A stretch of DNA of 64,000 bases, taken from the NCBI RefSeq assembly GCF_009646115.1, contig NZ_CP045720.1:2480001-2544000 (forward strand). The letters run 5' to 3'. Below the pieces are notes generated by a model. The model ran no database searches. It had not been told where the DNA came from and was given only the letters and a program-made list of their open reading frames with translations. The stretch is from Pantoea eucalypti. Lineage in GTDB: Bacteria > Pseudomonadota > Gammaproteobacteria > Enterobacterales > Enterobacteriaceae. This document shows, piece after piece, positions 1 to 64,000 of the stretch. Both the position numbers and the translations under genes were made by a program. Numbering within the stretch: the stretch's first letter is position 1; every line of letters starts with the position of its first letter.

Positions 1-613
1 CTGTTGTGCCTGCCGTTTGCCAATCATGGATGATAGAGGAACTGGAAAGGTTTAATGCATGTTTTATCTTCTCGTAGGGGCGCAAATTCAGCACAAATCG
101 GGATAAACGATTCAGTAACACTTCAAGCTCACCAAACAACCGCTTCCGCTCAACAAAAAACTGCTGACCGAACAATGTTCCAGATGTCAGATATTGATTA
201 CGATAGGCATTTTCAATGGCGGTAAGTTTATTGCCAATTTCATTAAAATACTTCTCGCCTGCGTCACCTATGATACCTGAGGCTTTATCCATAAAGTTGG
301 TAATTGCAGCAATAGAGGCATAATGGCGGTTAAAGAAATCAGCCTCATCAACCGTCAGATGAGTGACACTATTATTGGTTCTGGATTTAGCCTCTTCCAG
401 AGTGCGCATGGCTGCAGGATGATTGTTACCGTCAGGGTCAGCAACGATTAAAATCTGGCCTGGTTTAGCCCATGCAACATCAGCATTTAATTGCAAAAAA
501 TAGTTCGCGGCAGACATATTGCGCGTGCCATAAAGCCACATTGCCTGCTCAGTCAGTCTTCCCGGACGCTGAACAACACAAAATCCCGGCTCAATTGAAT
601 TTTTTTCAGCCAT
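1..613 (-). CDS. Putative T6SS effector with LysM-like N-terminus (3' end outside window)
   Basis: Reading frame open from the ATG at 613 to the window edge, about 204 residues, beginning MAEKNSIEPGFCVV. An AGGAGG-like ribosome site lies just upstream (minus strand of 614-620). The first 60 residues resemble a LysM-type fold: a repeat-like segment around MWLYGTRN, then KPGQILIVADPDGNN. A long, mostly helical part follows. It is the next gene after hcp, on the same strand, which is the usual place for Hcp-associated cargo. I know similar LysM-headed proteins beside T6SS hcp genes, but no catalytic motif is visible in this part. The effector role is inferred from position; the C-terminal, probably toxic, part lies beyond the left edge. 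Confidence 0.55.
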   Translation of the reverse strand, partial: MAEKNSIEPGFCVVQRPGRLTEQAMWLYGTRNMSAANYFLQLNADVAWAKPGQILIVADPDGNNHPAAMRTLEEAKSRTNNSVTHLTVDEADFFNRHYASIAAITNFMDKASGIIGDAGEKYFNEIGNKLTAIENAYRNQYLTSGTLFGQQFFVERKRLFGELEVLLNRLSRFVLNLRPYEKIKHALNLSSSSIIHDWQTAGTT

Positions 614-686
614 AAACAACCTCCTTTTGCAATTAAATGAGCAAAACGTATAACCACTGCATTAATTCATTAATTTTAATGAAGAT

Positions 687-707
687 ACGCCCCCTTTTCG
701 GAGGCGT
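687..707 (-). terminator. Hairpin after hcp, likely attenuator
   Basis: ACGCCCCC and GGAGGCGT pair around a TTTTC loop with one mismatch, immediately after the hcp stop codon on the minus strand. No long U-run follows, so partial termination or 3' end protection between the highly expressed hcp and the downstream gene is more likely than a full stop. Inferred from sequence only. Confidence 0.45.
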
Positions 708-713
708 CGTTTA

Positions 714-1196
714 TTACGCTTCTTTGTTGCCTTTGATGTCCCAGCCTGCGCTGCTCTCTGCGCCTTTGCCGCCGGAAGCGCTCTGCTCCCAGTACTGCTG
801 CTTCACTTTGGATGCCTGGAAGGAGTAAGTCATTCCGAGGGTATCGCCGTTGTCGGAGCCATTGTAATTCACAGCGGTCACCAGAACGTCTTCCAGGGTG
901 ATGCGTGCATACTCAACCTGAGAGCCGCCCGCTTTACAGATAGAGAGTTCAACTTTAGCGAGATGCTTACCGCTTGCGCAGTTCTTCAGCAGCGCCGTAG
1001 TTGACTTATCGATTAATGCATTCACGTGCAGGTCGTTAAAGTTAACCTTACCGGCACCGCCGCCGCCGCCAACAGACATGTTGCCTGGCTGAGAGGCACC
1101 CCATGAGAAAGAGGTAATATCGGTCCAGCCAGTGTGGTTTGAGTCTTTCGACTCGCCAGTAACACCGTCAACCTTCATAAACATATCAATAGCCAT
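714..1196 (-). CDS. hcp: Type VI secretion tube protein Hcp (TssD)
   Basis: 160 residues, normal for Hcp. It starts MAIDMFMKVDGVTGES and has the Hcp1-family features: SFSWG..QP near residue 30, a glycine-rich loop (SVGGGGGAGK), VNFNDLHV, and a C-terminal YWEQ motif. Hexameric rings of this protein stack into the inner tube fired by the T6SS and can carry small effectors. The gene is separated from tssC by a 70-codon gene and a 240-bp gap with a 13-bp perfect stem, so it may have its own promoter or processing site. A candidate effector gene follows 100 bp downstream. Confidence 0.95.
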   Translation of the reverse strand: MAIDMFMKVDGVTGESKDSNHTGWTDITSFSWGASQPGNMSVGGGGGAGKVNFNDLHVNALIDKSTTALLKNCASGKHLAKVELSICKAGGSQVEYARITLEDVLVTAVNYNGSDNGDTLGMTYSFQASKVKQQYWEQSASGGKGAESSAGWDIKGNKEA

Positions 1197-1307
1197 TATC
1201 TTTCACTCTTTATTGGTTGAGATTATTGCTTTCAAAAAAGCAAGGATATGGCAAAAAGAAAAGCATGGGGCTGAATAAAACAGTCCATATTTTACCTTTG
1301 CCTTGCT

Positions 1308-1338
1308 TCTGAAATATCGTCATAAACGATATTTCAGA
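1308..1338. repeat. 13-bp perfect inverted repeat upstream of hcp
   Basis: TCTGAAATATCGT (1308-1320) pairs perfectly with ACGATATTTCAGA (1326-1338) around a 5-nt loop, CATAA. It lies 112 bp upstream of the hcp start. There is no U-run on either strand. It could be an mRNA-stabilising hairpin at a processed hcp 5' end, or a dimeric regulator site. Confidence 0.6.
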
Positions 1339-1435
1339 TACCGAATTACCAGACATTAAGCCGGGCAATATATATTCATCTTTTCATAATGCGGAATCGA
1401 GGTTTTCACCTTGTATTCAGAAAGCAGAGAAGCAC

Positions 1436-1648
1436 TTAATAAATTCTTCTTAGCTTATCTCCTGCCCAGTAAAAACCTAACGAAACAGTGACTGAAAGAG
1501 TAATCAGAATACCGTTAATTATTTTCATCATTATCGTGACATTCCAGTCACAGAAGAAAATGAAATAACCTGTACAGCTGAATAAAATCAGGCCAGAAAT
1601 AAATTTCAGCAGGAGATGTAATAAATACAGGACTAGCTTTTTAACCAT
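1436..1648 (-). CDS. Small membrane protein between tssC and hcp
   Basis: 70 residues from the ATG at 1648 (MVKKLVLYLLHLL). This start is chosen because GGGAGG lies 7 nt upstream; a TTG at 1738 would add 30 residues but would run through a hairpin. Two hydrophobic segments are visible, at about residues 5-25 and 38-60, with a basic C-terminus (GDKLRRIY). I do not recognise a family. Its place between tssC and hcp on the same strand suggests co-transcription with the T6SS. It might be an immunity-like or regulatory membrane protein, but no function can be assigned. Confidence 0.5.
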   Translation of the reverse strand: MVKKLVLYLLHLLLKFISGLILFSCTGYFIFFCDWNVTIMMKIINGILITLSVTVSLGFYWAGDKLRRIY

Positions 1649-1696
1649 GCTGTCATCCTCCCTGACACTCATTTCAGCAAACTTTCTGTCAGGCAT

Positions 1697-1721
1697 CAGG
1701 CGCAAACCCCTTTCGCGCCTG
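1697..1721. repeat. REP-like hairpin after tssC
   Basis: CAGGCGC (1697-1703) and GCGCCTG (1715-1721) form a 7-bp GC-rich stem with an 11-nt loop, 20 nt past the tssC stop. No U-run is present. It resembles a single REP-type unit that would protect the upstream sheath-gene mRNA. Confidence 0.4.
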
Positions 1722-1741
1722 AAAACCTTGCGACTCAACGT

Positions 1742-3241
1742 TTAAGCATTGTCATTCTTCAGTGACGGCAGCTTAGAAACCAGACGCAGCGAAACGGTCA
1801 GGCCTTCCAGCTGATAGTGCGGACGCAGGAAGAACTTCGCAGCGTAATAGCCTGGGTTATCTTCCTGCTCTTCCACATTCACCTCGGCAGCGGCCAGCGG
1901 CTTGCGGGACTTGGTCTCCTGCGAGGAGTTAGCCGGATCGCCATCGACGTAGTTCATCACCCAGTCGTTCAGCCAGCGTTCCATCTCGTCGCGCTCGCGG
2001 AAAGAGCCGATCTTGTCACGCACAATGCACTTCAGGTAATGCGCGAAGCGACAGCAGGCGAACAGGTAAGGCAGACGCGCCGCCAGACGGGCATTGGCGG
2101 TGGCATCGGCGTCGTGATACTCCATCGGCTTCTGCAGTGACTGCGCACCGATAAAGGCGGCGAAGTCAGAGTTTTTGCGATGCACCAGCGGCATAAAGCC
2201 GTTTTTCGCCAGTTCGGCTTCGCGACGATCGCTGATAGCGATTTCGGTCGGGCACTTCATGTCCACGCCGCCGTCATCGCTCGGGAAGGTGTGGCACGGC
2301 AGGTTTTCCACTGCACCGCCCGACTCCACGCCGCGGATCGCCGTACACCAGCCATACTCTTTAAATGAGCGGTTGATGTTGGCGGCCATGGCGTAGGCGG
2401 CATTGCTCCAGGTGTAGTTGCCGTGATCGGAACCGTCGGTCTGCTCTTCGAAGTCGAAGCTGTCGACCGGGTTGGTACGAATGCCATAAGGCAGACGCGC
2501 CAGGAAACGCGGCATCACCAGACCCAGATAGCGTGCATCTTCCGATTCACGCAGGCTGCGCCAGGCAGCATATTCGGTGTTCTGGAAGATCTTGGTCAGA
2601 TCGCGTGGGTTCGCCAGCTCCTGCCAGGACTCCATCTGCATCACTTCCGGCGCGGTACCGGTAATGAACGGACAGTGCGCGGCCGAACCGATACGTGCCA
2701 TCTCACCCAGCAGCTCAACATCCTGCGGGCTATGATCGAAGTAGTAGTCACCCACCAGGCAGCCAAACGGCTCGCCGCCGAACTGACCATACTCCTGCTC
2801 ATAAATCTTCTTGAACAGCGGGCTTTGATCCCAGCCGGCACCCTTGTAACGCTTCAGAGTACGACCCAGCTCCTGCTTGGAGATGCTCATAAAGCGGATT
2901 TTCAGCATCTCGTCAGTTTCGGTATTGTTCACCAGATAGCTCAGGCCGCGCCAGGCGCTTTCCAGCGACTGAAACTCCGGGTGGTGAATAATCTGGTTTA
3001 CCTGCTGCGACAGCTTTTCGTCGATCTCCGCAATCAGCGCCTGAATGGTCCGATACGCATCGCTGGAGACGGTGACGGTGTTTTCCAGCGCCTGCTGCGC
3101 CAGAGTTTTCACCGCGCTTTCGACCGCCGCGCGCGCCTGATCGCTTTTTGGCCGGAACTCTTTATTCAGCAGCGCACTGAACTCATCCTGACTGAAACTG
3201 GCTGCGCCCTGCGACTGCGGTTGTTGTGAAGTCTGCGTCAT
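1742..3241 (-). CDS. tssC: T6SS contractile sheath large subunit TssC
   Basis: 499 residues, the usual length for TssC/VipB/ImpC. Family hallmarks are ESAWRGLSYLV near residue 92, KQELGRTL, GQFGGEPFGCLVGDYYFDH, FLARLPYGIRTNPVDSFDFEE and a C-terminal PHYQLEGLTVSLRLVSKLP. With TssB it forms the cytoplasmic sheath whose contraction drives the Hcp tube. The start overlaps the tssB stop by 4 nt (ATGA), so the two are translationally coupled, which fits their 1:1 assembly. Confidence 0.97.
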   Translation of the reverse strand: MTQTSQQPQSQGAASFSQDEFSALLNKEFRPKSDQARAAVESAVKTLAQQALENTVTVSSDAYRTIQALIAEIDEKLSQQVNQIIHHPEFQSLESAWRGLSYLVNNTETDEMLKIRFMSISKQELGRTLKRYKGAGWDQSPLFKKIYEQEYGQFGGEPFGCLVGDYYFDHSPQDVELLGEMARIGSAAHCPFITGTAPEVMQMESWQELANPRDLTKIFQNTEYAAWRSLRESEDARYLGLVMPRFLARLPYGIRTNPVDSFDFEEQTDGSDHGNYTWSNAAYAMAANINRSFKEYGWCTAIRGVESGGAVENLPCHTFPSDDGGVDMKCPTEIAISDRREAELAKNGFMPLVHRKNSDFAAFIGAQSLQKPMEYHDADATANARLAARLPYLFACCRFAHYLKCIVRDKIGSFRERDEMERWLNDWVMNYVDGDPANSSQETKSRKPLAAAEVNVEEQEDNPGYYAAKFFLRPHYQLEGLTVSLRLVSKLPSLKNDNA

Positions 3242-3771
3242 GCCTGCGGCTCCTTACCTTCAGTGGCCTCATCCTGCTTTGGCAGATGGGTCAGGGCCTG
3301 CAACAGCGTAGGATCCTGCAGCACCTTACCAATCAGCTCTTCCGCACCGTTTTTGCCGTCCATATAGGTCAGCAGGTTCGCCAGCTGGGTACGCGCTTCC
3401 AGCAGCTTGCTCAGTGGCTCGACGTTACGAGCCACCGCATCCGGCGAAAAGTCATCCATGCTGTCAAAGGTGAGATCGATGTTCAGCTTGCCTTCGCCAT
3501 TCAGGGTGTTGTCCACCTGGAACGCGGCGCGCGGCTTCAGCGCTTTCATGCGCTCATCGAAGTTGTCGATGTCGATCTCCAGGAATTTCCGTTCGTCGAT
3601 GCCCGGCTGCGGCTCCAGCGGTTTACCCACCAGATCCGCCAGCACGCCCATCACAAACGGCAGCTGGATTTTGCGTTCCGCGCCATAAATTTCCACGTCA
3701 TATTCAATCTGGACGCGAGGCGCGCGATTGCGGGCAATGAACTTCTGCCCACTGGATTTGCTTGTTGCCAT
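3238..3771 (-). CDS. tssB: T6SS contractile sheath small subunit TssB
   Basis: 177 residues from the ATG at 3771 (MATSKSSGQKFIARNRAPRV). This start is preferred because GGAG lies 7 nt upstream and it matches the usual TssB start; an ATG 15 nt earlier is possible. Typical motifs are RVQIEYDVE, FVMGVLADL and the FDSMDDFSPDAV segment. It is the partner of TssC, and the stop of this gene overlaps the tssC start. Confidence 0.96.
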   Translation of the reverse strand: MATSKSSGQKFIARNRAPRVQIEYDVEIYGAERKIQLPFVMGVLADLVGKPLEPQPGIDERKFLEIDIDNFDERMKALKPRAAFQVDNTLNGEGKLNIDLTFDSMDDFSPDAVARNVEPLSKLLEARTQLANLLTYMDGKNGAEELIGKVLQDPTLLQALTHLPKQDEATEGKEPQA

Positions 3772-3850
3772 GGTTTTCTCCATCAATGATGCGCGGATAA
3801 TGTGTCACAGCAGGCGCGCAGGTCCCGCTGTGTGAGTGGGTCACGCCTGC

Positions 3851-4873
3851 TTAGTCGCGACGTCCGAAAATGGTTTCCAGCTGATGAACGCCATCGGGTG
3901 CCAGTTCGCGGATGATCTCCAGAAAGTCGCGCTCGATTAAGCGCTGTACCCGATCAATCATCAGCGGGGCCGGATGACTCGGCTCATGCTGGGTGAAGTA
4001 CAGTTTCACTTTCTCCAGCATCAGCTGCGCGTCGGCGCGGGAACTGATCTGTACCGTGCGCCAGTCCGCTGCAGCGCGCGGGGCCGCTGCGACAGCCGCC
4101 GGTGCAGCGGCTTCTGCGGTCTGTTCCGCCGCTGCGGTGGGAATCAGCTGGCTGAGGTCCGTGGCCTGGCAGCGTTCGGCGATCAGTGCAATCTGTCGGC
4201 GCATCTGTATCAGTTCAGGCACTGCCGCCTCGCCCAGCCGTTCGGCGATGGTTTCGCAGATGGTCTGCAGCCGCTCATGAATCTGCAGTACCGCCTCAAT
4301 GCCGGGCTGGTCGCCGCGTGCCAGTTCGTCGATCAGACGCGGCAGGCCGCCGGGATAATCCGCCACTTCGGTTTTGCTGCCGTCACACAGGGCGGCAGCA
4401 TCGCGCAGCGAGATGCCGTCGGACGGATAGCGCAGCAGCCAGCACTGACGCACCGCGCCGCTCAGGGAGGTCTTGTCACCCAGCAACGCCAGAGCATTGA
4501 TACGGTAGAAGGGATCCTGTTCGCCGTACTCTTCCAGACGAGGCCACAGCGGCTCCCAGTAAAGCAGCAGCGCCTGTTCAATCAGCTTCAGACCCTGCGC
4601 ATAGCCCGGCAACCCTTTCAGCTCCGTCCAGGCATGCGTCAGCGCCAGCATCACCCGCAAATCTTTGCTGCGGCCCAGTAAGGCTATTGCCAGCTTCTCA
4701 ACTTTGTTCCAGTCGGCGGGTTCCGCGGGAATGATGGTATCGCCGAACTGCTGTTCCGCTTTGCCGGCACTGGCCTGCTCCATCGCCTGAAAATCGGCGT
4801 CGTACTCCAGGTTATCGCCGCCGGGATTCTCTTCACTGACCGGAGCCAGCAAGGCCTCTGTATTCATCGTCAT
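3851..4873 (-). CDS. tssA: T6SS baseplate/cap protein TssA
   Basis: 340 residues from the ATG at 4873 (MTMNTEALLAPVSEENPGG). That start has GAGG 8 nt upstream; a longer in-frame reading to 4948 lies inside tagF and is less likely. The N-terminal ImpA_N domain is clear: PVSEENPGGDNLEYD, the EPADWNKVEKLAIALL region and WEPLWPRL. An alanine-rich linker near residue 260 precedes a short C-terminal segment with FLEIIRELAPDGVHQLE. TssA nucleates baseplate and sheath assembly. It lies between tagF and tssB. Confidence 0.93.
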   Translation of the reverse strand: MTMNTEALLAPVSEENPGGDNLEYDADFQAMEQASAGKAEQQFGDTIIPAEPADWNKVEKLAIALLGRSKDLRVMLALTHAWTELKGLPGYAQGLKLIEQALLLYWEPLWPRLEEYGEQDPFYRINALALLGDKTSLSGAVRQCWLLRYPSDGISLRDAAALCDGSKTEVADYPGGLPRLIDELARGDQPGIEAVLQIHERLQTICETIAERLGEAAVPELIQMRRQIALIAERCQATDLSQLIPTAAAEQTAEAAAPAAVAAAPRAAADWRTVQISSRADAQLMLEKVKLYFTQHEPSHPAPLMIDRVQRLIERDFLEIIRELAPDGVHQLETIFGRRD

Positions 4874-4883
4874 GCGTGTCGCC

Positions 4884-5600
4884 TCAGGATTCAAACATCG
4901 GGGGATAAAGTCCGTTTCGTCCCGGCTTTGCCCCACCGGCCGGATCAAACAGCAATGAAAAGAGCTGAGCGGTGAAGTTACCGCTGTGGACCTGGGTATA
5001 AAGCGGGAAGCCGTCGCTTTGATTGGTCCACCAGAAACTGGTGTAAAACTGCGGGTCGAAGTTCTCGCCCGGCAGCGCCCAGTTCAGCGTCGAGGGCGTG
5101 TCGCCATGCCCGATGACGTTGAGAATATCTGATGACTCGCCCGCTTCCTGCGGCGGTTGCGGCTGCGGAATGCTGATCAGCGCCTGATCCAGTTGTTCCG
5201 GCGATCCGCCACCCTGCACCACCCGCAGCAGCGTATTGCCCACCTGCTGATACCACTCGCCGGAGCGGGCCAGCAGCGCGGGAGACCACTCGGCGGGGGT
5301 GAAGTGGCGCAGCGCGCAGAGCGGATAGTTACGCCCTACGCTGTCCCGTGCGGCGATCAGGCAGCCCATCTGGATCAGCTGACTGCCCAGCATCGGCGGC
5401 ACCACAAAATTCCAGACCGGCGCGTTAAGGAACGGGCGCGACGGGGCGTTTTCACTCTCCTGGCTGCTCTGCCAGTGATGCAGGCCCACCTGAAACCAGC
5501 TGGACCATTGGCGATAGAGCACGTCAGGAAAGCGGCGCTTCACAAAGTCACCTGCGCTGGGCAATTTGCCGTACCAGCAGGGTGCAGCGTAATGAGTCAT
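4884..5600 (-). CDS. tagF: T6SS-associated protein TagF (ImpM family)
   Basis: 238 residues starting MTHYAAPCWYGKLPSAGDFV. The GKLPSAGDFVKRR motif and the following WSSWFQVGL are typical of the ImpM/DUF2094 family. TagF proteins are known in Pseudomonas to restrain T6SS assembly through the threonine phosphorylation pathway. No TagE/PppA/Fha gene is visible here, so that role cannot be confirmed for this cluster. AGGA lies 7 nt before the start. The gene follows tssM by 14 nt and precedes tssA by 10 nt, so the three form one unit. Confidence 0.9.
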   Translation of the reverse strand: MTHYAAPCWYGKLPSAGDFVKRRFPDVLYRQWSSWFQVGLHHWQSSQESENAPSRPFLNAPVWNFVVPPMLGSQLIQMGCLIAARDSVGRNYPLCALRHFTPAEWSPALLARSGEWYQQVGNTLLRVVQGGGSPEQLDQALISIPQPQPPQEAGESSDILNVIGHGDTPSTLNWALPGENFDPQFYTSFWWTNQSDGFPLYTQVHSGNFTAQLFSLLFDPAGGAKPGRNGLYPPMFES

Positions 5601-5614
5601 TGTCGGGTCCTGTT

Positions 5615-8600
5615 TCAGGGGCAGCTAAAGCCGGGAAGCTGGAACGGGTTACGAATGCTGCCAGGGGTGAACGACAGCGTGACCTGATGGCCCTCCACGC
5701 TGAACGTGGCTTCACGGGTCAGGCCGCCTGCAGCAGTAACCCGGGCGCGGTCAAAGAAACGATTGAGCGCCCAGGGGCCGCTGGTGACCAGCGTCGACGT
5801 GGTGCCGTTGGTCAGGCCCAGCTGCATCCGCACCTGGCTGGTGCCGCCAGGGCCGGGCCAGCTGACCATCTGCACGGCCTGCGGCCCGTGGCTGTAACGC
5901 AATTGCTGACCATCCACATCCAGCGTCAGGTTGAGGATGTCATTGTCCATTTTTACGGTGCGTAGCGTGACGCGGAAGCCTGGCGTGGTTGCGCCGTTGG
6001 CAAAGAACGCATCACGAATTGACTGCGCCTGCTGGAAAGGACGAAGCAGCGCTTCGCCACCCGGCAGCGTTTTGCCGTCAATACCTGGCGTAAAGCGCCA
6101 CGATGCGTTGGTGGTGTCGACTTTGCTGGCCAGGTTGTCGCGGAAGAAGCTGTCCATCATGCCGCTGCCAGGCGCAAACATCCGGGCCAGGTCGTCAGGT
6201 GTCACTTCACTGCGCGCGGAGCGCACCAGCGGATAACGACCGGCGATCGCCTGACGACAGAAACTGCCCACCTCCATCGTGATACGTTTACGGACGTTAT
6301 CCATGTCGCGGCGCTGTGCATCACTGCTGGCGCCGACCGCCATGCTGGAGACCATATTCTGTAGCGAACCGGGAAGTCTTCCGGCACTGGCTTGAAGACG
6401 ACTGATCGCATCGCTGGCCGGTGGCGGCATTCCGCTGTTGGCGGCATCCTGCACCGCCGTGAGGTAGCGATAAAGGTCGTCAATCTGGTGCAGGAAGTCA
6501 TCCACCGCCAGCACCTTGCTGCCCTGCTGCAGCGGCTGTGCCAGCTCAAGGATCGGCGCAAAGTGCACAGCAACGGCCTGTTCCGGAGAGACCTGCGTTG
6601 CCGCCTGTCCACGCGCAGCGCTCGCTTCAGGTGACGTAAACAGCGCTTCCAGAGTACGGGTGGCGCTGTTATCCGACGGTTTTGCTGCCTGCGCGGTTTT
6701 CTCATCGGGTTGCGCCCGGTTCAGCGTCAGCAGATTGCTGAGATTGATGACCAGCTGGCGCAGCGGCGAGTGATTGCCTGACAGCAGACGCGCGGTGTTG
6801 ATACGTTGCGAAAGGTCGGCGCTGCTGTTGAGCTGGATATCACTCAGAAACTGCTCCCACTGGCGGATATAGTCCTGCACATAGAGCTGACGCACCGCGA
6901 GATCGGTCTGCTCACTTTTCTGTTGCGGCGCAGCACCGCCCAGTACCCAGAGATCGTCCTGATAAAGTGCCTGCGTTACCGGGGCAATCTGCTTATCGAC
7001 ATGCTGCCAGTAACCGTCCGGTGTATAGAGACCGGACACCCCGTCATTAACCGATTTACCGCTTTTGCGGGAAAACACCAGCTCGCTCTGAGGCCCGCCC
7101 AGCGACGCCAGCGTGACCGGTTGCAGGCTGTCATCCCGTTGCAGCAGGCGCTTCAGGCGTCCATAAACCCGCTGTGACAGCGGCATCTGATTAATCATTT
7201 CCTGCTCGCGCTTTACCAGTGCGTCATCCTTCGCGTAGGGCGACGAGTGGATCTGCGTTTCCAGCAGCTGTTGCAGATGCCACGCCAGCTGTTTTACCTG
7301 CTGCTGCGTGACGTTCTGCGGCAGCTCACGTGAGAGATTCAGCATCAGCCAGGCTTGCAGGAATTTGCCATCGTAGTGCTTCGGCTGATAGAGCATCTGA
7401 TACGCCTTCAGCGCTTCATAGCTGTAGTCCGCATCGCTGCCAGTGTCATTACGCAGCCAGCGGGTGATGTTCTGTGCCACCTGCGGCAACAGCAGCTGTT
7501 TCAGTGCTTTGTCGTAAAGCGCGCGGGTTGCATCGCTGACCTCGGTGCCGCGATAAAGCCCCATGCGGCGCGTCAGCGGTGGAGACTCCAGCGAGAAGTC
7601 GGCGCTTTCTGGCAGGTGCAACAGGGTGTTGAGATAGGGCACCAGCGCAAAGAGATCGCCGTTGACCTGCTGCTGAAGCTGATTGCCCAGTTGCTCAACC
7701 TGTGGCCCTTTAGCAGCCATTTCCTGCAGGTAAGTTTTGTTCTTGCTGTAACTGGTAAGCCACAGTCCGCCCGCCACCAGTAGCAGCACCAGCAGCGCCA
7801 GATACCCCGACCACAATCCGGCGCGGTTGCGCAGTTCCCACCAGCGATTACTGCCCGCCAGGCCCGACTCCTGGAAAATCACATTTTCCAGCACTCCTTT
7901 CAGGAAGAAGCTCTGGCCTTTGTTCTGCGGAATTGGCGCGTCTTTATCAACCTGATCCCATCTGCCTGATTCGCCCGCCTGCTGGCCTGGCAGATTCAGC
8001 GCGCGGTTCAGCTCGCCCATCACCCGGTCAAACGGCAGTCCTTCCTGGGTGCCGCTGGCAAAATAGATGCCGCGTGGCGCGAACTGGGTTTCAAAATCGG
8101 AGCGGGCAAACAGCGTATCAAGTGCGTCTGCCAGTAATGGACGTAACGCCGCAAACTCCTGTGGGAAGAGATAACTTTCCGCCCGGGCCTGGGCGTCACT
8201 CTCCATCAGCAGACGGTCGGCCAGTCCGGCATCAAGTCGCTGTTGCAGCAGTGAATACTCCTGCTGGAACTGGCTGTTCAGCTCAAAATCGGCGGCAGAT
8301 GCCTTCGCCCACGGAAAAGTGAACCCCCAGATTTGTTCGCGCTGGGCTTTGTCCAGCGAGCCGAAGTAGCTGCGGAAGCCTTTAAGCAGGTCAGCTTTGG
8401 TGACCAGCACATAGACCGGGAAACGGATGCCGAGACGATCGTGCAGCTCCATCAGACGCTGACGCAGCGCCAGCGCCTGGTTGCGCAGTGCCTCGGGCGA
8501 CTGGCTCAGCAGATCGGATACGCTCAGGGTGACGATGACACCGTTAATTGGCTGACGTCCGCGATATTTACGCAGCAGGTCGAGGAAATGATGCCATTCG

Positions 8601-9244
8601 CTGGCATCGCTATCCTGCTGACTCTCCTGGGTGCTGTAGCGCCCGGCGGTATCGAGAAGGACTGCATCATTGGTGAACCACCAGTCGCAGTTGCGGGTGC
8701 CGCCGATGCCGCGCAGCGCCGACTTGCCGAACTTGTCCGCCAGCGGAAACTGCAGGCCGGAGTTGACCAGCGCGGTGGTTTTACCGGCACCGGGTGCGCC
8801 GATGATCATGTACCACGGCAGCTGATAGAGATACTGGCGGCCAAAGCGCTGCGCCCAGAACGGCGTACCCTTGCTGCTGTGGCGCTGAAAATGCGCCTTT
8901 CTCAGCATCTCTGTGGCTTCAGAGAAGCGCCCTGCCAGCACCTGCTCTTCACTGGTCAGACGCTGACGATCTGCTTCCGGCGCATCGCTTTTGCCGGTTT
9001 CCAGACTCGACATCAGCTTGCGGTTGAGCCAGTAATTGTAAAGCCGTGGGATCGCCTGCCCCAGACCCCAGACCAGATAGAGCAGTGCGATACTGATCAT
9101 CCGGTTCTGCTCTGGTTCAAGCGGCCGCGAATCAACGATTGAGAAGACCGGGCCAATGACCCAGATAATGAATGAGAGCGCGGTGATGCCGACGAAGCCC
9201 CACGCGAGGCGGCTGGTCAGCACCGCAAACAGAATATTCAGCAT
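5615..9244 (-). CDS. tssM: T6SS membrane-complex protein TssM (IcmF family)
   Basis: 1209 residues, typical of TssM. N-terminal membrane segments lie at about 5-35 and 50-65. A cytoplasmic NTPase domain carries Walker A GAPGAGKT at 149-156 and a downstream LLDTAGRY. A further membrane segment sits near 480 (ALLVLLLVAGGLWL), followed by a large periplasmic domain ending in the ImcF C-terminal module (RNPFQLPGFSCP). Together with TssL and TssJ it spans inner membrane and periplasm and anchors the baseplate. The intact Walker A suggests nucleotide binding. The start lies 3 nt after the tssL stop. Confidence 0.97.
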   Translation of the reverse strand: MLNILFAVLTSRLAWGFVGITALSFIIWVIGPVFSIVDSRPLEPEQNRMISIALLYLVWGLGQAIPRLYNYWLNRKLMSSLETGKSDAPEADRQRLTSEEQVLAGRFSEATEMLRKAHFQRHSSKGTPFWAQRFGRQYLYQLPWYMIIGAPGAGKTTALVNSGLQFPLADKFGKSALRGIGGTRNCDWWFTNDAVLLDTAGRYSTQESQQDSDASEWHHFLDLLRKYRGRQPINGVIVTLSVSDLLSQSPEALRNQALALRQRLMELHDRLGIRFPVYVLVTKADLLKGFRSYFGSLDKAQREQIWGFTFPWAKASAADFELNSQFQQEYSLLQQRLDAGLADRLLMESDAQARAESYLFPQEFAALRPLLADALDTLFARSDFETQFAPRGIYFASGTQEGLPFDRVMGELNRALNLPGQQAGESGRWDQVDKDAPIPQNKGQSFFLKGVLENVIFQESGLAGSNRWWELRNRAGLWSGYLALLVLLLVAGGLWLTSYSKNKTYLQEMAAKGPQVEQLGNQLQQQVNGDLFALVPYLNTLLHLPESADFSLESPPLTRRMGLYRGTEVSDATRALYDKALKQLLLPQVAQNITRWLRNDTGSDADYSYEALKAYQMLYQPKHYDGKFLQAWLMLNLSRELPQNVTQQQVKQLAWHLQQLLETQIHSSPYAKDDALVKREQEMINQMPLSQRVYGRLKRLLQRDDSLQPVTLASLGGPQSELVFSRKSGKSVNDGVSGLYTPDGYWQHVDKQIAPVTQALYQDDLWVLGGAAPQQKSEQTDLAVRQLYVQDYIRQWEQFLSDIQLNSSADLSQRINTARLLSGNHSPLRQLVINLSNLLTLNRAQPDEKTAQAAKPSDNSATRTLEALFTSPEASAARGQAATQVSPEQAVAVHFAPILELAQPLQQGSKVLAVDDFLHQIDDLYRYLTAVQDAANSGMPPPASDAISRLQASAGRLPGSLQNMVSSMAVGASSDAQRRDMDNVRKRITMEVGSFCRQAIAGRYPLVRSARSEVTPDDLARMFAPGSGMMDSFFRDNLASKVDTTNASWRFTPGIDGKTLPGGEALLRPFQQAQSIRDAFFANGATTPGFRVTLRTVKMDNDILNLTLDVDGQQLRYSHGPQAVQMVSWPGPGGTSQVRMQLGLTNGTTSTLVTSGPWALNRFFDRARVTAAGGLTREATFSVEGHQVTLSFTPGSIRNPFQLPGFSCP

Positions 9245-9247
9245 GGA

Positions 9248-10486
9248 TCAGTTCCCTCTCGCCAGGCCGTTGAGTTCGGCATGCGTCGCATCCGGCGCCA
9301 CCAGCAGTGTGATTTCAACGCGACGGTTACGTGCGCGATTTTCTGCGCTGTTGTTTGGCACCAGCGGATTGCTTTCGCCGCGTCCTTCCGCTTTCACCCG
9401 TGATGGATCTGCCAGTTGCTGTTGCAGCAGGGACTGTACCGACCGCGCGCGTGCCAGCGAAAGCTCAAAGTTGGAGCCGAAGCGCGCACTGCGGATCGGT
9501 ACGTTATCGCTGTAACCAATCACCTGAATCTGGCCACTGACGTTGTTCATGGCGGCGGCAATGCGCTGGATCACGTCGACATAGCGTCCGCGCACGTCGG
9601 TGGCCGCCGAAGCAAACAACCCATCCCCTTTCAGAGTCACTACGCTGCGATCCGCTTCATCACGAACCGCCACCAGCCCGGCATCAATTTCCGGTTTCAG
9701 GAAACCGCGCAGGTCGAGCGTGGCGGGCGGTGGCGGCGCAGGGTTGCCGATCTTCACTTCCGGTAACGTCGTCTGATAGATGCGGGCCAGAACCGGCGAG
9801 GTGTAATCGCCCAGACGCCAGTTGAGCACGATATAGAACAGACAGGCCGCCAGCCCGGCGACTGCGGCGCAGGCCCAGAGCGGGATCATCGGTCGCCACA
9901 GCTTGCGCAGCACCGGCTGATCGGTGGGATGCGGTGACAGCGCCGTCGCGTAATTGCCGCGCACGCTTCTGATCATCTGCAGCAGACGCTGTTTGATGGT
10001 CTCCAGCTGCGAACGGCCATTGTCCAGCACCCGGTAGCGGCCTTCGAACCCCAGCAGCAGGCAGAAGTAGATCAGCTCCAGCATCAGAATGTGGCGTCTT
10101 GGGTTCTGCGACAGCTTGGCCAGTAGCTGGAAAAACTTCTCGCCACCCCAGGTTTCGTTGTGAAACGTCACCAGTAAGCCGTTGCTGGTCCAGACGCCGC
10201 GGCTGCCCCACGGGGTCAGCGCCGCCGCCTCATCCAGCGCGGTACAAAGGCAGTAACGCGCGCCGATGATCACTTCGTAGCCGAGACCGGACTGCTGGCA
10301 GCTCAGCTCGAAGCGGCGAATCTGGTCAATCAGTTGCTGGCGCAGTTGCGCCGGATCGTCATGCGATACCGAATGGCGGATCTGTGGAATCGCGTTAATC
10401 AGGGGGTTAGCCGCCGCGACCAGCACATTCTGGTGGCTGGCATCGGGCGCAAGATCGCTGTGTGATTTTTGTTGTTCCTGCATCAT
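9248..10486 (-). CDS. tssL: T6SS inner-membrane protein TssL with C-terminal OmpA domain
   Basis: 412 residues in two parts. The N-terminal DotU/TssL cytoplasmic domain (YCLCTALDEAA, LMLELIYFCLLLGFEGRYR) is followed by a membrane anchor near residues 205-228. A periplasmic OmpA-like peptidoglycan-binding domain comes at about 290-400, with GYSDNVPIRS, ELSLARARSVQ and NRARNRRVEI. This evolved TssL binds the cell wall directly, so no separate TagL is needed. It lies between tssK and tssM and is probably co-transcribed with them. Confidence 0.96.
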   Translation of the reverse strand: MMQEQQKSHSDLAPDASHQNVLVAAANPLINAIPQIRHSVSHDDPAQLRQQLIDQIRRFELSCQQSGLGYEVIIGARYCLCTALDEAAALTPWGSRGVWTSNGLLVTFHNETWGGEKFFQLLAKLSQNPRRHILMLELIYFCLLLGFEGRYRVLDNGRSQLETIKQRLLQMIRSVRGNYATALSPHPTDQPVLRKLWRPMIPLWACAAVAGLAACLFYIVLNWRLGDYTSPVLARIYQTTLPEVKIGNPAPPPPATLDLRGFLKPEIDAGLVAVRDEADRSVVTLKGDGLFASAATDVRGRYVDVIQRIAAAMNNVSGQIQVIGYSDNVPIRSARFGSNFELSLARARSVQSLLQQQLADPSRVKAEGRGESNPLVPNNSAENRARNRRVEITLLVAPDATHAELNGLARGN

Positions 10487-10503
10487 GCTGCGTGCTCAGT
10501 TTA

Positions 10504-11853
10504 TTATTCTGACTGACTGCGGATGGCCCAGAACTCCATGTTCAGGCCCGGAAACTCACCGGCAAGATGCAGCGCAAAAGCGCCCGAGCGCTCCATCTCT
10601 TTCCATAGCTCGCTGTTCTTATCCAGTTCGAAATAGCTGTATCCGGCATGCCACGGGATCTGCGGCGGCGCGCCAGGCATCGCCCGAAGTGCCAGGCCCG
10701 GTAGTTGCAGCTGCACCAGATCGCGGATTTTACTGACCGGCGCGACTTTCATCTGCGCCGGGAAATGGGTTTTTAGGGTATCAGCCGGCACGCTGGCTTT
10801 TACTGCCAGCACAAAGCCAAACTCATGCACCATGCTGCTTTCCGGTACAGTGGCGACGTTAAGGCCGTGCGAGCGCTGGGTCAGCGGCAGCTGAATCGCG
10901 CTCTCTTCCATGACCTGCGACAGTCCCTGCCGCAACAGCAGCGACAGACGGCTAAAGCAGCTGTGAAGATCGTCATGGTCATAAAGCGGCAGCGCATCAG
11001 GTGCGCGGGCGGGCGTCCAGGTGCTGAGTTCCGCCGCCAGTTGCAGCCAGTGGCTATAGAGCGTTTCAGGATGCAGTAACGGCAGATGTTGCAGATGGCT
11101 GTGCAGGCCAAGCTGACGATTGAGCAGCGCCAGCAGCATAAAATCGACCATATCAGCGCTGTTGAAGCGGCCGGTGCCCGGCGCTCGCTGACTCAGTTGC
11201 TGACTGCGCTGCTGGATCAGCCCGTACAGGTCGTTAAACATGTTTTGCAGTGGACGACTGCTGTTCAGGCCCAGCATCGGCGGGATGTAGTCGCTGTCGA
11301 GCCGGATGTGATTGTCGCTGCGTTTTTCAATCACCTGCGCCACGCCCATCGCAGTCCACTCGGCGGTGAGATCCTGCTCCAGCATCAGACGCAGGCGCAG
11401 CTTGCCGAATTGCACTGTGGCGCTGCCCACGGCCTGTGCGTTGTCATCTTCCACGTCCGCTTCCCAGGCAAGGTAGCGCGCCAGAGAGTCCTGCGACTCC
11501 TGAAAAGCGACGGCTTCGCGGCCATTGCGTCGGGCCGGTATCGCCAGCACGACCTTGCTGCGGTCAACAGAGGCCGGAAGGTCCAGCGGTGCCGGGCCAT
11601 GCTGTGGCTGGCTGAAGGAGAAAAATGTGCCATCCGGCAGGCAGCCGCTGGCGGCGCTCAGCGCCAGTTTTCCCTGACGCAGCAACGCTTCATCAAACTC
11701 CAGATCGTAAAAGCCCCAGGTATAAGCGCGCTGTGACTGGCCCCACTCACGCAGGGTGCTGAGAAGATAATTTTCTGACTGCTGGAAATGATGGGGACGC
11801 AGGAACATCCCCTCGGTCCAGACCACTTTTTCGGCTCTGTTCATAGGCATCAC
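10504..11853 (-). CDS. tssK: T6SS baseplate protein TssK
   Basis: 449 residues. The strongly conserved N-terminus EKVVWTEGMFLRPHHFQQ is present near residue 8. So are LLALLNRQLG in the middle and the C-terminal SYFELDKNSELWKEM, with the final EFWAIRS. TssK trimers link the baseplate to the TssJLM membrane complex. The start overlaps the tssJ stop by 4 nt; an alternative Met lies three codons in. Confidence 0.97.
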   Translation of the reverse strand: MMPMNRAEKVVWTEGMFLRPHHFQQSENYLLSTLREWGQSQRAYTWGFYDLEFDEALLRQGKLALSAASGCLPDGTFFSFSQPQHGPAPLDLPASVDRSKVVLAIPARRNGREAVAFQESQDSLARYLAWEADVEDDNAQAVGSATVQFGKLRLRLMLEQDLTAEWTAMGVAQVIEKRSDNHIRLDSDYIPPMLGLNSSRPLQNMFNDLYGLIQQRSQQLSQRAPGTGRFNSADMVDFMLLALLNRQLGLHSHLQHLPLLHPETLYSHWLQLAAELSTWTPARAPDALPLYDHDDLHSCFSRLSLLLRQGLSQVMEESAIQLPLTQRSHGLNVATVPESSMVHEFGFVLAVKASVPADTLKTHFPAQMKVAPVSKIRDLVQLQLPGLALRAMPGAPPQIPWHAGYSYFELDKNSELWKEMERSGAFALHLAGEFPGLNMEFWAIRSQSE

Positions 11854-12344
11854 TGTTTTTCCACGCGAAGGCCATTAATCCCCGCCACAATGCGCGCATT
11901 CAGCTCGCCATCGTTACGTTTCCAGAACGCCCAGAATGAGGGCGACGCATCTTCAGGCACCGGCAGCGACAGGCGCCAGACTTTGCCGTCCAGCGCCTGA
12001 TATTCCGCCATGATGCCGATGAAGCGTGTCTCCGGCAGGCTCTTGATGCGCAGCGTTTTACTGCGCTGCTCGGGTGTCAGGAAGAACTGCTGGGTATTGA
12101 GTTGTGCGCTGCCCAGTACGGTGGCGGACTGGTTTTGCAGGGAGAAGAAGTCTGCTGACATGAACTCCGCATCGGAGCTCAGTAACAACACCCGGACTTT
12201 CAGCGGCGCACCGCCATTGAGCTGATTCTGTCCTTGCACGTCCAGGTTGTAATAAGCCACAGGCTGCTTACTGCTGCTACAGGCCGCCAGCAGCAACGCC
12301 AGCAGCACTATCAGCCCACCACGCAGTTGAGTTGTTCTCATCAT
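11850..12344 (-). CDS. tssJ: T6SS outer-membrane lipoprotein TssJ
   Basis: 164 residues from the ATG at 12344, which has GGAGGG 5 nt upstream. A lipoprotein signal peptide ends in LLAACSSS (lipobox Cys near residue 22). The mature part shows the TssJ beta-sandwich start VAYYNLDVQGQNQLNGG, then PLKVRVLLL and a C-terminal RIVAGINGLRVEK. It anchors the TssM periplasmic domain to the outer membrane. It is coupled to tssK by a 4-nt overlap. Confidence 0.95.
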   Translation of the reverse strand: MMRTTQLRGGLIVLLALLLAACSSSKQPVAYYNLDVQGQNQLNGGAPLKVRVLLLSSDAEFMSADFFSLQNQSATVLGSAQLNTQQFFLTPEQRSKTLRIKSLPETRFIGIMAEYQALDGKVWRLSLPVPEDASPSFWAFWKRNDGELNARIVAGINGLRVEKQ

Positions 12345-12367
12345 CAAGCCCTCCCTGCTTTTTGCGA

Positions 12368-12964
12368 TTAGTTAATGATCCAGGTTCCGTTGGTGCTGTT
12401 CTGACAGGCAGTGCTGTCACCATTCACCGCGACACAGGTTTTCTTCTTGCTGCTACTGCGCGCACGACGTTTAGGCTGATCGGCTTTAACTGTCTGATCG
12501 TAGAGATCGCTTTTCACCACGGCGCGAAACGGCACATAGCCCGTCAACGTAACTGTCGCCTGCGGCGTGGCAGATTGCGGTGCATCTTTCACGGTAGCCG
12601 TGCCGCTATCCGGTTTCGCTTCTGCAGCCTGGGCCGGTTCACCCAGCGCCAGCCAGTTGTTCTCCACCTGACCAATCACGGTATAGCTTTCACCGGTTTT
12701 CAGCGTCTCCACCACCTTGCCACCGTAGCCTGGCTGGCTCATCACCGAGCCAGGATAGAGCGCGCGGTAAGTCTCGTTAATCGGGCTGAACTGCGCGGGG
12801 GGTTTTACGGCATAACGGTGGCTGAGTGCTACGCCGTCCACCGTGCTGGTGACCAGTGTGTCATCGGTCATTTTCGGCGGTGTTTTACAACCCGCGAGAG
12901 AGAAAACAAACATCAGGCCTAGTGCAATGTGGAGCTTCGCCATTTTTTTCATGTTGTGTTCCAT
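12368..12964 (-). CDS. T6SS-linked lipoprotein with SH3-like domain
   Basis: 198 residues with a lipoprotein signal (FVFSLAGCKTPP, Cys near 26). The middle part looks like a bacterial SH3 domain: GYGGKVVETLKTGESYTVIGQVENNWLAL at about residues 78-107. A proline/alanine-rich linker, a basic stretch (RRARSSSKKK) and a Cys-containing tail follow. It is the first gene of the T6SS transcript, 23 nt upstream of tssJ, and AGGA lies 5 nt before the ATG. Bacterial SH3 domains often bind peptidoglycan, so an accessory wall-binding or scaffold role for the membrane complex is possible. That is inference; I do not know a named Tss/Tag homologue. Confidence 0.7.
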   Translation of the reverse strand: MEHNMKKMAKLHIALGLMFVFSLAGCKTPPKMTDDTLVTSTVDGVALSHRYAVKPPAQFSPINETYRALYPGSVMSQPGYGGKVVETLKTGESYTVIGQVENNWLALGEPAQAAEAKPDSGTATVKDAPQSATPQATVTLTGYVPFRAVVKSDLYDQTVKADQPKRRARSSSKKKTCVAVNGDSTACQNSTNGTWIIN

Positions 12965-13960
12965 TCATATCCTGGAGAGAGGCCAAAGGCCGGTTGTGAG
13001 TGTTGAAAATTTAGAAACAGGGCTTGAAAGAAGCGCAATCAGGGCCATTCAGAATGATCATTCTTAAACGAACGGCGCAAAACTGTTGCGTAACCTTACA
13101 AAAAACGATCAGTTAAAGTTAAGTATGAAAAACCATCAGCGAAGGTATGAGCGGGAATGGAGAAGAATCTGACCTGGCAATAAACGATCAGAAACATGAT
13201 CAATTTTTTCCCGGCAAATTTTAGCAGGCAGGCAAAACCCAAGTTTTACTAATGCCATCCCTGGTCGTAAAACCGACAAACTGAATACGATTTACATACA
13301 TAACGCTATTCGCTTACGAAATAAAATGACTTAACACTCCTGTTAACACATGAATTAAATGCTTAAATTTCATGTATTTATTATCATTATAAAATTTCAT
13401 AGCTACCGCACGAGCCAGGTAGTCCCTGCCCGTGGGTCCGAAATTACGATCCATGTGTAAATATAAGCTGCGAGTTTACAGAAGATTGACAAAATTTCAA
13501 CGGGCCTATTTCATTAGAATTTACTTAAGAAATAATTAACTAAATAAGTTAAGCCAAATATGTCGAGCTTTTAAGCACCCACTTAGGACAAATCTTAACA
13601 ACATGCAAAAATATAAAGTATTTTTACAAATTAGTGTTTTCACCCCTGAAGCATCATTAAAGTAACTCATGTAAAAAGTGGCGCTGATTGCGGGTGACGG
13701 AAGCGTGGTGAGAAAAGGCATCCTTCACTGAAGTGCCGTTAAAGCGGCAGGATTTATCTGTAAAGAGACAATTTATCAATGAGTTAATTGATTGAATGAC
13801 AGCGTTGCCGTGAGTGAAGAAGGGAAAGGAATTAAGGCAGATAAGCGAAACGCTACACGGCCACACTCTGTGCGCAGCCAGGACTGATTAAGTGTTCTTT
13901 ACAAAAATCTGACCGCTGATAAGTTTAAGTGTGTCAGCAGGTTACAAAATCGGGACATAA
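12965..13960. other. 1-kb AT-rich non-coding region upstream of the T6SS operon
   Basis: About 1 kb with no convincing gene; two overlapping minus-strand ORFs (61 and 69 codons) have no ribosome site and no family resemblance. The part next to the T6SS carries a perfect 14-bp palindrome (13051-13064) and two copies of AACGATCAG (13104-13112 and 13183-13191). The T6SS promoter must lie here. The base composition is clearly lower in GC than in the tss genes, as is common for silenced or acquired promoter DNA. Confidence 0.6.
13051..13064. promoter_or_regulatory. Palindrome in the T6SS leader, possible operator
   Basis: AGAATGATCATTCT is a perfect 14-bp palindrome, 87 bp upstream of the first T6SS-linked start codon. 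It could be a dimeric regulator site. No regulator gene is adjacent, so the ligand is unknown. Confidence 0.4.
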
Positions 13961-13963
13961 AAA

Positions 13964-13983
13964 AACCACGCCTCAGCGTGGTT
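13964..13983 (-). terminator. Rho-independent terminator of the aldehyde dehydrogenase gene
   Basis: AACCACGC and GCGTGGTT form an 8-bp stem with a CTCA loop. On the minus strand the stem is followed by a run of T residues, 39 nt after the dehydrogenase stop codon. Confidence 0.85.
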
Positions 13984-14021
13984 TAACGGTAACAAACGGA
14001 AAAATTATTTGGTGAGGTCGA

Positions 14022-15542
14022 TCAGAAGAAGCCCAGCGGCTCGATGCTGTAACTGACCAGCAGGTTTTTGGTCTGCTGATAGTGGTCCAGCATCATTTTG
14101 TGCGTCTCGCGACCAATACCCGATTTTTTATACCCACCAAACGCGGCGTGTGCCGGATAGAGATGGTAGCAGTTAGTCCAGACGCGACCGGCTTTAATCG
14201 CCCTGCCCACCCGATAAGCACGGTTGATATCTCGCGTCCAGACGCCCGCACCCAGCCCATAAATAGAGTCGTTAGCGATGCTGACCGCTTCCGCCTCATC
14301 CTTAAAAGTGGTGATGCCGATCACCGGTCCAAAGATCTCCTCCTGGAAAACCCGCATGCTGTTGTTGCCTTTCAGCAGGGTGGGCTGAATGTAGTAACCG
14401 CTGTTAAGTTCATCATCCAGCTTCTCAACACCCCCACCCACCAGCACTTCAGCTCCCTCCTGACGGGCAACCTCAAGGTAAGAGAGAATTTTATCAAACT
14501 GCTGCTGTGACGCCTGCGCGCCGACCATGGTCTCGGTGTCCAGCGGATCGCCCCGTTTAATGGTTTTTACCCGCTTCATTACGGCGGCCATAAACGGTTC
14601 GTAGATGGACTCCTGCACCAGTGCACGTGACGGACAGGTACAGATTTCGCCCTGATTCAGGAAGCCCAGCACCACGCCTTCAGCGGCTTTCTCAATAAAG
14701 CTCTCTTCCGCCTGCATGATGTCTTCAAAGAAGATGTTGGGTGATTTGCCCCCCAGTTCGACCGTTGAGGGAATCAGGCTTTTCGCTGCCAGTTCCAGAA
14801 TGTGACCCCCGGTCGCGGTAGAGCCGGTAAAGGCCACCTTAGCAATGCCGGAGTGAGAAGCCAGCGCTTCGCCTGCCTCTTTACCAAAGCCGTGCACCAC
14901 GTTCAGCACGCCTGGCGGCAGCAGGTCTTTAATCAGATCGACAAAAACGGTGATCGACAGCGGCGTCTGTTCTGCCGGTTTGAGTACAACGCAGTTACCT
15001 GCGCCCAGCGCCGGCGCCAGTTTCCAGGCCGCCATTAACAACGGGAAGTTCCAGGGGATAATTTGCGCCACCACGCCCAGCGGCTCGTGGAAATGGTAGG
15101 CAGCGGTGAACTCATCAATCTCTGCCGCACTGCCTTCCTGCGCCCGCACACAACCGGCAAAGTAGCGGAAGTGATCGACCGCCAGCGGCATATCCGCCGC
15201 CAGCGTTTCGCGTACCGGTTTCCCATTGTCCCAGGTTTCATAGACCGCCATGGTCTCCAGATGCTGTTCCAGCCGATCGGCGATCTTCAGTAACAGCAGA
15301 GAACGTTGTTGTGGCGATGTCTTTCCCCAGGCGTCAGCCGCCGCAGCCGCAGCGGCGACGGCGTTATCAACATCGGCGGCATCTGAGCGGGGAAATTCAC
15401 CGGCCGCAGAGCCGTTCACTGGCGAAGTATTGGTGAAGTAGTTGCCGTTCACCGGCGCGACGAATTCACCATTAATGAAGTTGCCATAATTCTTTTGTAA
15501 TGTGATCAGAGAACCCTGTTCTCCGGGGGCGGCGTAACGCAT
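14022..15542 (-). CDS. NAD(P)-dependent aldehyde dehydrogenase (AldB/ExaC type)
   Basis: 506 residues from the ATG at 15542 ([16 protein letters not shown]), chosen because AGGAG lies 7 nt upstream. It oxidises small aldehydes, probably acetaldehyde, to acids in the cytosol. Visible motifs are the [13 protein letters not shown] nucleotide-binding region, [17 protein letters not shown] (catalytic Glu) and [11 protein letters not shown] (catalytic Cys, about residue 300). Also present are [10 protein letters not shown] and a C-terminal [20 protein letters not shown] segment. Length and motifs match the AldB/ExaC group, known from ethanol and stress metabolism. It stands alone with its own terminator. 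Substrate choice is inferred. Confidence 0.88.
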
Positions 15543-15775
15543 GGTCATTCTCCTGACAGGTGACTGATGTAACAATGATGAAACTTATTATTAACATGAA
15601 GCATCATTGAGAGCCTGTCAGGTCTGTTATCCGGAAACTGTGACCGCCCCGAAGGAATAGGCGTTTCCGCTTCGTCTTTAGATAATTCCGACTTTTACCC
15701 AAACGGCTGTTCAAAGAGAAACTTCTGCGGCACAAAGAGGGTCAACCTGAGGACAAATTCATTCTGGAGATGAAC

Positions 15776-16339
15776 ATGCTGGCTTCAGCTATTACCCTGA
15801 TGCGCGCTAAAGCCAATTTCGTGCATCAGTTTATCCGCAACCCACGCAAGATGGGCAGCATTACGCCCTCATCTGAGGCGTTGTGCCGCGCCATGATCGC
15901 ATCAGTCGAATGGCCTGAAACATTACGTGTTGCCGAACTCGGCGCGGGTGATGGGGTGCTGACGCGCTGGATACTGGAGCAGATGTCACCTGATGCCACG
16001 CTGGATGCTTTTGAGATCAGTAACACGCTGGCAGACAAACTTGTTGCGATGGATGATCCACGCATGACAGTACGGACCTGTTCTGCGGAGTACCTGAGCG
16101 GGGAATATGACGTGATTTTCTCTGGCCTGCCGCTGCTGTCACTTCCGCCTGAGCTGCGTGAAGCCATTCTGCGCGCGGTTTATAACGCCCTCGGCCCCAA
16201 GGGCGTGTTTGTACAGTTCCAGTACACCTCGCTGACCCAGCCTGACTTGTCGCGCTACTTCACCTGGGAGCGCCAGCGGGTGCTGAAAAACGTGCCACCC
16301 GCCTGGGTCTATCGCTGTACGCGTCACTACGCGCCCTGA
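15776..16339 (+). CDS. Class I SAM-dependent methyltransferase (PmtA-like)
   Basis: 187 residues from the ATG at 15776, chosen over an ATG 6 nt earlier because GGAG lies 6 nt upstream. SAM-binding motif I is AELGAGDGVLTRWIL near residue 58. It is followed by an acidic DAFEISN (motif II) and YDVIFSGLPLLSLP (motif IV). The N-terminal FVHQFIRNPRKMGSITPSS is typical of the phospholipid N-methyltransferase/rRNA-dimethylase-like group. The actual acceptor is unknown. The 3' end overlaps the convergent amidotransferase gene by 13 nt. Confidence 0.75.
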   Translation: MLASAITLMRAKANFVHQFIRNPRKMGSITPSSEALCRAMIASVEWPETLRVAELGAGDGVLTRWILEQMSPDATLDAFEISNTLADKLVAMDDPRMTVRTCSAEYLSGEYDVIFSGLPLLSLPPELREAILRAVYNALGPKGVFVQFQYTSLTQPDLSRYFTWERQRVLKNVPPAWVYRCTRHYAP

Positions 16340-17052
16340 GCACGCCCCATTGCCGGGCGCGTCTGTTGCCAGAACGTCACCAGCAACTCGCGCGCCCAGT
16401 CTTTCCCTTCAATCTCGTTTGCCCCATCCTCTGCGCAGCCCTGCGGCGTACAGACGTTCATGATGTGCCGTGAAAATTCGGGATGAAACTGCACTGAGAG
16501 CGCCTGCGGTGTATAGCGCACAATCTGGCAGCCATCGCGTGCAGACGCGGCCAGCACCTGCGCCTGAGGCGGCGCGCTGATAACCGACTGACGATGCGAT
16601 AGCCAGACGCTGAAATCCTGTGGCAGGTTTTGCAGCAGCGGATCGCGCTGCGCCTGAGCTGAGCAGCGAATCGGTAACAGACCACGCTCCCATCCATTGG
16701 GGTTATCTGCCACTTCGCCGCCCAGCGCATAGGCCATCAGCTGATGACCATAGCAGACGCCCAGCAGCGGCAGATCATGATCAATCGCTGCCCGAATCCA
16801 TGCGGCACTGCGTTCGCTCCACTCAGCGTGATCGGTGACCATCGCCCAGGAACCGCTGAGGATCGCCCCGGATATCTGATCGAAATCGGGTAATGCCTCG
16901 CCCAGATGGGGCCGGACAATCAGGTACGCATCAGGTTGCAAATCCAGCGCATCAATAAACCAGCGTGGCTGTTCACCAATCTCTGAGACGACGTTTGCGG
17001 GTGGGACTTCAAGCTGAATTAACGCAAGGGGTAACGCGGACACAGGTGTCAT
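16327..17052 (-). CDS. Class I glutamine amidotransferase-like protein
   Basis: 241 residues. It has the catalytic Cys in LLGVCYGHQLMAYALGG (about 95-111) and the His-Glu pair in VQFHPEFSRHI, as in GMP-synthase-like amidotransferase domains. The protein is a stand-alone domain with no synthase part. Similar proteins hydrolyse glutamine or gamma-glutamyl compounds, but the substrate cannot be read from the sequence. AGGAA lies about 9 nt before the ATG. It converges on the methyltransferase gene with a 13-nt overlap. Confidence 0.8.
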   Translation of the reverse strand: MTPVSALPLALIQLEVPPANVVSEIGEQPRWFIDALDLQPDAYLIVRPHLGEALPDFDQISGAILSGSWAMVTDHAEWSERSAAWIRAAIDHDLPLLGVCYGHQLMAYALGGEVADNPNGWERGLLPIRCSAQAQRDPLLQNLPQDFSVWLSHRQSVISAPPQAQVLAASARDGCQIVRYTPQALSVQFHPEFSRHIMNVCTPQGCAEDGANEIEGKDWARELLVTFWQQTRPAMGRAQGA

Positions 17053-17222
17053 ACCGAATCGGTTCCTTAAGAAGTCGTTTCAAATCAGTCTGCCAGCATC
17101 GCACGCAAAAGTCTCAGCGGCTGCGCGGCAATTGCAGAAAATTTGTTGCTGCGATTGGCTGGAATGCCGCAGTTCGTGCCATCATTAGCGGGCTAAGCAA
17201 AAATCATCAAAAGGATATTATC

Positions 17223-18107
17223 GTGGCTGTGCGGCATTTTTTTCTGATTCTGATGGTGGTTTCAATCTGGGCCTTCAACAACGTTGCCGTGAAATGGGGC
17301 CTGCTGGAGCTGCCGCCTCTGTTTCTGACGTTTATGAGATTTGTGGTCGTGGCCATCGTGCTGGTGCCGTTTTGTCGGATTAACCGTCAGCAGTTGCCCT
17401 GGCTGTTGCTGCTGGCGTTTACGTTCGGCTTTATGCACTTCTCGCTGCTGTTTGTGGGCCTGCGCTACACCGATGCCGGCACCGGTGCGATTGTGGTGCA
17501 GTTAGGTACGCCCATTGCGATGCTGCTGGCAATGGTGGTGTTGAAAGAGAAGCTGAAGCTGGTGCAGTTGATGGGCATTATGATCTCGCTGAGCGGCGTG
17601 GTCGTGCTCTCCGGCAGCCCGACGATTCCGTCCTGGTGGGTGCTTTGTCTGCTGCTGTGCAGCGCCACCGGCTGGGCCGTCAGTAATCTGATTGTGAAGA
17701 AGTCACCGCCGATAAAGCCCTTAACCATGACCGGATGGATTGCGTTTCTGGCGATTCCAATCACAGGCGCGTCCAGCTTTGTGATGGAGTCGAACCAGCT
17801 CTATGCCCTGCAGCATGCAGGCTGGCACGGCTGGTTCGCGATTCTCTACAGCGCCATCGCCTCATCGATTGTGGCGTATACGCTGTGGTATATGCTGCTA
17901 AAGAAATATAACGTCAATCTGATCATGCCCTACTCGCTGCTGACGCCGGTTTTATCCGTGCTGATGGGGATTGTGGTACTCGGTGACAGCCTGAACAGCT
18001 TTAAGATTATCGGTGCTTCACTGGTGATCCTCGGCACGGCCATCGCGGTGATTAACCTGCGTAACCTGCGGATGCATGCCCGCTTCCCGCGCCTGCGGCG
18101 GCGTTAA
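17223..18107 (+). CDS. EamA/DMT-family transporter
   Basis: 294 residues from a GTG at 17223 (MAVRHFFLILMVVSIWAFNNV). This start is preferred to upstream in-frame codons because AAGGA lies 7 nt before it and it opens straight into the first membrane segment. Ten hydrophobic segments in two EamA repeats are visible; the second repeat starts near WVLCLLLCSATGWAVSN. The protein should export small metabolites or amino acids across the inner membrane. The last residues are basic (FPRLRRR), in line with a cytoplasmic C-terminus. The substrate is unknown. Confidence 0.82.
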   Translation: MAVRHFFLILMVVSIWAFNNVAVKWGLLELPPLFLTFMRFVVVAIVLVPFCRINRQQLPWLLLLAFTFGFMHFSLLFVGLRYTDAGTGAIVVQLGTPIAMLLAMVVLKEKLKLVQLMGIMISLSGVVVLSGSPTIPSWWVLCLLLCSATGWAVSNLIVKKSPPIKPLTMTGWIAFLAIPITGASSFVMESNQLYALQHAGWHGWFAILYSAIASSIVAYTLWYMLLKKYNVNLIMPYSLLTPVLSVLMGIVVLGDSLNSFKIIGASLVILGTAIAVINLRNLRMHARFPRLRRR

Positions 18108-18153
18108 TCCGGCGTGCTATGCTTGAGAAATGACCTTTCTCAGGGAGCACAAC

Positions 18154-19533
18154 ATGGACTTAAAGCTTGCCGCTTCTTTGTGGCAGCAGATGCAGCAGGG
18201 ATTGCGGGGCGACGCCGACGCCTTGCCTCTTCCCGCTTTCGTTGATCGCGCCACCTTCTCTTCTGCTTTTGCCGTCAGTGAACTGGCGGCCACCAGCATT
18301 GGTCTGGCAACTCAGGCCACCGCCGCGCTCATCGCCGCCTCCCGCCCTGACTATTGCTCTCCGCCCGTCGCCGTTAATGTGCGCCTGGCATCGCGCTGGT
18401 TTCAGCAGAGTTTTTATCCGCTGAACCGTGCTGCACCCGCGATGTGGGATGCGTTTGCCGGTGACTATCGCAGCCGCGATGGCTGGATCCGCCTGCATAC
18501 CAATGCCGCACATCACCGGCTGGCGATGGAGCAGGTGCTGGGCGCGCACGCCGATCGCGCGGCGCTGGCGATGCAGGTCCAGCAGTGGCAGGCCAGCGAA
18601 CTGGAGCAGGCGATTATTGATGCCGGTGGCTGTGCCGCAGAGATGCGAAGCGCCGCTGCCTGGCAGCAGCACCCGCAGGGTCAGGCAGTGCAGCGCGAGC
18701 CGCTGTTTAGCTGGCAGACCACCCAGCCGGCTCCTCTGCCCGACTGGCCGATGGCCGAGGCACGTCCGTTAATGGGTATAAAAGTTCTGGATCTGACGCG
18801 GATTATTGCCGGGCCGGTCGCTACCCGATTTCTTGCCAGCCTGGGGGCCAGCGTGCTGCGCATCGATCCGCCGGGCTGGCAGGAGCCGACACTGGATGAG
18901 GAGCTGAGCTGTGGCAAGCGCCGTGCGGTGCTCAACCTGACTCAGACTGCCGATCGCGAGCAGTTTATCCGCCTGCTGCGCGAGGCAGACGTGCTGGTGC
19001 ATGGCTATCGGGCGGATGCGCTTGAACGGCTTGGGTTTGACGCAGAGACCCTTCAGGCGCTCTCACCTGGCCTTGTCCTTGCCGGGCTTAATGCGTGGGG
19101 CTGGCAGGGACCGTGGCGCAACCGCCGGGGGTTTGACAGTCTGGTGCAGATGGGATGTGGCATTGCTGAACGGGGTATGCAGTGGCAGCAGAGCGACAAA
19201 CCGGTTCCGCTGCCAGTTCAGGCACTGGATCATGCCACTGGCTATCTGCTGGCGGCGGCGGTGCTGGAGGGATTGAGGCGACGCGTTACAGATGGTCACG
19301 GCAGCCAGGTTCGGCTGTCACTGGCGCGCACCGCATGGCTATTGCAGCAGCACCCACTCGGGCAGTGCGCAGGCGCTGGCATTGAGCCACAGGTTAAAGA
19401 TAACCTGCCCTGTTACGAATTAACGCCGTGGGGATTGGGGGTAAGGCTGCGGGCAGCAGCCTGGCTCCCCGGCACCCCGCAGATGTTCGCGACATCTGGC
19501 TCCGCGCCGGGTACGCACCCGGCGACCTGGTGA
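18154..19533 (+). CDS. CoA-transferase family III (CaiB/BaiF-like) protein
   Basis: 459 residues from the ATG at 18154 (MDLKLAASLWQQMQQ), with GGGAG 7 nt upstream. The C-terminal half carries the family III core: MGIKVLDLTRIIAGPVATRFLASLGA, SCGKRRAVLNL, DVLVHGYRADALERLG and a GHGSQVRLSLART segment. The N-terminal 190 residues are a second, more divergent copy of the fold, so the monomer looks like a tandem domain protein. The family transfers CoA between organic acids; the substrate here is unknown. The gene ends 1 nt before the convergent ycdY. Confidence 0.75.
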   Translation: MDLKLAASLWQQMQQGLRGDADALPLPAFVDRATFSSAFAVSELAATSIGLATQATAALIAASRPDYCSPPVAVNVRLASRWFQQSFYPLNRAAPAMWDAFAGDYRSRDGWIRLHTNAAHHRLAMEQVLGAHADRAALAMQVQQWQASELEQAIIDAGGCAAEMRSAAAWQQHPQGQAVQREPLFSWQTTQPAPLPDWPMAEARPLMGIKVLDLTRIIAGPVATRFLASLGASVLRIDPPGWQEPTLDEELSCGKRRAVLNLTQTADREQFIRLLREADVLVHGYRADALERLGFDAETLQALSPGLVLAGLNAWGWQGPWRNRRGFDSLVQMGCGIAERGMQWQQSDKPVPLPVQALDHATGYLLAAAVLEGLRRRVTDGHGSQVRLSLARTAWLLQQHPLGQCAGAGIEPQVKDNLPCYELTPWGLGVRLRAAAWLPGTPQMFATSGSAPGTHPATW

Positions 19534-19534
19534 A

Positions 19535-20101
19535 TCAGGCGTCGGGCGTTTCTTCGCTGCTATCCAGCAATTCGTTGTACATCGCCTGAATCGCTTCGCG
19601 GCTCAGCATCGCGAGGGTGCGGTAGAACGCAGTGGTCGCGTGCGCTTCCACTTTACCCAGGAACGTACCGCACCACGGCAGCAGATACTCTTCAAACAGC
19701 GCCAGTTGCGCTGCGCTCTCATCTTCCGCGGACTGATCTTCCAGCCATGACGCGGCCAGCAGCAGTACACCAAAATGGTCAGCAGGCGCATCGCTCAGCG
19801 GCATTCCGCGTGAGGTCAGAAATGCACGCACGTCCGCTTCAGCTTTGCCTTCGGGCCACTGTGACGCGTAAGGCGGGACATTACATTCGCTGCCAACGAA
19901 CAGCGTATTGTAATCAGCAGCCAGCGCCTGCGGATCGCTGTTCTGTTGCAGACGCGTCAGCAGCTCATCCTGCTCCAGCGGCCACTGCGACTGCAGTTTG
20001 CCTTCACGCAGCAGTGTGAACAGCGGCACCAGCAGCGGGTCCTGCGGCTGACGATTAAACAGTGAGCCAATCACACGGCACAGAATGGAAAACTCATTCA
20101 T
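19535..20101 (-). CDS. ycdY: TorD/DmsD-family chaperone YcdY
   Basis: 188 residues, all-helical TorD-type protein. It has NTLFVGSECNVPPYASQWPEG in the middle, the family's substrate-binding region, and the C-terminal LSREAIQAMYNELL. In E. coli, YcdY lies directly downstream of ycdX and stimulates YcdX activity in swarming. Here the two are parted by about 1.3 kb of inserted DNA, which may break their co-transcription. Assignment rests on order (ghrA-ycdX-ycdY) and family. Confidence 0.85.
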   Translation of the reverse strand: MNEFSILCRVIGSLFNRQPQDPLLVPLFTLLREGKLQSQWPLEQDELLTRLQQNSDPQALAADYNTLFVGSECNVPPYASQWPEGKAEADVRAFLTSRGMPLSDAPADHFGVLLLAASWLEDQSAEDESAAQLALFEEYLLPWCGTFLGKVEAHATTAFYRTLAMLSREAIQAMYNELLDSSEETPDA

Positions 20102-20123
20102 GAGTCAGATTTCCTTGAGGCAA

Positions 20124-20253
20124 AATAAATTAAAAGTCAGCCAGTTCAGCAATAGATTTGCCGCTACGCATTTCCAGAAAGTCGAGCAGGCGACGCGGCG
20201 TGACATTTAACACCCGATCCTCAGGAAAATCCACCTCGCGGGCAATGCGCAGG
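20124..20253. repeat. Direct repeat of the ycdX 3' end, left copy
   Basis: 130 bp nearly identical (two mismatches) to 21442-21571, offset 1318 bp. The copies bracket four small genes of foreign look. A further short match, GCCAGTTCAGCA, recurs near 20431 inside the insert. Confidence 0.9.
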
Positions 20254-20316
20254 TGCTTGTAGAGAGGACCGAGCCCTGGAAACAGTAGGGAAACCAGAGC
20301 CAAATGCCAGCCGTCC
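20130..20316 (-). pseudogene. Duplicated, degraded 3' end of ycdX
   Basis: The minus-strand reading ends with the same 40 residues as YcdX ([13 protein letters not shown]...IAELADF). DNA from 20124 to 20253 matches 21442-21571 with only two mismatches. Upstream the match becomes patchy, although a 20-bp block (20297-20316) still equals 21614-21633. No start codon or ribosome site belongs to it, so it is a gene tail, not a gene. It marks the left border of the foreign segment between ycdX and ycdY. Confidence 0.85.
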
Positions 20317-20457
20317 ATCGACTTCAATGGTCTTAACAACGTCGCTGGTCTATTGTTTCAGAAACCCAATCTTAAACTCAACAATCTCAGCCAGGCAAAA
20401 AGTCAAAATGTCTAAAATATCTTAAAAAACGGCCAGTTCAGCAGAGAAAATTTCTTA

Positions 20458-20700
20458 CTAATAAAAACGAAAATATTTTACGCTAATATAGATGATTAAG
20501 ACAAACCACAGTAAAGCGAACAGCAAACCATAGTCAGGAAAAACGTTTATAAATAAAATAGCGCCAACCACACCCACAACTGGTGGTATCAGCCCAAAGA
20601 AAGATTGACTCACCCAGGCGTAAAACCAGCGAATAATTTTTTTCATTTTATCAAAATATCTTCCATTAAATTTTAAAACCTGATCTTCATGAACAGGCAT
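20458..20700 (-). CDS. Small membrane protein of the ycdX cassette
   Basis: 80 residues from the ATG at 20700 (MPVHEDQVLKFNGRYF); a TTG at 20715 would add five residues. After a charged N-terminus and KMKKIIRWFYAW, two hydrophobic segments follow (GLIPPVVGVVGAILFINV and LLFALLWFVLIIYISV). No family recognised. It is the last of four minus-strand genes between the two ycdX ends. Small membrane proteins after a truncated large protein are typical of immunity genes in polymorphic toxin loci, but this is inference. Confidence 0.45.
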   Translation of the reverse strand: MPVHEDQVLKFNGRYFDKMKKIIRWFYAWVSQSFFGLIPPVVGVVGAILFINVFPDYGLLFALLWFVLIIYISVKYFRFY

Positions 20701-20711
20701 ACCCCTCAATT

Positions 20712-20861
20712 TCAATAATGATATTGCTGCATAAATTCAGAAACTTCATCATGTTCAGCGTATCGATTACATGTTCCTGCCGCGTTGGTAAAGCACATAG
20801 TCTCAATCTTTGCTGTCCGTAATATAAAAGAGTCGATGAGAGAATTTACTGTAACTTTCAT
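20712..20861 (-). CDS. 49-residue protein of the ycdX cassette
   Basis: ATG at 20861 overlaps the stop of the preceding 67-codon gene (ATGA), so translation is likely coupled. The product begins MKVTVNSLIDSFILRTAK and ends EFMQQYHY. It is soluble, with two cysteines and no membrane segment. No family recognised. The strict coupling is the main evidence that it is real. Confidence 0.4.
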   Translation of the reverse strand: MKVTVNSLIDSFILRTAKIETMCFTNAAGTCNRYAEHDEVSEFMQQYHY

Positions 20862-21061
20862 ACCTTATGCTCACCTCTGACTTTACCCAGAAAGTAAGCG
20901 GCCCCATATCCCAGTAATACAGCCCCGAAGAAACAGCATAGTTTCAACGCCAGGCTATCGAACACAAAGAGTGAAGCGAGAGCAACGAAGCTCATCACGA
21001 CTGTAATCGTCCCTTCAATTACATGTGCCGAAAGTTTACCCAGCCTTTTTACAAATTTCAT
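20858..21061 (-). CDS. 67-residue two-helix membrane protein of the ycdX cassette
   Basis: Starts MKFVKRLGKLSAHVIEG with AAGGA 7 nt upstream, a good ribosome site. Two membrane segments (TITVVMSFVALASLFVF and LCCFFGAVLLGYGAAYF) are followed by a short basic tail. The gene overlaps the 3' end of the upstream toxin-like fragment by 26 nt and is coupled to the next gene. No family recognised; an immunity-type membrane protein is one possibility. Confidence 0.5.
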   Translation of the reverse strand: MKFVKRLGKLSAHVIEGTITVVMSFVALASLFVFDSLALKLCCFFGAVLLGYGAAYFLGKVRGEHKV

Positions 21062-21440
21062 TACTGATCCTTTGAAAGGTCTGAGGGTGGCTACTGATAT
21101 AATCCAGATCCTGATCGCCTCCTATCTTTCCGGCTCCATAGGCCAATTGATTGCGAACAGCCTCCTTACCTTGAGCATCAAGTTTCCAGTAAAACTCGGT
21201 AATTACGGTAGTGACTAATCTGCGTAATGGTTCTGCATTGCTGATTAATGATTTGACCACCTGATAAAACCATTCGTTTTCACGTTCGTTTCGCAACTTA
21301 AGGTCATCCCCGACTGTACCATTAGCTATATATGTACCTTTTACAGTCGGTTCAACTCGGGAACTCAACCGCAAATAAGATATTTCAGACCCACAGCTTA
21401 CACCTGGTGCAGAAAGTCTGGCGGCATGTAGTCCCCGAAG
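21036..21440 (-). pseudogene. 3' fragment of an unknown, possibly polymorphic-toxin-like, protein
   Basis: About 130 residues read without a stop from the ycdX repeat border to 21036. Key parts are KGTYIANGTVGDDLKL, EWFYQVVKSLIS, LVTTVITEFYWKLDAQGKEAV and NQLAYGAGKIGG. There is no start codon with a ribosome site, and reading further upstream runs into the ycdX tail in the wrong frame, so the 5' part was lost at the junction. The content is lower in GC than ycdX. The Gly/Ala-rich GAGKIGG segment and the following small membrane genes recall C-terminal toxin tips with immunity genes, but no toxin family was recognised. Confidence 0.45.
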
Positions 21441-21441
21441 T

Positions 21442-21571
21442 AATAAATTAAAAGTCAGCCAGTTCAGCAATAGATTTGCCGCTACGCATTTCCAGAAAGT
21501 CGAGCAGGCGACGCGGCGTGACATTTAACACCCGATCCTCGGGAAAATCCACCTCGCGGGCAATTCGCAGG
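21442..21571. repeat. Direct repeat of the ycdX 3' end, right copy (in the intact gene)
   Basis: Matches 20124-20253 with two mismatches. This copy is in the intact ycdX reading frame, so it is the functional one. Confidence 0.9.
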
Positions 21572-22185
21572 CAGTGTTCAAAATTTCCGAGCGTAAACGC
21601 CGTGTGGGAATCGGAGCCAAATGCCAGCCGTCCTCCGGCATCACGCACGGCGGCGGCGATAGCCCGGCAGTTCGGTTCACTGCCTGGACGCGAGTGCGTA
21701 AAGGAGGAGTTATTCAGCTCCAGCGCCACGTCATAGTGCGCTGCGGCCTCGGCGATCGCCGGAATATCGACCGGGAATTTCGGGTTGCCCGGATGGCTGA
21801 TGATATGAACCAGCCCACCTGCCATGGCGGCGATCATCGCGTCAGTGTGATGTTTTCTGTCGCGCGGCGCATAAACTGGCTCGTGAAAACCGGCGACGAT
21901 CAAATCCAGCGCATCGAGCATCGGGCCGGAACAGTCGATCTCGCCCTGCTGGTTTTTAATATTGGCTTCGATGCCGCGCAGAATCCCTACGCCGTCAATG
22001 ACACGCGGCCAGACGCGCATATTAATAAAGTGCCAGTAGTGCGGCGCGTCGGCCATGTCAGGGCCGTGATCGGTGATGGCAAACAGTTTCAGGCCGGTTT
22101 GCTTCGCCTGAGTCACGTAGTCATGCAGCGTGCTGTAAGCATGCGTGCTGGCGATGGTGTGCATATGCAGATCTACCGGATACAT
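21448..22185 (-). CDS. ycdX: PHP-domain phosphatase YcdX
   Basis: 245 residues, equal to the E. coli protein. The PHP metal motifs are visible: [16 protein letters not shown] at the N-terminus, [18 protein letters not shown] near 37, [11 protein letters not shown], and the C-terminal [15 protein letters not shown] trinuclear zinc site is expected from the family. It follows ghrA by 39 nt in the same direction. The last 40 residues are duplicated 1.3 kb downstream. Confidence 0.95.
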
Positions 22186-22224
22186 CCTCTTCTCCTGCTG
22201 AATGCCCCTGACGGGGCCGTTTCA

Positions 22225-23166
22225 TTAATAGCCGCGCTGACGATCCACCCTGCCCTGCGGCGGCTCGCCTGCCTGATCCTGATTGATGGCACGGGCGATG
22301 TAGTCGATAGCTTCGTCGATTAAGGTTACCGCCGCATTATGGGGTGTGATCGTGACACGCGGATGGGACCATAGCGGATGTGCTTCGGGCAGCGGTTCCA
22401 CCTGAAAGACATCCAGTGCTGCCGCTTTCAGCTGACCGCTGTTGAGCGCAGCCAGCAGATCCTCTTCCACCACCTGCGCGCCGCGTGCGATGTTAAGGAA
22501 GAACGCGCCGTGCGGCAGCTGCTGTAAAAAGTGCTGATCGATGAGATTGATTGTCTCGTGTGTGCTCGGCAGCAGGTTGATGATCACCCGCGTCTCCTGC
22601 AGAAACGCAGGCAACGCATCGCGTCCGGCAAAGCTGGTTACGCCATCAATTTTTTTCGGTGAGCGGCTCCAGACACGCAGCGGAAATCCCCAGGGTTTCA
22701 GGCTCTCCGCCACGCTTTGTCCCAGTACGCCGGCGCCCAGGATGCCGATGGTAAACGCTTCACGCGTGTAAGCGGGCAGCGGCTGCCAGCACTGTTGCTG
22801 CTGCTGAAGACGGTAGTCGTCAAAACGACGGAACCAGCTCAGCACGCTATGCACCGCGTACTCCTGCATCTGACGCGCCATCCCGGTATCTTCCAGCCGG
22901 TACAGCGGCACGCTGTCGGGCAGCATCTCAGGATGCTGCTGCAGCTGCTTAAGAATTTCGTCAACACCTGCGCCCAGTGCAAAAACGCCGCGCAGTGTGG
23001 CGCGTCCCTGCAGCATCTCTGCGGGCGGGGAGCGGACCAGCGCATAATCAGCCGGACCGTTGTCGCCTGGCTGCCAGGCGCGAACCCGCGCCTGAGGCAG
23101 GCGTTGTTGTAAACCGTTAATCCAGGCCGCTGCAGACTGCGACGGGTGATACCAGATGATCTCCAT
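22225..23166 (-). CDS. ghrA: Glyoxylate/hydroxypyruvate reductase A
   Basis: 313 residues from the ATG at 23166 ([15 protein letters not shown]); GGAG lies 6 nt upstream, and the length equals E. coli GhrA within a residue. It is a D-2-hydroxyacid dehydrogenase. Visible are the Rossmann motif [33 protein letters not shown] (active-site Arg region), and the Glu/His pair in [24 protein letters not shown]. It reduces glyoxylate and hydroxypyruvate with NADPH in the cytosol. Order ghrA-ycdX is as in E. coli. Confidence 0.93.
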
Positions 23167-23375
23167 CCTGCTCTCCTTTTTTCTTTCAGCGTCGGGGAAA
23201 AGTGGGGTGAGAGCAAGAAAAAACCGGCGTGAAAAAGCGGTTTTTTCCATAAAAATAATTCCCGTGGCTTCACATTTCCGGCTCGCGTCAGGGTTAAATA
23301 GACAGATAAGGTCTAAAGTTGGTCCTGTGGTCAATGCGTTACGCGCGGCCGCATTTCGGACAAGGAGAAAAACCG

Positions 23376-25061
23376 ATGACAAAAATTGAGGTAAACGCCA
23401 ACCCACGGCGTCAGCGTTATGCGCCCTTTCTGCTCACGTTGCTGCTGAGCGTTCCCGCTTTCACCACCCATGCCGACGATAACAGCCGCATGCTGAACAA
23501 TCAGCCGCAGCCGCCGGACGTTCGTTTAGGGCCGCTGTTTAACGCCGTGCAACAGGCGAAGTTCTATCCCGATCAAAAGACCTTTGCTGATGCCGTACCG
23601 AAATTCGATCCCGCCTCGATTCTTGCCGACTGGCAGATGCAGAAGAAACAGCGCAATTTCGACCTGAAACGTTTTGTGGATACCAACTTTACGTTGCCCG
23701 CTGCGGGCGACAAATATGTCCCGCCCGCGGGACAAAACCTGCGTGAGCACATTGATGGCCTGTGGCCAGTACTGACCCGCACCACCAGCAGCGTGGGTCA
23801 GTACGACTCGCTGCTGCCATTGCCAAAACCCTACGTGGTGCCTGGCGGGCGTTTCCGCGAAGTTTATTACTGGGACAGCTACTTCACCATGCTGGGGCTG
23901 GCCGAGAGCGGACACTGGGATAAAGTCCAGGATATGACGGATAACTTCGCCTCGCTGCTTGACCGCTATGGCCACATTCCCAACGGCAACCGCAGCTACT
24001 ACCTTAGCCGTTCACAGCCACCGTTCTTCAGCATGATGGTCGAGTTGCTGGCCACGCATGATGACGGCAAAGCCTATACCCGCTACCTGCCGCAATTGCA
24101 GAAAGAGTATGACTACTGGATGGCCGACAGCGATAAAGTCGCGGCCGGTGCCGCCAGCAAGCGGGTGATTAAACTGGCGGATGGTACGTTGCTCAATCGC
24201 TACTGGGATGCGCGCGACGTGCCACGTACTGAATCCTGGATGGATGATATTGCCACCGCGCAGAAAGCGCCGCAGCGCAATAAAGCCGAGCTCTACCGCG
24301 AGCTGCGTTCCGGTGCCGCGTCGGGCTGGGATTTCAGTTCCCGCTGGTTCACCGATGCGCATAATCTGTCGACAATCCGCACCACACAGCTGGCGCCCGT
24401 TGACCTTAACAGCCTGATGTTCCACCTGGAGCAGACGCTGTCAAAAGGCTACCAGATGAATAAGCAGAGCGATCTGGCAAAGCAGTTTGCCGATCGCGCA
24501 GAGAAGCGTCAGGCAGCAATCAACCGCTATCTGTGGGACAGCAAACAGAACTGGTACGCCGACTATGACTGGCAGAAAAAACAGGTCCATCCGCAGTTAA
24601 CGGCTGCTGCCCTGTTCCCGCTCTATCTTCAGGTAGCCAGTGACAGGCAGGCTGAAAGCACCGCCAGCGCGGTAGAAAAACAGCTGCTGAAGCCTGGTGG
24701 TCTGGTAACTACCACCGTAAACAACGGTCAGCAGTGGGACGCACCGAATGGCTGGGCCCCGCTGCAGTGGGTTGCCGTGGAAGGTCTTGAGCACTATAAC
24801 CAGCCGAAACTCGCAAAAGAGGTCGGCTTACGCTTCCTGCAAAACGTCCAGAACACCTATGACCGTGAGCATAAACTGGTAGAAAAATATGTCGTTGACG
24901 GCAAAAATCTTGGCGGCGGCGGTGGCGGTGAATATCCGCTGCAGGACGGCTTCGGCTGGACAAACGGCGTCACGCTGAAACTGCTCGATAAGTATTGCCC
25001 GAAAGATAAAACCTGTAACAGCGCCCACGATATTCCTCAGGCGTCTGCCTCACAAAACTAA
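23376..25061 (+). CDS. treA: Periplasmic trehalase
   Basis: 561 residues from the ATG at 23376, with AAGGAG 8 nt upstream. A signal peptide ([18 protein letters not shown]) directs it to the periplasm, where it splits trehalose into two glucoses. Both glycoside hydrolase 37 signatures are present: [15 protein letters not shown] near residue 156 and [10 protein letters not shown] near 452. [20 protein letters not shown] segment closes the catalytic domain. It is divergent from ghrA and followed by a stem-loop. Confidence 0.95.
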
Positions 25062-25069
25062 GTCACTCT

Positions 25070-25098
25070 GGATACCTCTGGCCCCGCCGGAGGTATCC
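25070..25098 (+). terminator. Stem-loop after treA
   Basis: GGATACCTC (25070-25078) pairs with GAGGTATCC (25090-25098), a 9-bp perfect stem 8 nt past the treA stop. Only a weak pyrimidine run follows, so termination may be incomplete. Confidence 0.55.
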
Positions 25099-25177
25099 GC
25101 ACTCCCTTTCAGCGAATTTTACTTGACCTTCTTTCATCTACAGGCAAAATTGCAGCAAATTTACAAAAGGTAATAGT

Positions 25178-25196
25178 TCTCATTATGATAATGAGA
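25178..25196. promoter_or_regulatory. Fur box upstream of the siderophore receptor
   Basis: TCTCATTATGATAATGAGA is a perfect 9-1-9 palindrome matching the Fur consensus hexamer pattern (GATAAT/ATTATC). It lies 57 bp before the receptor start, so iron repression is expected. Confidence 0.8.
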
Positions 25197-25252
25197 TTGC
25201 CTATCAATAATTTTATTCACCCGCCTGACCCTTTGCCAAGAAAGGAATTTTG

Positions 25253-27352
25253 ATGAAACTGTCATTGTCGCTGAAAGGTTATGTTCACCTCTGCACCCTG
25301 GCGCTGACTGCGCCTGCTCTGAGTTTTGCTGCTGATATGGTTGTGACTGCCCAACCGCTGGAGGATTCGACCACGCCCACCCAGGGCTATCTGGCGACCA
25401 CCAGCCAGGGCGCAACCAAGAGCGATCGTCCATTGATCACCACGCCGCAATCAATATCCGTAGTCACCCGTCAGCAGATGCAGGATCAGGGCGCACTGAC
25501 CCTGAATCAGGCGCTGGGTTACAGCTCAGGCGTCTTTACTAACTTCGGCGGGGCCGCTACCCGTTACGACACCATTGCCCTGCGCGGCTTCCACGGTGGC
25601 GATGTCGATAACACCTTCCTCGACGGGATGCGGCTGATGAGTGACGGCGGCAGTTTCAACATATTGCAGGTGGATAATGCTTTCCTGGAACGCATCGATG
25701 TGATCAAAGGCCCCTCTTCCGCGCTCTATGGCCAGACAGTGCCGGGCGGACTGGTGAACATGGTGACTAAACGTCCTCAGTTCGCGGAGGAGGGTCACAT
25801 TCAAGTGCAGGCGGGCAGCAACGCGACCACCGGCACGATGTTTGACTACACCAATGCCATTAATGACCAGTGGGCGTTTCGCCTGACCGGCGTAACCCGC
25901 AACAGCGATACCCAGTACGATCATACCCGTGAAGAGAAATATGCGCTGATGCCGCAGCTGATGTGGCAACCTGATGAAGATACCCATCTGATTCTGAAAG
26001 CCTACCTGCAAAAAGATCCGTCAGGCGGTTATCACGGTTCCGTGCCGGGTGACGGCAGCCTTACCGAACACAACGGCTATAAGTTGAGCAACGGCTTCTA
26101 TGAGGGCAACAGCGATCTTGATCAGTTCAAACGCCACGAGCAGATCTACAGCTTCGATTTCGCCCATCGCTTTAACGACGTCTGGTCGTTCTCATCAACC
26201 GGCAGTTACAGCCACTCGAATGTCGATCTCGATCAGGTTTATCAGATTGGCTGGGATGAAAATAATCCCGATCTGCTGAATCGCTACTACTCTGGCGAGC
26301 GCTCGTCACTCTCCGCCTGGTCCACGGATAACCGCTTACAGGCGGAGTTCAACACCGGCGAACTGGAGCACCGCGTCACGCTGGGTGCCGAATATCATCG
26401 TTACAAAAATGAGATCAGTGAGGCTGGCGGTCCGGCTAACCAGCTGAATGCCGTGACCGGCGATCAGGTGGGCGATATGCCTGAGCAGACCTGGGCAGAT
26501 AGCACCCGCCGTTACTACCAGACCGGCCTCTATCTGCAGGATGAGATGAAGCTGGATCGCTGGCATCTCGATCTCTCCGGCCGTTACGATCGCATCGTCG
26601 CACAAAACAGCGGCAGCGATCGTCGTCAGGATGATCACATTAGCGGACGCGCGGCGCTGCTCTATGCTTTCGACAACGGCATTTCGCCTTATGTCAGCTG
26701 GAGCCAGGCGATTACCCCGACTGCGCTTACCGATCCCAACAATAACCTGCTGAAGCCGACCACCTCAGAGCAGTATGAAGCCGGGGTGAAATATCAGCCG
26801 GTGGGCACCCGCGATCTTTACAGCATGGCGGTTTATGACCTGACGCAGAAGGATGTGGCAAACCGTAATGTTAAAGACGGCACCTTTACGCCATCGGGCA
26901 AAGTCCATTCACAGGGTATTGAGCTGGAAGCACGTAATCAGTTAACCCCGCGTCTGAGCACCGTGGCGAGCTATACGCTGAACCATCTGCGCTTCAAAGA
27001 TTCGGTGGATGGCAACAGCGGCCATACGCCGTATGTCACCCCTAACAGCATGGCTGCACTCTGGGGTCACTATCAGTTTGATTACGGTCTGAGTGCGGGC
27101 GCGGGCGTGCGTTACATCGGCAAACAGTGGGCGGACAATGAAAATACCACGCGCGTGCCGTCGGTGACGCTGTTTGATGCATCAGTGCGGGCCGATCTGG
27201 GTGTCTGGAACAGCAGCCTGAAAGGCGCATGGGTTCAGGTCAATGCCAATAACCTGACCGACCGCACCTATGTAGCGGGCTGTTACGGCACAGGCTATTG
27301 CTACTGGGGCGCGGAGCGCAGCGTGATGGCGACTGTCGGTTACGACTTCTGA
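25253..27352 (+). CDS. TonB-dependent ferric-siderophore receptor (ferrichrome/ferrioxamine type)
   Basis: 699 residues from the ATG at 25253, with AAGGAA 7 nt upstream. A signal peptide ends at LSFAAD, and a TonB-box-like DMVVTA follows at once. The plug domain shows PQSISVVTRQQM, RGFHGGDVDNTFLDGMR and GPSSALYGQTVPGGLVNMVTK. The C-terminal barrel ends NNLTDRTYVAGCYGTGYCYWGAERSVMATVGYDF-like, with the paired cysteines and terminal Phe of the FhuA/FoxA/FcuA group. It takes up hydroxamate siderophores with TonB energy. Ferrioxamine is the most likely ligand in a Pantoea background, but that is inference. A Fur box precedes it. Confidence 0.88.
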   Translation: MKLSLSLKGYVHLCTLALTAPALSFAADMVVTAQPLEDSTTPTQGYLATTSQGATKSDRPLITTPQSISVVTRQQMQDQGALTLNQALGYSSGVFTNFGGAATRYDTIALRGFHGGDVDNTFLDGMRLMSDGGSFNILQVDNAFLERIDVIKGPSSALYGQTVPGGLVNMVTKRPQFAEEGHIQVQAGSNATTGTMFDYTNAINDQWAFRLTGVTRNSDTQYDHTREEKYALMPQLMWQPDEDTHLILKAYLQKDPSGGYHGSVPGDGSLTEHNGYKLSNGFYEGNSDLDQFKRHEQIYSFDFAHRFNDVWSFSSTGSYSHSNVDLDQVYQIGWDENNPDLLNRYYSGERSSLSAWSTDNRLQAEFNTGELEHRVTLGAEYHRYKNEISEAGGPANQLNAVTGDQVGDMPEQTWADSTRRYYQTGLYLQDEMKLDRWHLDLSGRYDRIVAQNSGSDRRQDDHISGRAALLYAFDNGISPYVSWSQAITPTALTDPNNNLLKPTTSEQYEAGVKYQPVGTRDLYSMAVYDLTQKDVANRNVKDGTFTPSGKVHSQGIELEARNQLTPRLSTVASYTLNHLRFKDSVDGNSGHTPYVTPNSMAALWGHYQFDYGLSAGAGVRYIGKQWADNENTTRVPSVTLFDASVRADLGVWNSSLKGAWVQVNANNLTDRTYVAGCYGTGYCYWGAERSVMATVGYDF

Positions 27353-27372
27353 TAGCAGAGTAAAAGATAAAA

Positions 27373-27400
27373 AAAGGGGACGAATCGCTTCGTCCCCTTT
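27373..27400. terminator. Bidirectional terminator
   Basis: AAAGGGGACGAA and TTCGTCCCCTTT form a perfect 12-bp stem with a TCGC loop. A-rich and T-rich flanks serve the receptor gene on the plus strand and the small membrane protein gene on the minus strand. Confidence 0.9.
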
Positions 27401-27419
27401 TCTGTTAAAACTGTTACGG

Positions 27420-27668
27420 TTAACTGCGTACTTTGCGGTACACGAACAGCACCACGATGGCACCGATCACTGCGACCACAAAACTGCCGAAGTTAAACCC
27501 ATCGACGCGGCCGAAGCCAAACAGCGTACTGATCCAGCCACCCACTACTGCACCGATAATACCCAGTACAACAGTCAGAATGAAACCGCCACCGTCTTTA
27601 CCCGGCATAATCCACTTCGCCAGAATACCCGCGATCAAGCCAAAGACGATCCAGGAAATAATACCCAT
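27420..27668 (-). CDS. GlsB/YeaQ/YmgE-family small membrane protein
   Basis: 82 residues from the ATG at 27668 (MGIISWIVFGLIAGILAKW), chosen because AGGAG lies 7 nt upstream. Three hydrophobic segments are rich in Gly, with MPGKDGGGFILTVVLGIIGAVVGGW as the family signature, and the C-terminus is basic (YRKVRS). These transglycosylase-associated proteins are stress-induced inner-membrane proteins whose role is not settled. Monocistronic, sharing a bidirectional terminator with the receptor gene. Confidence 0.9.
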   Translation of the reverse strand: MGIISWIVFGLIAGILAKWIMPGKDGGGFILTVVLGIIGAVVGGWISTLFGFGRVDGFNFGSFVVAVIGAIVVLFVYRKVRS

Positions 27669-27796
27669 CTGTTGCTCCTTCCTTTTTATGATTAAATCGT
27701 GAACGCCTGATTTATCAAGCGGTTTACCGCGATAAGTATAGCCAGCATTTCGAAAATTGCTCGTCCGCTCACAGTTATTATTGATGACGAGCAAAT

Positions 27797-27823
27797 TAAA
27801 GCTTTTTCCAGCCGCGCCGATAA
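27797..27823 (+). promoter_or_regulatory. Sigma28 (FliA) promoter of ycgR
   Basis: TAAAGCTT (27797-27804), an 11-nt spacer, then GCCGATAA (27816-27823). This matches the flagellar class III consensus TAAAGTTT-N11-GCCGATAA in all but one base and lies 54 bp before ycgR. Confidence 0.9.
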
Positions 27824-27877
27824 CCGTGACGAGGCAAAAAAAGAGTGTAAATACAGTAACCCCTTGTGGAGCAGGAC

Positions 27878-28612
27878 GTGAAAGAAGCCGACCAGGAACA
27901 ATATTTAAAACGTGGCACGCTGGCGGTTCTGGGCGTTATGAAAGATTTGCTGCGATTGCAGACGCCCTTACTGGTGCGCTTCCCGCGCGGGCAGTTTATC
28001 AGCCGGATGCTGACTGCCGATAAAGATCGCGTGGTGTTTGACCTCGGCAGTAATAACCTGGATAACGAGTACGCACTAACCAGCGATGATCTCAGTATCA
28101 CCGCTGAAACCTTTGGTGCAAAAGTGGAGTTCAGCCTCACCTCACTGGAAAAAATTGAGTTTGAAGGCTTACCCGCTTTCAGCTCACCGCTGCCGGACCT
28201 GCTGTGGCAGATTCAGCGACGGGAATTTTTTCGGGTCTGCGCACCGATGGAGCCGCAGTTCTGGTGCCACACCCTGTGGCCGGATGGCAGTAAAACGCGT
28301 CTGCGATTACAGGATCTCTCTCTGGGCGGTATCGGTGTGCTGGTGGATGAACCGCTGCCGGAAGGCTTGCAGAATGGCGACAGCTTCAATCAGTTCCGGG
28401 TTGAGCTGGGCGAATATGGCATTTTTGAAGTGCCGGTGAAGCTGTTGAGTATTGGCGAACGCTGTGTCGTGAACCGCAAAAATGAAACCCTGATTACACC
28501 CCGCCTGAGCTTTCGTTTTGCCACGCTGAATCCGGCACAGGAGCGACAGCTTCAGCAGATTATCTTTGCCCTTGAGCGCCTGGCGCGCGATAAATCGACC
28601 CGATTCCAGTAA
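27878..28612 (+). CDS. ycgR: Flagellar brake protein YcgR (c-di-GMP binding)
   Basis: 244 residues from a GTG at 27878; GGAG lies 6 nt upstream and the length equals E. coli YcgR. The N-terminal YcgR domain (LAVLGVMKDLLRLQTPL) is followed by a PilZ domain. The c-di-GMP motifs are QRREFFRV (RxxxR-type, near 115) and DLSLGGIGVLV (DxSxxG). Bound to c-di-GMP it acts on the flagellar motor and slows swimming. The sigma28 promoter upstream ties it to the flagellar regulon. Confidence 0.96.
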   Translation: MKEADQEQYLKRGTLAVLGVMKDLLRLQTPLLVRFPRGQFISRMLTADKDRVVFDLGSNNLDNEYALTSDDLSITAETFGAKVEFSLTSLEKIEFEGLPAFSSPLPDLLWQIQRREFFRVCAPMEPQFWCHTLWPDGSKTRLRLQDLSLGGIGVLVDEPLPEGLQNGDSFNQFRVELGEYGIFEVPVKLLSIGERCVVNRKNETLITPRLSFRFATLNPAQERQLQQIIFALERLARDKSTRFQ

Positions 28613-28620
28613 CTGCTTTA

Positions 28621-28650
28621 TGGATGCGCCACGCAGGTGGGCCGCATCCA
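28621..28650 (+). terminator. Stem-loop after ycgR
   Basis: TGGATGCG (28621-28628) and CGCATCCA (28643-28650) pair 8 nt past the ycgR stop. A T-rich stretch comes about 18 nt later. Possible terminator. Confidence 0.5.
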
Positions 28651-28708
28651 GGCTATGCTTCCTGCTTGTTTTCTTTTAAACCGGAACCCAGCAAGGAGAC
28701 CCTCCCCA

Positions 28709-29839
28709 ATGGAAAACTGGCTCTCTTCACGTCGTTTTCACGCCCTCTTTTTTAATCAGGAACTCTGGCTCAACAGCGCTATCGTTATCGTCTCTACCCT
28801 GGTGATTTACTGGGTATTACGTACCCTGATTCGCTTTATCTCCAACCGGATTGCCCTCTATAGCGAACATCGTCACGTCCGCGCCACTGCGATTCTGGTG
28901 GAGATATTGCGCAGCACCAGCCAGACACTGCTGCTGATCTTTTCGCTGCTGATTGCCCTGAAGTTTGTCGACCTGCCTGCTTCATGGAGCGTGACCATTG
29001 CGCACGGCTGGTTCCTGGCGCTGATTGTGCAGCTCGCGCTATGGATAGACTGCGGCATCCGGCTGTGGCTGAAAAGCCTGCTGCGCGATCCGATTCATGT
29101 GCGTAATCCGGTGACGACGGTGATCCTGGGCATTCTGCTGCGGGTGGTGGTCTGGATCATGATGTTCCTTGCCATTCTGTCGAACATCGGCATCAACATT
29201 ACAGCACTGGTTGCCAGCCTTGGCGTTGGCGGTATCGCGATTGCGCTGGCAATTCAGACCGTGCTGAGTGATGTGTTTGCGTCGCTGGCGATAGGCTTTG
29301 ACAAGCCGTTTGAGCACGGCGACTTTATTGTGTTTGGTGATATTGCGGGCACTATTGAACATATTGGCCTGAAAACCACGCGTCTGCGCAGCCTGAGCGG
29401 TGAGCAGATTGTTTGCTCAAACACTATTCTGTTGCAGCAGACCATCCATAACTACAAACGCATGCAGCAGCGCCGCATCGTCTTTAAGTTTGGTATCAGC
29501 TATGCCACGCCCTCTGATCAGGTTCGGGCGATCAGCCCGCTGGTTAAAGAGATCATCCAGGACATTGAGACGACCCGTTTTGACCGCGCCCACTTCCTGG
29601 CCTTTGAAGACTCAAAGCTGACCTTTGAAGTGGTCTATTTTGTGCTGGATGCGGATTACAACAAATACATGGATATTCAGCAGGAAATTAACCTGCAGCT
29701 GATGGCGGCTCTTGAAGCGCGTAACATCCGCTTCGCCTTCCCGATTCGTCAGGTGGAGTTCAGCGGCGGCAATCTGCCTCCGGTGGATCTGGTTGCGGTG
29801 GAAAATGAAGATGGCGAGGTGCGCAGGATGGCGCGCTAA
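28709..29839 (+). CDS. Mechanosensitive ion channel of the MscS family
   Basis: 376 residues from the ATG at 28709, with AAGGAG 10 nt upstream. Several N-terminal membrane segments lead into the conserved MscS pore helix and beta domain: NITALVASLGVGGIAIALAIQTVLSDVFASLAIGFDKPFEHGDFI at about 182-226. GTIEHIGLKTTRLR and an alpha/beta C-terminal domain follow. It should open under hypo-osmotic stress. The pore segment with its Gly/Ala pattern is intact. It is longer than MscS itself (286 aa), so it is a YbdG/YnaI-like relative rather than MscS. Confidence 0.9.
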   Translation: MENWLSSRRFHALFFNQELWLNSAIVIVSTLVIYWVLRTLIRFISNRIALYSEHRHVRATAILVEILRSTSQTLLLIFSLLIALKFVDLPASWSVTIAHGWFLALIVQLALWIDCGIRLWLKSLLRDPIHVRNPVTTVILGILLRVVVWIMMFLAILSNIGINITALVASLGVGGIAIALAIQTVLSDVFASLAIGFDKPFEHGDFIVFGDIAGTIEHIGLKTTRLRSLSGEQIVCSNTILLQQTIHNYKRMQQRRIVFKFGISYATPSDQVRAISPLVKEIIQDIETTRFDRAHFLAFEDSKLTFEVVYFVLDADYNKYMDIQQEINLQLMAALEARNIRFAFPIRQVEFSGGNLPPVDLVAVENEDGEVRRMAR

Positions 29840-29845
29840 ACCCAG

Positions 29846-29874
29846 GCCCGCCCTCCTGTATTGGGATGGCGGGC
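29846..29874 (+). terminator. Hairpin after the MscS-type gene
   Basis: GCCCGCC (29846-29852) and GGCGGGC (29868-29874) pair 7 nt past the stop, with an inner TCC/GGA extension. No U-run follows. Confidence 0.45.
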
Positions 29875-29956
29875 AGGGATACCGGTGCGGCCAGAACCGT
29901 AAGCGCATCGGCTGTCCCACCTTCCCCTATGGCGTTCTGCAATTCAGTCTCACCGT

Positions 29957-31375
29957 TTACTCATGCCGGTAACAACTTACACCGAGATACTCACTAAACG
30001 CTTCCTGCAGCACATCTGCCGTCGCTGAGTGATTCATCGCCACGTGATGCTCAAAGCCATTACGGCAGATCCACGCCAGCAATGTTTCCAGCTGCGGCAC
30101 CTGAATCACCGCACGACAGCCCACCGTGTCCAGCGGATCGGTGACCGACATTCCCTCACCGACATAGGCTTTGATTTCGCCGCTAAAATCGTCGGTTGAA
30201 AGACGGAAGTAGGTCAGATCACCCTGCTTCATCCGGCCATGCACTGCACCGCAGGTGTTCTCTTTGCCCACCGTGGTGCCGATGATATCGGCCGTGCCCA
30301 TCGTCGGTGACTCCAGGCTGGCACTGGCGAAGTTACCACAGTGAAACAGCACGCATTTGTCCCGTTCATCGCCAAAGTTGTTGTTCCAGTCCGCCAGTGA
30401 GGCAGGACTCAGCGAACAGCTGGCGAGCGCGTACATCGACAGCGCGCCCATCACATCCACTTCGCAGGCGCTGGGCATCAGCTGGCCCGACATCACGCTC
30501 ATGATTGAGCAGACGTTAATCCCCAGATTCTCCTGCAGTGAGGTCCAGCACTGAATAGCGGTGGTATCAATATCGTTGTCACTGATCCATTCGCTGATCA
30601 CCACAAACAGTTTGGCCATGGTCACCAGTTTGTCACCCGGAATGCCGCGCGCATCAGCGTTAGCCTCCAGGATTTCACGCTTCTCTGCTACGCGGATATC
30701 ATCATCGCGCAGCCGGTTGGTACGCGTAAAAATCTCCGATAAATCCAGGGTTTCCACCGCGATGCCCATCTTCTCCAGCAGCTTTTCGCTATAACGCACG
30801 GTGTTAAATCCGGCGGGCCGCGCACCAATCGCCCCGACGCGCACCCGACGCATGGCATTCACGACACGACAGAGCTGGCTAAACCGCTGCAGATCCTGCC
30901 TGAAGACCTCACCGCTCAGGGCGCAGACGTGCTGGCGGGTCAGGGTAAACGGAATACCATATTGCCGCAGGTTATTGCAGAGCGAAATTTTGCCGCAGAA
31001 GCTGTCGCGACGGGTCGCCAGCCCCATTTTATCGAGATTATCCTCTTCCGCCTGCACCAGCACTGGCACATTCAGGCCAGCCAGACGCAGCGCTTCTGCA
31101 ATCGCTTTTTCATCACCAAAGTTAGGCAGCAGCACCACAATGCCGTGAATTTTTTCGCGGTGCTCGCGAAACAGTGCAGCGCAGATTTTTGCCTCCTGCC
31201 GCGTCTCTACGCCGCCCAGGTTGGTCTGGGTTTCATCCAGCATGACCGTATTGATTTTCATTTTTTCAAACAGCGCGACCGCCTGCTGGCGCGCCTCGCC
31301 CACCAGATAGCTGGGAAAAAAACCCCGGTTGCCAATAATGACACCGAAGGTTAACTGCTGAGGAAGTGTTGACAT
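29957..31375 (-). CDS. L-fucose-isomerase-like sugar isomerase (candidate D-apiose isomerase)
   Basis: 472 residues. The fold is that of the fucose/arabinose isomerase superfamily: an N-terminal VIIGNRGFFPSYLVGEAR, a central VRVGAIGARPAGFNTVRYSE, the metal-ligand Glu/Asp region SACEVDVMGALSMYAL, and a C-terminal GFEHHVAMNH. It should convert an aldose into a ketose using a divalent metal. It is the last gene of an arm that also carries a kinase and a split transketolase. That set is the known non-oxidative D-apiose route (isomerase, apulose kinase, apulose-4-phosphate transketolase). The substrate is inferred from this context. Confidence 0.75.
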   Translation of the reverse strand: MSTLPQQLTFGVIIGNRGFFPSYLVGEARQQAVALFEKMKINTVMLDETQTNLGGVETRQEAKICAALFREHREKIHGIVVLLPNFGDEKAIAEALRLAGLNVPVLVQAEEDNLDKMGLATRRDSFCGKISLCNNLRQYGIPFTLTRQHVCALSGEVFRQDLQRFSQLCRVVNAMRRVRVGAIGARPAGFNTVRYSEKLLEKMGIAVETLDLSEIFTRTNRLRDDDIRVAEKREILEANADARGIPGDKLVTMAKLFVVISEWISDNDIDTTAIQCWTSLQENLGINVCSIMSVMSGQLMPSACEVDVMGALSMYALASCSLSPASLADWNNNFGDERDKCVLFHCGNFASASLESPTMGTADIIGTTVGKENTCGAVHGRMKQGDLTYFRLSTDDFSGEIKAYVGEGMSVTDPLDTVGCRAVIQVPQLETLLAWICRNGFEHHVAMNHSATADVLQEAFSEYLGVSCYRHE

Positions 31376-31395
31376 GGCTCTGCTCCGGATAAGGA

Positions 31396-32883
31396 TTAAT
31401 GTGGCTGATAACGACAGCGTGCAACGGCATCGATCCAGCCTTTATAATTTTCCTGCATACGCTGCGCGTTCTCTTCACGCGGCAGGATGACGCTGCCGCC
31501 CTGTAAAGCCTGCATATCACTGCCCTGCTGCCACCACCCCAGCACTTTGCCTGCCAGCAGTGCCGCGCCCAGCGCGGAGACCTCAGCAGTCGGGACCCGC
31601 TGCAGCGGCCGCTGCAACACATCGGCCTGTAACTGCATCAGCCAGCTATTTTCAGTGGCGCTGCCATCGACACAGAGCGCCGGAAGCTGCTGTCCGCTGG
31701 CCTGCTCCATCGCGAAAAAGACATCGGCGATTTGCCAGACGATCGACTCGAGTGCCACCCGCGCCAGCACGTCAGGTGTCGCGGCATCCGTCAGTCCGCA
31801 CACCATGCCGCGTGCCTGAAGATCCCACCAGGGCGCGCCCAGACCCGAGAGCGCAGGGACAAAATAGATGCCCTGATTGTCGTCGCAGCGTTGCGCCATC
31901 GCGGTCAGCTCACGTGGATCCTGTACGCCGAGCAGTTTACCCAGCCAGGCGGCACCGGAACCGGTGTGCGTGATGTTGCCTTCAAACGCATAACGCAGCG
32001 TGCCGTCATGCCAGGCCACCGTGGTGCTGAGGCCATTTTCCGTCAGCAGCGGCGTTGCCATGGACATCATCAATGAAGAGCCGGTGCCGTATGTGGCTTT
32101 CACCACTTCAGACTCGCCGCGGCGTTGCGCCTGCAGCGCGGCATGGGAATCACCAATACGCGCCAGAATCGGCGTGCCTGCCGCCAGACCGGGAATGTCA
32201 TTTACCGCCACCACGCCCTGTTCACTGGCTGAAGAGGTGATGCGCGGCAGTGCGGCGCGCGGCAACTGAAACAGCGTCAGCAGCTCGTCGTCCCAGTCGT
32301 TGAGGTGCAGACTGTAGAGCTGCGTGCGGGAGGCGTTGGCGTGATCGGTGATAAAGACTTCGCCCGCGCTGAGCTGCCAGGTGAGCCAGCTGTCGACCGT
32401 GCCGATGCAAAGCTCGCCGGCAGCCGCCCGCGCCGCGCCCTCGGGAATGGTGGCCAGCATCCCGGTCAGCTTGGCGGCCGGAAACATCGGATCAACAGCC
32501 AGCCCGGTCAGGCCGGTGATGCGAGGCGCTTTACCCGCCTGACGAAGGTCGCGACAGAATGACTCGGAGCGTCGATCCTGCCAGCTCACCAGCGGTGTCA
32601 GCGGCTGACCATCACGCCGCTGCCAGATCATCACCGACTCACGCTGATTACTGATCGCCACCGCCGCGACAGGCGCACCTGCACACGACGCCAGACAATG
32701 GGCGATGGCCTGTTTTACCGCCTGCCAGATTGCCACAGGATCCTGCTCAGCCAGACCGGGCTGCGGGTGTTGCAGGGTTAAACTCTGGCTACCGCGTGCC
32801 ACCACACGGCCGTCGCGATCCACCGCAATCGCCTTGGCATTGGTGGTGCCTTCGTCAATCGCCAGAATCAGAGGTCCCACCAT
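31396..32883 (-). CDS. FGGY-family carbohydrate kinase (candidate D-apulose kinase)
   Basis: 495 residues, xylulokinase/glycerol-kinase type. The N-terminal phosphate motif is ILAIDEGTTNAKAIAVDRDG, followed by SNQRESVMIW, RIGDSHAALQAQ, the adenosine-loop GTGSSLMMS and a C-terminal GSATENSWLMQLQADVL. It phosphorylates a ketose with ATP in the cytosol. It starts 2 nt after the transketolase C-terminal subunit gene and precedes the isomerase by 20 nt. In the apiose pathway this step makes apulose 4-phosphate; that assignment is contextual. Confidence 0.8.
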   Translation of the reverse strand: MVGPLILAIDEGTTNAKAIAVDRDGRVVARGSQSLTLQHPQPGLAEQDPVAIWQAVKQAIAHCLASCAGAPVAAVAISNQRESVMIWQRRDGQPLTPLVSWQDRRSESFCRDLRQAGKAPRITGLTGLAVDPMFPAAKLTGMLATIPEGAARAAAGELCIGTVDSWLTWQLSAGEVFITDHANASRTQLYSLHLNDWDDELLTLFQLPRAALPRITSSASEQGVVAVNDIPGLAAGTPILARIGDSHAALQAQRRGESEVVKATYGTGSSLMMSMATPLLTENGLSTTVAWHDGTLRYAFEGNITHTGSGAAWLGKLLGVQDPRELTAMAQRCDDNQGIYFVPALSGLGAPWWDLQARGMVCGLTDAATPDVLARVALESIVWQIADVFFAMEQASGQQLPALCVDGSATENSWLMQLQADVLQRPLQRVPTAEVSALGAALLAGKVLGWWQQGSDMQALQGGSVILPREENAQRMQENYKGWIDAVARCRYQPH

Positions 32884-32885
32884 GT

Positions 32886-33830
32886 TTATGCTCCTGCGCA
32901 GATGCGCGCTGCACTGTTGACCACGCTGCGGGCATCAATGCCGTGATGGGCGCGGGTGGAGGCGCGATCGCCTGCAATCGCATATTCCCCATCCGCAATG
33001 CCAAGCCGCAACAGCGGGATGCCACAACCGCCTTCCGCCAGCACCTCAGCCACAAGGCTGCCGACGCCGCCATTGACGTTGTGCTCTTCCACGGTAATCA
33101 CCGCTGGATAGTGATTTAGCAGGTTGCGCAGCTGTTGGGTATCACAGGGTCGAATCGATGGAACCGCGATCACACCGGCTGAAATGCCCTGTTCAGTCAG
33201 TTGCTCGGCGGCGTGAACCACCTCGTGAACCGTTGAGCCCATCGCCACCAGCGCGATGTCACTGCCTTCCCGCAGCACATCGATCGCGCCTGGTCTGAAC
33301 TGATAATTTTCATCGTGCAGCTGCGGCAGATCTTTGCCATCCAGACGGATATAGACCGGCCCGACATGCTCAAGGGCGTAATCGATGATCTGGCGGCACT
33401 CCAGCGGGCAGGAAGGCGCATAGATCTCAATATTGCCGAATCCGCGCATCACCGCGATGTCATCAATGCTGTGATGGGTGCTGGCTAACGGGCCATAACT
33501 GGCCCCGGCATTCAGCCCGAACAGTTTGACGTTGGTGTTGTTGTAGCAGACGTCGACTTTCACCTGCTCATTGGCACGTGACACCAGAAACGGCGCGGCG
33601 TTACAGGTCACCGCGACTTTGCCGCCCAGTGCCAGACCTGCCGCTGTTCCCACCAGCGTCTGCTCGGCGATGCCGACATTAATCAGCCGGTCGGGAAATG
33701 CCTTAATAAAGGGGGCAATTTTGGCGGTTGAGGTTGAGTCGGCCACCACAGGAACCAGATCCACGCCGCGATTCACCGCGTCGATAAAGGCCGTCACCAT
33801 GACGCTTGCTAAATGTTGTGCATTACTCAT
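32886..33830 (-). CDS. aptB: Split transketolase, C-terminal subunit (candidate apulose-4-phosphate transketolase subunit B)
   Basis: 314 residues from the ATG at 33830 (MSNAQHLASVMVTAFIDAV). It holds the pyrimidine-binding and C-terminal transketolase domains: INVGIAEQTLVGTAAGLALGGK (catalytic Glu in GIAEQ), HHSIDDIAVMRG, and the C-terminal TVEEHNVNGGVGSLVAEVLAE. The N-terminal thiamine diphosphate domain is on the preceding gene, which it overlaps by 8 nt. Together they form one enzyme. In the apiose route it converts apulose 4-phosphate plus glyceraldehyde 3-phosphate to dihydroxyacetone phosphate and xylulose 5-phosphate. Substrate inferred from the gene set. Confidence 0.8.
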   Translation of the reverse strand: MSNAQHLASVMVTAFIDAVNRGVDLVPVVADSTSTAKIAPFIKAFPDRLINVGIAEQTLVGTAAGLALGGKVAVTCNAAPFLVSRANEQVKVDVCYNNTNVKLFGLNAGASYGPLASTHHSIDDIAVMRGFGNIEIYAPSCPLECRQIIDYALEHVGPVYIRLDGKDLPQLHDENYQFRPGAIDVLREGSDIALVAMGSTVHEVVHAAEQLTEQGISAGVIAVPSIRPCDTQQLRNLLNHYPAVITVEEHNVNGGVGSLVAEVLAEGGCGIPLLRLGIADGEYAIAGDRASTRAHHGIDARSVVNSAARICAGA

Positions 33831-34653
33831 CTTTGAGCTCCTCCAGTGCCAGTGCGATCTCTTCGCCTTTCGGCACCCGGTGATGCCATTCCGCCTTGCT
33901 CTGGATAAAGGAGACGCCAAAGCCTTTTTCGGTATGCGCCACAATCACCTGCGGTTTGCCGTTCTTCGGCAGGTTTTCAATGGTGTCGACCACTGATGCC
34001 ATCGCATTGCCGTTGCATTCGGTGACTTCCAGTCCAAAGGCGCGCCATTTTTCCGGCAGCGGATCGGTGTTCATGATGTCGCGGGTCGCACCCGCCAGTT
34101 GCAGCTTGTTCTTGTCATTGATGATGATCAGGTTATCGAGGCCGTAATGCGCCGCGACCAGTGCCGCTTCCCAGTTACTGCCTTCCGCCAGCTCACCATC
34201 GCCGGTGACCACAAAGATGCGGCGCGAACTGTTATCTTTTTTCGCTGCGATAGCGATGCCGACCGCCACAGGCAGGCCATGGCCCAGCGCGCCAGTATTG
34301 AGCTCGACGCCCGGCGTTTTCTGCCGGACCGGATGGCCGGGCAGATGCGAGTCCGCGTGCTGATAGGTCGCCAGCCAGCCGGTCGGGAAGTAGCCCGCTT
34401 CCGCCAGCACGCAGTAGTAGCCGCCCACCGCGTGCCCTTTCGACTGGATGTAGATGTCACGCTGATTATCATCCGTGCGATCCGGTGCGCAGTTCAGAAT
34501 GCGAAAGTAGAGCGCAGTGAGGATCTCCACCTGCGACAGGTCAGCGCCGGTATGACCGCCTGCCGGGCTGCCTGCGTTAAGCTGGATGATGCGCCGACGG
34601 ATAGCCCGCGCCCGGCGCTCAAGGTCTTCGACCGGAAGATTGAAAGGATTCAT
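33823..34653 (-). CDS. aptA: Split transketolase, N-terminal subunit (candidate apulose-4-phosphate transketolase subunit A)
   Basis: 276 residues. It contains the thiamine diphosphate domain: SPAGGHTGADLSQVEIL, SKGHAVGGYY, NTGALGHGLPVAVGIA and the TDP signature VTGDGELAEGSNWEAAL, ending at INDKN near residue 180. It is the first gene of the catabolic arm. A 14-bp palindrome lies 29 bp upstream of its start; an identical one precedes the transporter arm. Split transketolases of this size are also found in other sugar loci, so the apulose assignment is by context. Confidence 0.8.
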   Translation of the reverse strand: MNPFNLPVEDLERRARAIRRRIIQLNAGSPAGGHTGADLSQVEILTALYFRILNCAPDRTDDNQRDIYIQSKGHAVGGYYCVLAEAGYFPTGWLATYQHADSHLPGHPVRQKTPGVELNTGALGHGLPVAVGIAIAAKKDNSSRRIFVVTGDGELAEGSNWEAALVAAHYGLDNLIIINDKNKLQLAGATRDIMNTDPLPEKWRAFGLEVTECNGNAMASVVDTIENLPKNGKPQVIVAHTEKGFGVSFIQSKAEWHHRVPKGEEIALALEELKDE

Positions 34654-34681
34654 ACACTACCTCTGAATTTTAAATCGGTTA

Positions 34682-34695
34682 TGAATATATATTCA
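34682..34695. promoter_or_regulatory. Operator-like palindrome, copy 1
   Basis: TGAATATATATTCA, perfect 14-bp palindrome in the 192-bp gap between the permease and transketolase genes. It is identical to 39027-39040. A likely binding site of the SorC-family regulator encoded at the end of the locus. Confidence 0.65.
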
Positions 34696-34845
34696 CGCCA
34701 GTTAAAAAATTTTGTGCCTAAAAAAGTGTGTGGCTGATAAAGGTCTTGTCCTCTGTTCACCACACTGCCCGTCACTCCGGGCTGACTGCTGCCGCTTATG
34801 CAGAATCGCTTAGCGGTGCACCCTGCCCGGACGGCGATAAACCAG

Positions 34846-35952
34846 TCAGGATTTAGCCGGTGCCCCCTCCTCAATTAATGCTTTCTGCGCCACGACCGCC
34901 GCCTTCTGCTGCATCCGGCTCTGAGTCTGGTCGATGATGACCGCGATGATGATGACGATGCCTTTGATCACCATCTGCCAGAATTCGCTGACGCCCATCA
35001 TGATCAGACCATCCGCCAGAAAGCCGATGACGAACGCACCGATCAGCGTCCCGACAATCGTGCCACGTCCGCCCGCCAGTGAGGTGCCGCCCAGTACCAC
35101 AGCCGCAATGGCGTTCATCTCAAACGCTGTGCCGTTTGCCGGATGGCTGGCGACCAGTTGTGATGAGACCACAATGCCGGCAATCGCTGCGCAGAATCCC
35201 GACAGGGTATAAACCAGAATCTTCACCTGACGGGTTTTCACGCCTGAGAGTTCAGCGGCGCGCTCGTTGTCGCCGATGGCATAAACCTGACGGCCAAACG
35301 GCAGGCGACGAGCGACATAGGCGATCACCAGCGCCAGCACCACCATCATCCAGATGGCATAAGGCAGCCCGAGAAAGGTGCCGGCCCCGATTCGATCGAA
35401 GCCGGTATTACCCAATAGCGGATTACCCTGCAAACCGGGAAAGGTTTCGCCACCGGAGGTCAGCATCGCCGCACCGCGCAGGATGTACATGGTGCCAAGG
35501 GTGCAGATGAAAGGTGCGACGTTGTAGCGGGTAATGATCCAGCCGTTGCCTGCGCCAATAAGCGCACCGATCAACAGCACGACCGGCACGATTACCCAGA
35601 CGCTGGGGAAGATGGCGATGCCAAACATCGGCAGCACAATCCCTTTGGTGATCAGCCAGCCCGCGATCATGCCGCACAGCCCCAGCGTCGCCCCAATCGA
35701 CAGGTCAATGCCGGCAGTGATAATGACAAAGGTGATACCCAGCGCCAGAAAGGCGTTGATGGCGATGTGTTTCACCATGATCACCAGACTGCCGGTGGCA
35801 AGAAAGTCCGGCACGGTGATGGCGAAGAAGCCGACAATCAGAATCAGCGCAATAAAAGTACGCAGCTTCAGAAGCAGCAGCAGAATGCTTTCGCGTGAAC
35901 TAAACGCTTTCGCCGGAAGTGTGTTCAGCGCGACGCTGTTATTGCTTTTCAT
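34846..35952 (-). CDS. Sugar ABC transporter permease (RbsC family)
   Basis: 368 residues with about ten membrane segments, a normal length for this family plus a short polar N-terminus. Typical stretches are FVIITAGIDLSIGATLGLCGMIAGW, GRQVYAIGDNERAAELSGVKT (cytoplasmic EAA-like loop) and NAIAAVVLGGTSLAGGRGTIVGTLIGAF. It forms the inner-membrane channel for a pentose-type sugar. The start lies 2 nt after the ATPase stop. Confidence 0.92.
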   Translation of the reverse strand: MKSNNSVALNTLPAKAFSSRESILLLLLKLRTFIALILIVGFFAITVPDFLATGSLVIMVKHIAINAFLALGITFVIITAGIDLSIGATLGLCGMIAGWLITKGIVLPMFGIAIFPSVWVIVPVVLLIGALIGAGNGWIITRYNVAPFICTLGTMYILRGAAMLTSGGETFPGLQGNPLLGNTGFDRIGAGTFLGLPYAIWMMVVLALVIAYVARRLPFGRQVYAIGDNERAAELSGVKTRQVKILVYTLSGFCAAIAGIVVSSQLVASHPANGTAFEMNAIAAVVLGGTSLAGGRGTIVGTLIGAFVIGFLADGLIMMGVSEFWQMVIKGIVIIIAVIIDQTQSRMQQKAAVVAQKALIEEGAPAKS

Positions 35953-35954
35953 GC

Positions 35955-37469
35955 TCAGAACCCCTGCGCACTTGCTTTCACCAGCGCTGCCTCTTCCGCC
36001 TGGTCTCGCGGAAGGTCAGCCGTAAGTTTGCCGCCCGACATCACCAGGATGCGATCGGCTACCGCCATAATCTCTTTCAGGTCTGAGGTGGAGAACAGCA
36101 CCGCAATACCCTGCTGCGACAGCGCCACCATCATGCGAAACACCTCCGCTTTAGCCCCGACATCAATGCCGCGACTCGGCTCATCCAGCAGCAGCAGACG
36201 CGGATTCGTCAGCAGCGCGCGGCCAATCACCACTTTCTGCTGGTTGCCACCACTCAGTGCGCTGATAGCAACGTCCGGCGAGGAGATTTTGATTGCCAGA
36301 TTACCGACCGTCTGAGTCACTGCCTGCTGCTCCGCCCGGTGCGCAATGGCAAAGCGGTGCGACAATCGCCGCCACAGGCTGGCGATGGTGAGATTACTGG
36401 CAACTGACGAGACCGGGAAAATCCCGGCGCGTTTGCGATCTTCCGGCACCAGACTCATCCCCATGCGGATGCGGTCGGCAGTGGGCAGGCGCGTAGGCAG
36501 CGGTTTACTGTCGAGCCACAGCTTGCCCAGATAGTGACGCTGGCTGCCGAGCAGACACTCAAACAGCTCCGTGCGACCCGCCCCCATCAGGCCGTAGATC
36601 CCGACAATCTCCCCGGCCCGCACCTGAAAACTGACGTCATCAACCAGGGTATTGCCGTTGGGGCTGACGCAGGTGATGTGCTGCGCCTCAAGAACCGGCG
36701 CGCCAAACTCACGCTCGTCCGGCAGGAAGGTGGTCACCGGCTCACTGCCGAGCATCTCGCGAACGATCCACGGCACATCGATGGTGCTGACCGGCGCTTC
36801 TGCCTGAAAGCGTCCGTCGCGCAGAATCGTAATCACGTCGCCAATTGCCATCAGCTCTTCCAGCCGATGAGAAATATAAATGAGGGTAACGCCCTGCTGC
36901 GTCAGGTCGCGGATGACCCGGAAGAGGATCTCAACTTCGGTTTTACTCAGCGCCGAGGTGGGCTCGTCAAGAATCAGAATGTCCGCGTCTTCCGCCAGCG
37001 CTTTAGCGATCTCCACCAGTTGCTGCTGACCCACTTTGAGATTGCCGACCCGCTCACCGGGCGGGATAGGCTGGTCAAGACGCGCCATCAGTGCGGCGGT
37101 GCGCCGTGCCTGCTCCGCCTCATTGATCGGCGCCAGGCCACGCTGGATCTCCCGGCCCAGAAACAGGTTCTCCGCCACGGTAAGGTTTTCAAACAGATTC
37201 AGCTCCTGATGCACCATGCCGATGCCGTGCCGGGCGGCATCGCGGGTGCTGCTCAGCGTCAGCGGCTCACCATTCAGAAACAGCGACCCGGCGGTAGGCT
37301 GCTGCACGCCCGCCAGAATCTTCATCAGCGTCGATTTGCCCGCGCCGTTTTCCCCGATAATCACATTCACTTTGCCACGCCAGACCCGGTAATCGACGCG
37401 ATCCAGCGCCAGCGTGCCGGGAAACAGCATGGAGATCTGTTCAGCCCTCAGAATAATGTCATCTTCCAT
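35955..37469 (-). CDS. Sugar ABC transporter ATP-binding protein (RbsA family, two NBDs)
   Basis: 504 residues with two ATPase halves. The first has Walker A GENGAGKSTLMKIL near 37, LKVGQQQLVEIAKAL and Walker B ILILDEPTSAL. The second has a degenerate Walker A (GLMGAGRTELFECL), LSGGNQQKVVIGRALL and LLLDEPSRGID. A weak second site is usual for RbsA/XylG proteins. It energises import through the adjacent permease. The start shares one base with the stop of the DUF2291 gene (TGATG). Confidence 0.95.
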   Translation of the reverse strand: MEDDIILRAEQISMLFPGTLALDRVDYRVWRGKVNVIIGENGAGKSTLMKILAGVQQPTAGSLFLNGEPLTLSSTRDAARHGIGMVHQELNLFENLTVAENLFLGREIQRGLAPINEAEQARRTAALMARLDQPIPPGERVGNLKVGQQQLVEIAKALAEDADILILDEPTSALSKTEVEILFRVIRDLTQQGVTLIYISHRLEELMAIGDVITILRDGRFQAEAPVSTIDVPWIVREMLGSEPVTTFLPDEREFGAPVLEAQHITCVSPNGNTLVDDVSFQVRAGEIVGIYGLMGAGRTELFECLLGSQRHYLGKLWLDSKPLPTRLPTADRIRMGMSLVPEDRKRAGIFPVSSVASNLTIASLWRRLSHRFAIAHRAEQQAVTQTVGNLAIKISSPDVAISALSGGNQQKVVIGRALLTNPRLLLLDEPSRGIDVGAKAEVFRMMVALSQQGIAVLFSTSDLKEIMAVADRILVMSGGKLTADLPRDQAEEAALVKASAQGF

Positions 37470-38068
37470 CAGGGCGTCCCCCGCTTCAGCTCAATCGCCA
37501 CCACCTCTTCAACGCTGTTCTGCCCGATGCTTACGGCCAGCAGCGCCTGCACTGGCTGGTTGACCCAACTGGCATCCAGTGGCGGCAACTGCTTCACTGC
37601 ATGACGGTTGAGTGCCCGGGTGAGCTGGGCGTACTGCACCTGATTAGTAAATTCTTCGAAACGGAAACCGGCGGCATCCCGGATAGCGTTGCTGCGCAAT
37701 ACCGGGCCAACGCTGATCGCCACCGGCTTACCATTAATCATCAGCGTCAGCGTGCGTTCACGCGGGTTACTCTCATCAAAAGCGCTGGCCGTCCCGCTGG
37801 CCCGCACAAAGACACTTTCGCGGCCGCCAGATTTCACCGTCTGACTTTTCGCTTCCATGTCGGCCCAGCTCAGCGCGTGGCTGTTCGCAGTGGCCATAAC
37901 ACGCGGCTGCCAGGTTTCCTCCGCAATCTGCTGCGGCGTCTGGGTGGTATAGCTGGGCTTCGCGTGCGGATCTTTCGGCATGATCGGGTTACCGTCCGCA
38001 TCCAGATCCACCACGGTACAGGCGCTGAGCAGCGCCATCCCGATCAATACCGCCAGTATACGTTTCAT
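37469..38068 (-). CDS. DUF2291-family lipoprotein-like protein of the sugar ABC locus
   Basis: 199 residues with a lipoprotein-type signal (LIGMALLSACTVV). The family is repeatedly found between SBP and ATPase genes of ribose-type transporters. No enzymatic motif is seen. The start lies 2 nt after the SBP stop, and the gene is coupled to the ATPase by TGATG, so it is expressed with the transporter. It may help SBP or permease assembly; unproven. Confidence 0.8.
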   Translation of the reverse strand: MKRILAVLIGMALLSACTVVDLDADGNPIMPKDPHAKPSYTTQTPQQIAEETWQPRVMATANSHALSWADMEAKSQTVKSGGRESVFVRASGTASAFDESNPRERTLTLMINGKPVAISVGPVLRSNAIRDAAGFRFEEFTNQVQYAQLTRALNRHAVKQLPPLDASWVNQPVQALLAVSIGQNSVEEVVAIELKRGTP

Positions 38069-38070
38069 GG

Positions 38071-39120
<1,050 letters not shown>

Positions 39121-39138
39121 TCACAAATTAGCCTGCGT

Positions 39139-39154
39139 TGTGATTTTGATCATC
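39139..39154. promoter_or_regulatory. CRP-like site between SBP and SorC genes
   Basis: TGTGA, six bases, then TCATC; the left half is perfect and the right half matches in three of five bases to TCACA. It lies in the 182-bp divergent intergenic region, so catabolite control of the sugar locus is likely. Confidence 0.5.
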
Positions 39155-39194
39155 CTGGTTAACAATACCGGGCAGATTCAGAGAGGGAAAACCG

Positions 39195-40151
39195 ATGGCA
39201 AAACAGGATGAACAACGACTGATGGTGAAGATTGCCACGCTTTACTATGTCGAAGGGATGAAGCAGTCCGACATTGCGCAGTCACTGACCTTATCGCAGT
39301 CGTTTGTCTCACGCATACTTAATCGCAGCGTGAAAGAAGGTGTGGTCAAGATCAGTGTGGTGCCACCGGCCAACGTCTATCCGGAGCTGGAAAAGGCCAT
39401 TGAACAGACCTATAACCTGCCACAGGCGATTGTGGTGGATGTGCCCGAGCAGGCGTCATCGCTACAGATTAAACAGGCGATTGGATCGGCGGCTGCTCAC
39501 TATCTGGAGACCCGGCTGCGTAATGATGAACTGATTGGCATTTCGTCATGGAGCGGTACTATCCGGGCGATGGTAGATGCGCTGCATCCGCTTAACAGCG
39601 CCTGTAAAGGGGTGATTCAGCTGCTGGGCGGCGTTGGGGCTAACGGCAACGTGCAGGCCACCATTCTGACGCAGAATCTGGCGGCGCTGCTGAACTGTCC
39701 CGCCTGGCTGTTGCCGTCGCAGTCAATTGAGCATTCGGTCACCGATCGTCAGCGACTATCAGCCAACGCAGAGGTCGCCGAAGTCCTGAGTAAATTTGAT
39801 CAGGTAGACCTGGCGATTGTCGGTATTGGCGACCTGGAGCCGTCAGCACTGCTGCGCAACTCCGGCAACTACTACGATGGCAACATGCTGCAGACGCTGG
39901 CAGCGCGCGGCGCGGTAGGCGATATCTGCCTGCACTACTTTGATGCCTGTGGACAGCCGGTGCTGAAAGCCGAGGAAGATCCGGTGATTGGGATGGAACT
40001 GGCGCAGGTTAAACAGTGCCCGCAGGTCGTGGGGCTGGCAGGCGGACGGGAAAAAGCGCAGGCGATTCGGGGAGCGTTGCTGGGAGGTTACATTAAGGTG
40101 CTGATTATCGATTATCCCACGGCGCGACTACTGCTCACGCCGCAGGAGTAA
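39195..40151 (+). CDS. SorC/DeoR-family sugar-responsive transcriptional regulator
   Basis: 318 residues. The N-terminal helix-turn-helix is seen as YYVEGMKQSDIAQSLTLSQSFVSRILNRSVKEG (about 17-49). A SorC-type sugar-binding domain follows, with IGISSWSGTIRAMVDAL, LLGGVGANGNVQATILTQNLA and VVGLAGGREKAQAIRGALLGGYI. It should bind a phosphorylated sugar and control the divergent operon. The two identical palindromes in the locus are its likely operators. GAGGG lies 8 nt before the ATG. Confidence 0.92.
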   Translation: MAKQDEQRLMVKIATLYYVEGMKQSDIAQSLTLSQSFVSRILNRSVKEGVVKISVVPPANVYPELEKAIEQTYNLPQAIVVDVPEQASSLQIKQAIGSAAAHYLETRLRNDELIGISSWSGTIRAMVDALHPLNSACKGVIQLLGGVGANGNVQATILTQNLAALLNCPAWLLPSQSIEHSVTDRQRLSANAEVAEVLSKFDQVDLAIVGIGDLEPSALLRNSGNYYDGNMLQTLAARGAVGDICLHYFDACGQPVLKAEEDPVIGMELAQVKQCPQVVGLAGGREKAQAIRGALLGGYIKVLIIDYPTARLLLTPQE

Positions 40152-40161
40152 TCACACGCCA

Positions 40162-40791
40162 TCAGATTGTGCGGTAGGCTGTGGTCACTTTCCAGAGATA
40201 GCGCGGTGCCTGCGCCGCCGGATGCTTTTTCTGTACGTGCTGATAAAACTCATCCGGGGACATGGAATTAATCATCGCAATGGCCCGATCGCGATCGCTG
40301 GAAAACGTCCTCAGCAACACCCCTGCACCGTTGGCATAAGAGACGATGGTGGCATAACGCAGTGTCAGCGGATCACGAATGCCTGACAGTGCTGAATTCT
40401 GCAGAATACGGATGTAGGCGGTGCCGATATCAATATTTTTGGCCGGATCGCGCAACTCAGCATTCGATGGCTGACCACGACGGCCCAGTGTGCGATAGAC
40501 CTCGCGCCCGGCAGTTGACGCTTTAATCTGCATGAGACCCACCGCATTAGAACGGCTCACCACGCCCGGATTTCCTCCCGACTCGACACTGATAATGGCG
40601 CTGATCAACTTCTCATCAACGCCATAATGACTGGCGGCATCTTCGGTAAACATTGCCCAGGTCCCATTGACGCTGGACGGGGGTGCCTGAGTTAATGGCG
40701 TGTTGCGTTGCTTAACGACCTGATGCGGTGGCTCGCTGGCACAGCCGGTCAGGAGTAACGCCGGGAGTATAAGGTGTCGGATTTTCAGCAA
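40162..40791 (-). CDS. emtA: Membrane-bound endolytic murein transglycosylase EmtA
   Basis: 209 residues with a lipoprotein signal (PALLLTGCASEPP). The SLT domain shows the catalytic Glu in IISVESGGNPGVVSRSNAVGLMQIK, then VSYANGAGVLLRTF and the C-terminal QAPRYLWKV. It cleaves glycan strands inside the wall and is anchored in the outer membrane. The start appears to be TTG at 40791, with GAG about 8 nt upstream; a CTG follows. Divergent from ldcA, as in E. coli. Confidence 0.92.
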   Translation of the reverse strand: MLKIRHLILPALLLTGCASEPPHQVVKQRNTPLTQAPPSSVNGTWAMFTEDAASHYGVDEKLISAIISVESGGNPGVVSRSNAVGLMQIKASTAGREVYRTLGRRGQPSNAELRDPAKNIDIGTAYIRILQNSALSGIRDPLTLRYATIVSYANGAGVLLRTFSSDRDRAIAMINSMSPDEFYQHVQKKHPAAQAPRYLWKVTTAYRTI

Positions 40792-40955
40792 TTTTTCGTC
40801 TCGTAGCTGTTGTGGCGAATGCTATCATACCCAGGCAGCCTGAGAGCAAAATTACCGTTTATCCTAAATGCACTAAAATGCGGCGCGTACCGTGACTTCA
40901 GCGAGGCTTTTCGCCATCATCGCCGTTAGTCAGCCGCCAACAGCAGGAAAGTATG

Positions 40956-41879
40956 ATGATTTCACGTTCAGTTCGTCTTATCTCCCCCTCCGGTTACTGT
41001 CACAACCAACCTGCGGCGCAGCAGGCTATTGCGCGCCTGCGTGCGGCGGGCCATCAGATAGAGAACGAACAGGTGATCACCCGCCGTTTTCAGCGCTTTG
41101 CGGGAACAGATGCAGAACGCCTGGCGGATATCAATCAGCTTGCCAGCCTGAGCACCCTGCCCGATATCGTGCTGGCAGTGCGAGGCGGTTATGGGGCCAG
41201 CCGGTTACTGGAATTCATCGACTACATCGGCCTGCAGCGCCGTCTGATGAATCAGCCAGTAGCGCTGTGTGGCCACAGCGACTTCACCGTGATTCAGCTG
41301 GCGTTACTGGCGCAGGTCGGCCTGATTACCTTCAGCGCCCCCATGCTGGCGGGTAATTTCGGCGCCGCGACCTTATCTGAATTTACCCTCCACCACTTCT
41401 GGCAGGCACTAACATCGCCTACAGTAGAGGTGAAATGGCAGAGTGAAACGCCAGATCAGGGCGAATGGCAGGGTACGCTGTGGGGCGGAAATCTGGCGAT
41501 GCTCTGCTCACTGATTGGCACGCCGTGGATGCCACAGATTGAGAACGGCATTCTGGTGATCGAAGATGTGAATGAACATCCGTTCCGCATTGAGCGCATG
41601 CTCATTCAGTTGCAGCAGAGCGGCATTCTGGCGCGCCAGCGGGCGATCGTCACAGGCAGCTTCACCAGCACGGCTCTGTCAGAGTATGACAATGGGTTTA
41701 ATTTCGAGACCGTCTGGCAACACGTGCGTGACATCAGTGGTTTGCCAGTGATCAGTGGATTAGATTTTGGTCATGCTGCTGACACCGTCACACTGCCGCT
41801 GGGTACCCGCGCACGATTAGCGGTCAGTCAGGGCCACGCCCATTTACAGGCAACCGGCCACCCCGTCCTGCGGGAATAA
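40956..41879 (+). CDS. ldcA: L,D-carboxypeptidase LdcA (murein tetrapeptide carboxypeptidase)
   Basis: 307 residues from the second of two adjacent ATGs; AGGA lies 7 nt before it. It has the S66 family features: VRLISPSGYCHNQ at the start, AVRGGYGASRLLEFID (substrate site), GHSDFTVIQLAL (Ser nucleophile), and a C-terminal GLDFGHAADTVTLPLGTRARL with the catalytic His. It removes the terminal D-Ala from recycled tetrapeptides in the cytosol. The 5' end and arrangement opposite emtA match E. coli. Confidence 0.93.
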   Translation: MISRSVRLISPSGYCHNQPAAQQAIARLRAAGHQIENEQVITRRFQRFAGTDAERLADINQLASLSTLPDIVLAVRGGYGASRLLEFIDYIGLQRRLMNQPVALCGHSDFTVIQLALLAQVGLITFSAPMLAGNFGAATLSEFTLHHFWQALTSPTVEVKWQSETPDQGEWQGTLWGGNLAMLCSLIGTPWMPQIENGILVIEDVNEHPFRIERMLIQLQQSGILARQRAIVTGSFTSTALSEYDNGFNFETVWQHVRDISGLPVISGLDFGHAADTVTLPLGTRARLAVSQGHAHLQATGHPVLRE

Positions 41880-41901
41880 AGTACGTTTCAGGAGATCGAC
41901 A

Positions 41902-42564
41902 TTGAAGCCGTTGTATGACGATTTGTGGATCTCGACCCCGGAATTTCCGGTGGAAGATGCCGTTAACGACCTGATGATGCATGGCTTTATGCTGCGTCAC
42001 CCGCGCGGCAATCTGCTGATTGGCCGTGTAGAAAACCCGCTTGATCATGAAGTCATCGCCGATAGCGGCGGCGTCATCCGCCACTATCTGACCCACTGGC
42101 ACGAATCTGCGCCCGGCGCGGCGGTGATTCAGCAACGCTTTAGTAGCGCGCTTTACTGCCATAGCCGTTCGCTGGGAGCGATAAGCCGTTTTGCTGAACC
42201 TGACGACACCTTTTCACAGCACGAGACGCACTTCGGGGATGTTCAATTACTGTCAACGCCAGGACACACACCAGGCAGTTGCAGTTATCTCTATACCTCG
42301 CCGCTGGGGCTGACCTATCTGTTTGTCGGCGACACCGTGACACGTTCTCATGATCAGTGGGTCACGGTGCTGGTGCCGGACAGTAATCTGGCTGAGCTGA
42401 GTCAAACGCTGGAGTTTTATCGATCGCTGCGTCCTGACGTGGTGCTGATGAGCACTACGCGTGGACATCTCTCCTGGAAAAAGGTCACGCTGCAGAGCTG
42501 GCTGGCGGCGATTGATGAGGCTGAACAGAATCCGCTGGATTTGCGTCAGCAACCCTTGTTTTGA
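41902..42564 (+). CDS. MBL-fold protein with altered metal motif
   Basis: 220 residues from a TTG at 41902 with AGGAG 7 nt upstream. The metallo-beta-lactamase fold is seen in LTHWHESAPGA, TPGHTPGSCSYLY and FVGDTVTRS. The first motif is HWHE instead of HxHxDH, so one zinc site lacks its Asp-His pair, and the enzyme may bind one metal or none. It lies 22 nt after ldcA in the same direction and could be co-transcribed. The substrate is unknown. Confidence 0.75.
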   Translation: MKPLYDDLWISTPEFPVEDAVNDLMMHGFMLRHPRGNLLIGRVENPLDHEVIADSGGVIRHYLTHWHESAPGAAVIQQRFSSALYCHSRSLGAISRFAEPDDTFSQHETHFGDVQLLSTPGHTPGSCSYLYTSPLGLTYLFVGDTVTRSHDQWVTVLVPDSNLAELSQTLEFYRSLRPDVVLMSTTRGHLSWKKVTLQSWLAAIDEAEQNPLDLRQQPLF

Positions 42565-42978
42565 TTACAGGGCTTTCGTCAGATAGTGGCGCTGGTGATG
42601 CCGTGGATAGTTATCCAGACTGAAGCGCAGCGTATAGCCGAGCTTTTCATAAAACGGTCGCGCCTGAAAACTGGCGGTATCCACCTGCGCAAAACGACAG
42701 CCGCGATCCCGCGCCTCCTGCTCTGCCGCCTGCATCAGCTTGCTGCCCGCCCCCTGCCCGCGTAGCGCCTCACTCACCCACAGCATATCAATCCGCAGCC
42801 AGTTTCCGGCGGTTGATCCGGTCAGCCCGGCCAGCTTTCTGCCCTGGTCATCACGAATAAACACGCCGATCGACCTGATCTCATCAGTATTAATATATTT
42901 GCTGTTGAACGCAGTCAGACCCAGTCTGACTTCATCCAGGTCCTGCGCGGTGACGTTATCGGTAATCTCAGGTTGCAT
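42565..42978 (-). CDS. GNAT-family N-acetyltransferase
   Basis: 137 residues from the ATG at 42978 (MQPEITDNVTAQDLDEV), with GGAG 5 nt upstream; a longer reading overlaps the next gene. The acetyl-CoA-binding motif is RGQGAGSKLMQAAEQEARDRGC near residue 78. It is followed by ARPFYEKLGYTLRFSLDNYPRHH. Small soluble enzyme, substrate unknown. It abuts the convergent MBL gene with no gap. Confidence 0.85.
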   Translation of the reverse strand: MQPEITDNVTAQDLDEVRLGLTAFNSKYINTDEIRSIGVFIRDDQGRKLAGLTGSTAGNWLRIDMLWVSEALRGQGAGSKLMQAAEQEARDRGCRFAQVDTASFQARPFYEKLGYTLRFSLDNYPRHHQRHYLTKAL

Positions 42979-42994
42979 AGTGGCTCCAGGGCGG

Positions 42995-43378
42995 TTAACT
43001 GTCGGAACGCTGACGATCGTCATAGCGCTCCAGGCTCAGCGCATCCACATCGCGTTTTTCGGTGCGGCTGCAGGGCAGCAGTTTATCGCTGTCGTGATAG
43101 ACAAAGAAACTGGCTTGAGTGCGCTGGTTTACAATCAGCTGATCGCCGTTGCGAAATCGGGTAATCGCCACCTTATCGCCCGCTTCCAGACGGGTACGCT
43201 GCTGACCGGCCGCAATCTGGAAATGATTTTCTGGCCACATCAGGGTGGTTAAACCATATTCAGCACGTGAAACGGTCATGGTCGCCCTGCCAGGGCAGTT
43301 AAGCTGAAATTCGGTTTCGCTCCAGGCGGGTGCAATGTGACAGGCCAGCAGGCCCAGGGCAATTAACGCTGCCTTCAT
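42995..43378 (-). CDS. Small exported protein of unknown function
   Basis: 127 residues with a clear signal peptide (ALIALGLLACHIAPAWSE) and GGAG 7 nt before the ATG. The mature part has two cysteines (FQLNCPG and LLPCSRTE) that could form a disulfide. It is mostly beta. No family recognised. It lies 16 nt upstream of the acetyltransferase gene on the same strand. Confidence 0.65.
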   Translation of the reverse strand: MKAALIALGLLACHIAPAWSETEFQLNCPGRATMTVSRAEYGLTTLMWPENHFQIAAGQQRTRLEAGDKVAITRFRNGDQLIVNQRTQASFFVYHDSDKLLPCSRTEKRDVDALSLERYDDRQRSDS

Positions 43379-43562
43379 GCTGTGTCTCCGCTGATTTTAC
43401 TAAGAATTTTTAGCTTAACATATTAACGATCGCAGGTGGGTAGTGAGGCATTGACACTAAGACCATTAAAAAATGGAATCGGTGTGCGAAAAAAGCTGAA
43501 AGTTGAGAAAAGATAAAGTAATCCGGCCAGTCAGACAGGCAGCCATACTGGCCGGATAAGGA

Positions 43563-43745
43563 TTATTCAGCCGCCACCTCGGCCGCCACTAACATCAGCG
43601 CCAGCCCCGCATTCTCGCTATCGTAAGCCTGCATTGCTGCACGAATATCCGCTGAGCAGGCGATCACTTGTTGCTTCTTATCGGCTTCAAGCTGGTCAAC
43701 TGCATGGCGAATAATCATTAGACTTGCTTCTTCTTCTTTCATCAT
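43563..43745 (-). CDS. Small acidic protein of unknown function
   Basis: 60 residues, MMKEEEASLMIIRHAVDQL, largely helical with a Glu/Ala-rich end (VAAEVAAE). GGGA lies close upstream. Small helical proteins of this sort are common in Pantoea-like genomes, but no role is known to me. Confidence 0.5.
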   Translation of the reverse strand: MMKEEEASLMIIRHAVDQLEADKKQQVIACSADIRAAMQAYDSENAGLALMLVAAEVAAE

Positions 43746-43956
43746 TTATCCCTGGATTTGCCTAAGTGGTGCGCAAAGGAGCCAAGAATAACGTTTATTG
43801 ATAAGCAAAGTCACCCCTTTACATTCCTGTTGCTTAACGATTAAACAAATCTCAAACAGAAAGCGTAGTGGAAACTGCTATGATTAAGTCATTAGTGGCG
43901 CCGCAGGAAAGACGCGGTGTCATAAAACGCCCAGGGATTGAAGCAGGTAGAAAATC

Positions 43957-44286
43957 ATGATGCGACTAAGCATGTTTATCCTCATCACGATGATGACTGG
44001 ATGTTCATCTGGCCCGAAAGGTGTGGAGTGCCCAGGTGAGGTCTCGACAATTTATGGTCAGTCGATGGGGGAAACTCAGGGCGTGATTTTTGACCTTGTT
44101 AACAGCTTCACGGTGACCCGTGAGAATGTCAGCGTGAAGAGTGGTCCGCTGCAGTCGCTGGATCGATTTAAATATGTTCCCTCCGCCATTACGCCTGAAG
44201 GCTACTATGCGCAACGCTTGTCAGATAAGCAGTTCCGCCTGATTAATCCTTATCAGGACACCCAAATCACCTGGACCTGTCCATAG
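43957..44286 (+). CDS. Small lipoprotein of unknown function
   Basis: 109 residues with a lipobox (FILITMMTGCSSG). Two more cysteines, one near the mature start (VECPGEV) and one at the C-terminus (TWTCP), may pair. AGGT lies about 8 nt upstream. No family recognised; periplasmic or outer-membrane location is expected. Confidence 0.6.
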   Translation: MMRLSMFILITMMTGCSSGPKGVECPGEVSTIYGQSMGETQGVIFDLVNSFTVTRENVSVKSGPLQSLDRFKYVPSAITPEGYYAQRLSDKQFRLINPYQDTQITWTCP

Positions 44287-44347
44287 GGGATGAATCCTGC
44301 TGCCAGATCGTTTATTGTCAGGAAACGTCAAGCAGCAGGTCCCTCTG

Positions 44348-44905
44348 ATGGAAAAGCGTCTGGATAACAACGGTTATATTGACTTCCCCTTCCCCGCCAC
44401 CCGCAACGCAGATGGCTCAGTGAATCCGTGTGGTTTTGATTTGACGCTGGAAACCGGTCGGCTTGAGGAGATCGCGGTGCTGAACCGCTCAGTAAATCTT
44501 CGGCGGCTGGTCGAAGAGATCAATCTGCAGGAAGGGCTGTTTATGACGCTGGCTTGTGACTGGCAGCAGCAGGCTGATGCTATCTGCGGTTTTATCGATG
44601 TGGCCTTTCGACCCGATCTTCCGCAACACGGGCACGAGGAGGCATTGCAGCTGGAGGCGAGCTTCTACCGTTATCTGGCCGGGCAGGAGAAGCAGCATCA
44701 GATGCCCGCAGAGAGCCTGGTCAATTATGCCCGTTCTGTACTCGACTGGAGCTGGTCACCGCTGCGCCAGCGTCAGCGCGATTACGAAAAAATCACTATT
44801 CAGTTCTATTGTCCTGAGGCGGATGACGCCGAATGGTGTTTTGATCATCTTCGTCATTTTCTGGTGAGCGTCTATCCGGCCTGCGTTGCCGCTCGTTCAC
44901 GCTGA
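44348..44905 (+). CDS. Conserved hypothetical cytosolic protein
   Basis: 185 residues from the ATG at 44348 (MEKRLDNNGYIDFPFPATR). No signal peptide or membrane segment. It has Trp/Cys-rich patches (LACDWQQQADAICGF and YCPEADDAEWCFDHL). The ribosome site is weak, and a non-ATG start at 44315 is possible. No family recognised. Confidence 0.5.
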   Translation: MEKRLDNNGYIDFPFPATRNADGSVNPCGFDLTLETGRLEEIAVLNRSVNLRRLVEEINLQEGLFMTLACDWQQQADAICGFIDVAFRPDLPQHGHEEALQLEASFYRYLAGQEKQHQMPAESLVNYARSVLDWSWSPLRQRQRDYEKITIQFYCPEADDAEWCFDHLRHFLVSVYPACVAARSR

Positions 44906-44928
44906 TCCCCTTTGCTTCCGGAGTCGCT

Positions 44929-45939
44929 ATGCGTTCTGCTGCGCTGTCTGCTTTTACACTCGTCTGCTCGCTGTTTTTTGCCGCCGCTGCCCAGGCCGAT
45001 CGTTGCCAGCAAATTCGCGCCGGCCTGGATATCGGTTCTGGCACCACGAAAGTTGCGGTTGCACGCGTCAACGTCTGCCAGCTACGCATTGAAAAAGTGC
45101 TGTATCAGGATCAGCGCGCCGTGGCCTGGAACGATGCATTAGCGCATTCAGCAGATAACCAGCTCAATCCGGCGATAACACAGGAAGGCATAGCCGCACT
45201 GCAGCAGCTTGTTGCGCACGCAAAGCGCTTTCATCCACAGCGAATCAGCGGCGTCGCCACGGCGGTGTTCCGCAACGCCAGTAACGGTCAGGCAGTCATT
45301 GAACAGTTGCAGCGTCAGACCGGTGCGGAAATCAACATCATCTCGCAAGAGCAGGAAGCGAAACTCGGTTTCCTTTCCGCTAAAGCCGCGCTTAACGATC
45401 CGGCAATCCGTGATGAGCAGTTACTGGTCTGGGATATTGGCGGCGGGTCGATGCAGATGACCGCCTGGCGACAGCAGTCCGGCAAGCTGGTAGCCGATAT
45501 CTATCAGGGTAAGCTGGCCTCGGTAACGTTAAAAAACTTTATTCTGACGGTGCTGAAGAATAGCCCGCAGGTCAGCTCCCCTAACCCGATTGGCTCCTGG
45601 CGGCCGTCGGTGCTGCGCTTTGTGCAGTTTTACGCGACGAATGAAGTCAGCCCGCAGATTAAACAGGATGTGGCGGGTCGTCGGGTCATTGGCATTGGAG
45701 GCGTACACGGTTTTTCGATCCGCAATCAGTTACCGGGAAAACCCCATCGCTATACGCTGACGGAATTACAGCAGCTTTCGCAGCAACAGGTCTGGAAAGG
45801 CGACAGTGAACTGTCGGGTGACTACCGCGCCACCGATGTCAGCAATCTGTTACTGGTGGAAGGGTTTATGCAGGCGCTGAAAATAGATCAGGTCACCCTT
45901 GTTGAGGCCAGCCTGATTCAGGGCGTGCTGCTGCAGTAG
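44929..45939 (+). CDS. Secreted Ppx/GppA-like phosphatase
   Basis: 336 residues with GGAG 5 nt before the ATG. A signal peptide (LVCSLFFAAAAQADRC) leads into an ASKHA-type fold: GLDIGSGTTKVAVARVN, GVATAVFRNASNG, INIISQEQEAKLGFLSA and the phosphate motif WDIGGGSMQMTAW. These match the Ppx/GppA family, whose usual members are cytosolic. Export would place it in the periplasm, where ATP is absent, so polyphosphate or another anhydride is a more likely substrate than pppGpp. Function inferred. Confidence 0.75.
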   Translation: MRSAALSAFTLVCSLFFAAAAQADRCQQIRAGLDIGSGTTKVAVARVNVCQLRIEKVLYQDQRAVAWNDALAHSADNQLNPAITQEGIAALQQLVAHAKRFHPQRISGVATAVFRNASNGQAVIEQLQRQTGAEINIISQEQEAKLGFLSAKAALNDPAIRDEQLLVWDIGGGSMQMTAWRQQSGKLVADIYQGKLASVTLKNFILTVLKNSPQVSSPNPIGSWRPSVLRFVQFYATNEVSPQIKQDVAGRRVIGIGGVHGFSIRNQLPGKPHRYTLTELQQLSQQQVWKGDSELSGDYRATDVSNLLLVEGFMQALKIDQVTLVEASLIQGVLLQ

Positions 45940-45954
45940 CGCGGCGCTCCCCCG

Positions 45955-46167
45955 CTATACGTCGGGTTTGACCAGCCGGATGGCATGATCCAGCCTCCGC
46001 TGTTCATCCCGTTCACTATGGGCGCGCTGCTGGCGCGTACGTTTTAGCAGGTCATAGATTTCGCCACGGCGGGTGTCATGACCGCGCTCCATCAGCACAA
46101 TCACCGCATCGCCAATCACCCGGCAGACTTCTTCATAGTCATCATCATTCAGTGTATCACGTTTCAT
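45955..46167 (-). CDS. FumD/YdhZ-like small protein
   Basis: 70 residues with GGAG 5 nt before the ATG. The stretch YEEVCRVIGDAVIVLMERG, then RRGEIYDLLKRTRQQ, resembles E. coli FumD (YdhZ), a 69-residue protein. It shares this pattern with the prophage-borne 62-residue protein at 54701. The family's biochemical role is not well settled. Confidence 0.55.
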   Translation of the reverse strand: MKRDTLNDDDYEEVCRVIGDAVIVLMERGHDTRRGEIYDLLKRTRQQRAHSERDEQRRLDHAIRLVKPDV

Positions 46168-46354
46168 CGCTTCTCCTCCGGCTGTGGCTGCCTGTGCCGC
46201 CTTTTCAAAGGCCAGACAGGAAATGGCTGGCCCGCAAACACCACGCCATTAACAGCCAGAAATGATTTCTTAGCCCTAAATCTCCCGCTGGAAGAGCAGA
46301 ATTCACTATCTTTGCTACGCTTTGAGGGTCTCACTCATAACCAAGGAGCAATAA

Positions 46355-46603
46355 ATGTCAGGAAAAATCGAAGATAAAGTAAAAGAAGCCGCTGGCGCAG
46401 TTCAGGAACAATGGGGTGCAGCAACCGGTTCATCTGAGCATCAGGCTAAAGGCGCAGCACGCCGTTACACCAACCAGGCAACCTATGCTGCCCGCGACGC
46501 TGCTGAAACTATCCGCGATCAGGTTCAGTCTAATCCTGTCGCCGGTCTGGCCGTTGCTGCAGGCGTTGGCGTATTTATCGGCTTCCTGCTGGGCCGCAAG
46601 TAA
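46355..46603 (+). CDS. CsbD/DUF883-like stress protein
   Basis: 82 residues with AAGGAG 7 nt before the ATG. The N-terminus KIEDKVKEAAGAVQEQWG is CsbD-like. A helical middle and a C-terminal glycine-zipper membrane segment follow (PVAGLAVAAGVGVFIGFLLGRK), as in the ElaB/YqjD/YgaM group. Such proteins tether ribosomes or stress factors to the membrane in stationary phase. A strong terminator follows. Confidence 0.8.
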   Translation: MSGKIEDKVKEAAGAVQEQWGAATGSSEHQAKGAARRYTNQATYAARDAAETIRDQVQSNPVAGLAVAAGVGVFIGFLLGRK

Positions 46604-46622
46604 ACCCGCTGAACGCCAACAG

Positions 46623-46651
46623 AACGGAAGCCGCGCGCTTCCGTTTTTTTT
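46623..46651 (+). terminator. Rho-independent terminator
   Basis: AACGGAAGC and GCTTCCGTT form a 9-bp stem with a 5-nt loop, followed by a run of T residues to 46651. Confidence 0.92.
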
Positions 46652-46767
46652 GCTCCGACGCGTCTCGCCAGCTGAGATATATCTGAAAGATAAGCCTTTT
46701 CAGGTCAGCGTGCCGGGAGACTCAGCGTTGAGTTACGTTCTGTTTCTGACAACATCAAGGTGACCTT

Positions 46768-46938
46768 ATGAAAACACTTTCTGCTCTGCTGCTGGTTGCA
46801 GCGACGTTTACCTCTCTGGCAGGCTGCTCACAGAGGAGCGACGCGATTAAAGCGGATGGCCGTCCTCATGCGCCAAGCGGTCAGTCTTCACCGGGCGGTA
46901 CGCTGGGCGCCGGACCCGTGGGGCAGCCTCAGTCATAA
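46768..46938 (+). CDS. 56-residue lipoprotein
   Basis: MKTLSALLLVAATFTSLAGC gives a short lipoprotein signal with the Cys at residue 20. The mature peptide is Gly/Pro/Ser-rich (HAPSGQSSPGGTLGAGPVG). AAGGTGA lies 4 nt before the ATG and a terminator hairpin follows. No family recognised. Confidence 0.65.
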   Translation: MKTLSALLLVAATFTSLAGCSQRSDAIKADGRPHAPSGQSSPGGTLGAGPVGQPQS

Positions 46939-46945
46939 TTCCCAG

Positions 46946-46965
46946 CCCCGGCACCTATGCCGGGG
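46946..46965 (+). terminator. Terminator of the 56-residue lipoprotein gene
   Basis: CCCCGGCA and TGCCGGGG form an 8-bp stem around CCTA, 7 nt after the stop, followed by TTCATT. Confidence 0.75.
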
Positions 46966-47273
46966 TTCATTCATGGCGTTGTATTATTCCTCAGTCACAT
47001 AAAATATCTTCGCTAATGATTAATCTGCTAGTAGTCCAGCCTGAAATTAAAACCTGCCTAATTCATTAATAAAACTTCCCAGAAAATTTCAATTTGATCA
47101 CAAATAATTAAATTGCATTTTTATTTAAGTAAAAAAATCGGCCAAAGTTCAAACGAAAATTCAACGGCTCAGAAAAACATTCCGTATTAATGAACTTTAT
47201 CTGTAGCGTCAATCTCTAACACTCCATAATATTTTCATTTTAATAACATTATTAAGTTCAAGAGAATTCTGAC

Positions 47274-48335
47274 GTGAAGAAAAAAAAGATTTATCTGATA
47301 GACCGACTTTTAACGCTTTATTCTCGCTTTTCTACCAGAAAAAAACCTCAGGACCTTAAGACGCTGACGCCCGATACGGTGGTGATCTACTCCACGACAG
47401 CGCTGGGGGATTTCCTGATGAACACCCCGGCTATCTGTAGCCTGAAAAAGCACTATCCTGAGAGCAAATTTGTTCTGGTCTCAAGCAAGAAAAATAAAGA
47501 CCTTGTCAGCCGTTATGATTGGTTTGACAGGATCTATATATGGGATAACAAAATTGCGAATTTCCTGCCGCTGTTTTTCAAACTGCGTCGCCACAAACCT
47601 GACCTCTCAGTCATATTACACGCCCATTTCCCCTACGATATTATGAGTTCAGTACTGACGGGCAGTAAGGTCATTGTGCGCGACCATTATGGCAGCGAGT
47701 CGCCTGTGTTAAATAAATATCTGAATCACTATTCAGGCTATTTTGACGACCATACCATCAAGCGTAAGCTGAAACTGATTGAAGCCCTGGGTGCAGAGAC
47801 CGAGCAGACCCGGATGCATCTGCCCGAGACGAATAGCAGCCTGCCCCCTAAAGCTAACCATCGCCGTATTGGTTTTCAGTTGGGCGCATCGAAAGATATT
47901 CGCCGCTGGCCGCTGGCCTCTTTCCAGCAGCTGGCAATGACCCTGCTGGAACGCTGGCCCGACACTGAGATTATCATTACGGGTACCGCCGCTGAACAGC
48001 CGCTGGAGCGGAAATTTATCGAAAGCCTGCCGCTGGACTACCGTAAGAATGTTACATCCATGGCAGGGAAAACTAATCTCAGTGGGTTGATTAACCTGAT
48101 TCGCACACTGGACCTGCTGGTCACCGGTGATACCGGTCCACTGCACATCGCCGTAGCAGCGCAGACGCCAACGGTTAGCCTGTTCTCAACCGCCAATCCT
48201 CGCTATACCGGCCCCTGCCAGGACAGCGATCGCCACATTATCATTCATCGTCCGGATAAAACGGCGTCACAGCATCCGATGGCAAATATCAGGGTCGAAG
48301 AGGTCGGGCAGGCCGTGGCTAAGCTGGTGGGTTAA
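47274..48335 (+). CDS. Glycosyltransferase family 9 (heptosyltransferase-like)
   Basis: 353 residues from a GTG at 47274 (MKKKKIYLIDRLL). GT9 motifs are STTALGDFLMNTPAICSL near 40, the central GFQLGASKDIRRWPLASF (nucleotide-sugar side), and GDTGPLHIAVAAQTPTVSLF near the C-terminus. Proteins of this family add heptose or related sugars to the LPS inner core on the cytosolic side. The 5' 270 bp and first codons are AT-rich. It shares one base with the DUF1493 gene (TAATG). Confidence 0.85.
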   Translation: MKKKKIYLIDRLLTLYSRFSTRKKPQDLKTLTPDTVVIYSTTALGDFLMNTPAICSLKKHYPESKFVLVSSKKNKDLVSRYDWFDRIYIWDNKIANFLPLFFKLRRHKPDLSVILHAHFPYDIMSSVLTGSKVIVRDHYGSESPVLNKYLNHYSGYFDDHTIKRKLKLIEALGAETEQTRMHLPETNSSLPPKANHRRIGFQLGASKDIRRWPLASFQQLAMTLLERWPDTEIIITGTAAEQPLERKFIESLPLDYRKNVTSMAGKTNLSGLINLIRTLDLLVTGDTGPLHIAVAAQTPTVSLFSTANPRYTGPCQDSDRHIIIHRPDKTASQHPMANIRVEEVGQAVAKLVG

Positions 48336-48661
48336 TGAACGATTTTTCTCAAGCCATTGTTGCGCTGATTGAGTATCACAATCAGCCAACCGCGCTGGGC
48401 TGGTTCCGGAAAGTGGATCGGAGAAATTTTCATCTGCAGCAATTACCGCTGAATGAGGTAGAGTTTGCCCTTCTGATGAGCGATTTCTTTAGCACTTTTG
48501 GCGTCAGCGCAGAGCACTACAATGAAGCGCGCTATTTTCCGGCCTCTGCCCCGCGGCGCTTCCTGCCTGACCGGAGGTTCAGCGCAGGCACATATTGTCC
48601 ATTAACCGTTGCCATGCTGTGTGAAGCGGCCAGACAGGGACACTGGCCTGAAAATGATTAG
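48335..48661 (+). CDS. DUF1493-family protein
   Basis: 108 residues starting MNDFSQAIVALIEYH, coupled to the upstream glycosyltransferase by TAATG. The segment FALLMSDFFSTFGVSAEHYNEARYFP and the final LCEAARQGHW are typical of DUF1493, small proteins known from Enterobacterales, often near stress and phage genes. It overlaps the convergent glycosyltransferase gene by 4 nt. Function unknown. Confidence 0.7.
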   Translation: MNDFSQAIVALIEYHNQPTALGWFRKVDRRNFHLQQLPLNEVEFALLMSDFFSTFGVSAEHYNEARYFPASAPRRFLPDRRFSAGTYCPLTVAMLCEAARQGHWPEND

Positions 48662-49668
48662 GGAATAATGGTCTGGACGAAGGCGTCATAAACTTCGCGA
48701 CTGCTCAGCGCGTTGACCTCACGTGACGCTGGTTGCAGAACCTGATAGTTAACCTGCCACGGATGCCAGCACGCCGGATCGCTGTCGCCAAACAGCGCCA
48801 CCACCGGTAATCCCAGCGCGGCACCAATGTGCATTGCCCCACCATCACTGCTCACCAGCCCCTGACACAACGACATGGCTGCAATCAGCTGCGGCAGGCT
48901 GGTGGTTGACACCGCCTTGATCGGCAGGTGCGGGCAGAGCGCCATAATTTCATGCGCTTTTTCGTCATCACCTGGATGACGCGGATTATCGCGACTGCCG
49001 GGTGACCACAGCAGCATAATCTGACAGGCATGCCGCGTTGCAATCTTTTCAGCCAGTTCGGCAAATCGGGTGGCTTCCCACTGCTGGCTCGGCTTACGGG
49101 CGCTGATCTGTAAGGCATAGACCGGCACAGTGGAATCAATCGCACAGGTATCACGCAGGCTGGCGGCAATTGCCGTATCCGGCAACAGCGTCAGTTTGCC
49201 CGGCGCTATGGCGCTGAGACTGAAGGGCCGCCCCAGACTGAACAGGGTTTCGCTGATATGACACGGAGACTTGCCCGGCGGGGGCAACAGATCGGTAATT
49301 AGCGGATGCGACTGTTCACCTAAAGCAATCACTCTGGTGGGCCGCACCGTTTTAACCCACTTCATACCGTGCTGATCCCAGCGGCTTTTTGCCAGAATCA
49401 CAGCGTCATAACGTTGCTTTTTCAGGGTCAGCATCAGCTTCAGTCGCTGTAAAACACAAGCCAGCCGGCTCTGCCCTGCCTCGCGGTGATGCAGCTTGGT
49501 GTAAAAGAAGAGCTGCCGGATATCGGGATTATGCTGCAACACGGGCGCAGCGTAATTGTTGGTCAGCACATCGACCTGATGCTGGCCAGATTGCGCCAGC
49601 GCACTAATGAGCGGCGTGGTCAGTAACGTGTCGCCAATATTATCCCGACAAATAATTAAAACCCGCAT
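48658..49668 (-). CDS. Glycosyltransferase family 9 (WaaF/WaaQ-like)
   Basis: 336 residues from the ATG at 49668 (MRVLIICRDNIGDTLLTTP), chosen because the family starts this way and AGAGG lies 9 nt upstream; an ATG nine bases earlier is too close to it. Later motifs are LQISARKPSQQWEATRFAEL and SSDGGAMHIGAALGLPVVALFGDSDP. It faces the other GT9 gene tail to tail, so the pair may share a role in the outer core or O-polysaccharide of LPS. Confidence 0.85.
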   Translation of the reverse strand: MRVLIICRDNIGDTLLTTPLISALAQSGQHQVDVLTNNYAAPVLQHNPDIRQLFFYTKLHHREAGQSRLACVLQRLKLMLTLKKQRYDAVILAKSRWDQHGMKWVKTVRPTRVIALGEQSHPLITDLLPPPGKSPCHISETLFSLGRPFSLSAIAPGKLTLLPDTAIAASLRDTCAIDSTVPVYALQISARKPSQQWEATRFAELAEKIATRHACQIMLLWSPGSRDNPRHPGDDEKAHEIMALCPHLPIKAVSTTSLPQLIAAMSLCQGLVSSDGGAMHIGAALGLPVVALFGDSDPACWHPWQVNYQVLQPASREVNALSSREVYDAFVQTIIP

Positions 49669-50349
49669 ATCTGACATCCTCTGCGCACAGGCTACGCCGT
49701 ACTGGCTGAATTAAAGTAAGACTTGCCCATTCAACGTTCTGAACGCGTTAACGTAACGGCACAAGTCAGCAAATTAGTCAGCGCAGATTGAGGTTGGTTC
49801 AATAGTCACGATATTCTGGAAAGACATTGGCCATTTTAAAATCCCGTTCTCTGACTGATTCATTAGCCGGACTGTTGATTGAAAAAGTAAATAACACTTC
49901 AAAACTCAATGCCGACAAACACGCAATGAATTTTTTCAGACATGACTTCATGACTATGAATTAATTACCCACTTATAACGCCGGCAAAACCTGAGCAGAA
50001 AACAGGCGAAAGATATTCAGCGTCATTAACTATTTAACGTTCTGAAAACTTTTCTCTGAGTACGCTATTTCATTAATCATTATTCAGATGATGCTGGAGG
50101 GAAGATTGACGATCGCGGTGTTTCTTTTACCGTGTAATCAGGCAGAGGTACGTATAGAAATATTACCGTGATACGCAGCGATAAATGATTCATCCACACA
50201 CTTACCTGAAAAGACACCTGCAGCATGCGGTGCGAAAGCAATAAATGTCGTTGGGTTTTCTGCGTCTTTAAAGCGTGCGTCTGCTGAATCTGTTATGACT
50301 AAAAATGATGCGGAAGAAAGCGCGAGGGGTGAAAGCAGAAACAAAAAAA
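49669..50349. other. Intergenic region before the icd att site
   Basis: About 680 bp, AT-rich in its first 450 bp, with no ribosome site or family-like reading. A 72-codon minus-strand frame at 50138-50356 is open but starts inside the icd terminator. I see nothing else in it. Confidence 0.5.
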
Positions 50350-50376
50350 CCAGCACAGCGTTGAACGCTATGCTGG
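50350..50376 (-). terminator. icd terminator
   Basis: CCAGCACAGCG and CGCTATGCTGG form an 11-bp stem with one mismatch and a 5-nt loop. On the minus strand it is followed by a run of T residues, 13 nt after the icd stop codon. Confidence 0.9.
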
Positions 50377-50388
50377 CTCAGGCAGACA

Positions 50389-50553
50389 TTACATATTTTC
50401 GATGATCGCGTCACCAAACTCTGAACATTTCAGCAGTTTAGCGCCATCCATCAGGCGTTCGAAATCGTAAGTCACGGTTTTGTTAGCGATAGCGCCTTCA
50501 ACACCTTTAACAATCAGGTCAGCCGCTTCGAACCACTCCATGTGACGCAGCAT
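50389..50553 (-). pseudogene. 3' end of icd (isocitrate dehydrogenase), prophage att site
   Basis: 55 codons read [20 protein letters not shown] to [12 protein letters not shown] and stop, the exact C-terminus of Icd. Upstream of the first Met the match stops abruptly (ATA where Icd has Met). The fragment is thus the displaced host end left by a phage that replaced it, as e14 and phage 21 do in E. coli. About 165 bp are retained. The rest of icd would lie beyond the right edge, at the other prophage end. Confidence 0.92.
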
Positions 50554-50762
50554 TATCTTTGCAAAACAAGGTTATCCAACTGATTTAATTGATTAAAAAC
50601 CAAGAAAAAAGTGCTTTTCATGTCCTTTGTTAACGAAAATAAATGCTACGAAATCCAATAGGTTGCACTGAGTTTTGGGGAAGACTTTTATCGCAACTCT
50701 GTATGAATTTCACTCATTACAATCTCAGATTGGCAGTGGTAACAGGTTAAAAACAGCTACGC

Positions 50763-52025
50763 TCATTTTGCGACTGGCAGGTCTGCAAAACGGGTCGTGT
50801 AAGCTGGTGAAAGCATTTCTCGCTTCATGGTCCATGACCTTTCAATCCCCTGCCCGGCAAAAAATAAATTGGCCTTCCCGCTCTGATTTAGCCCATCGAT
50901 CACTCGCATCAGAGCTTCGCTATTAGGCTGTGGCCGGTACTCATCAAATAGATTGAGCTGAGACACACCCTGGCTGAAAAAGTCGCCTAACATCACACCT
51001 GCTTTCATATAACGGTGTCCGTCTACCCATATGTCATCAAGTGCGTCCATAGCAACCCGGATGATGTCGCGAGTATCGTTAGAAGGGGTAAGCAACTTTC
51101 GCGAGGCCTGATTGCCATAAAAGATTTCACCCTCTGCGTGCGGGCTGGTTCGGACAAAAACTGCTATCTGCTTACAGAACTGCCTTTCTTTTCTCAGCTT
51201 TTCGGCTGCCCGCTCTGCGAAAGAGCAAATAGCCTGACGCATGTAAATATATTCAGTGATGCGTGAACTGAATGAACGTGAGCACACTATCTGCTGTTTT
51301 ACTGGTGCAAATTCTTCGAGCTCCAGGCATGGCTCCCCGCGCAACTCTCTTACTGTACGCTCCAGCACCACGTTAAAATGCTTACGGATGATGTAAGTGC
51401 TTTGCTCAGACAGATCTTTCGCGGTAATAACGCCCATGGCATTCAGCTTCTTGCTTATGCGACGGCCAACACCCCAGACATCTTCAACCGGCACCAGCGC
51501 CATCAGTTTCTTTTGACGTTCAATATTCGACAGGTCTAGTACGCCGCCTGTCTTTGACCACTTTTTTGCAGCGTGATTTGCCAACTTTGCCAAGGTCTTG
51601 GTTGGCGCAATGCCAACACCTACGATGAGATGTGTTTCTTGCTTGATACGCGCCCTAACCCGGCGTCCGAAGTCCTCCAGTGGTTCAATACGGCTCATGC
51701 CGCCGAGATTCATAAACGCTTCGTCGATTGAATAAATTTCCACTGCTGGGGCCATACCCTCAAGCGTGGTCATTACCCTGTTCGACATGTCAGCATAAAG
51801 TGCATAGTTCGAACTGAAAATATGGACGCCATGCTTTCTGAATTCGTCTTTAAGCTTGAAGTAAGGCGCTCCCATCGGCACCTGTAACTTTTTGGCTTCT
51901 GCGGAACGTGCAATGACACACCCATCGTTATTCGACAGGACGACCACTGGTTTGCCGCGTAAGTCAGGACGAAAGATCGTTTCGCAGCTCGCATAGAACG
52001 AGTTCACATCAACTAAGGCGAACAT
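50763..52025 (-). CDS. umuC: Prophage-borne UmuC-like Y-family DNA polymerase
   Basis: 420 residues from the ATG at 52025, which shares a base with the upstream stop (TGATG). The Y-family motifs are FALVDVNSFYASCE near the start, VVVLSNNDGCVIARS, and VEIYSIDEAFMNL (catalytic Asp-Glu). An HhH region (LVPVEDVWGVGRRISKKL) and the UmuC-specific C-terminal domain follow (FFSQGVSQLNLFD). It carries out translesion synthesis. The small upstream gene is not UmuD, so a host UmuD would be needed. It is the gene nearest the att site. Confidence 0.93.
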   Translation of the reverse strand: MFALVDVNSFYASCETIFRPDLRGKPVVVLSNNDGCVIARSAEAKKLQVPMGAPYFKLKDEFRKHGVHIFSSNYALYADMSNRVMTTLEGMAPAVEIYSIDEAFMNLGGMSRIEPLEDFGRRVRARIKQETHLIVGVGIAPTKTLAKLANHAAKKWSKTGGVLDLSNIERQKKLMALVPVEDVWGVGRRISKKLNAMGVITAKDLSEQSTYIIRKHFNVVLERTVRELRGEPCLELEEFAPVKQQIVCSRSFSSRITEYIYMRQAICSFAERAAEKLRKERQFCKQIAVFVRTSPHAEGEIFYGNQASRKLLTPSNDTRDIIRVAMDALDDIWVDGHRYMKAGVMLGDFFSQGVSQLNLFDEYRPQPNSEALMRVIDGLNQSGKANLFFAGQGIERSWTMKREMLSPAYTTRFADLPVAK

Positions 52026-52264
52026 CACATGCCGCCATTAGGATTGAACACCTGAAACACGCGCTCATCACCGTCTGTAGGTGAGATATCTCGGAACGTA
52101 GTCGTATGTGTCTCTATCCACTTATTCGCCGCCCTTAGCGTGTAATGCCAGTTCATGCGGTCGAGTTCTCTGATGAAGTCGAGTGTGCTGATGGTATAGC
52201 GACCGGCAGCATCGCGCTTTATTGCCTGCCGAAAAGCAATCATGATTTCGTAATCTCGCGGCAT
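52025..52264 (-). CDS. Small protein encoded before umuC
   Basis: 79 residues, MPRDYEIMIAFRQAIKRDAAGRY, with DRMNWHYTLRAANKWIETH in the middle and FQVFNPNGGM at the end. I know such proteins directly upstream of umuC in enterobacterial prophages; they are not UmuD and lack its Ser-Lys dyad. It is coupled to umuC by TGATG and preceded by a perfect LexA box. Probably an SOS-induced accessory or regulator of the polymerase. Confidence 0.7.
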   Translation of the reverse strand: MPRDYEIMIAFRQAIKRDAAGRYTISTLDFIRELDRMNWHYTLRAANKWIETHTTTFRDISPTDGDERVFQVFNPNGGM

Positions 52265-52285
52265 GATAAATCCTCCTCTGATGAA

Positions 52286-52305
52286 TACTGTATGGATAAA
52301 CAGTA
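52286..52305. promoter_or_regulatory. LexA box of the umuC operon
   Basis: TACTGTATGGATAAACAGTA: CTGT-N8-ACAG with the flanking TA on both sides, 22 bp before the first gene of the umuC pair. SOS control is expected. Confidence 0.92.
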
Positions 52306-52492
52306 ATATCGATCAGTGGATTTGATCAAGCCGAAACGGGGAGCAACATTGTAAAGTCACTGAGAGTGCTGAATTTTTAGACTGGCGGCTTCGATTGCGG
52401 GTAACTAATCTCAAATTACACCCGCAGCCCGCTGAGACTGGCGCGGTTAAAGTTTGCCCCGACGCTGCGGCTCTTTTTACTATGCTGCACAG

Positions 52493-52516
52493 GTCCGCTA
52501 AGAGCGAAAAGCGGAC
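52493..52516. repeat. GTCCGCT/AGCGGAC element, copy 1
   Basis: GTCCGCT, a 10-nt loop AAGAGCGAAA, then AGCGGAC. The same 7-bp arms occur at 53720-53743 and 54631-54654. Confidence 0.75.
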
Positions 52517-52930
52517 ATTGATAACAGCAGTCTGTGTGAATCAACATGGAGCAGGTCAGTCTGGTTGAAATGTGTCTTGAAGAACTAATGCGGGACTGAA
52601 AAAGATAGTCGCTACTACGTAAATGAGCCATTTTGATCCATGCGGATAAAGCCGCTCTGGTTCCCTTCGTCAGTTCAAACTAAACAGGGCTGCCCGTTTT
52701 TTGCTGCAGCACAGTCGCTCTGCCCGAAACAGAGTGCCCATAGGCCACATCATAAACTTTTAGCTTAACCAGACACAGCTCCGAAGTTTACTGTCCAGAG
52801 CCATGTTAAACAGAGCTAAATCGCGTACTTTTCCTTCCAGTTCAAGACGGATACTAATCCCCCAGATATGAGAGATCTGAAGAGGTCTTTTTTGGCCGAT
52901 GATACGGTCTTTGTTCCACGGTTACGTATT

Positions 52931-52969
52931 CATACTCAAATCTCCTGAAATGTGAGAGATTTGAGTATG
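52931..52969. repeat. 14-bp perfect inverted repeat
   Basis: CATACTCAAATCTC (52931-52944) and GAGATTTGAGTATG (52956-52969) with an 11-nt loop. No U-run; could be a regulator site or a mobile-element relic. Confidence 0.65.
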
Positions 52970-53191
52970 GTTGTCCCTTATGAGCAAATTACTGTCTTTG
53001 ACAGATATTTCCACTCTACAACCCTGCGCTACTGAAAATTGGGGGATGGCTTACAACCTTGAGCATGATATTTTACTGAGGGAAGAACTACCGCAAGCAG
53101 TATGCTCTCCCTGTAGTTGCAGGGCACACACAAAACGTTGCGCTAATTTAGTATGCCCTGTTGTGTGTATCGTAACTTTGAAGAGGAATCT

Positions 53192-53581
53192 ATGGTCCAA
53201 TATTTTTCTGAAAAAAACACCCTTGAGAATAGAGCATTACAAATATGGCAAATTCTTATCGGATTCTCTTATGAGCGTAAGATAACTACATATGGAGAGA
53301 TTGCTGATATTCTTGGTTATAAAGGCGCAGGTACGATGGATCGTCAACTAGGTCATATTCTTCATTTTTGTGCTCAAAACAAATTACCACCATTAAGTGT
53401 ATTGGTTGTAAATTCTGAGACAGGATTACCTGGAGATGGGTTTGATACGACAGGTGATTTACATAAACAGAGAGAAAAAGTATTTAATTTTGACTGGTTT
53501 GATATCATTCCACCAACGCCAACTGAGTTTGCTTCCGCGTGGGAAATAGCAGAAAAAAACGATTATAGTGTTCACTCATAA
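53192..53581 (+). CDS. AT-rich alkyltransferase-like (MGMT/ATL-fold) protein
   Basis: 129 residues from the ATG at 53192 (MVQYFSEKNTLENRALQIW), with GAGG 5 nt upstream. The stretch TTYGEIADILGY, then DRQLGHILHFCAQNKLPPLS and VLVVNSETGLPGDGF, mirrors the winged-helix DNA-binding part of O6-alkylguanine transferase-like proteins. The active-site PCHR motif is absent. Low GC and different codon use from the phage genes suggest recent acquisition. I know related orphan proteins near defence genes, but the function is unknown. Confidence 0.6.
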   Translation: MVQYFSEKNTLENRALQIWQILIGFSYERKITTYGEIADILGYKGAGTMDRQLGHILHFCAQNKLPPLSVLVVNSETGLPGDGFDTTGDLHKQREKVFNFDWFDIIPPTPTEFASAWEIAEKNDYSVHS

Positions 53582-53719
53582 CAATCCGATGCAATTGGTG
53601 GTAATACTCCCAATTTAATGATTCGGTTAATGCATTTCCTTCAATGAAGGAGTAAGTATCCAATCCAAGCGGGTCATATACGTCTAGAAATAAGTCCTAA
53701 CTAACCTAGCATTTGTGAC

Positions 53720-53743
53720 GTCCGCTAAGAGCGAGAAGCGGAC
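53720..53743. repeat. GTCCGCT/AGCGGAC element, copy 2
   Basis: GTCCGCT, AAGAGCGAGA, AGCGGAC. It differs by one base from copy 1 in the loop. It lies between the alkyltransferase-like gene and the SDR gene. Confidence 0.75.
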
Positions 53744-53777
53744 GTTATTCGATTAATTTCGTGACTTTGGGAAGCGG

Positions 53778-54518
53778 TCAGTAATGTGCCAGACCGCCAT
53801 CTACAGCATACTGGCTGCCGGTAACATAGGATGCGTCATCGGACAGGAGGAAAAGTGCAACTGCAGCGGCCTCTTCTGCTGTTCCTGCACGACCCAAAGG
53901 AACCTGGCTTACCACAAAATCTTCAAACTGCTGACGAGACTCTTCTGGCATAAAGTGCCTGAAGTTAGTTTCAATCGGACCTGGTACCAAAGTGTTGGCG
54001 CGGATACCGCGTTCAGCAAACGCAGATGCCCAGCTTTTGACCATAGCGATAACGGCGCCTTTCGTCGCTGCATACAGGCTTGTCATCGCCGCTCCTTCAT
54101 ATACAGATGAGGATGATGTCACCAGGACGGACGCCCCTGAATTAAGTGATTTGGAGAGAGCTGCCAGCTGTAGCATCGGACCGCGCACATTAGCATTCAT
54201 CATATGATTGAAAGAATCTGCCGTTACAGATTCCGGAGAGCCTACCTCTGCAAAGCCGGCATTAAGCCATAATCCATCAAGTGAACCCCAGCCTCTGATA
54301 GCTTCCCCCAGTCCGTTTATGTCAACTTCGCTTGCAGCATCGCTTTTTAAAATAAGTGATGTCGCAGGAAGCAAGCTGCGTGCACGTTCAAGCCTTTCTT
54401 CATTAAGCCCTGTAATGGCTACGTTGCCACCTTCAGTAACAATACGCTGAGCCCCTGCCAGCCCGATGCCACTGGTGCCGCCCGTGATCAGTATACGTTT
54501 ACCCTGAAATCTTCCCAT
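53778..54518 (-). CDS. SDR-family oxidoreductase
   Basis: 246 residues. The classical short-chain dehydrogenase features are GGTSGIGLAGA near 14 (nucleotide-binding Gly motif), LDGLWLNAGFAEV, SSSSVYEGAAMTSLYAATKGAV with the Tyr-x-x-x-Lys catalytic pair, and the C-terminal VTGSQYAVDGGLAHY. Substrate unknown. Such metabolic genes are unusual in phages and probably a cargo gene. It is flanked on both sides by the GTCCGCT repeats. Confidence 0.88.
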   Translation of the reverse strand: MGRFQGKRILITGGTSGIGLAGAQRIVTEGGNVAITGLNEERLERARSLLPATSLILKSDAASEVDINGLGEAIRGWGSLDGLWLNAGFAEVGSPESVTADSFNHMMNANVRGPMLQLAALSKSLNSGASVLVTSSSSVYEGAAMTSLYAATKGAVIAMVKSWASAFAERGIRANTLVPGPIETNFRHFMPEESRQQFEDFVVSQVPLGRAGTAEEAAAVALFLLSDDASYVTGSQYAVDGGLAHY

Positions 54519-54630
54519 GCTTACTTCCTTTATTTAGCTGCGGAATCAGCATTTACCTTACGTAAAAAAAACACCATTCGTCATCTGTTTCATTACGTAA
54601 CCATAGGAACGAATGGATTGCGGCTTGGAC

Positions 54631-54654
54631 GTCCGCTAATGGCACAAAGCGGAC
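54631..54654. repeat. GTCCGCT/AGCGGAC element, copy 3
   Basis: GTCCGCT, AATGGCACAA, AGCGGAC. Same arms as the other two copies but a different loop. Confidence 0.75.
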
Positions 54655-54700
54655 ACTGCTAGCTTTCAAGGTTAACTGCTTGCCCGTCGCCGGGGATTTT

Positions 54701-54889
54701 TTATGCCTGTAACAACACTGACCGTGCAATGCTGGCCGCCAACTCATCATGACGCGCTGAGAGCAGCACAATCTTGTCAGCAATGGCATCCTGCGTTACC
54801 GGTTCCCCTGCGGCCACCAGCTGCCACACAGCCTCGCCCATTATCCTGCATGCTGCGTCATAGGCCTGCGCCTCGAATTCCTGTTCCAT
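54701..54889 (-). CDS. Small helical protein (AriR/FumD-like) of the prophage
   Basis: 62 residues with AGGAGG 5 nt before the ATG. YDAACRIMGEAVWQLVAAG, then VTQDAIADKIVLL, matches the pattern of the chromosomal protein at 45955 and recalls the AriR/YmgB and FumD groups. Function unknown. Confidence 0.55.
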   Translation of the reverse strand: MEQEFEAQAYDAACRIMGEAVWQLVAAGEPVTQDAIADKIVLLSARHDELAASIARSVLLQA

Positions 54890-55001
54890 AGTGCCTCCTA
54901 ACTTGTAAGAGGCGTCATTTTAAATCCGTCGGCCTGAATATACAGGACAGTGTTTCAGGTATGCGAGACGCATTCCATAAAAGTATTTTAAACACAAAAA
55001 A

Positions 55002-55017
55002 CCCGGCATTAGCCGGG
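55002..55017 (-). terminator. Terminator of the 36-residue protein gene
   Basis: CCCGGC and GCCGGG pair around ATTA. On the minus strand the stem is followed by a run of T residues, 14 nt after the stop. Confidence 0.85.
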
Positions 55018-55031
55018 CTGGTGTTGGCATA

Positions 55032-55142
55032 TCAAAAGTAGAACCAGAAGCTTTTATAAAACTTCACCACTAAAAATATTATTATCGTCCACGCTATCAC
55101 ACATCCAAATAATATTAACGTCCACGCTGTTCTCCTCTTCAT
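55032..55142 (-). CDS. 36-residue membrane peptide
   Basis: MKRRTAWTLILFGCVIAWTI, then IIFLVVKFYKSFWFYF: a basic N-terminus and one long hydrophobic helix. GGAG lies 8 nt before the ATG and a good terminator follows, which supports a real gene. It lies in the prophage accessory zone. Could be a small toxin-like or phage membrane peptide; no family recognised. Confidence 0.5.
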   Translation of the reverse strand: MKRRTAWTLILFGCVIAWTIIIFLVVKFYKSFWFYF

Positions 55143-55380
55143 AATATTAGCTCCATCTAACAGCACTTAAAATAATCTCAGTTTCAATCTGGTCATAACT
55201 GTTTTAACCGATCAATAACGAAAGATTGATCGGTTAAACAGATCGATTACCTCAACTATCTGAAAGTAAATGAATTATAAATATGCCCCATGTTAATTAA
55301 GCTACCGAAACATATGTTATGGTATGGTTCCAGGCACATTCATTCGCATTGTTATATAAAGGTAAATGAAAGGTATTAAG

Positions 55381-55536
55381 ATGGAACTTAATGAAGAAGA
55401 AACTGAGGTGATCGCACTTTTTCTTAGCGCTCACTGGGATGATTTCTTTGAAATCAGTCAGGAGTTCATGTCTATCGTTGCCCTGCACCGACTGGCTGAA
55501 AAGTTTAAGCTCAGTGAAGATAGCCGTCAGATATGA
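55381..55536 (+). CDS. 51-residue acidic protein on the plus strand
   Basis: MELNEEETEVIALFLSAHWD to KLSEDSRQI, helical and acidic, with AAAGG 7 nt before the ATG. It is one of the few plus-strand genes of the prophage and ends tail to tail with the fibre-assembly gene. No family recognised. Confidence 0.5.
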   Translation: MELNEEETEVIALFLSAHWDDFFEISQEFMSIVALHRLAEKFKLSEDSRQI

Positions 55537-55854
55537 TTACTCCTCCGTTAAATCTCTAACTGTAAACACCCCGTTTACATAATTATATTTTCCCAGCGGA
55601 TCAGCTGGAATGGTATCAGGGTCAACCTCATATAACGTTTGACCCTCCACCATCGTAAACAATTGAACCTGCATTTGTGAGCGTGCAACGGAACAAACCA
55701 GCCCATTGGCATCTACAGCTACTGCTCCCACCCAGCCCTGACGGGTCTCATACCAATCGCGCCCCAGCTCGTCGCAGAAATACGCAGCCATATAAGGTCC
55801 GTTTCCATCCAATGGCTCAGTTTTATAGTTTTTGACGTTTTTAAACTCATTCAT
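55537..55854 (-). CDS. Phage tail fibre assembly protein (Tfa-like)
   Basis: 105 residues from the ATG at 55854, which overlaps the tail fibre stop. The region YMAAYFCDELGRDWYETRQGW and the C-terminal VDPDTIPADPLGKYNYVNGVF are typical of Caudovirales fibre chaperones. It assists trimerisation of the preceding fibre. The fibre-chaperone pair is usually a swap module for host range. Confidence 0.82.
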   Translation of the reverse strand: MNEFKNVKNYKTEPLDGNGPYMAAYFCDELGRDWYETRQGWVGAVAVDANGLVCSVARSQMQVQLFTMVEGQTLYEVDPDTIPADPLGKYNYVNGVFTVRDLTEE

Positions 55855-56966
55855 TATGCAATATCTCCTGCCTGCACCCATCCGCTAGCATTGGTGTAGT
55901 AATAATCGGCACGATAGTAGATTCCCATTTTGCGACCGTCACCACCTTCATTAGTATTAAACCCAGTCACGCGGCATCCGGCTGGAGCTTCCCAGTCCCC
56001 CACCCAATCGCCGCCAACTTTATGCTGCCTGCCTCCGCGTGCTGTCGCCCTTACACAGTTATTGCGGTCAGCGTTCATATTATTTAACTGATTATTTATT
56101 GCGACATTGAGCGCATTAATTTGAGCCAATATCCAATTATTCGCGTAACCTCCCCAGGCGGGGCCATATAAATTGCCATCCGGCGCAATGAATCCCTGCC
56201 CTGCATATACCGAACTCGGAGCATGTATCGTTCCATCATTACGAAATTCAAACGATCTGACGATGCCAAAGCCATCAACCAGTATTTCAGCAAATGCATA
56301 ATTACTGATAACCTCTACCAGACGGAAACAAGCCGATGCGCCGTCTTTGAAGTCCATATCTCCGCCGCGATTCTTCAGACACGAGCGCCACATAGGAGCG
56401 TAAAGAGCCTGACCGGCGCTACCGTCTTTAAGATTAGAGATAACGGTCGCGCTAACCTCCTCATTGAGATAGCCCCCGGTCATGGGATATGCGCCAGTTT
56501 GCGCGGCTGTAGGCGGGTTTTGTGTGGTGAATGCTTCTCCAACGTCAGTATCGTCAACGGTGTAATGTAATTTTTTCCCGTCCCAGTCAATATACAGATG
56601 ATGATTGCCGGAACTATGCTTGCCGCCATTTGCCTGGACAGCTTGCCAGTTACCTACATTATCCAGTCCAAGGTGACCGAGCGCCTCGGACGCGTTTTTC
56701 AGATCGCTCAGGTTATTCTCAGAAATCAAATAACCGCTTCCGGAAATTCCCTTTGAAAGAATCGCCTGAATAGCCTCAGACAATTGCTTATCATTGGTTT
56801 TATCCGGAACTATTCCCGCTGCCGCCAGGACCGCAATTATTTCTCTCTGAACACTGTTAAACCATGCGGCCATCAGCTCTGTGGGCTGAACATTCCCCGC
56901 AACGTTGCCATCTGTAAATTCGCCATTACCATCGGCTGTATCGGTGATATCACCAATTTTTTGCAT
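55854..56966 (-). CDS. Phage tail fibre protein
   Basis: 370 residues. The N-terminus MQKIGDITDTADGNGEFTDG with AELMAAWFNSVQREI-like sequence is the usual attachment domain of P2/SfV-type fibres. The middle is Gly/Asn-rich, and the C-terminus (GDWEAPAGCRVTGFNTNEGG and ASGWVQAGDIA) is the receptor-binding tip. It overlaps the assembly gene by one base. The fibre decides host adsorption. Confidence 0.85.
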   Translation of the reverse strand: MQKIGDITDTADGNGEFTDGNVAGNVQPTELMAAWFNSVQREIIAVLAAAGIVPDKTNDKQLSEAIQAILSKGISGSGYLISENNLSDLKNASEALGHLGLDNVGNWQAVQANGGKHSSGNHHLYIDWDGKKLHYTVDDTDVGEAFTTQNPPTAAQTGAYPMTGGYLNEEVSATVISNLKDGSAGQALYAPMWRSCLKNRGGDMDFKDGASACFRLVEVISNYAFAEILVDGFGIVRSFEFRNDGTIHAPSSVYAGQGFIAPDGNLYGPAWGGYANNWILAQINALNVAINNQLNNMNADRNNCVRATARGGRQHKVGGDWVGDWEAPAGCRVTGFNTNEGGDGRKMGIYYRADYYYTNASGWVQAGDIA

Positions 56967-57016
56967 AAGAAGTCCCTCACAATGAAGTGAATATAAAGTT
57001 GAGAAAAAGGTTTTAA

Positions 57017-57616
57017 TCAGGCAGGTATGTAGTTGATTCGTAGAATAAGATCGGGCGCTACAAGCCGTTTAAGAATGCACTCAAGCGTTTTATTACCCCA
57101 TGTCCTGAGCGGATCGCCGCAGTGAGCCTGCCCACAACGCGCGCGCAATATGGTCGTTTCAGGCACATTAACCTGCAGAACCAGAGGCCAGTCATCGCCA
57201 TTAATCGGGTCGCCACAGGCAGACAAGCCGCAGCGTGCGCGTCGGTACTCAGTGACCGTAATAACATATCCGGACGTTGCGACCGCCTGTATGAGCGCAT
57301 CGATTGACAGACCACCCGAACCTGTCAGTTTTGTTACGACAGCCAGGCGTCGCCGCGCTATCGTGCCCATCTCACTGATGGCGCAATCGTCCGGCAGCCC
57401 CAGTGCTTGCTCCCAGTCTGTCAGAAGTGAACCTGCCGTGGCCGGGAATGCATTTCTAAGAAGCGAAAGTGCCGCCGTGTCACTAGCCTGATATGATTTT
57501 GCCAGCCCCCTCAGTACGCGCGCCTGTACTGAGCCAGGGGGATGTTTCCAGGCTTTACCCTGGGGTAATAACAAGCCCAGAGCGCGCGCGTAATCATCTG
57601 TGCTGTAGCGGCTCAT
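57017..57616 (-). CDS. Mu gp48-like baseplate/tail protein (YmfQ family, DUF2313)
   Basis: 199 residues starting MSRYSTDDYARALGLLLPQGKAW, the family signature. RRRLAVVTKLTGSGGLSIDAL and a Cys-rich C-terminus (ARCGLSACGDP, ARCGQAHCGDPL) follow. The e14 prophage of E. coli has the homologue YmfQ. It overlaps the gp47-like gene by 4 nt. Confidence 0.88.
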   Translation of the reverse strand: MSRYSTDDYARALGLLLPQGKAWKHPPGSVQARVLRGLAKSYQASDTAALSLLRNAFPATAGSLLTDWEQALGLPDDCAISEMGTIARRRLAVVTKLTGSGGLSIDALIQAVATSGYVITVTEYRRARCGLSACGDPINGDDWPLVLQVNVPETTILRARCGQAHCGDPLRTWGNKTLECILKRLVAPDLILRINYIPA

Positions 57617-58764
57617 GATGCGCCCCGGCTGAAAGTAATATTACCGCGAACCGGCAGCTCCCCAGCACTCATCTGAATGAAAATGCCGGAGGGTTCATTC
57701 AGAACAAAACCACGTGTGGCACTGATAGCGCCGATGGCCAGATTCAGATCGGAAATAAAAATTTTTCCGCCCGGCTCGCCGTTGTCGAAAAACACCTCAT
57801 CAACAGCGCTCTGAATGGCCGCGACGGTATCGGCATCAGTGTCAGGAATGCCGCCAATATCAAGATCAACGGTTCGATTTATGGGTGAACATACCCAGAC
57901 CAGTGTGGTGGCCGGACGTTTTGAGAAAATGTGATTTGCTACGCGAAGCTGATCGCCCTGCGCTTTGCCATAAAGGTATTTTTCATTGGTTGCGACACCG
58001 TCAACACCAACCGGGAATCCATGATTCGCTCGGTCTGTCCCATCGCACATGAAGTAAAGCCCAATGCTGCCCGCCCCCAATAAACGTGGCACTACCCAGG
58101 CACGGGTAACACCGGACACCTCCAGCGCCCAGCGTTTGTAGTCATCCTCGCTACCACCCTCTGCGGATGACTGATACGCCTGCAGGATGCGGCTGCGGAA
58201 TCCCTCCTGTGATTCCATATCAGCGCCGCCTGTAATAGCCTGCACCGCTGTCGCAGTGCTGACTACGCCCTCGATGGCACCATCGATTGCCAGCAGGGTG
58301 CCTGCCTGAGCATTGCCGTCTGCCGGAGTGAGTGCACTTCCGCTGAGCGGCAGAACAGCGGTAATGCTGCCGCTGCCACTTCCAGCGGCAGAAATCGTAA
58401 CTGCAGCACCCAGCGTATATTGCATGCCACCGGTCCGGTTCAGAACGGTTCCGGCTGCGATAGTGCGCCCTGGCACGCCGGAGAACATCACCTCGGGTCC
58501 TGTCGCCGCCGTCGCGTCTTTCCTGTAGACGTTTTTTAGTGCCCCCCACGCAGCAAGCCACTCGTCTTCTGCGGTGAATGGGTTGCTCTGACGCGCTATC
58601 CAGTCCAGATAGTCAAAATGCAGATGGCTCATACCGGCGTCCATATCTGCAATAATCCGCAGATTGGAAAATCTCAGTAACTCGGATGGATTTTCCAGCT
58701 CCGAGGTAATGAACTGCCGGTTCCGGCTGCGCAGCTCACTGAGTATAGGTCGCTGATACGGCAT
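57613..58764 (-). CDS. Baseplate J-like protein (Mu gp47 / YmfP family)
   Basis: 383 residues with GGAG 8 nt before the ATG. The features are SHLHFDYLDWIARQSNPFTA, the Gly-Ala-rich centre, and QEGFRSRILQAYQSSAEGGSEDDYKRWAL, the J-like core. It builds the wedge of a contractile tail baseplate. In Mu-like phages it follows gp46, of which only a possible end is left here. Confidence 0.88.
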   Translation of the reverse strand: MPYQRPILSELRSRNRQFITSELENPSELLRFSNLRIIADMDAGMSHLHFDYLDWIARQSNPFTAEDEWLAAWGALKNVYRKDATAATGPEVMFSGVPGRTIAAGTVLNRTGGMQYTLGAAVTISAAGSGSGSITAVLPLSGSALTPADGNAQAGTLLAIDGAIEGVVSTATAVQAITGGADMESQEGFRSRILQAYQSSAEGGSEDDYKRWALEVSGVTRAWVVPRLLGAGSIGLYFMCDGTDRANHGFPVGVDGVATNEKYLYGKAQGDQLRVANHIFSKRPATTLVWVCSPINRTVDLDIGGIPDTDADTVAAIQSAVDEVFFDNGEPGGKIFISDLNLAIGAISATRGFVLNEPSGIFIQMSAGELPVRGNITFSRGAS

Positions 58765-58924
58765 TATTATCTCTCCATAACCAGTTAAATTTATATTGAT
58801 GCGAGCTGCCGTCCGGGCTATTCAGCGTCACTGTGAGGTAAAGCCGGTCGGGCCTGACTATGGTGACTGTTTTCCTGTCCACGCCAGCGTGCGCAGCGTA
58901 GGCGCTCATGCTCATCTCTGACAT
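58736..58924 (-). pseudogene. Chimeric ORF at a deletion junction
   Basis: 62 codons from the ATG at 58924, with GGAGGA 6 nt upstream. The first 20 residues, MSEMSMSAYAAHAGVDRKTV, look like the helix-turn-helix start of a small-terminase or similar phage DNA-binding protein. The rest (VRPDRLYLTVTLNSPDG and HQYKFNWLWR) looks like a beta-rich tail-protein end, possibly gp46. The join replaces everything normally between them. It overlaps the baseplate gene start. Both identifications are tentative. Confidence 0.5.
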
Positions 58925-58939
58925 ATGAAATCCTCCGAA

Positions 58940-59075
58940 TGGGACATAAAATGGGGCATGTCCCATAAAGTGGGACATTGACTGGGACACAAAAAAATTA
59001 TGCGGCCAGAAATTTTCTATAAGAAAAGATGAGTTAGCGCGGAATTGCATAACTATGCATTGGGACATTGGGACA
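58940..59075. repeat. Cluster of TGGGACA repeats
   Basis: TGGGACA occurs at 58940, 58971, 58983, 59061 and 59069, and inverted (TGTCCCA) at 58959. They lie in a 250-bp non-coding gap upstream of the chimeric ORF. Confidence 0.65.
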
Positions 59076-59178
59076 CAAAATCAAAAATTCATAGCTGGTA
59101 AAACCGTGCGGCGCGCAATGCCCGTGCAACAAAAAGGTCGCAGGAAGGACCCAAAAAATTTGTGCCCTGTCCTGCCCC

Positions 59179-59868
59179 CTACCGAGCTGTCCGCATGGCA
59201 TCGGCCAGCGCTTTTTGAATTTCTCCCGGCAGCAATGCTTTGGCCATCGTGTTGGCTCGATCCATATAGCCCAGGACAGGCTGAACCGGCATGGCCTCAC
59301 CGAATCGCAGTAGCAGCTTCGGCGGCCGGGTTTTATGTCGAGGTTGTCTTGCTCCGTTCTTAGACCGCTTACGCTTCTTCCAGCCAACCTGCTTCATCTC
59401 GCCGTCAGTACCGCGAGCCATCAAACGTCTGCTTTTTGGGACCTTGGAGTTTTTACGCTGCCACACACCGTTCACTCCCTTAACGTCACCAATAAAGGTA
59501 TTGGTTTTGCCCTTCAGTTGCGCCAGCTTGGCGCGAGGCAGGTTCCCATACTTATTAAGCCGTATATTTTTGGGATTGAGCAGCGCACTGCTGCTGAGGT
59601 GGTGCACACCTCCAGTCTCAAACGGGGTGAGGTAGGCAGCAGCGGTATCCATGACGTAAACGCGCGCTACCAGATTATTTTTTGATGCTCCCGCAGCCCT
59701 GACAGAATTCACCGTGAATGGCGTGGGATTATCCAGCGTCCTCAGCATGGCAGTTTTCTGGGCATTACTGATTTGCCTTGCGACACTTGTCATTGCCCTG
59801 GCTGTGGCGAACGGTATTTGTTTTTTTATCGACTCTATCTGGCGGGTAAGATCATTGAGGGTTGCCAT
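59179..59868 (-). CDS. Phage minor tail / tail completion protein
   Basis: 229 residues. The N-terminus MATLNDLTRQIESIKKQIPFATARAMTSVA-type helix, then TPFETGGVHHLSSSALLNPK, and a basic middle (GWKKRKRSKNGARQPRHK) resemble lambda gpZ-like and P2-like minor tail proteins. The exact role is not certain. It should help complete or join the tail. The gene follows a 76-codon gene by 5 nt. Confidence 0.65.
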   Translation of the reverse strand: MATLNDLTRQIESIKKQIPFATARAMTSVARQISNAQKTAMLRTLDNPTPFTVNSVRAAGASKNNLVARVYVMDTAAAYLTPFETGGVHHLSSSALLNPKNIRLNKYGNLPRAKLAQLKGKTNTFIGDVKGVNGVWQRKNSKVPKSRRLMARGTDGEMKQVGWKKRKRSKNGARQPRHKTRPPKLLLRFGEAMPVQPVLGYMDRANTMAKALLPGEIQKALADAMRTAR

Positions 59869-59873
59869 CAGAA

Positions 59874-60104
59874 TTATTCAGTGCGACGTGTAATGACTAT
59901 TTCAGCCTCTGGTCCGCGCGTTGCACGCATCCATAACACCCACGGACAGCTGACATCAACGACCTTGCGATCAGGTCTGTGCCATGCGGGACTATCTGCC
60001 CTGTCCGCATATTCAACGTATCCAGCCTCAATAGTTATGTGCGCGCTGTTACTGCCATCTGTAATCTGGACGGGCGTGCGCGTTACAGTTAATGACTCAG
60101 ACAT
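59874..60104 (-). CDS. Small phage protein of unknown function
   Basis: 76 residues starting MSESLTVTRTPVQITDGSNSA, beta-rich, with the middle CPWVLWMRATRGPE. It sits between the 143-residue protein and the minor tail protein genes with short gaps. A structural connector is plausible; no family recognised. Confidence 0.55.
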   Translation of the reverse strand: MSESLTVTRTPVQITDGSNSAHITIEAGYVEYADRADSPAWHRPDRKVVDVSCPWVLWMRATRGPEAEIVITRRTE

Positions 60105-60132
60105 AGCTTCCTCTCATTGATTGGGTTGGAAG

Positions 60133-60564
60133 TTAGACGGCGGTTATCACTAATGTTGAAACCATGTCACGTAGCGTGACCGTCAGAACGCAGGTTCCTG
60201 CAGTGAGGATACTGACAGCCGCCTGACCACCAGCAGATGTGCTGATATGCTGCACCATGCTGGGGTTAGATATCGTCCAGACCGCGCCGTCTGCGCGCCC
60301 GATTTGAGCGCCGGTCTCACCGCTGACTAAAAACGCGCCGAGGTATTGCCAGCCTTTAGGGGCGGTCGCGTTCAGCATCGTATAATGCGTGCTATCTATC
60401 TGCGTAACGAACCACGGGGATGTGGGTGTTTTGTCGCTGTCGTTCTGAATGAATATCGTGTCGGCTGGCTGTTTAGCCTGACCGCCAATCACGATAGCGC
60501 TAGGTACTGATATTCCCGGCGTATTGGTGCCACCAATGACAGTGGCATCGGGTGTAACAATCAT
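60133..60564 (-). CDS. Phage structural protein of unknown function
   Basis: 143 residues from the ATG at 60564 (MIVTPDATVIGGTNTPGISV), with GGAG 6 nt upstream; a start five codons earlier lacks a ribosome site. The protein is beta-rich and Thr/Gly-rich and ends ILTAGTCVLTVTLRDMVS, as in Ig-like decoration or tail domains. No named family recognised. Confidence 0.55.
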   Translation of the reverse strand: MIVTPDATVIGGTNTPGISVPSAIVIGGQAKQPADTIFIQNDSDKTPTSPWFVTQIDSTHYTMLNATAPKGWQYLGAFLVSGETGAQIGRADGAVWTISNPSMVQHISTSAGGQAAVSILTAGTCVLTVTLRDMVSTLVITAV

Positions 60565-60581
60565 TGGTTGCTCCAATAAAA

Positions 60582-60601
60582 AAGCCGCCAGGAGGCGGCT
60601 T
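60582..60601 (-). terminator. Terminator between Cys-rich and structural genes
   Basis: AAGCCGCC and GGCGGCTT form an 8-bp stem around AGGA. On the minus strand a run of T residues follows. Confidence 0.85.
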
Positions 60602-60622
60602 GTAAGATCTTATCGCTGCAAT

Positions 60623-60835
60623 TCAATCAATAGGGTACGCATCATCAAAATGATCATCACACACCGGATGATCTTGAACATAGCTGGTTGCAGGCTTGTC
60701 ACAAAATTCACAATCTGTGCCAGCAGGTGGATTGAACTCATCGCATCTTGCGCAATAACTATCCGCAGGATACTGCTCACCACAAGCGTCACACGTGACA
60801 AGCTCTTCGTTATCGTCTTCATCAAAATCTGACAT
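60623..60835 (-). CDS. Cysteine-rich zinc-ribbon-like protein
   Basis: 70 residues, very acidic, with CDAC, CARC and CEFC pairs plus a last Cys-Asp-Asp-His (VCDDHF). Seven Cys and a nearby His could bind one or two zinc ions. Its own terminator follows. It may be a small DNA- or protein-binding factor of the phage. Confidence 0.65.
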   Translation of the reverse strand: MSDFDEDDNEELVTCDACGEQYPADSYCARCDEFNPPAGTDCEFCDKPATSYVQDHPVCDDHFDDAYPID

Positions 60836-60979
60836 TCAATGCCCTTTGACTGTTGTTGACCACAAGAGTGTGGCCAGAAGATTTTAACCAGAAAATGTTA
60901 GGGCCATCCACAAGTAAGTGATGCTTTGCGTTCATGCTGGAAAGTGAATGCAGTGAGTACAGTACTCAGCACAAAATAA

Positions 60980-60999
60980 AACCGCCCGAAGGCGGTTTC
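60980..60999 (-). terminator. Terminator of the XRE-ImmA/DUF4411 operon
   Basis: AAACCGCC and GGCGGTTT form an 8-bp stem with a CGAA loop, 24 nt after the DUF4411 stop. T-rich sequence follows on the minus strand. Confidence 0.88.
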
Positions 61000-61023
61000 A
61001 TGAATATATTTTTTGACCTTAAA

Positions 61024-61524
61024 TTATGCAGCCATGATAAATGATGCATTCAATGTATGCAGCAAAGCAAAGGTATCTATGTAAGCCACTCCAAAGTGGT
61101 TACAAATGTTAGGAATGAGAAACTTACGCTTGCAATCAAAGTTAAGTCTCTCATGCGTAACTATTGTCGCCCCACTTGTCATGGCCTTGGCTATTAACCA
61201 AGTGTCAGCTCCTCTAAGAAATTCATCCATAGCACCTGGGTTCATGCGTGCTAGAACCTGTTGTTCTGCAACATGAGCAACCACTGAAGCAAGGTTTTGT
61301 TGCGTAGCATTATCACTCACAGGTAGAAAAAACTGACGATTGGCCTGAGCCCACGTCCTGAGCTCATCATTACCATTGATGAGCTCTTGATATATGTTTT
61401 GAATACTAAAAAGCCTACCGCCTTGGCAACCATGTAGTAACCAGTCCCAAAAGGCCGGACAAAAAGCCATATGGTAGTATTTATTTTTAGCTTCTATAAA
61501 AACGTTCGCATCAATCAGATACAT
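61024..61524 (-). CDS. DUF4411 PIN-like protein, candidate toxin
   Basis: 166 residues starting MYLIDANVFIEAKNKYY. The N-terminal Asp-Ala-Asn, a middle Glu (IYQELINGNDEL) and a C-terminal GADTWLIAKAMTSGATIVTHE give the acidic set of a PIN nuclease fold. The start shares a base with the stop of the XRE-ImmA gene (TAATG), so the two are coupled. Such pairs are predicted toxin-antitoxin modules; the nuclease is the likely toxin. Confidence 0.8.
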   Translation of the reverse strand: MYLIDANVFIEAKNKYYHMAFCPAFWDWLLHGCQGGRLFSIQNIYQELINGNDELRTWAQANRQFFLPVSDNATQQNLASVVAHVAEQQVLARMNPGAMDEFLRGADTWLIAKAMTSGATIVTHERLNFDCKRKFLIPNICNHFGVAYIDTFALLHTLNASFIMAA

Positions 61525-62666
61525 TAGGCACCAATTTCCGTTGCAAATTTTTTAAGTTTCGCAGGGGCTACACCCAATAGTTTGCCAGCATCTCGCAACA
61601 AAACTCTGCCGCTTAAAGCCTCGTCTAGTAAAGCCCTGCTAAATCTAGCGCTATTCTTATTCTGCGCACTGGCATAGAAATTACCACCGCCTCCCTCTGC
61701 CTCATCAAAGTCTCGCATTAAGGTACGATAGTAATCTTGGTAATCGTCATATGTGACCAAATTAAGATCATATGCTCTTCGAATTATAACATACCGACTT
61801 ACGTGAAAATGCCTAGCAATATTAGCGATATTCACGCCCAACTCTTTAGTTTCGTCCCATAATCCTAGAACACTGTTCCGAGGAGCTAAGAACTCACCCG
61901 CCACTTGATTGCAGAACCTTTCTACCAGCAGTTCTTCGTTGGCACTTGCAGAAGATATACCGCTCTGCCCAATCCATAAATGAGCTAATTCATGGATCAA
62001 GGTAAACAGACGAGCTGCAGGTGCATCCTTCAAATTAATGAAAATAACAGGGGCTAATGGATCGCTGATGGCAAAACCACGGAACTCATTGATATCTAAC
62101 GGCCTATGTGTATTGTTATCAACGATACCGCTTCTCATTACAAGAATTCCTGCATTTTCTGCAGAGTTGACAATTGTGCGCTGGTATACTTCCCAGTTCA
62201 TACCTGCAGGATCAATTTTATCTAAACCAAGGTGATTTTTAATCCTGACTGCGACATCAGCGGGGTCATTTTGCAACTCCAGAGAACCTACAAAATCCAG
62301 TGGGGAAGCTCCTTGCTCCTGTAAATAATCCCTATACCAATCCTGCCTTCTTAAAACAGTAAAAATAGTATCTTTAAGATTCACACTGATGTTATCACGC
62401 ATACCTACATTTCTGATGGTGCGTAAATCAGGCAAAGGAATTAGCTCTTGAGGTGGCGCTGGTAAAAAAAGATAAGCAAATGGAATATAGAGACGACCTG
62501 CCACTTTCTGAGCCTGAGAAAAAGTTGGCTTATCAATACCTTGAATCCAACTTAGCACTTTTTCAATTTTGGCCCCTGTAGCGCGAGACAAATCCTCATC
62601 AGAAACGCGAGCTCGGCTCTGCGCCCAGGTGATGATGTCAGGATTGATATAAGCTAAATCAGCCAT
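61524..62666 (-). CDS. XRE-type regulator fused to ImmA/IrrE metallopeptidase (candidate antitoxin)
   Basis: 380 residues. An N-terminal helix-turn-helix-like region (VSDEDLSRATGAKIEKVLSW) is followed by a COG2856 ImmA/IrrE domain. Its zinc motif HELAH lies in LFTLIHELAHLWIG near residue 225, with SANEELLVERFCNQVAGEFLAP downstream. It likely represses its operon and neutralises the PIN-like partner. The pair has lower GC than the lysis genes and lies between spanin and structural genes. Confidence 0.82.
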   Translation of the reverse strand: MADLAYINPDIITWAQSRARVSDEDLSRATGAKIEKVLSWIQGIDKPTFSQAQKVAGRLYIPFAYLFLPAPPQELIPLPDLRTIRNVGMRDNISVNLKDTIFTVLRRQDWYRDYLQEQGASPLDFVGSLELQNDPADVAVRIKNHLGLDKIDPAGMNWEVYQRTIVNSAENAGILVMRSGIVDNNTHRPLDINEFRGFAISDPLAPVIFINLKDAPAARLFTLIHELAHLWIGQSGISSASANEELLVERFCNQVAGEFLAPRNSVLGLWDETKELGVNIANIARHFHVSRYVIIRRAYDLNLVTYDDYQDYYRTLMRDFDEAEGGGGNFYASAQNKNSARFSRALLDEALSGRVLLRDAGKLLGVAPAKLKKFATEIGA

Positions 62667-62778
62667 AATTCCGCGCTTCAGTTTTAACTGCCTCTATGTA
62701 TGGATTCATACTATAAGAAAAGACGACTTTTTTCCAAGGGTGCAAAAAAGATTATTACTAAGTAAAGCCGTGTTCTTA

Positions 62779-63066
62779 TCATTTTTTTTGCTCTAGCGAC
62801 CTGAGCGCCGCCCGGTCAATGTTGCATTGTCCCAGAGCGCCATATAACTCAGCGTTGAGGCTCACGCTGTCACCGAACGTCATATCCTGTGATGGCGCTG
62901 GCACGTCAATCTGGATAGTCAGTTCAGCCGGAAGGCTTAGCTGTGGCTGTTTTACTGTCCGGTACTCCACCAGCGGCTTTTGCTGCGTCGCGCAGCCTGT
63001 CAGCAGCATCAAGTGGGACAGGAACAACAGCACACTTTTCCGCCGCAAGGTAACGCTTAATTTCAT
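62779..63066 (-). CDS. Outer-membrane spanin Rz1-like lipoprotein
   Basis: 95 residues with lipobox LMLLTGCATQQ and a Pro-rich mature part (SLPAELTIQIDVPAPS), as in LysC/Rz1 subunits. Most of it lies inside the Rz gene in another reading frame, the classical nested arrangement. Together they fuse inner and outer membranes at lysis. Confidence 0.85.
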   Translation of the reverse strand: MKLSVTLRRKSVLLFLSHLMLLTGCATQQKPLVEYRTVKQPQLSLPAELTIQIDVPAPSQDMTFGDSVSLNAELYGALGQCNIDRAALRSLEQKK

Positions 63067-63358
63067 TCTGTAGTTTCCGGTTCTGCTGGGCTGTTACGGC
63101 ACGCTGCTCTGCAACCTGACTCATCACATCGTTTTGCTGCTTAACGGCTGTTACCAGCTCCGTGACGCTTGATGCCAGGCCATCGTTCTTGGAGCGCAGA
63201 TCGTTAATCTGATCGTCTTTGCTGTTGGCTAACTTCTCCAGCCGCTGATTAGTTGCCTCAAGCTGTGAGCTTCGGGCGTTCAGCATCCAGAGCGCCAGGC
63301 AGATAAGACCGATGACGAATAGGTGTGAATAATTTTTGATAAACTGGAAAGCGGCCAT
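62924..63358 (-). CDS. Inner-membrane spanin Rz-like (LysB)
   Basis: 144 residues: one N-terminal membrane segment (HLFVIGLICLALWML), then a long coiled coil (QRLEKLANSKDDQINDLRSK) and a Pro-containing end. It spans the periplasm and pairs with Rz1, whose gene starts within it. It follows the endolysin by 14 nt. Confidence 0.85.
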   Translation of the reverse strand: MAAFQFIKNYSHLFVIGLICLALWMLNARSSQLEATNQRLEKLANSKDDQINDLRSKNDGLASSVTELVTAVKQQNDVMSQVAEQRAVTAQQNRKLQNEIKRYLAAEKCAVVPVPLDAADRLRDAAKAAGGVPDSKTATAKPSG

Positions 63359-63372
63359 GCGACCTCCTGCTG

Positions 63373-63789
63373 TCAGACGAGATCGCGCGCCCGAATAAAA
63401 ACATCATATTTGTATGGCTGCGTGCCATTCTCATGCCTGATGATTGCCTGCAAAAGCGGGAATAGCTTACGGCTGTCTGTCAGGTCAATCGGCTTATCAG
63501 CATCAGCCCCCGTGGCCTTCACCACACTGAGGATGTATGCCTGAGTGTCATTCTCGTTCGGCGGTGCCCAGCGTTTGATGATGCCCGTAATTGTTTTCAG
63601 GCCGTATTTGCTCTGGTAATTGCGAAGAATGATGATCATTGCCCGGATGCCGAATTCAGGGGACGCAAACTGACAGAATGATTTATCTGTACGCTGGGCT
63701 TCAGGTACCAGACCTTTCCACTCATCACCCCAGCGGATATTGCCAGGATTGTTATTGCGAATGCCGCGTGGAATTTTATTGCCCGTCAT
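63373..63789 (-). CDS. Phage endolysin-like protein
   Basis: 138 residues from the ATG at 63789 (MTGNKIPRGIRNNNPGNIRWG). The IRNNNPGNIRWGDEWKG and SPEFGIRAMIIILRNYQ motifs belong to a family of phage structural/lytic proteins annotated as putative peptidoglycan hydrolases. Its place between holin and spanins supports a lysis role. No signal peptide is seen, so a holin would release it. A start further upstream overlaps the holin. Confidence 0.7.
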   Translation of the reverse strand: MTGNKIPRGIRNNNPGNIRWGDEWKGLVPEAQRTDKSFCQFASPEFGIRAMIIILRNYQSKYGLKTITGIIKRWAPPNENDTQAYILSVVKATGADADKPIDLTDSRKLFPLLQAIIRHENGTQPYKYDVFIRARDLV

Positions 63790-64000
63790 TTCTTGTATTT
63801 CCCTGTGTTGGATATGAAACAAGACGCGCAACATTTCCACGCGCCGCAAATACAGCCGCGCATATCAGCGCGTTTGTAATAACAACCGGCCAGCCGCTGG
63901 CGTGGTACTGTCCAAACAGCCAGAGCAATGTGAAATTGCCATAGAACAGAATCAGCCCTGCGGCTATCCATGAAATACCACGCTTATGTGTTCGCCCTGT
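63776..64000 (-). CDS. Phage holin (5' end outside window)
   Basis: 74 residues read from the window edge to a stop at 63776. Two membrane segments are visible, SWIAAGLILFYGNFTLLWLFG and WPVVITNALICAAVFAA, followed by a polar tail (GNVARLVSYPTQGNTRND). The 5' part is beyond the right edge. It overlaps the endolysin gene by 14 nt. A holin is expected in this position, and the membrane pattern fits. Confidence 0.72.
   Translation of the reverse strand, partial: TGRTHKRGISWIAAGLILFYGNFTLLWLFGQYHASGWPVVITNALICAAVFAARGNVARLVSYPTQGNTRNDGQ

Follow-up and report, generated by a model that had tools for sequence, protein, structure and literature searches.

A probable D-apiose operon in Pantoea eucalypti with a candidate second D-apiose isomerase and a palindrome shared by its two arms

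In this study, we report a nine-gene locus in a 64-kb window (the whole stretch of DNA analysed) of contig NZ_CP045720.1 of Pantoea eucalypti. We consider it likely that this locus is a transketolase-type operon for the uptake and catabolism of D-apiose, in which IsoF, a protein of the L-fucose/L-arabinose isomerase fold, would serve as isomerase and a divergent SorC regulator would repress both arms. The proposal draws on the gene content, on homology, on the conservation of the operator and on the mutual exclusion of two isomerases. The transketolase route corresponds to D-apiose degradation I (MetaCyc PWY-8089), and its reaction scheme comes from the general literature. We infer the substrate, each reaction, the repression and the inducer as follows. 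The ABC transporter would import apiose, and IsoF would convert D-apiose to D-apulose, the job of the unrelated ApsI in Pectobacterium. The FGGY kinase would then form D-apulose 4-phosphate. With glyceraldehyde 3-phosphate as acceptor of a two-carbon unit, the split transketolase would turn this into xylulose 5-phosphate and dihydroxyacetone. A SorC/DeoR-type tetramer, bound to the palindromes and to a weaker copy 18 bp off at the gene of the sugar-binding protein (SBP), would repress both arms and be released by a sugar (phosphate) of the pathway.

More broadly, we lean towards the view that gammaproteobacterial D-apiose catabolism forms one SorC regulon defined by its operator, in which unrelated enzymes have repeatedly been recruited for the entry step (apsI, isoF as a new D-apiose isomerase family, and an oxidoreductase pair), and in which TGAATATATATTCA would track function wherever the genes move and could find missing apiose genes. 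Should isoF indeed encode a D-apiose isomerase, the name under which databases list it, “L-fucose/L-arabinose isomerase family”, hides its role, and screens based on apsI misread the pathway. The operator offers a searchable handle on apiose genes, including isomerases that have moved and, for a few genomes, transporters adjoining glycosidases.

Organisation of the locus

The nine genes and strands given in a preliminary description of this DNA are all present according to profile matches and ORF calls (Table 1). Its “double ATPase” does have two ABC stretches, but these belong to a single protein of 504 aa. The ABC transporter is of the ribose type and is accompanied by DUF2291. The start codon of the SBP gene is the internal ATG at 39012; the mechanical ORF opens with a TTG (position 39093). 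For aptB, the ATG at 33830 is the most likely start, so that the gene overlaps the end of aptA.

Table 1. Genes and operator-like sites of the locus (window positions).
Feature	Position	Strand	Remarks
Whole locus, nine genes	29957-40151		strands as in the preliminary description
isoF, L-fucose/L-arabinose isomerase-like, 472 aa	29957..31375	-	proposed D-apiose isomerase; not homologous to apsI
aplK-like FGGY kinase, 495 aa	31396..32883	-	proposed D-apulose kinase; PF00370 + PF02782
aptB-like, C-terminal transketolase half	32886..33830	-	PF02779 + PF02780
aptA-like, N-terminal (ThDP-binding) transketolase half	33823..34653	-	PF00456
Possible weak second half-site CGATTTAAAATTCA	34664..34677	-	18 bp downstream of aptA palindrome; 5 mismatches; tentative
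Palindrome TGAATATATATTCA before aptA	34682..34695		ends 28 bp before ATG
Sugar ABC permease, RbsC/AraH type	34846..35952	-	PF02653
Sugar ABC ATPase, two ABC stretches	35955..37469	-	PF00005
DUF2291 lipoprotein	37469..38068	-	PF10054
Periplasmic sugar-binding protein (SBP), 313 aa	38071..39012	-	PF13407
Palindrome TGAATATATATTCA before SBP	39027..39040		14 bp before ATG
Second half-site TGCATATAAAATCG	39045..39058	-	18 bp upstream of SBP palindrome; imperfect copy
SorC/DeoR-type regulator, divergent	39195..40151	+	PF04198, 195 bits

Comparison with known apiose clusters

Of the seven proteins that make up the transporter, the kinase and the transketolase, six share 59-87% identity with the Pectobacterium apiose clusters: the permease (86% to the Pectobacterium loci L028/L029), AptA (83-84%), the SBP (80-81%), the ATPase (75%), AptB (74-75%) and the FGGY kinase (59-60%). 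DUF2291 is the least conserved, with 42-48% (44% to L028/L029). The activity assigned to the kinase is a prediction, and the protein scores 446.6 bits on the glycerol kinase GlpK model, under its cut-off of 590.35. In the aligned part, the SBP is 73% identical to RHE_PF00037 of R. etli; it scores 447 bits against the R. etli structures 5IBQ/4RY0 and 183 bits against the next PDB protein. We take 5IBQ, the entry of RHE_PF00037, to be a complex with D-apiose; structure titles and papers gave no confirmation of its ligand, and 5IBQ is called a probable ribose transporter in PMC8112048.

According to PMC13001218, D-apiose isomerase is encoded by apsI in the Pectobacterium cluster, and D-apiose supports growth of Pectobacterium and of E. 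coli/E. fergusonii strains with a homologous cluster, but not of K-12. Apiose is well supported as the sugar of the operon, given the 59-87% identity to the Pectobacterium cluster and the growth on D-apiose that this source links to homologous clusters of E. coli. Together with the likeness of the SBP to RHE_PF00037, these identities bear out the preliminary description on this point.

The claim that the locus is the same gene set as the apiose route is not borne out for the isomerase. The SBP, DUF2291, ATPase, permease, aptA, aptB, kinase and SorC genes are homologous to those of the Pectobacterium cluster, and the order from SBP to kinase is kept. The isomerases, however, are unrelated: that of Pectobacterium is the ApsI TIM barrel, while that of the window has the fucose/arabinose isomerase fold. 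SorC is also placed differently, being divergent at the SBP end in the window and beyond the isomerase in Pectobacterium. As for the refuting possibility that SBP and isomerase cluster with another sugar family, the SBP does not; IsoF belongs by its wider family to fucose/arabinose isomerases, but the clade closest to it is found together with genes for apiose use.

The Escherichia cluster (L024; PMC13001218) resembles the window in AptA (77%), AptB (75%), SorC (69%) and the palindrome, which is the same, but differs in having neither isomerase type, two SDR oxidoreductases, an SBP at 43% and a kinase at 46%. Since isoF and apsI are absent there, SBP and kinase are divergent and two SDR genes are present, the growth reported for E. 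coli backs mainly the transketolase and regulator parts of our assignment.

An isomerase unrelated to ApsI

IsoF has the PF02952 C-terminal domain and the whole L-arabinose/L-fucose isomerase fold, over 434-448 residues, with 12-14% identity to solved family members in structural alignment. Its residues E305, D329, H345, H443 and H444 are invariant in an alignment of 36 sequences and, by their spacing, may correspond to the known metal ligands. IsoF thus shares fold and domain, and probably the conserved Glu/Asp/His set, with the L-fucose/L-arabinose isomerase family, but differs from it in having apiose genes as genomic partners. The nearest curated NCBIfam model is that of the sulfoquinovose isomerase SftI (NF048012), on which IsoF scores 117.5 bits, far under the cut-off of 700 bits. 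Clusters of the isoF type occur in Pantoea, Yersinia, Sodalis, Kosakonia and others; names among the matches listed also place close homologues (67-74%) in Pasteurellaceae and Vibrio, of which only Vibrio salinus was opened.

That IsoF is simply ApsI can be ruled out: the Pectobacterium enzyme is a PF01261 protein, with 762 bits against PDB 3KTC, which is labelled xylose isomerase. We took this TIM barrel as ApsI on the basis of PMC13001218 and of its being the sole isomerase-like gene found in the Pectobacterium clusters.

At an E-value of 1e-100, apsI has no match in the window's genome. A TIM-barrel paralogue does lie at C1:2101029-2101985 (34% identity, 4e-54), and one could therefore propose that apiose is isomerised by such a distant enzyme and that IsoF is a side enzyme. 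We regard this as very improbable. The paralogue has no palindrome (best match with 5 mismatches) and paralogues at 34-36% coexist with true apsI in other genomes (G238, G301, G303, G309, G313), so that it does not fill the isomerase slot; isoF, for its part, is one of the operon's own genes and never occurs together with apsI in the genomes compared.

Alternation of the two isomerases

We called isoF and apsI at E below 1e-100. Across 61 genomes of the genus Pantoea, 19 have isoF, 25 have apsI and none has both; the 51 of them with aptA divide into 18 with isoF, 23 with apsI and 10 with neither, and therefore aptA does not demand one of these isomerases. A second set of 54 genomes, chosen partly by cluster type, contains isoF in 14, apsI in 24 and both in none. 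Of the 26 genomes classed as having a cluster but no isomerase, three (L076, L087, L112) have SDR genes there, and L114 is cut by a contig end. Seven of the aptA loci of the genus with neither isomerase were opened: in three, ABC genes and isoF are both missing although the remaining genes are 92-97% identical; a fourth is without ABC genes, a fifth belongs to the SDR type, and the other two are otherwise whole operons.

On a tree of AptA and AptB, isoF and apsI interchange with 9 changes; isoF against all other labels takes 10 changes, 6 of which are forced by starred branches. In this labelling, 18 rows are SDR from cluster content (several without a genome-wide search), 7 rows have none, and L069 and L061 are one genome (G301). 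This alternation has the form of a clean non-homologous gene displacement in one pathway slot.

It could be argued that isoF-type operons serve another sugar, for instance a branched or rare pentose that also ends up as apulose or a comparable ketose; IsoF would then be specific for that sugar, and the apsI clusters would be reserved for D-apiose. Indeed, the IsoF family is broad (sulfoquinovose, fucose, arabinose), and apiose appears in no name among the 120 IsoF homologues listed, most of which are nameless. We nevertheless find this unlikely, as the identity of the SBP to that of the window overlaps between apsI-type (72-90%) and isoF-type genomes (70-98%), the kinase type is independent of the isomerase type in the relatives' loci, the palindrome is identical, and the isomerases have been swapped repeatedly on the tree.

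The neighbourhood of isoF also argues against another sugar. In P. ananatis, isoF lies about 500 kb from the apt genes, and the genes for an MFS_2 transporter and a predicted apiosidase (PF13204) run divergently from it; in Kluyvera two PF13204 genes stand beside the isoF cluster. This link rests on few cases, since PF13204 is present in 5 of the 54 genomes; the search missed a weak member in Erwinia sp. JUb26 (L088, in G304 with 0 matches), which hmmscan detects at 3e-14. Given the exclusion between isoF and apsI, the nine or so swaps on the tree and the predicted apiosidase adjoining isoF in P. ananatis, IsoF is probably a second D-apiose isomerase, unrelated to ApsI. It may be new in this role: in literature searches that miss most subscription papers, no publication tied apiose to a fucose isomerase or to apulose, those on apiose with SorC or with a solute-binding protein were not relevant by their listings, and PMC13001218 was the sole paper found for D-apiose with apsI.

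An apiosidase in the window's genome was considered and dropped, as the PF13204 search of the 54 genomes gave no match there and the JUb26 protein, used as query with no positive control, found nothing. With no PF13204 gene found, the strain probably scavenges free apiose, which may originate from plant rhamnogalacturonan II (RG-II).

A conserved palindrome as probable SorC operator

The palindrome TGAATATATATTCA, said earlier to occur exactly twice in the locus, proves to do so in the entire genome of 4,798,990 bases. Its distance of 14 bp from the SBP start is confirmed with the ATG at 39012; the copy before the transketolase is present too, with a gap to the aptA ATG of 28 bp and not 29. 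The second copy at the SBP is absent from the preliminary description; the pattern covering it, TGNATATAWAWTCG, occurs nowhere else in the genome. In a comparison of 46 distinct SBP sites, the copy at -18 is conserved and agrees with the palindrome at a mean of 10.3 of 14 positions, versus 4.78 across the tested offsets. The place of the tentative second aptA site, 10 bp before the start, is occupied by TGAAAATAAATTCA in the clusters of Klebsiella and E. coli.

The 64-kb window holds 4 matches with up to 2 mismatches, the two exact ones included, versus 0.10 expected, a number reached in 0 of 100 shuffles. The reversed pattern is absent from the window's genome, and occurs once each in 2 of the 54 genomes. 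In 96 loci (1.89 Mb) we counted 102 exact sites, and 0 for each of 40 rearranged palindromes, searched as exact matches only; within 300 bp, the palindrome with up to 2 mismatches precedes 60 of 83 SBP starts, 74 of 96 aptA starts and 0 of 332 internal gene starts. Some loci are one genome taken twice (e.g. L027/L095, L029/L043, L034/L053), which inflates the 96-locus and start counts. Among the best 80 of 221 loci, ranked by likeness to a Pectobacterium AptA, 79 have the palindrome with at most 1 mismatch. Shuffles, reversed pattern, rearranged controls and conservation at starts thus rule out chance AT-rich matches.

The palindrome also accompanies apsI when this gene has moved. Before 16 of 18 relocated apsI genes (those outside the apt region, in most cases on a different contig of a draft genome, with starts taken from alignment) it occurs with up to 2 mismatches, 13 times exactly; two have none, and the P. 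ananatis isoF has no palindrome of its own.

The regulator has the PF04198 sugar-binding domain and, judging by its alignment to full-length DeoR and SorC chains, which begins at residues 2-4, the N-terminal HTH. Its best NCBIfam model is DeoR (195.8 bits, under the cut-off of 420), and its matches to HTH families are weak and under cut-offs. PMC11229326 gives ATTGAACAAAATTTCAAT as the left half-operator of DeoR, and B. subtilis DeoR resembles our system in regulator family, in the TGAA-N6-TTCA core and in its two-part operator. The operator of the window agrees with the two-part form and TTGAA/TTCAA half-sites of SorC/DeoR regulators. Unlike for DeoR, its other part is an imperfect copy at a distance of 18 bp, which in the window is clear at the SBP and not at aptA, and the inducer is probably an apiose-pathway sugar and not deoxyribose 5-phosphate.

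Altogether, we regard the palindrome as very probably the operator of SorC, and its conservation strongly supports the earlier suggestion of one regulator controlling two arms, as far as sequences can tell. Another regulator binding the palindromes, or a SorC protein acting as activator, seems quite unlikely to us: SorC binding is a prediction and the distances from palindrome to start differ (mostly 2-29 bp, or about 100-180 bp), but the palindrome keeps near the starts of the apt, SBP and kinase genes and of relocated apsI in SorC-bearing genomes, even in Pectobacterium where SorC lies at the far cluster end, and it has the same core as the half-operator of DeoR. A search for sigma-70 consensus promoters gave none at the two palindromes. 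Two inexact matches to the palindrome (up to 2 mismatches) lie at positions 1365 and 51242 of the window.

Distribution of the two isomerase genes

Between 29957 and 40151, eight minus-strand genes are accompanied by one divergent plus-strand regulator gene, sorC. The eight are transcribed in the order SBP (sugar-binding protein), DUF2291, two-domain ATPase, permease and, after a gap of 192 bp, aptA and aptB (the halves of a split transketolase), an FGGY kinase and isoF, which encodes an enzyme of the L-fucose/L-arabinose-isomerase fold. In a tree of AptA plus AptB, the named row closest to the window's transketolase is that of P. agglomerans (98%). No NCBIfam model reaches its cut-off on the isoF protein, and apiose appears in no name shown among the 120 isoF homologues listed.

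Coordinates of the operon starts, the regulator gene and the operators
Feature	Position	Strand	Remark
SBP start	ATG 39012	-	
aptA start	ATG 34653	-	
aptB start	ATG 33830	-	
SorC gene	39195-40151	+	
Operator TGAATATATATTCA at SBP	39027-39040		14 bp ahead of SBP start
Operator TGAATATATATTCA at aptA	34682-34695		28 bp ahead of aptA start
Weaker operator copy TGCATATAAAATCG at SBP	39045-39058		

Within the fetched stretches of the best 80 of 221 related loci, we see isoF in 27, apsI (encoding the unrelated TIM-barrel isomerase of the Pectobacterium apiose cluster) in 10 and SDR genes in 19, while 24 contain none of these. Across 54 genomes whose selection depended in part on cluster type, whole-genome searches detected true apsI, with E below 1e-100, in 24 and isoF in 14; no genome had both. 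Among the 26 of these picked for a fetched cluster without isoF or apsI, 16 carry apsI elsewhere, three carry isoF at another place, one of these at the edge of a contig, and seven carry neither. In all 61 available genomes of the genus, a sample that unlike the previous one was not hand-picked, we found aptA in 51 (two partial or broken), isoF in 19, apsI in 25 and both in none. The 51 aptA-bearing genomes comprise 18 with isoF, 23 with apsI and 10 with neither; with kinship uncorrected, about 8 would be expected to hold both under independence, as against 0 observed.

Seven of these ten "neither" genomes were opened: three lack the ABC genes and isoF, the remainder being 92-97% identical, one lacks the ABC genes, one is of the SDR type and two have an operon that is otherwise whole. 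In three Pantoea genomes (L230, L231 and L232), the ABC genes and isoF are gone and both operators are kept, 202-359 bp apart; this is a decaying locus.

On the AptA plus AptB tree, isoF and apsI labels require nine changes from one to the other, and isoF against all other labels requires ten, six of them forced by well-supported branches. The simplest reading is that isoF encodes another D-apiose isomerase, not related to apsI, with the substrate and product that we infer for it. In P. ananatis, ~500 kb separates isoF (73%) from the apt genes; isoF there is transcribed divergently from the gene of an MFS_2 transporter, after which comes a PF13204 apiosidase gene, and in Kluyvera georgiana two PF13204 genes adjoin the isoF-type cluster. 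As PF13204 was found in only 5/54 genomes, the link between isoF and apiosidases rests on few cases.

Two genomes of another family within the same taxonomic order (L036, L037) have a divergent gene set, with AptA at 44-46%, AptB at 35-36%, kinase at 34-36%, isoF-like protein at 29% and SBP at 52-55%; the palindrome was not found in them at up to 2 mismatches. They can be read as a remote variant either of this pathway or of one for another sugar.

Clusters with SDR genes

The E. coli type of cluster shares with the window the operator, regulator and transketolase, but differs in having an isomerase of neither kind, two SDR genes and an SBP at ~43%. The two Escherichia/Klebsiella-type SBP rows lack the conserved ANW stretch of apiose-type SBPs. 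Examples are L024 (1782-3397), L072-L074, L091 and L118. In PMC13001218 the SDR pair is proposed to stand in for apsI. Since Samsonia erythrinae (L072, L201) and an Enterobacteriaceae MAG (L113, L210) combine an SDR-type cluster with an apsI that is relocated (outside the fetched apt stretch) and has the operator, the pair is not always an isomerase substitute. Our guess is that reduction then oxidation via a sugar alcohol, or alcohol uptake, would explain the absent isomerase. A Klebsiella-like apt cluster in a Bacillota MAG record titled Sporobacter termitidis (L090) is probably contamination.

Conservation of the operator

Anywhere within the fetched stretch, the palindrome is exact in 68 of the best 80 of 221 loci and present with at most one mismatch in 79. 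Sites with up to two mismatches lie within 300 bp upstream of 60/83 SBP, 74/96 aptA, 20/92 kinase and 60/90 sorC starts, the sorC sites sharing divergent regions, as compared with 0/332 internal gene starts. Exact copies occur in 49/54 genomes (one to four each), and the backwards control pattern once in each of 2/54. We consider the operator ahead of relocated apsI genes to be the most telling evidence: within 200 bp upstream of 18 such genes, it is exact in 13, carries one or two mismatches in 3 and was not found in 2. These last two adjoin an apiose-type ABC set, itself without a site of up to two mismatches.

In a few genomes, next to sorC and aptA, a copy of the operator stands ahead of an MFS_2 transporter gene and, behind it, a gene for a DUF5060/DUF5605/apiosidase-like glycosidase (L061:5881, L088:5849, L096:5851); this is probably a part of the regulon that uses apiosides. 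In Vibrio salinus (L209:8105), an exact operator lies ahead of an MFS_2 transporter gene that is followed by one for an alpha-L-rhamnosidase-family enzyme, ~200 kb from the apt cluster.

Operator anatomy and the SorC regulator

Alignment of 46 distinct SBP sites gave the consensus tTGaATAtaAAaTCa..atTGAATATATATTCAA, in which a less perfect copy sits precisely 18 bp upstream of the palindrome, with a mean of 10.3/14 matches vs 4.78 over the offsets tested. The -18 peak recurs at aptA (7.83) and kinase (10.56) sites. At the window aptA, the sole candidate for a second copy matches poorly and lies on the opposite side (34664-34677).

According to PMC11229326, B. subtilis DeoR, the model of the SorC subfamily to which the window regulator belongs, works as a tetramer and recognises ATTGAACAAAATTTCAAT together with a second part; in size-exclusion tests it showed no affinity for single half-operators. 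As given there, the DeoR half-operator has the same TGAA-N6-TTCA core as the window palindrome. Given this shared core and the tetrameric action of DeoR on a two-part operator, by analogy a SorC tetramer would likely occupy an operator of two parts at the start of the SBP gene, and a comparable, less clear one at aptA. That SorC binds these operators is presumed, as is its inducer.

In the gap between SBP and sorC, the sequence TGATCAAAATCACA (39139-39152) resembles a CRP site by eye.
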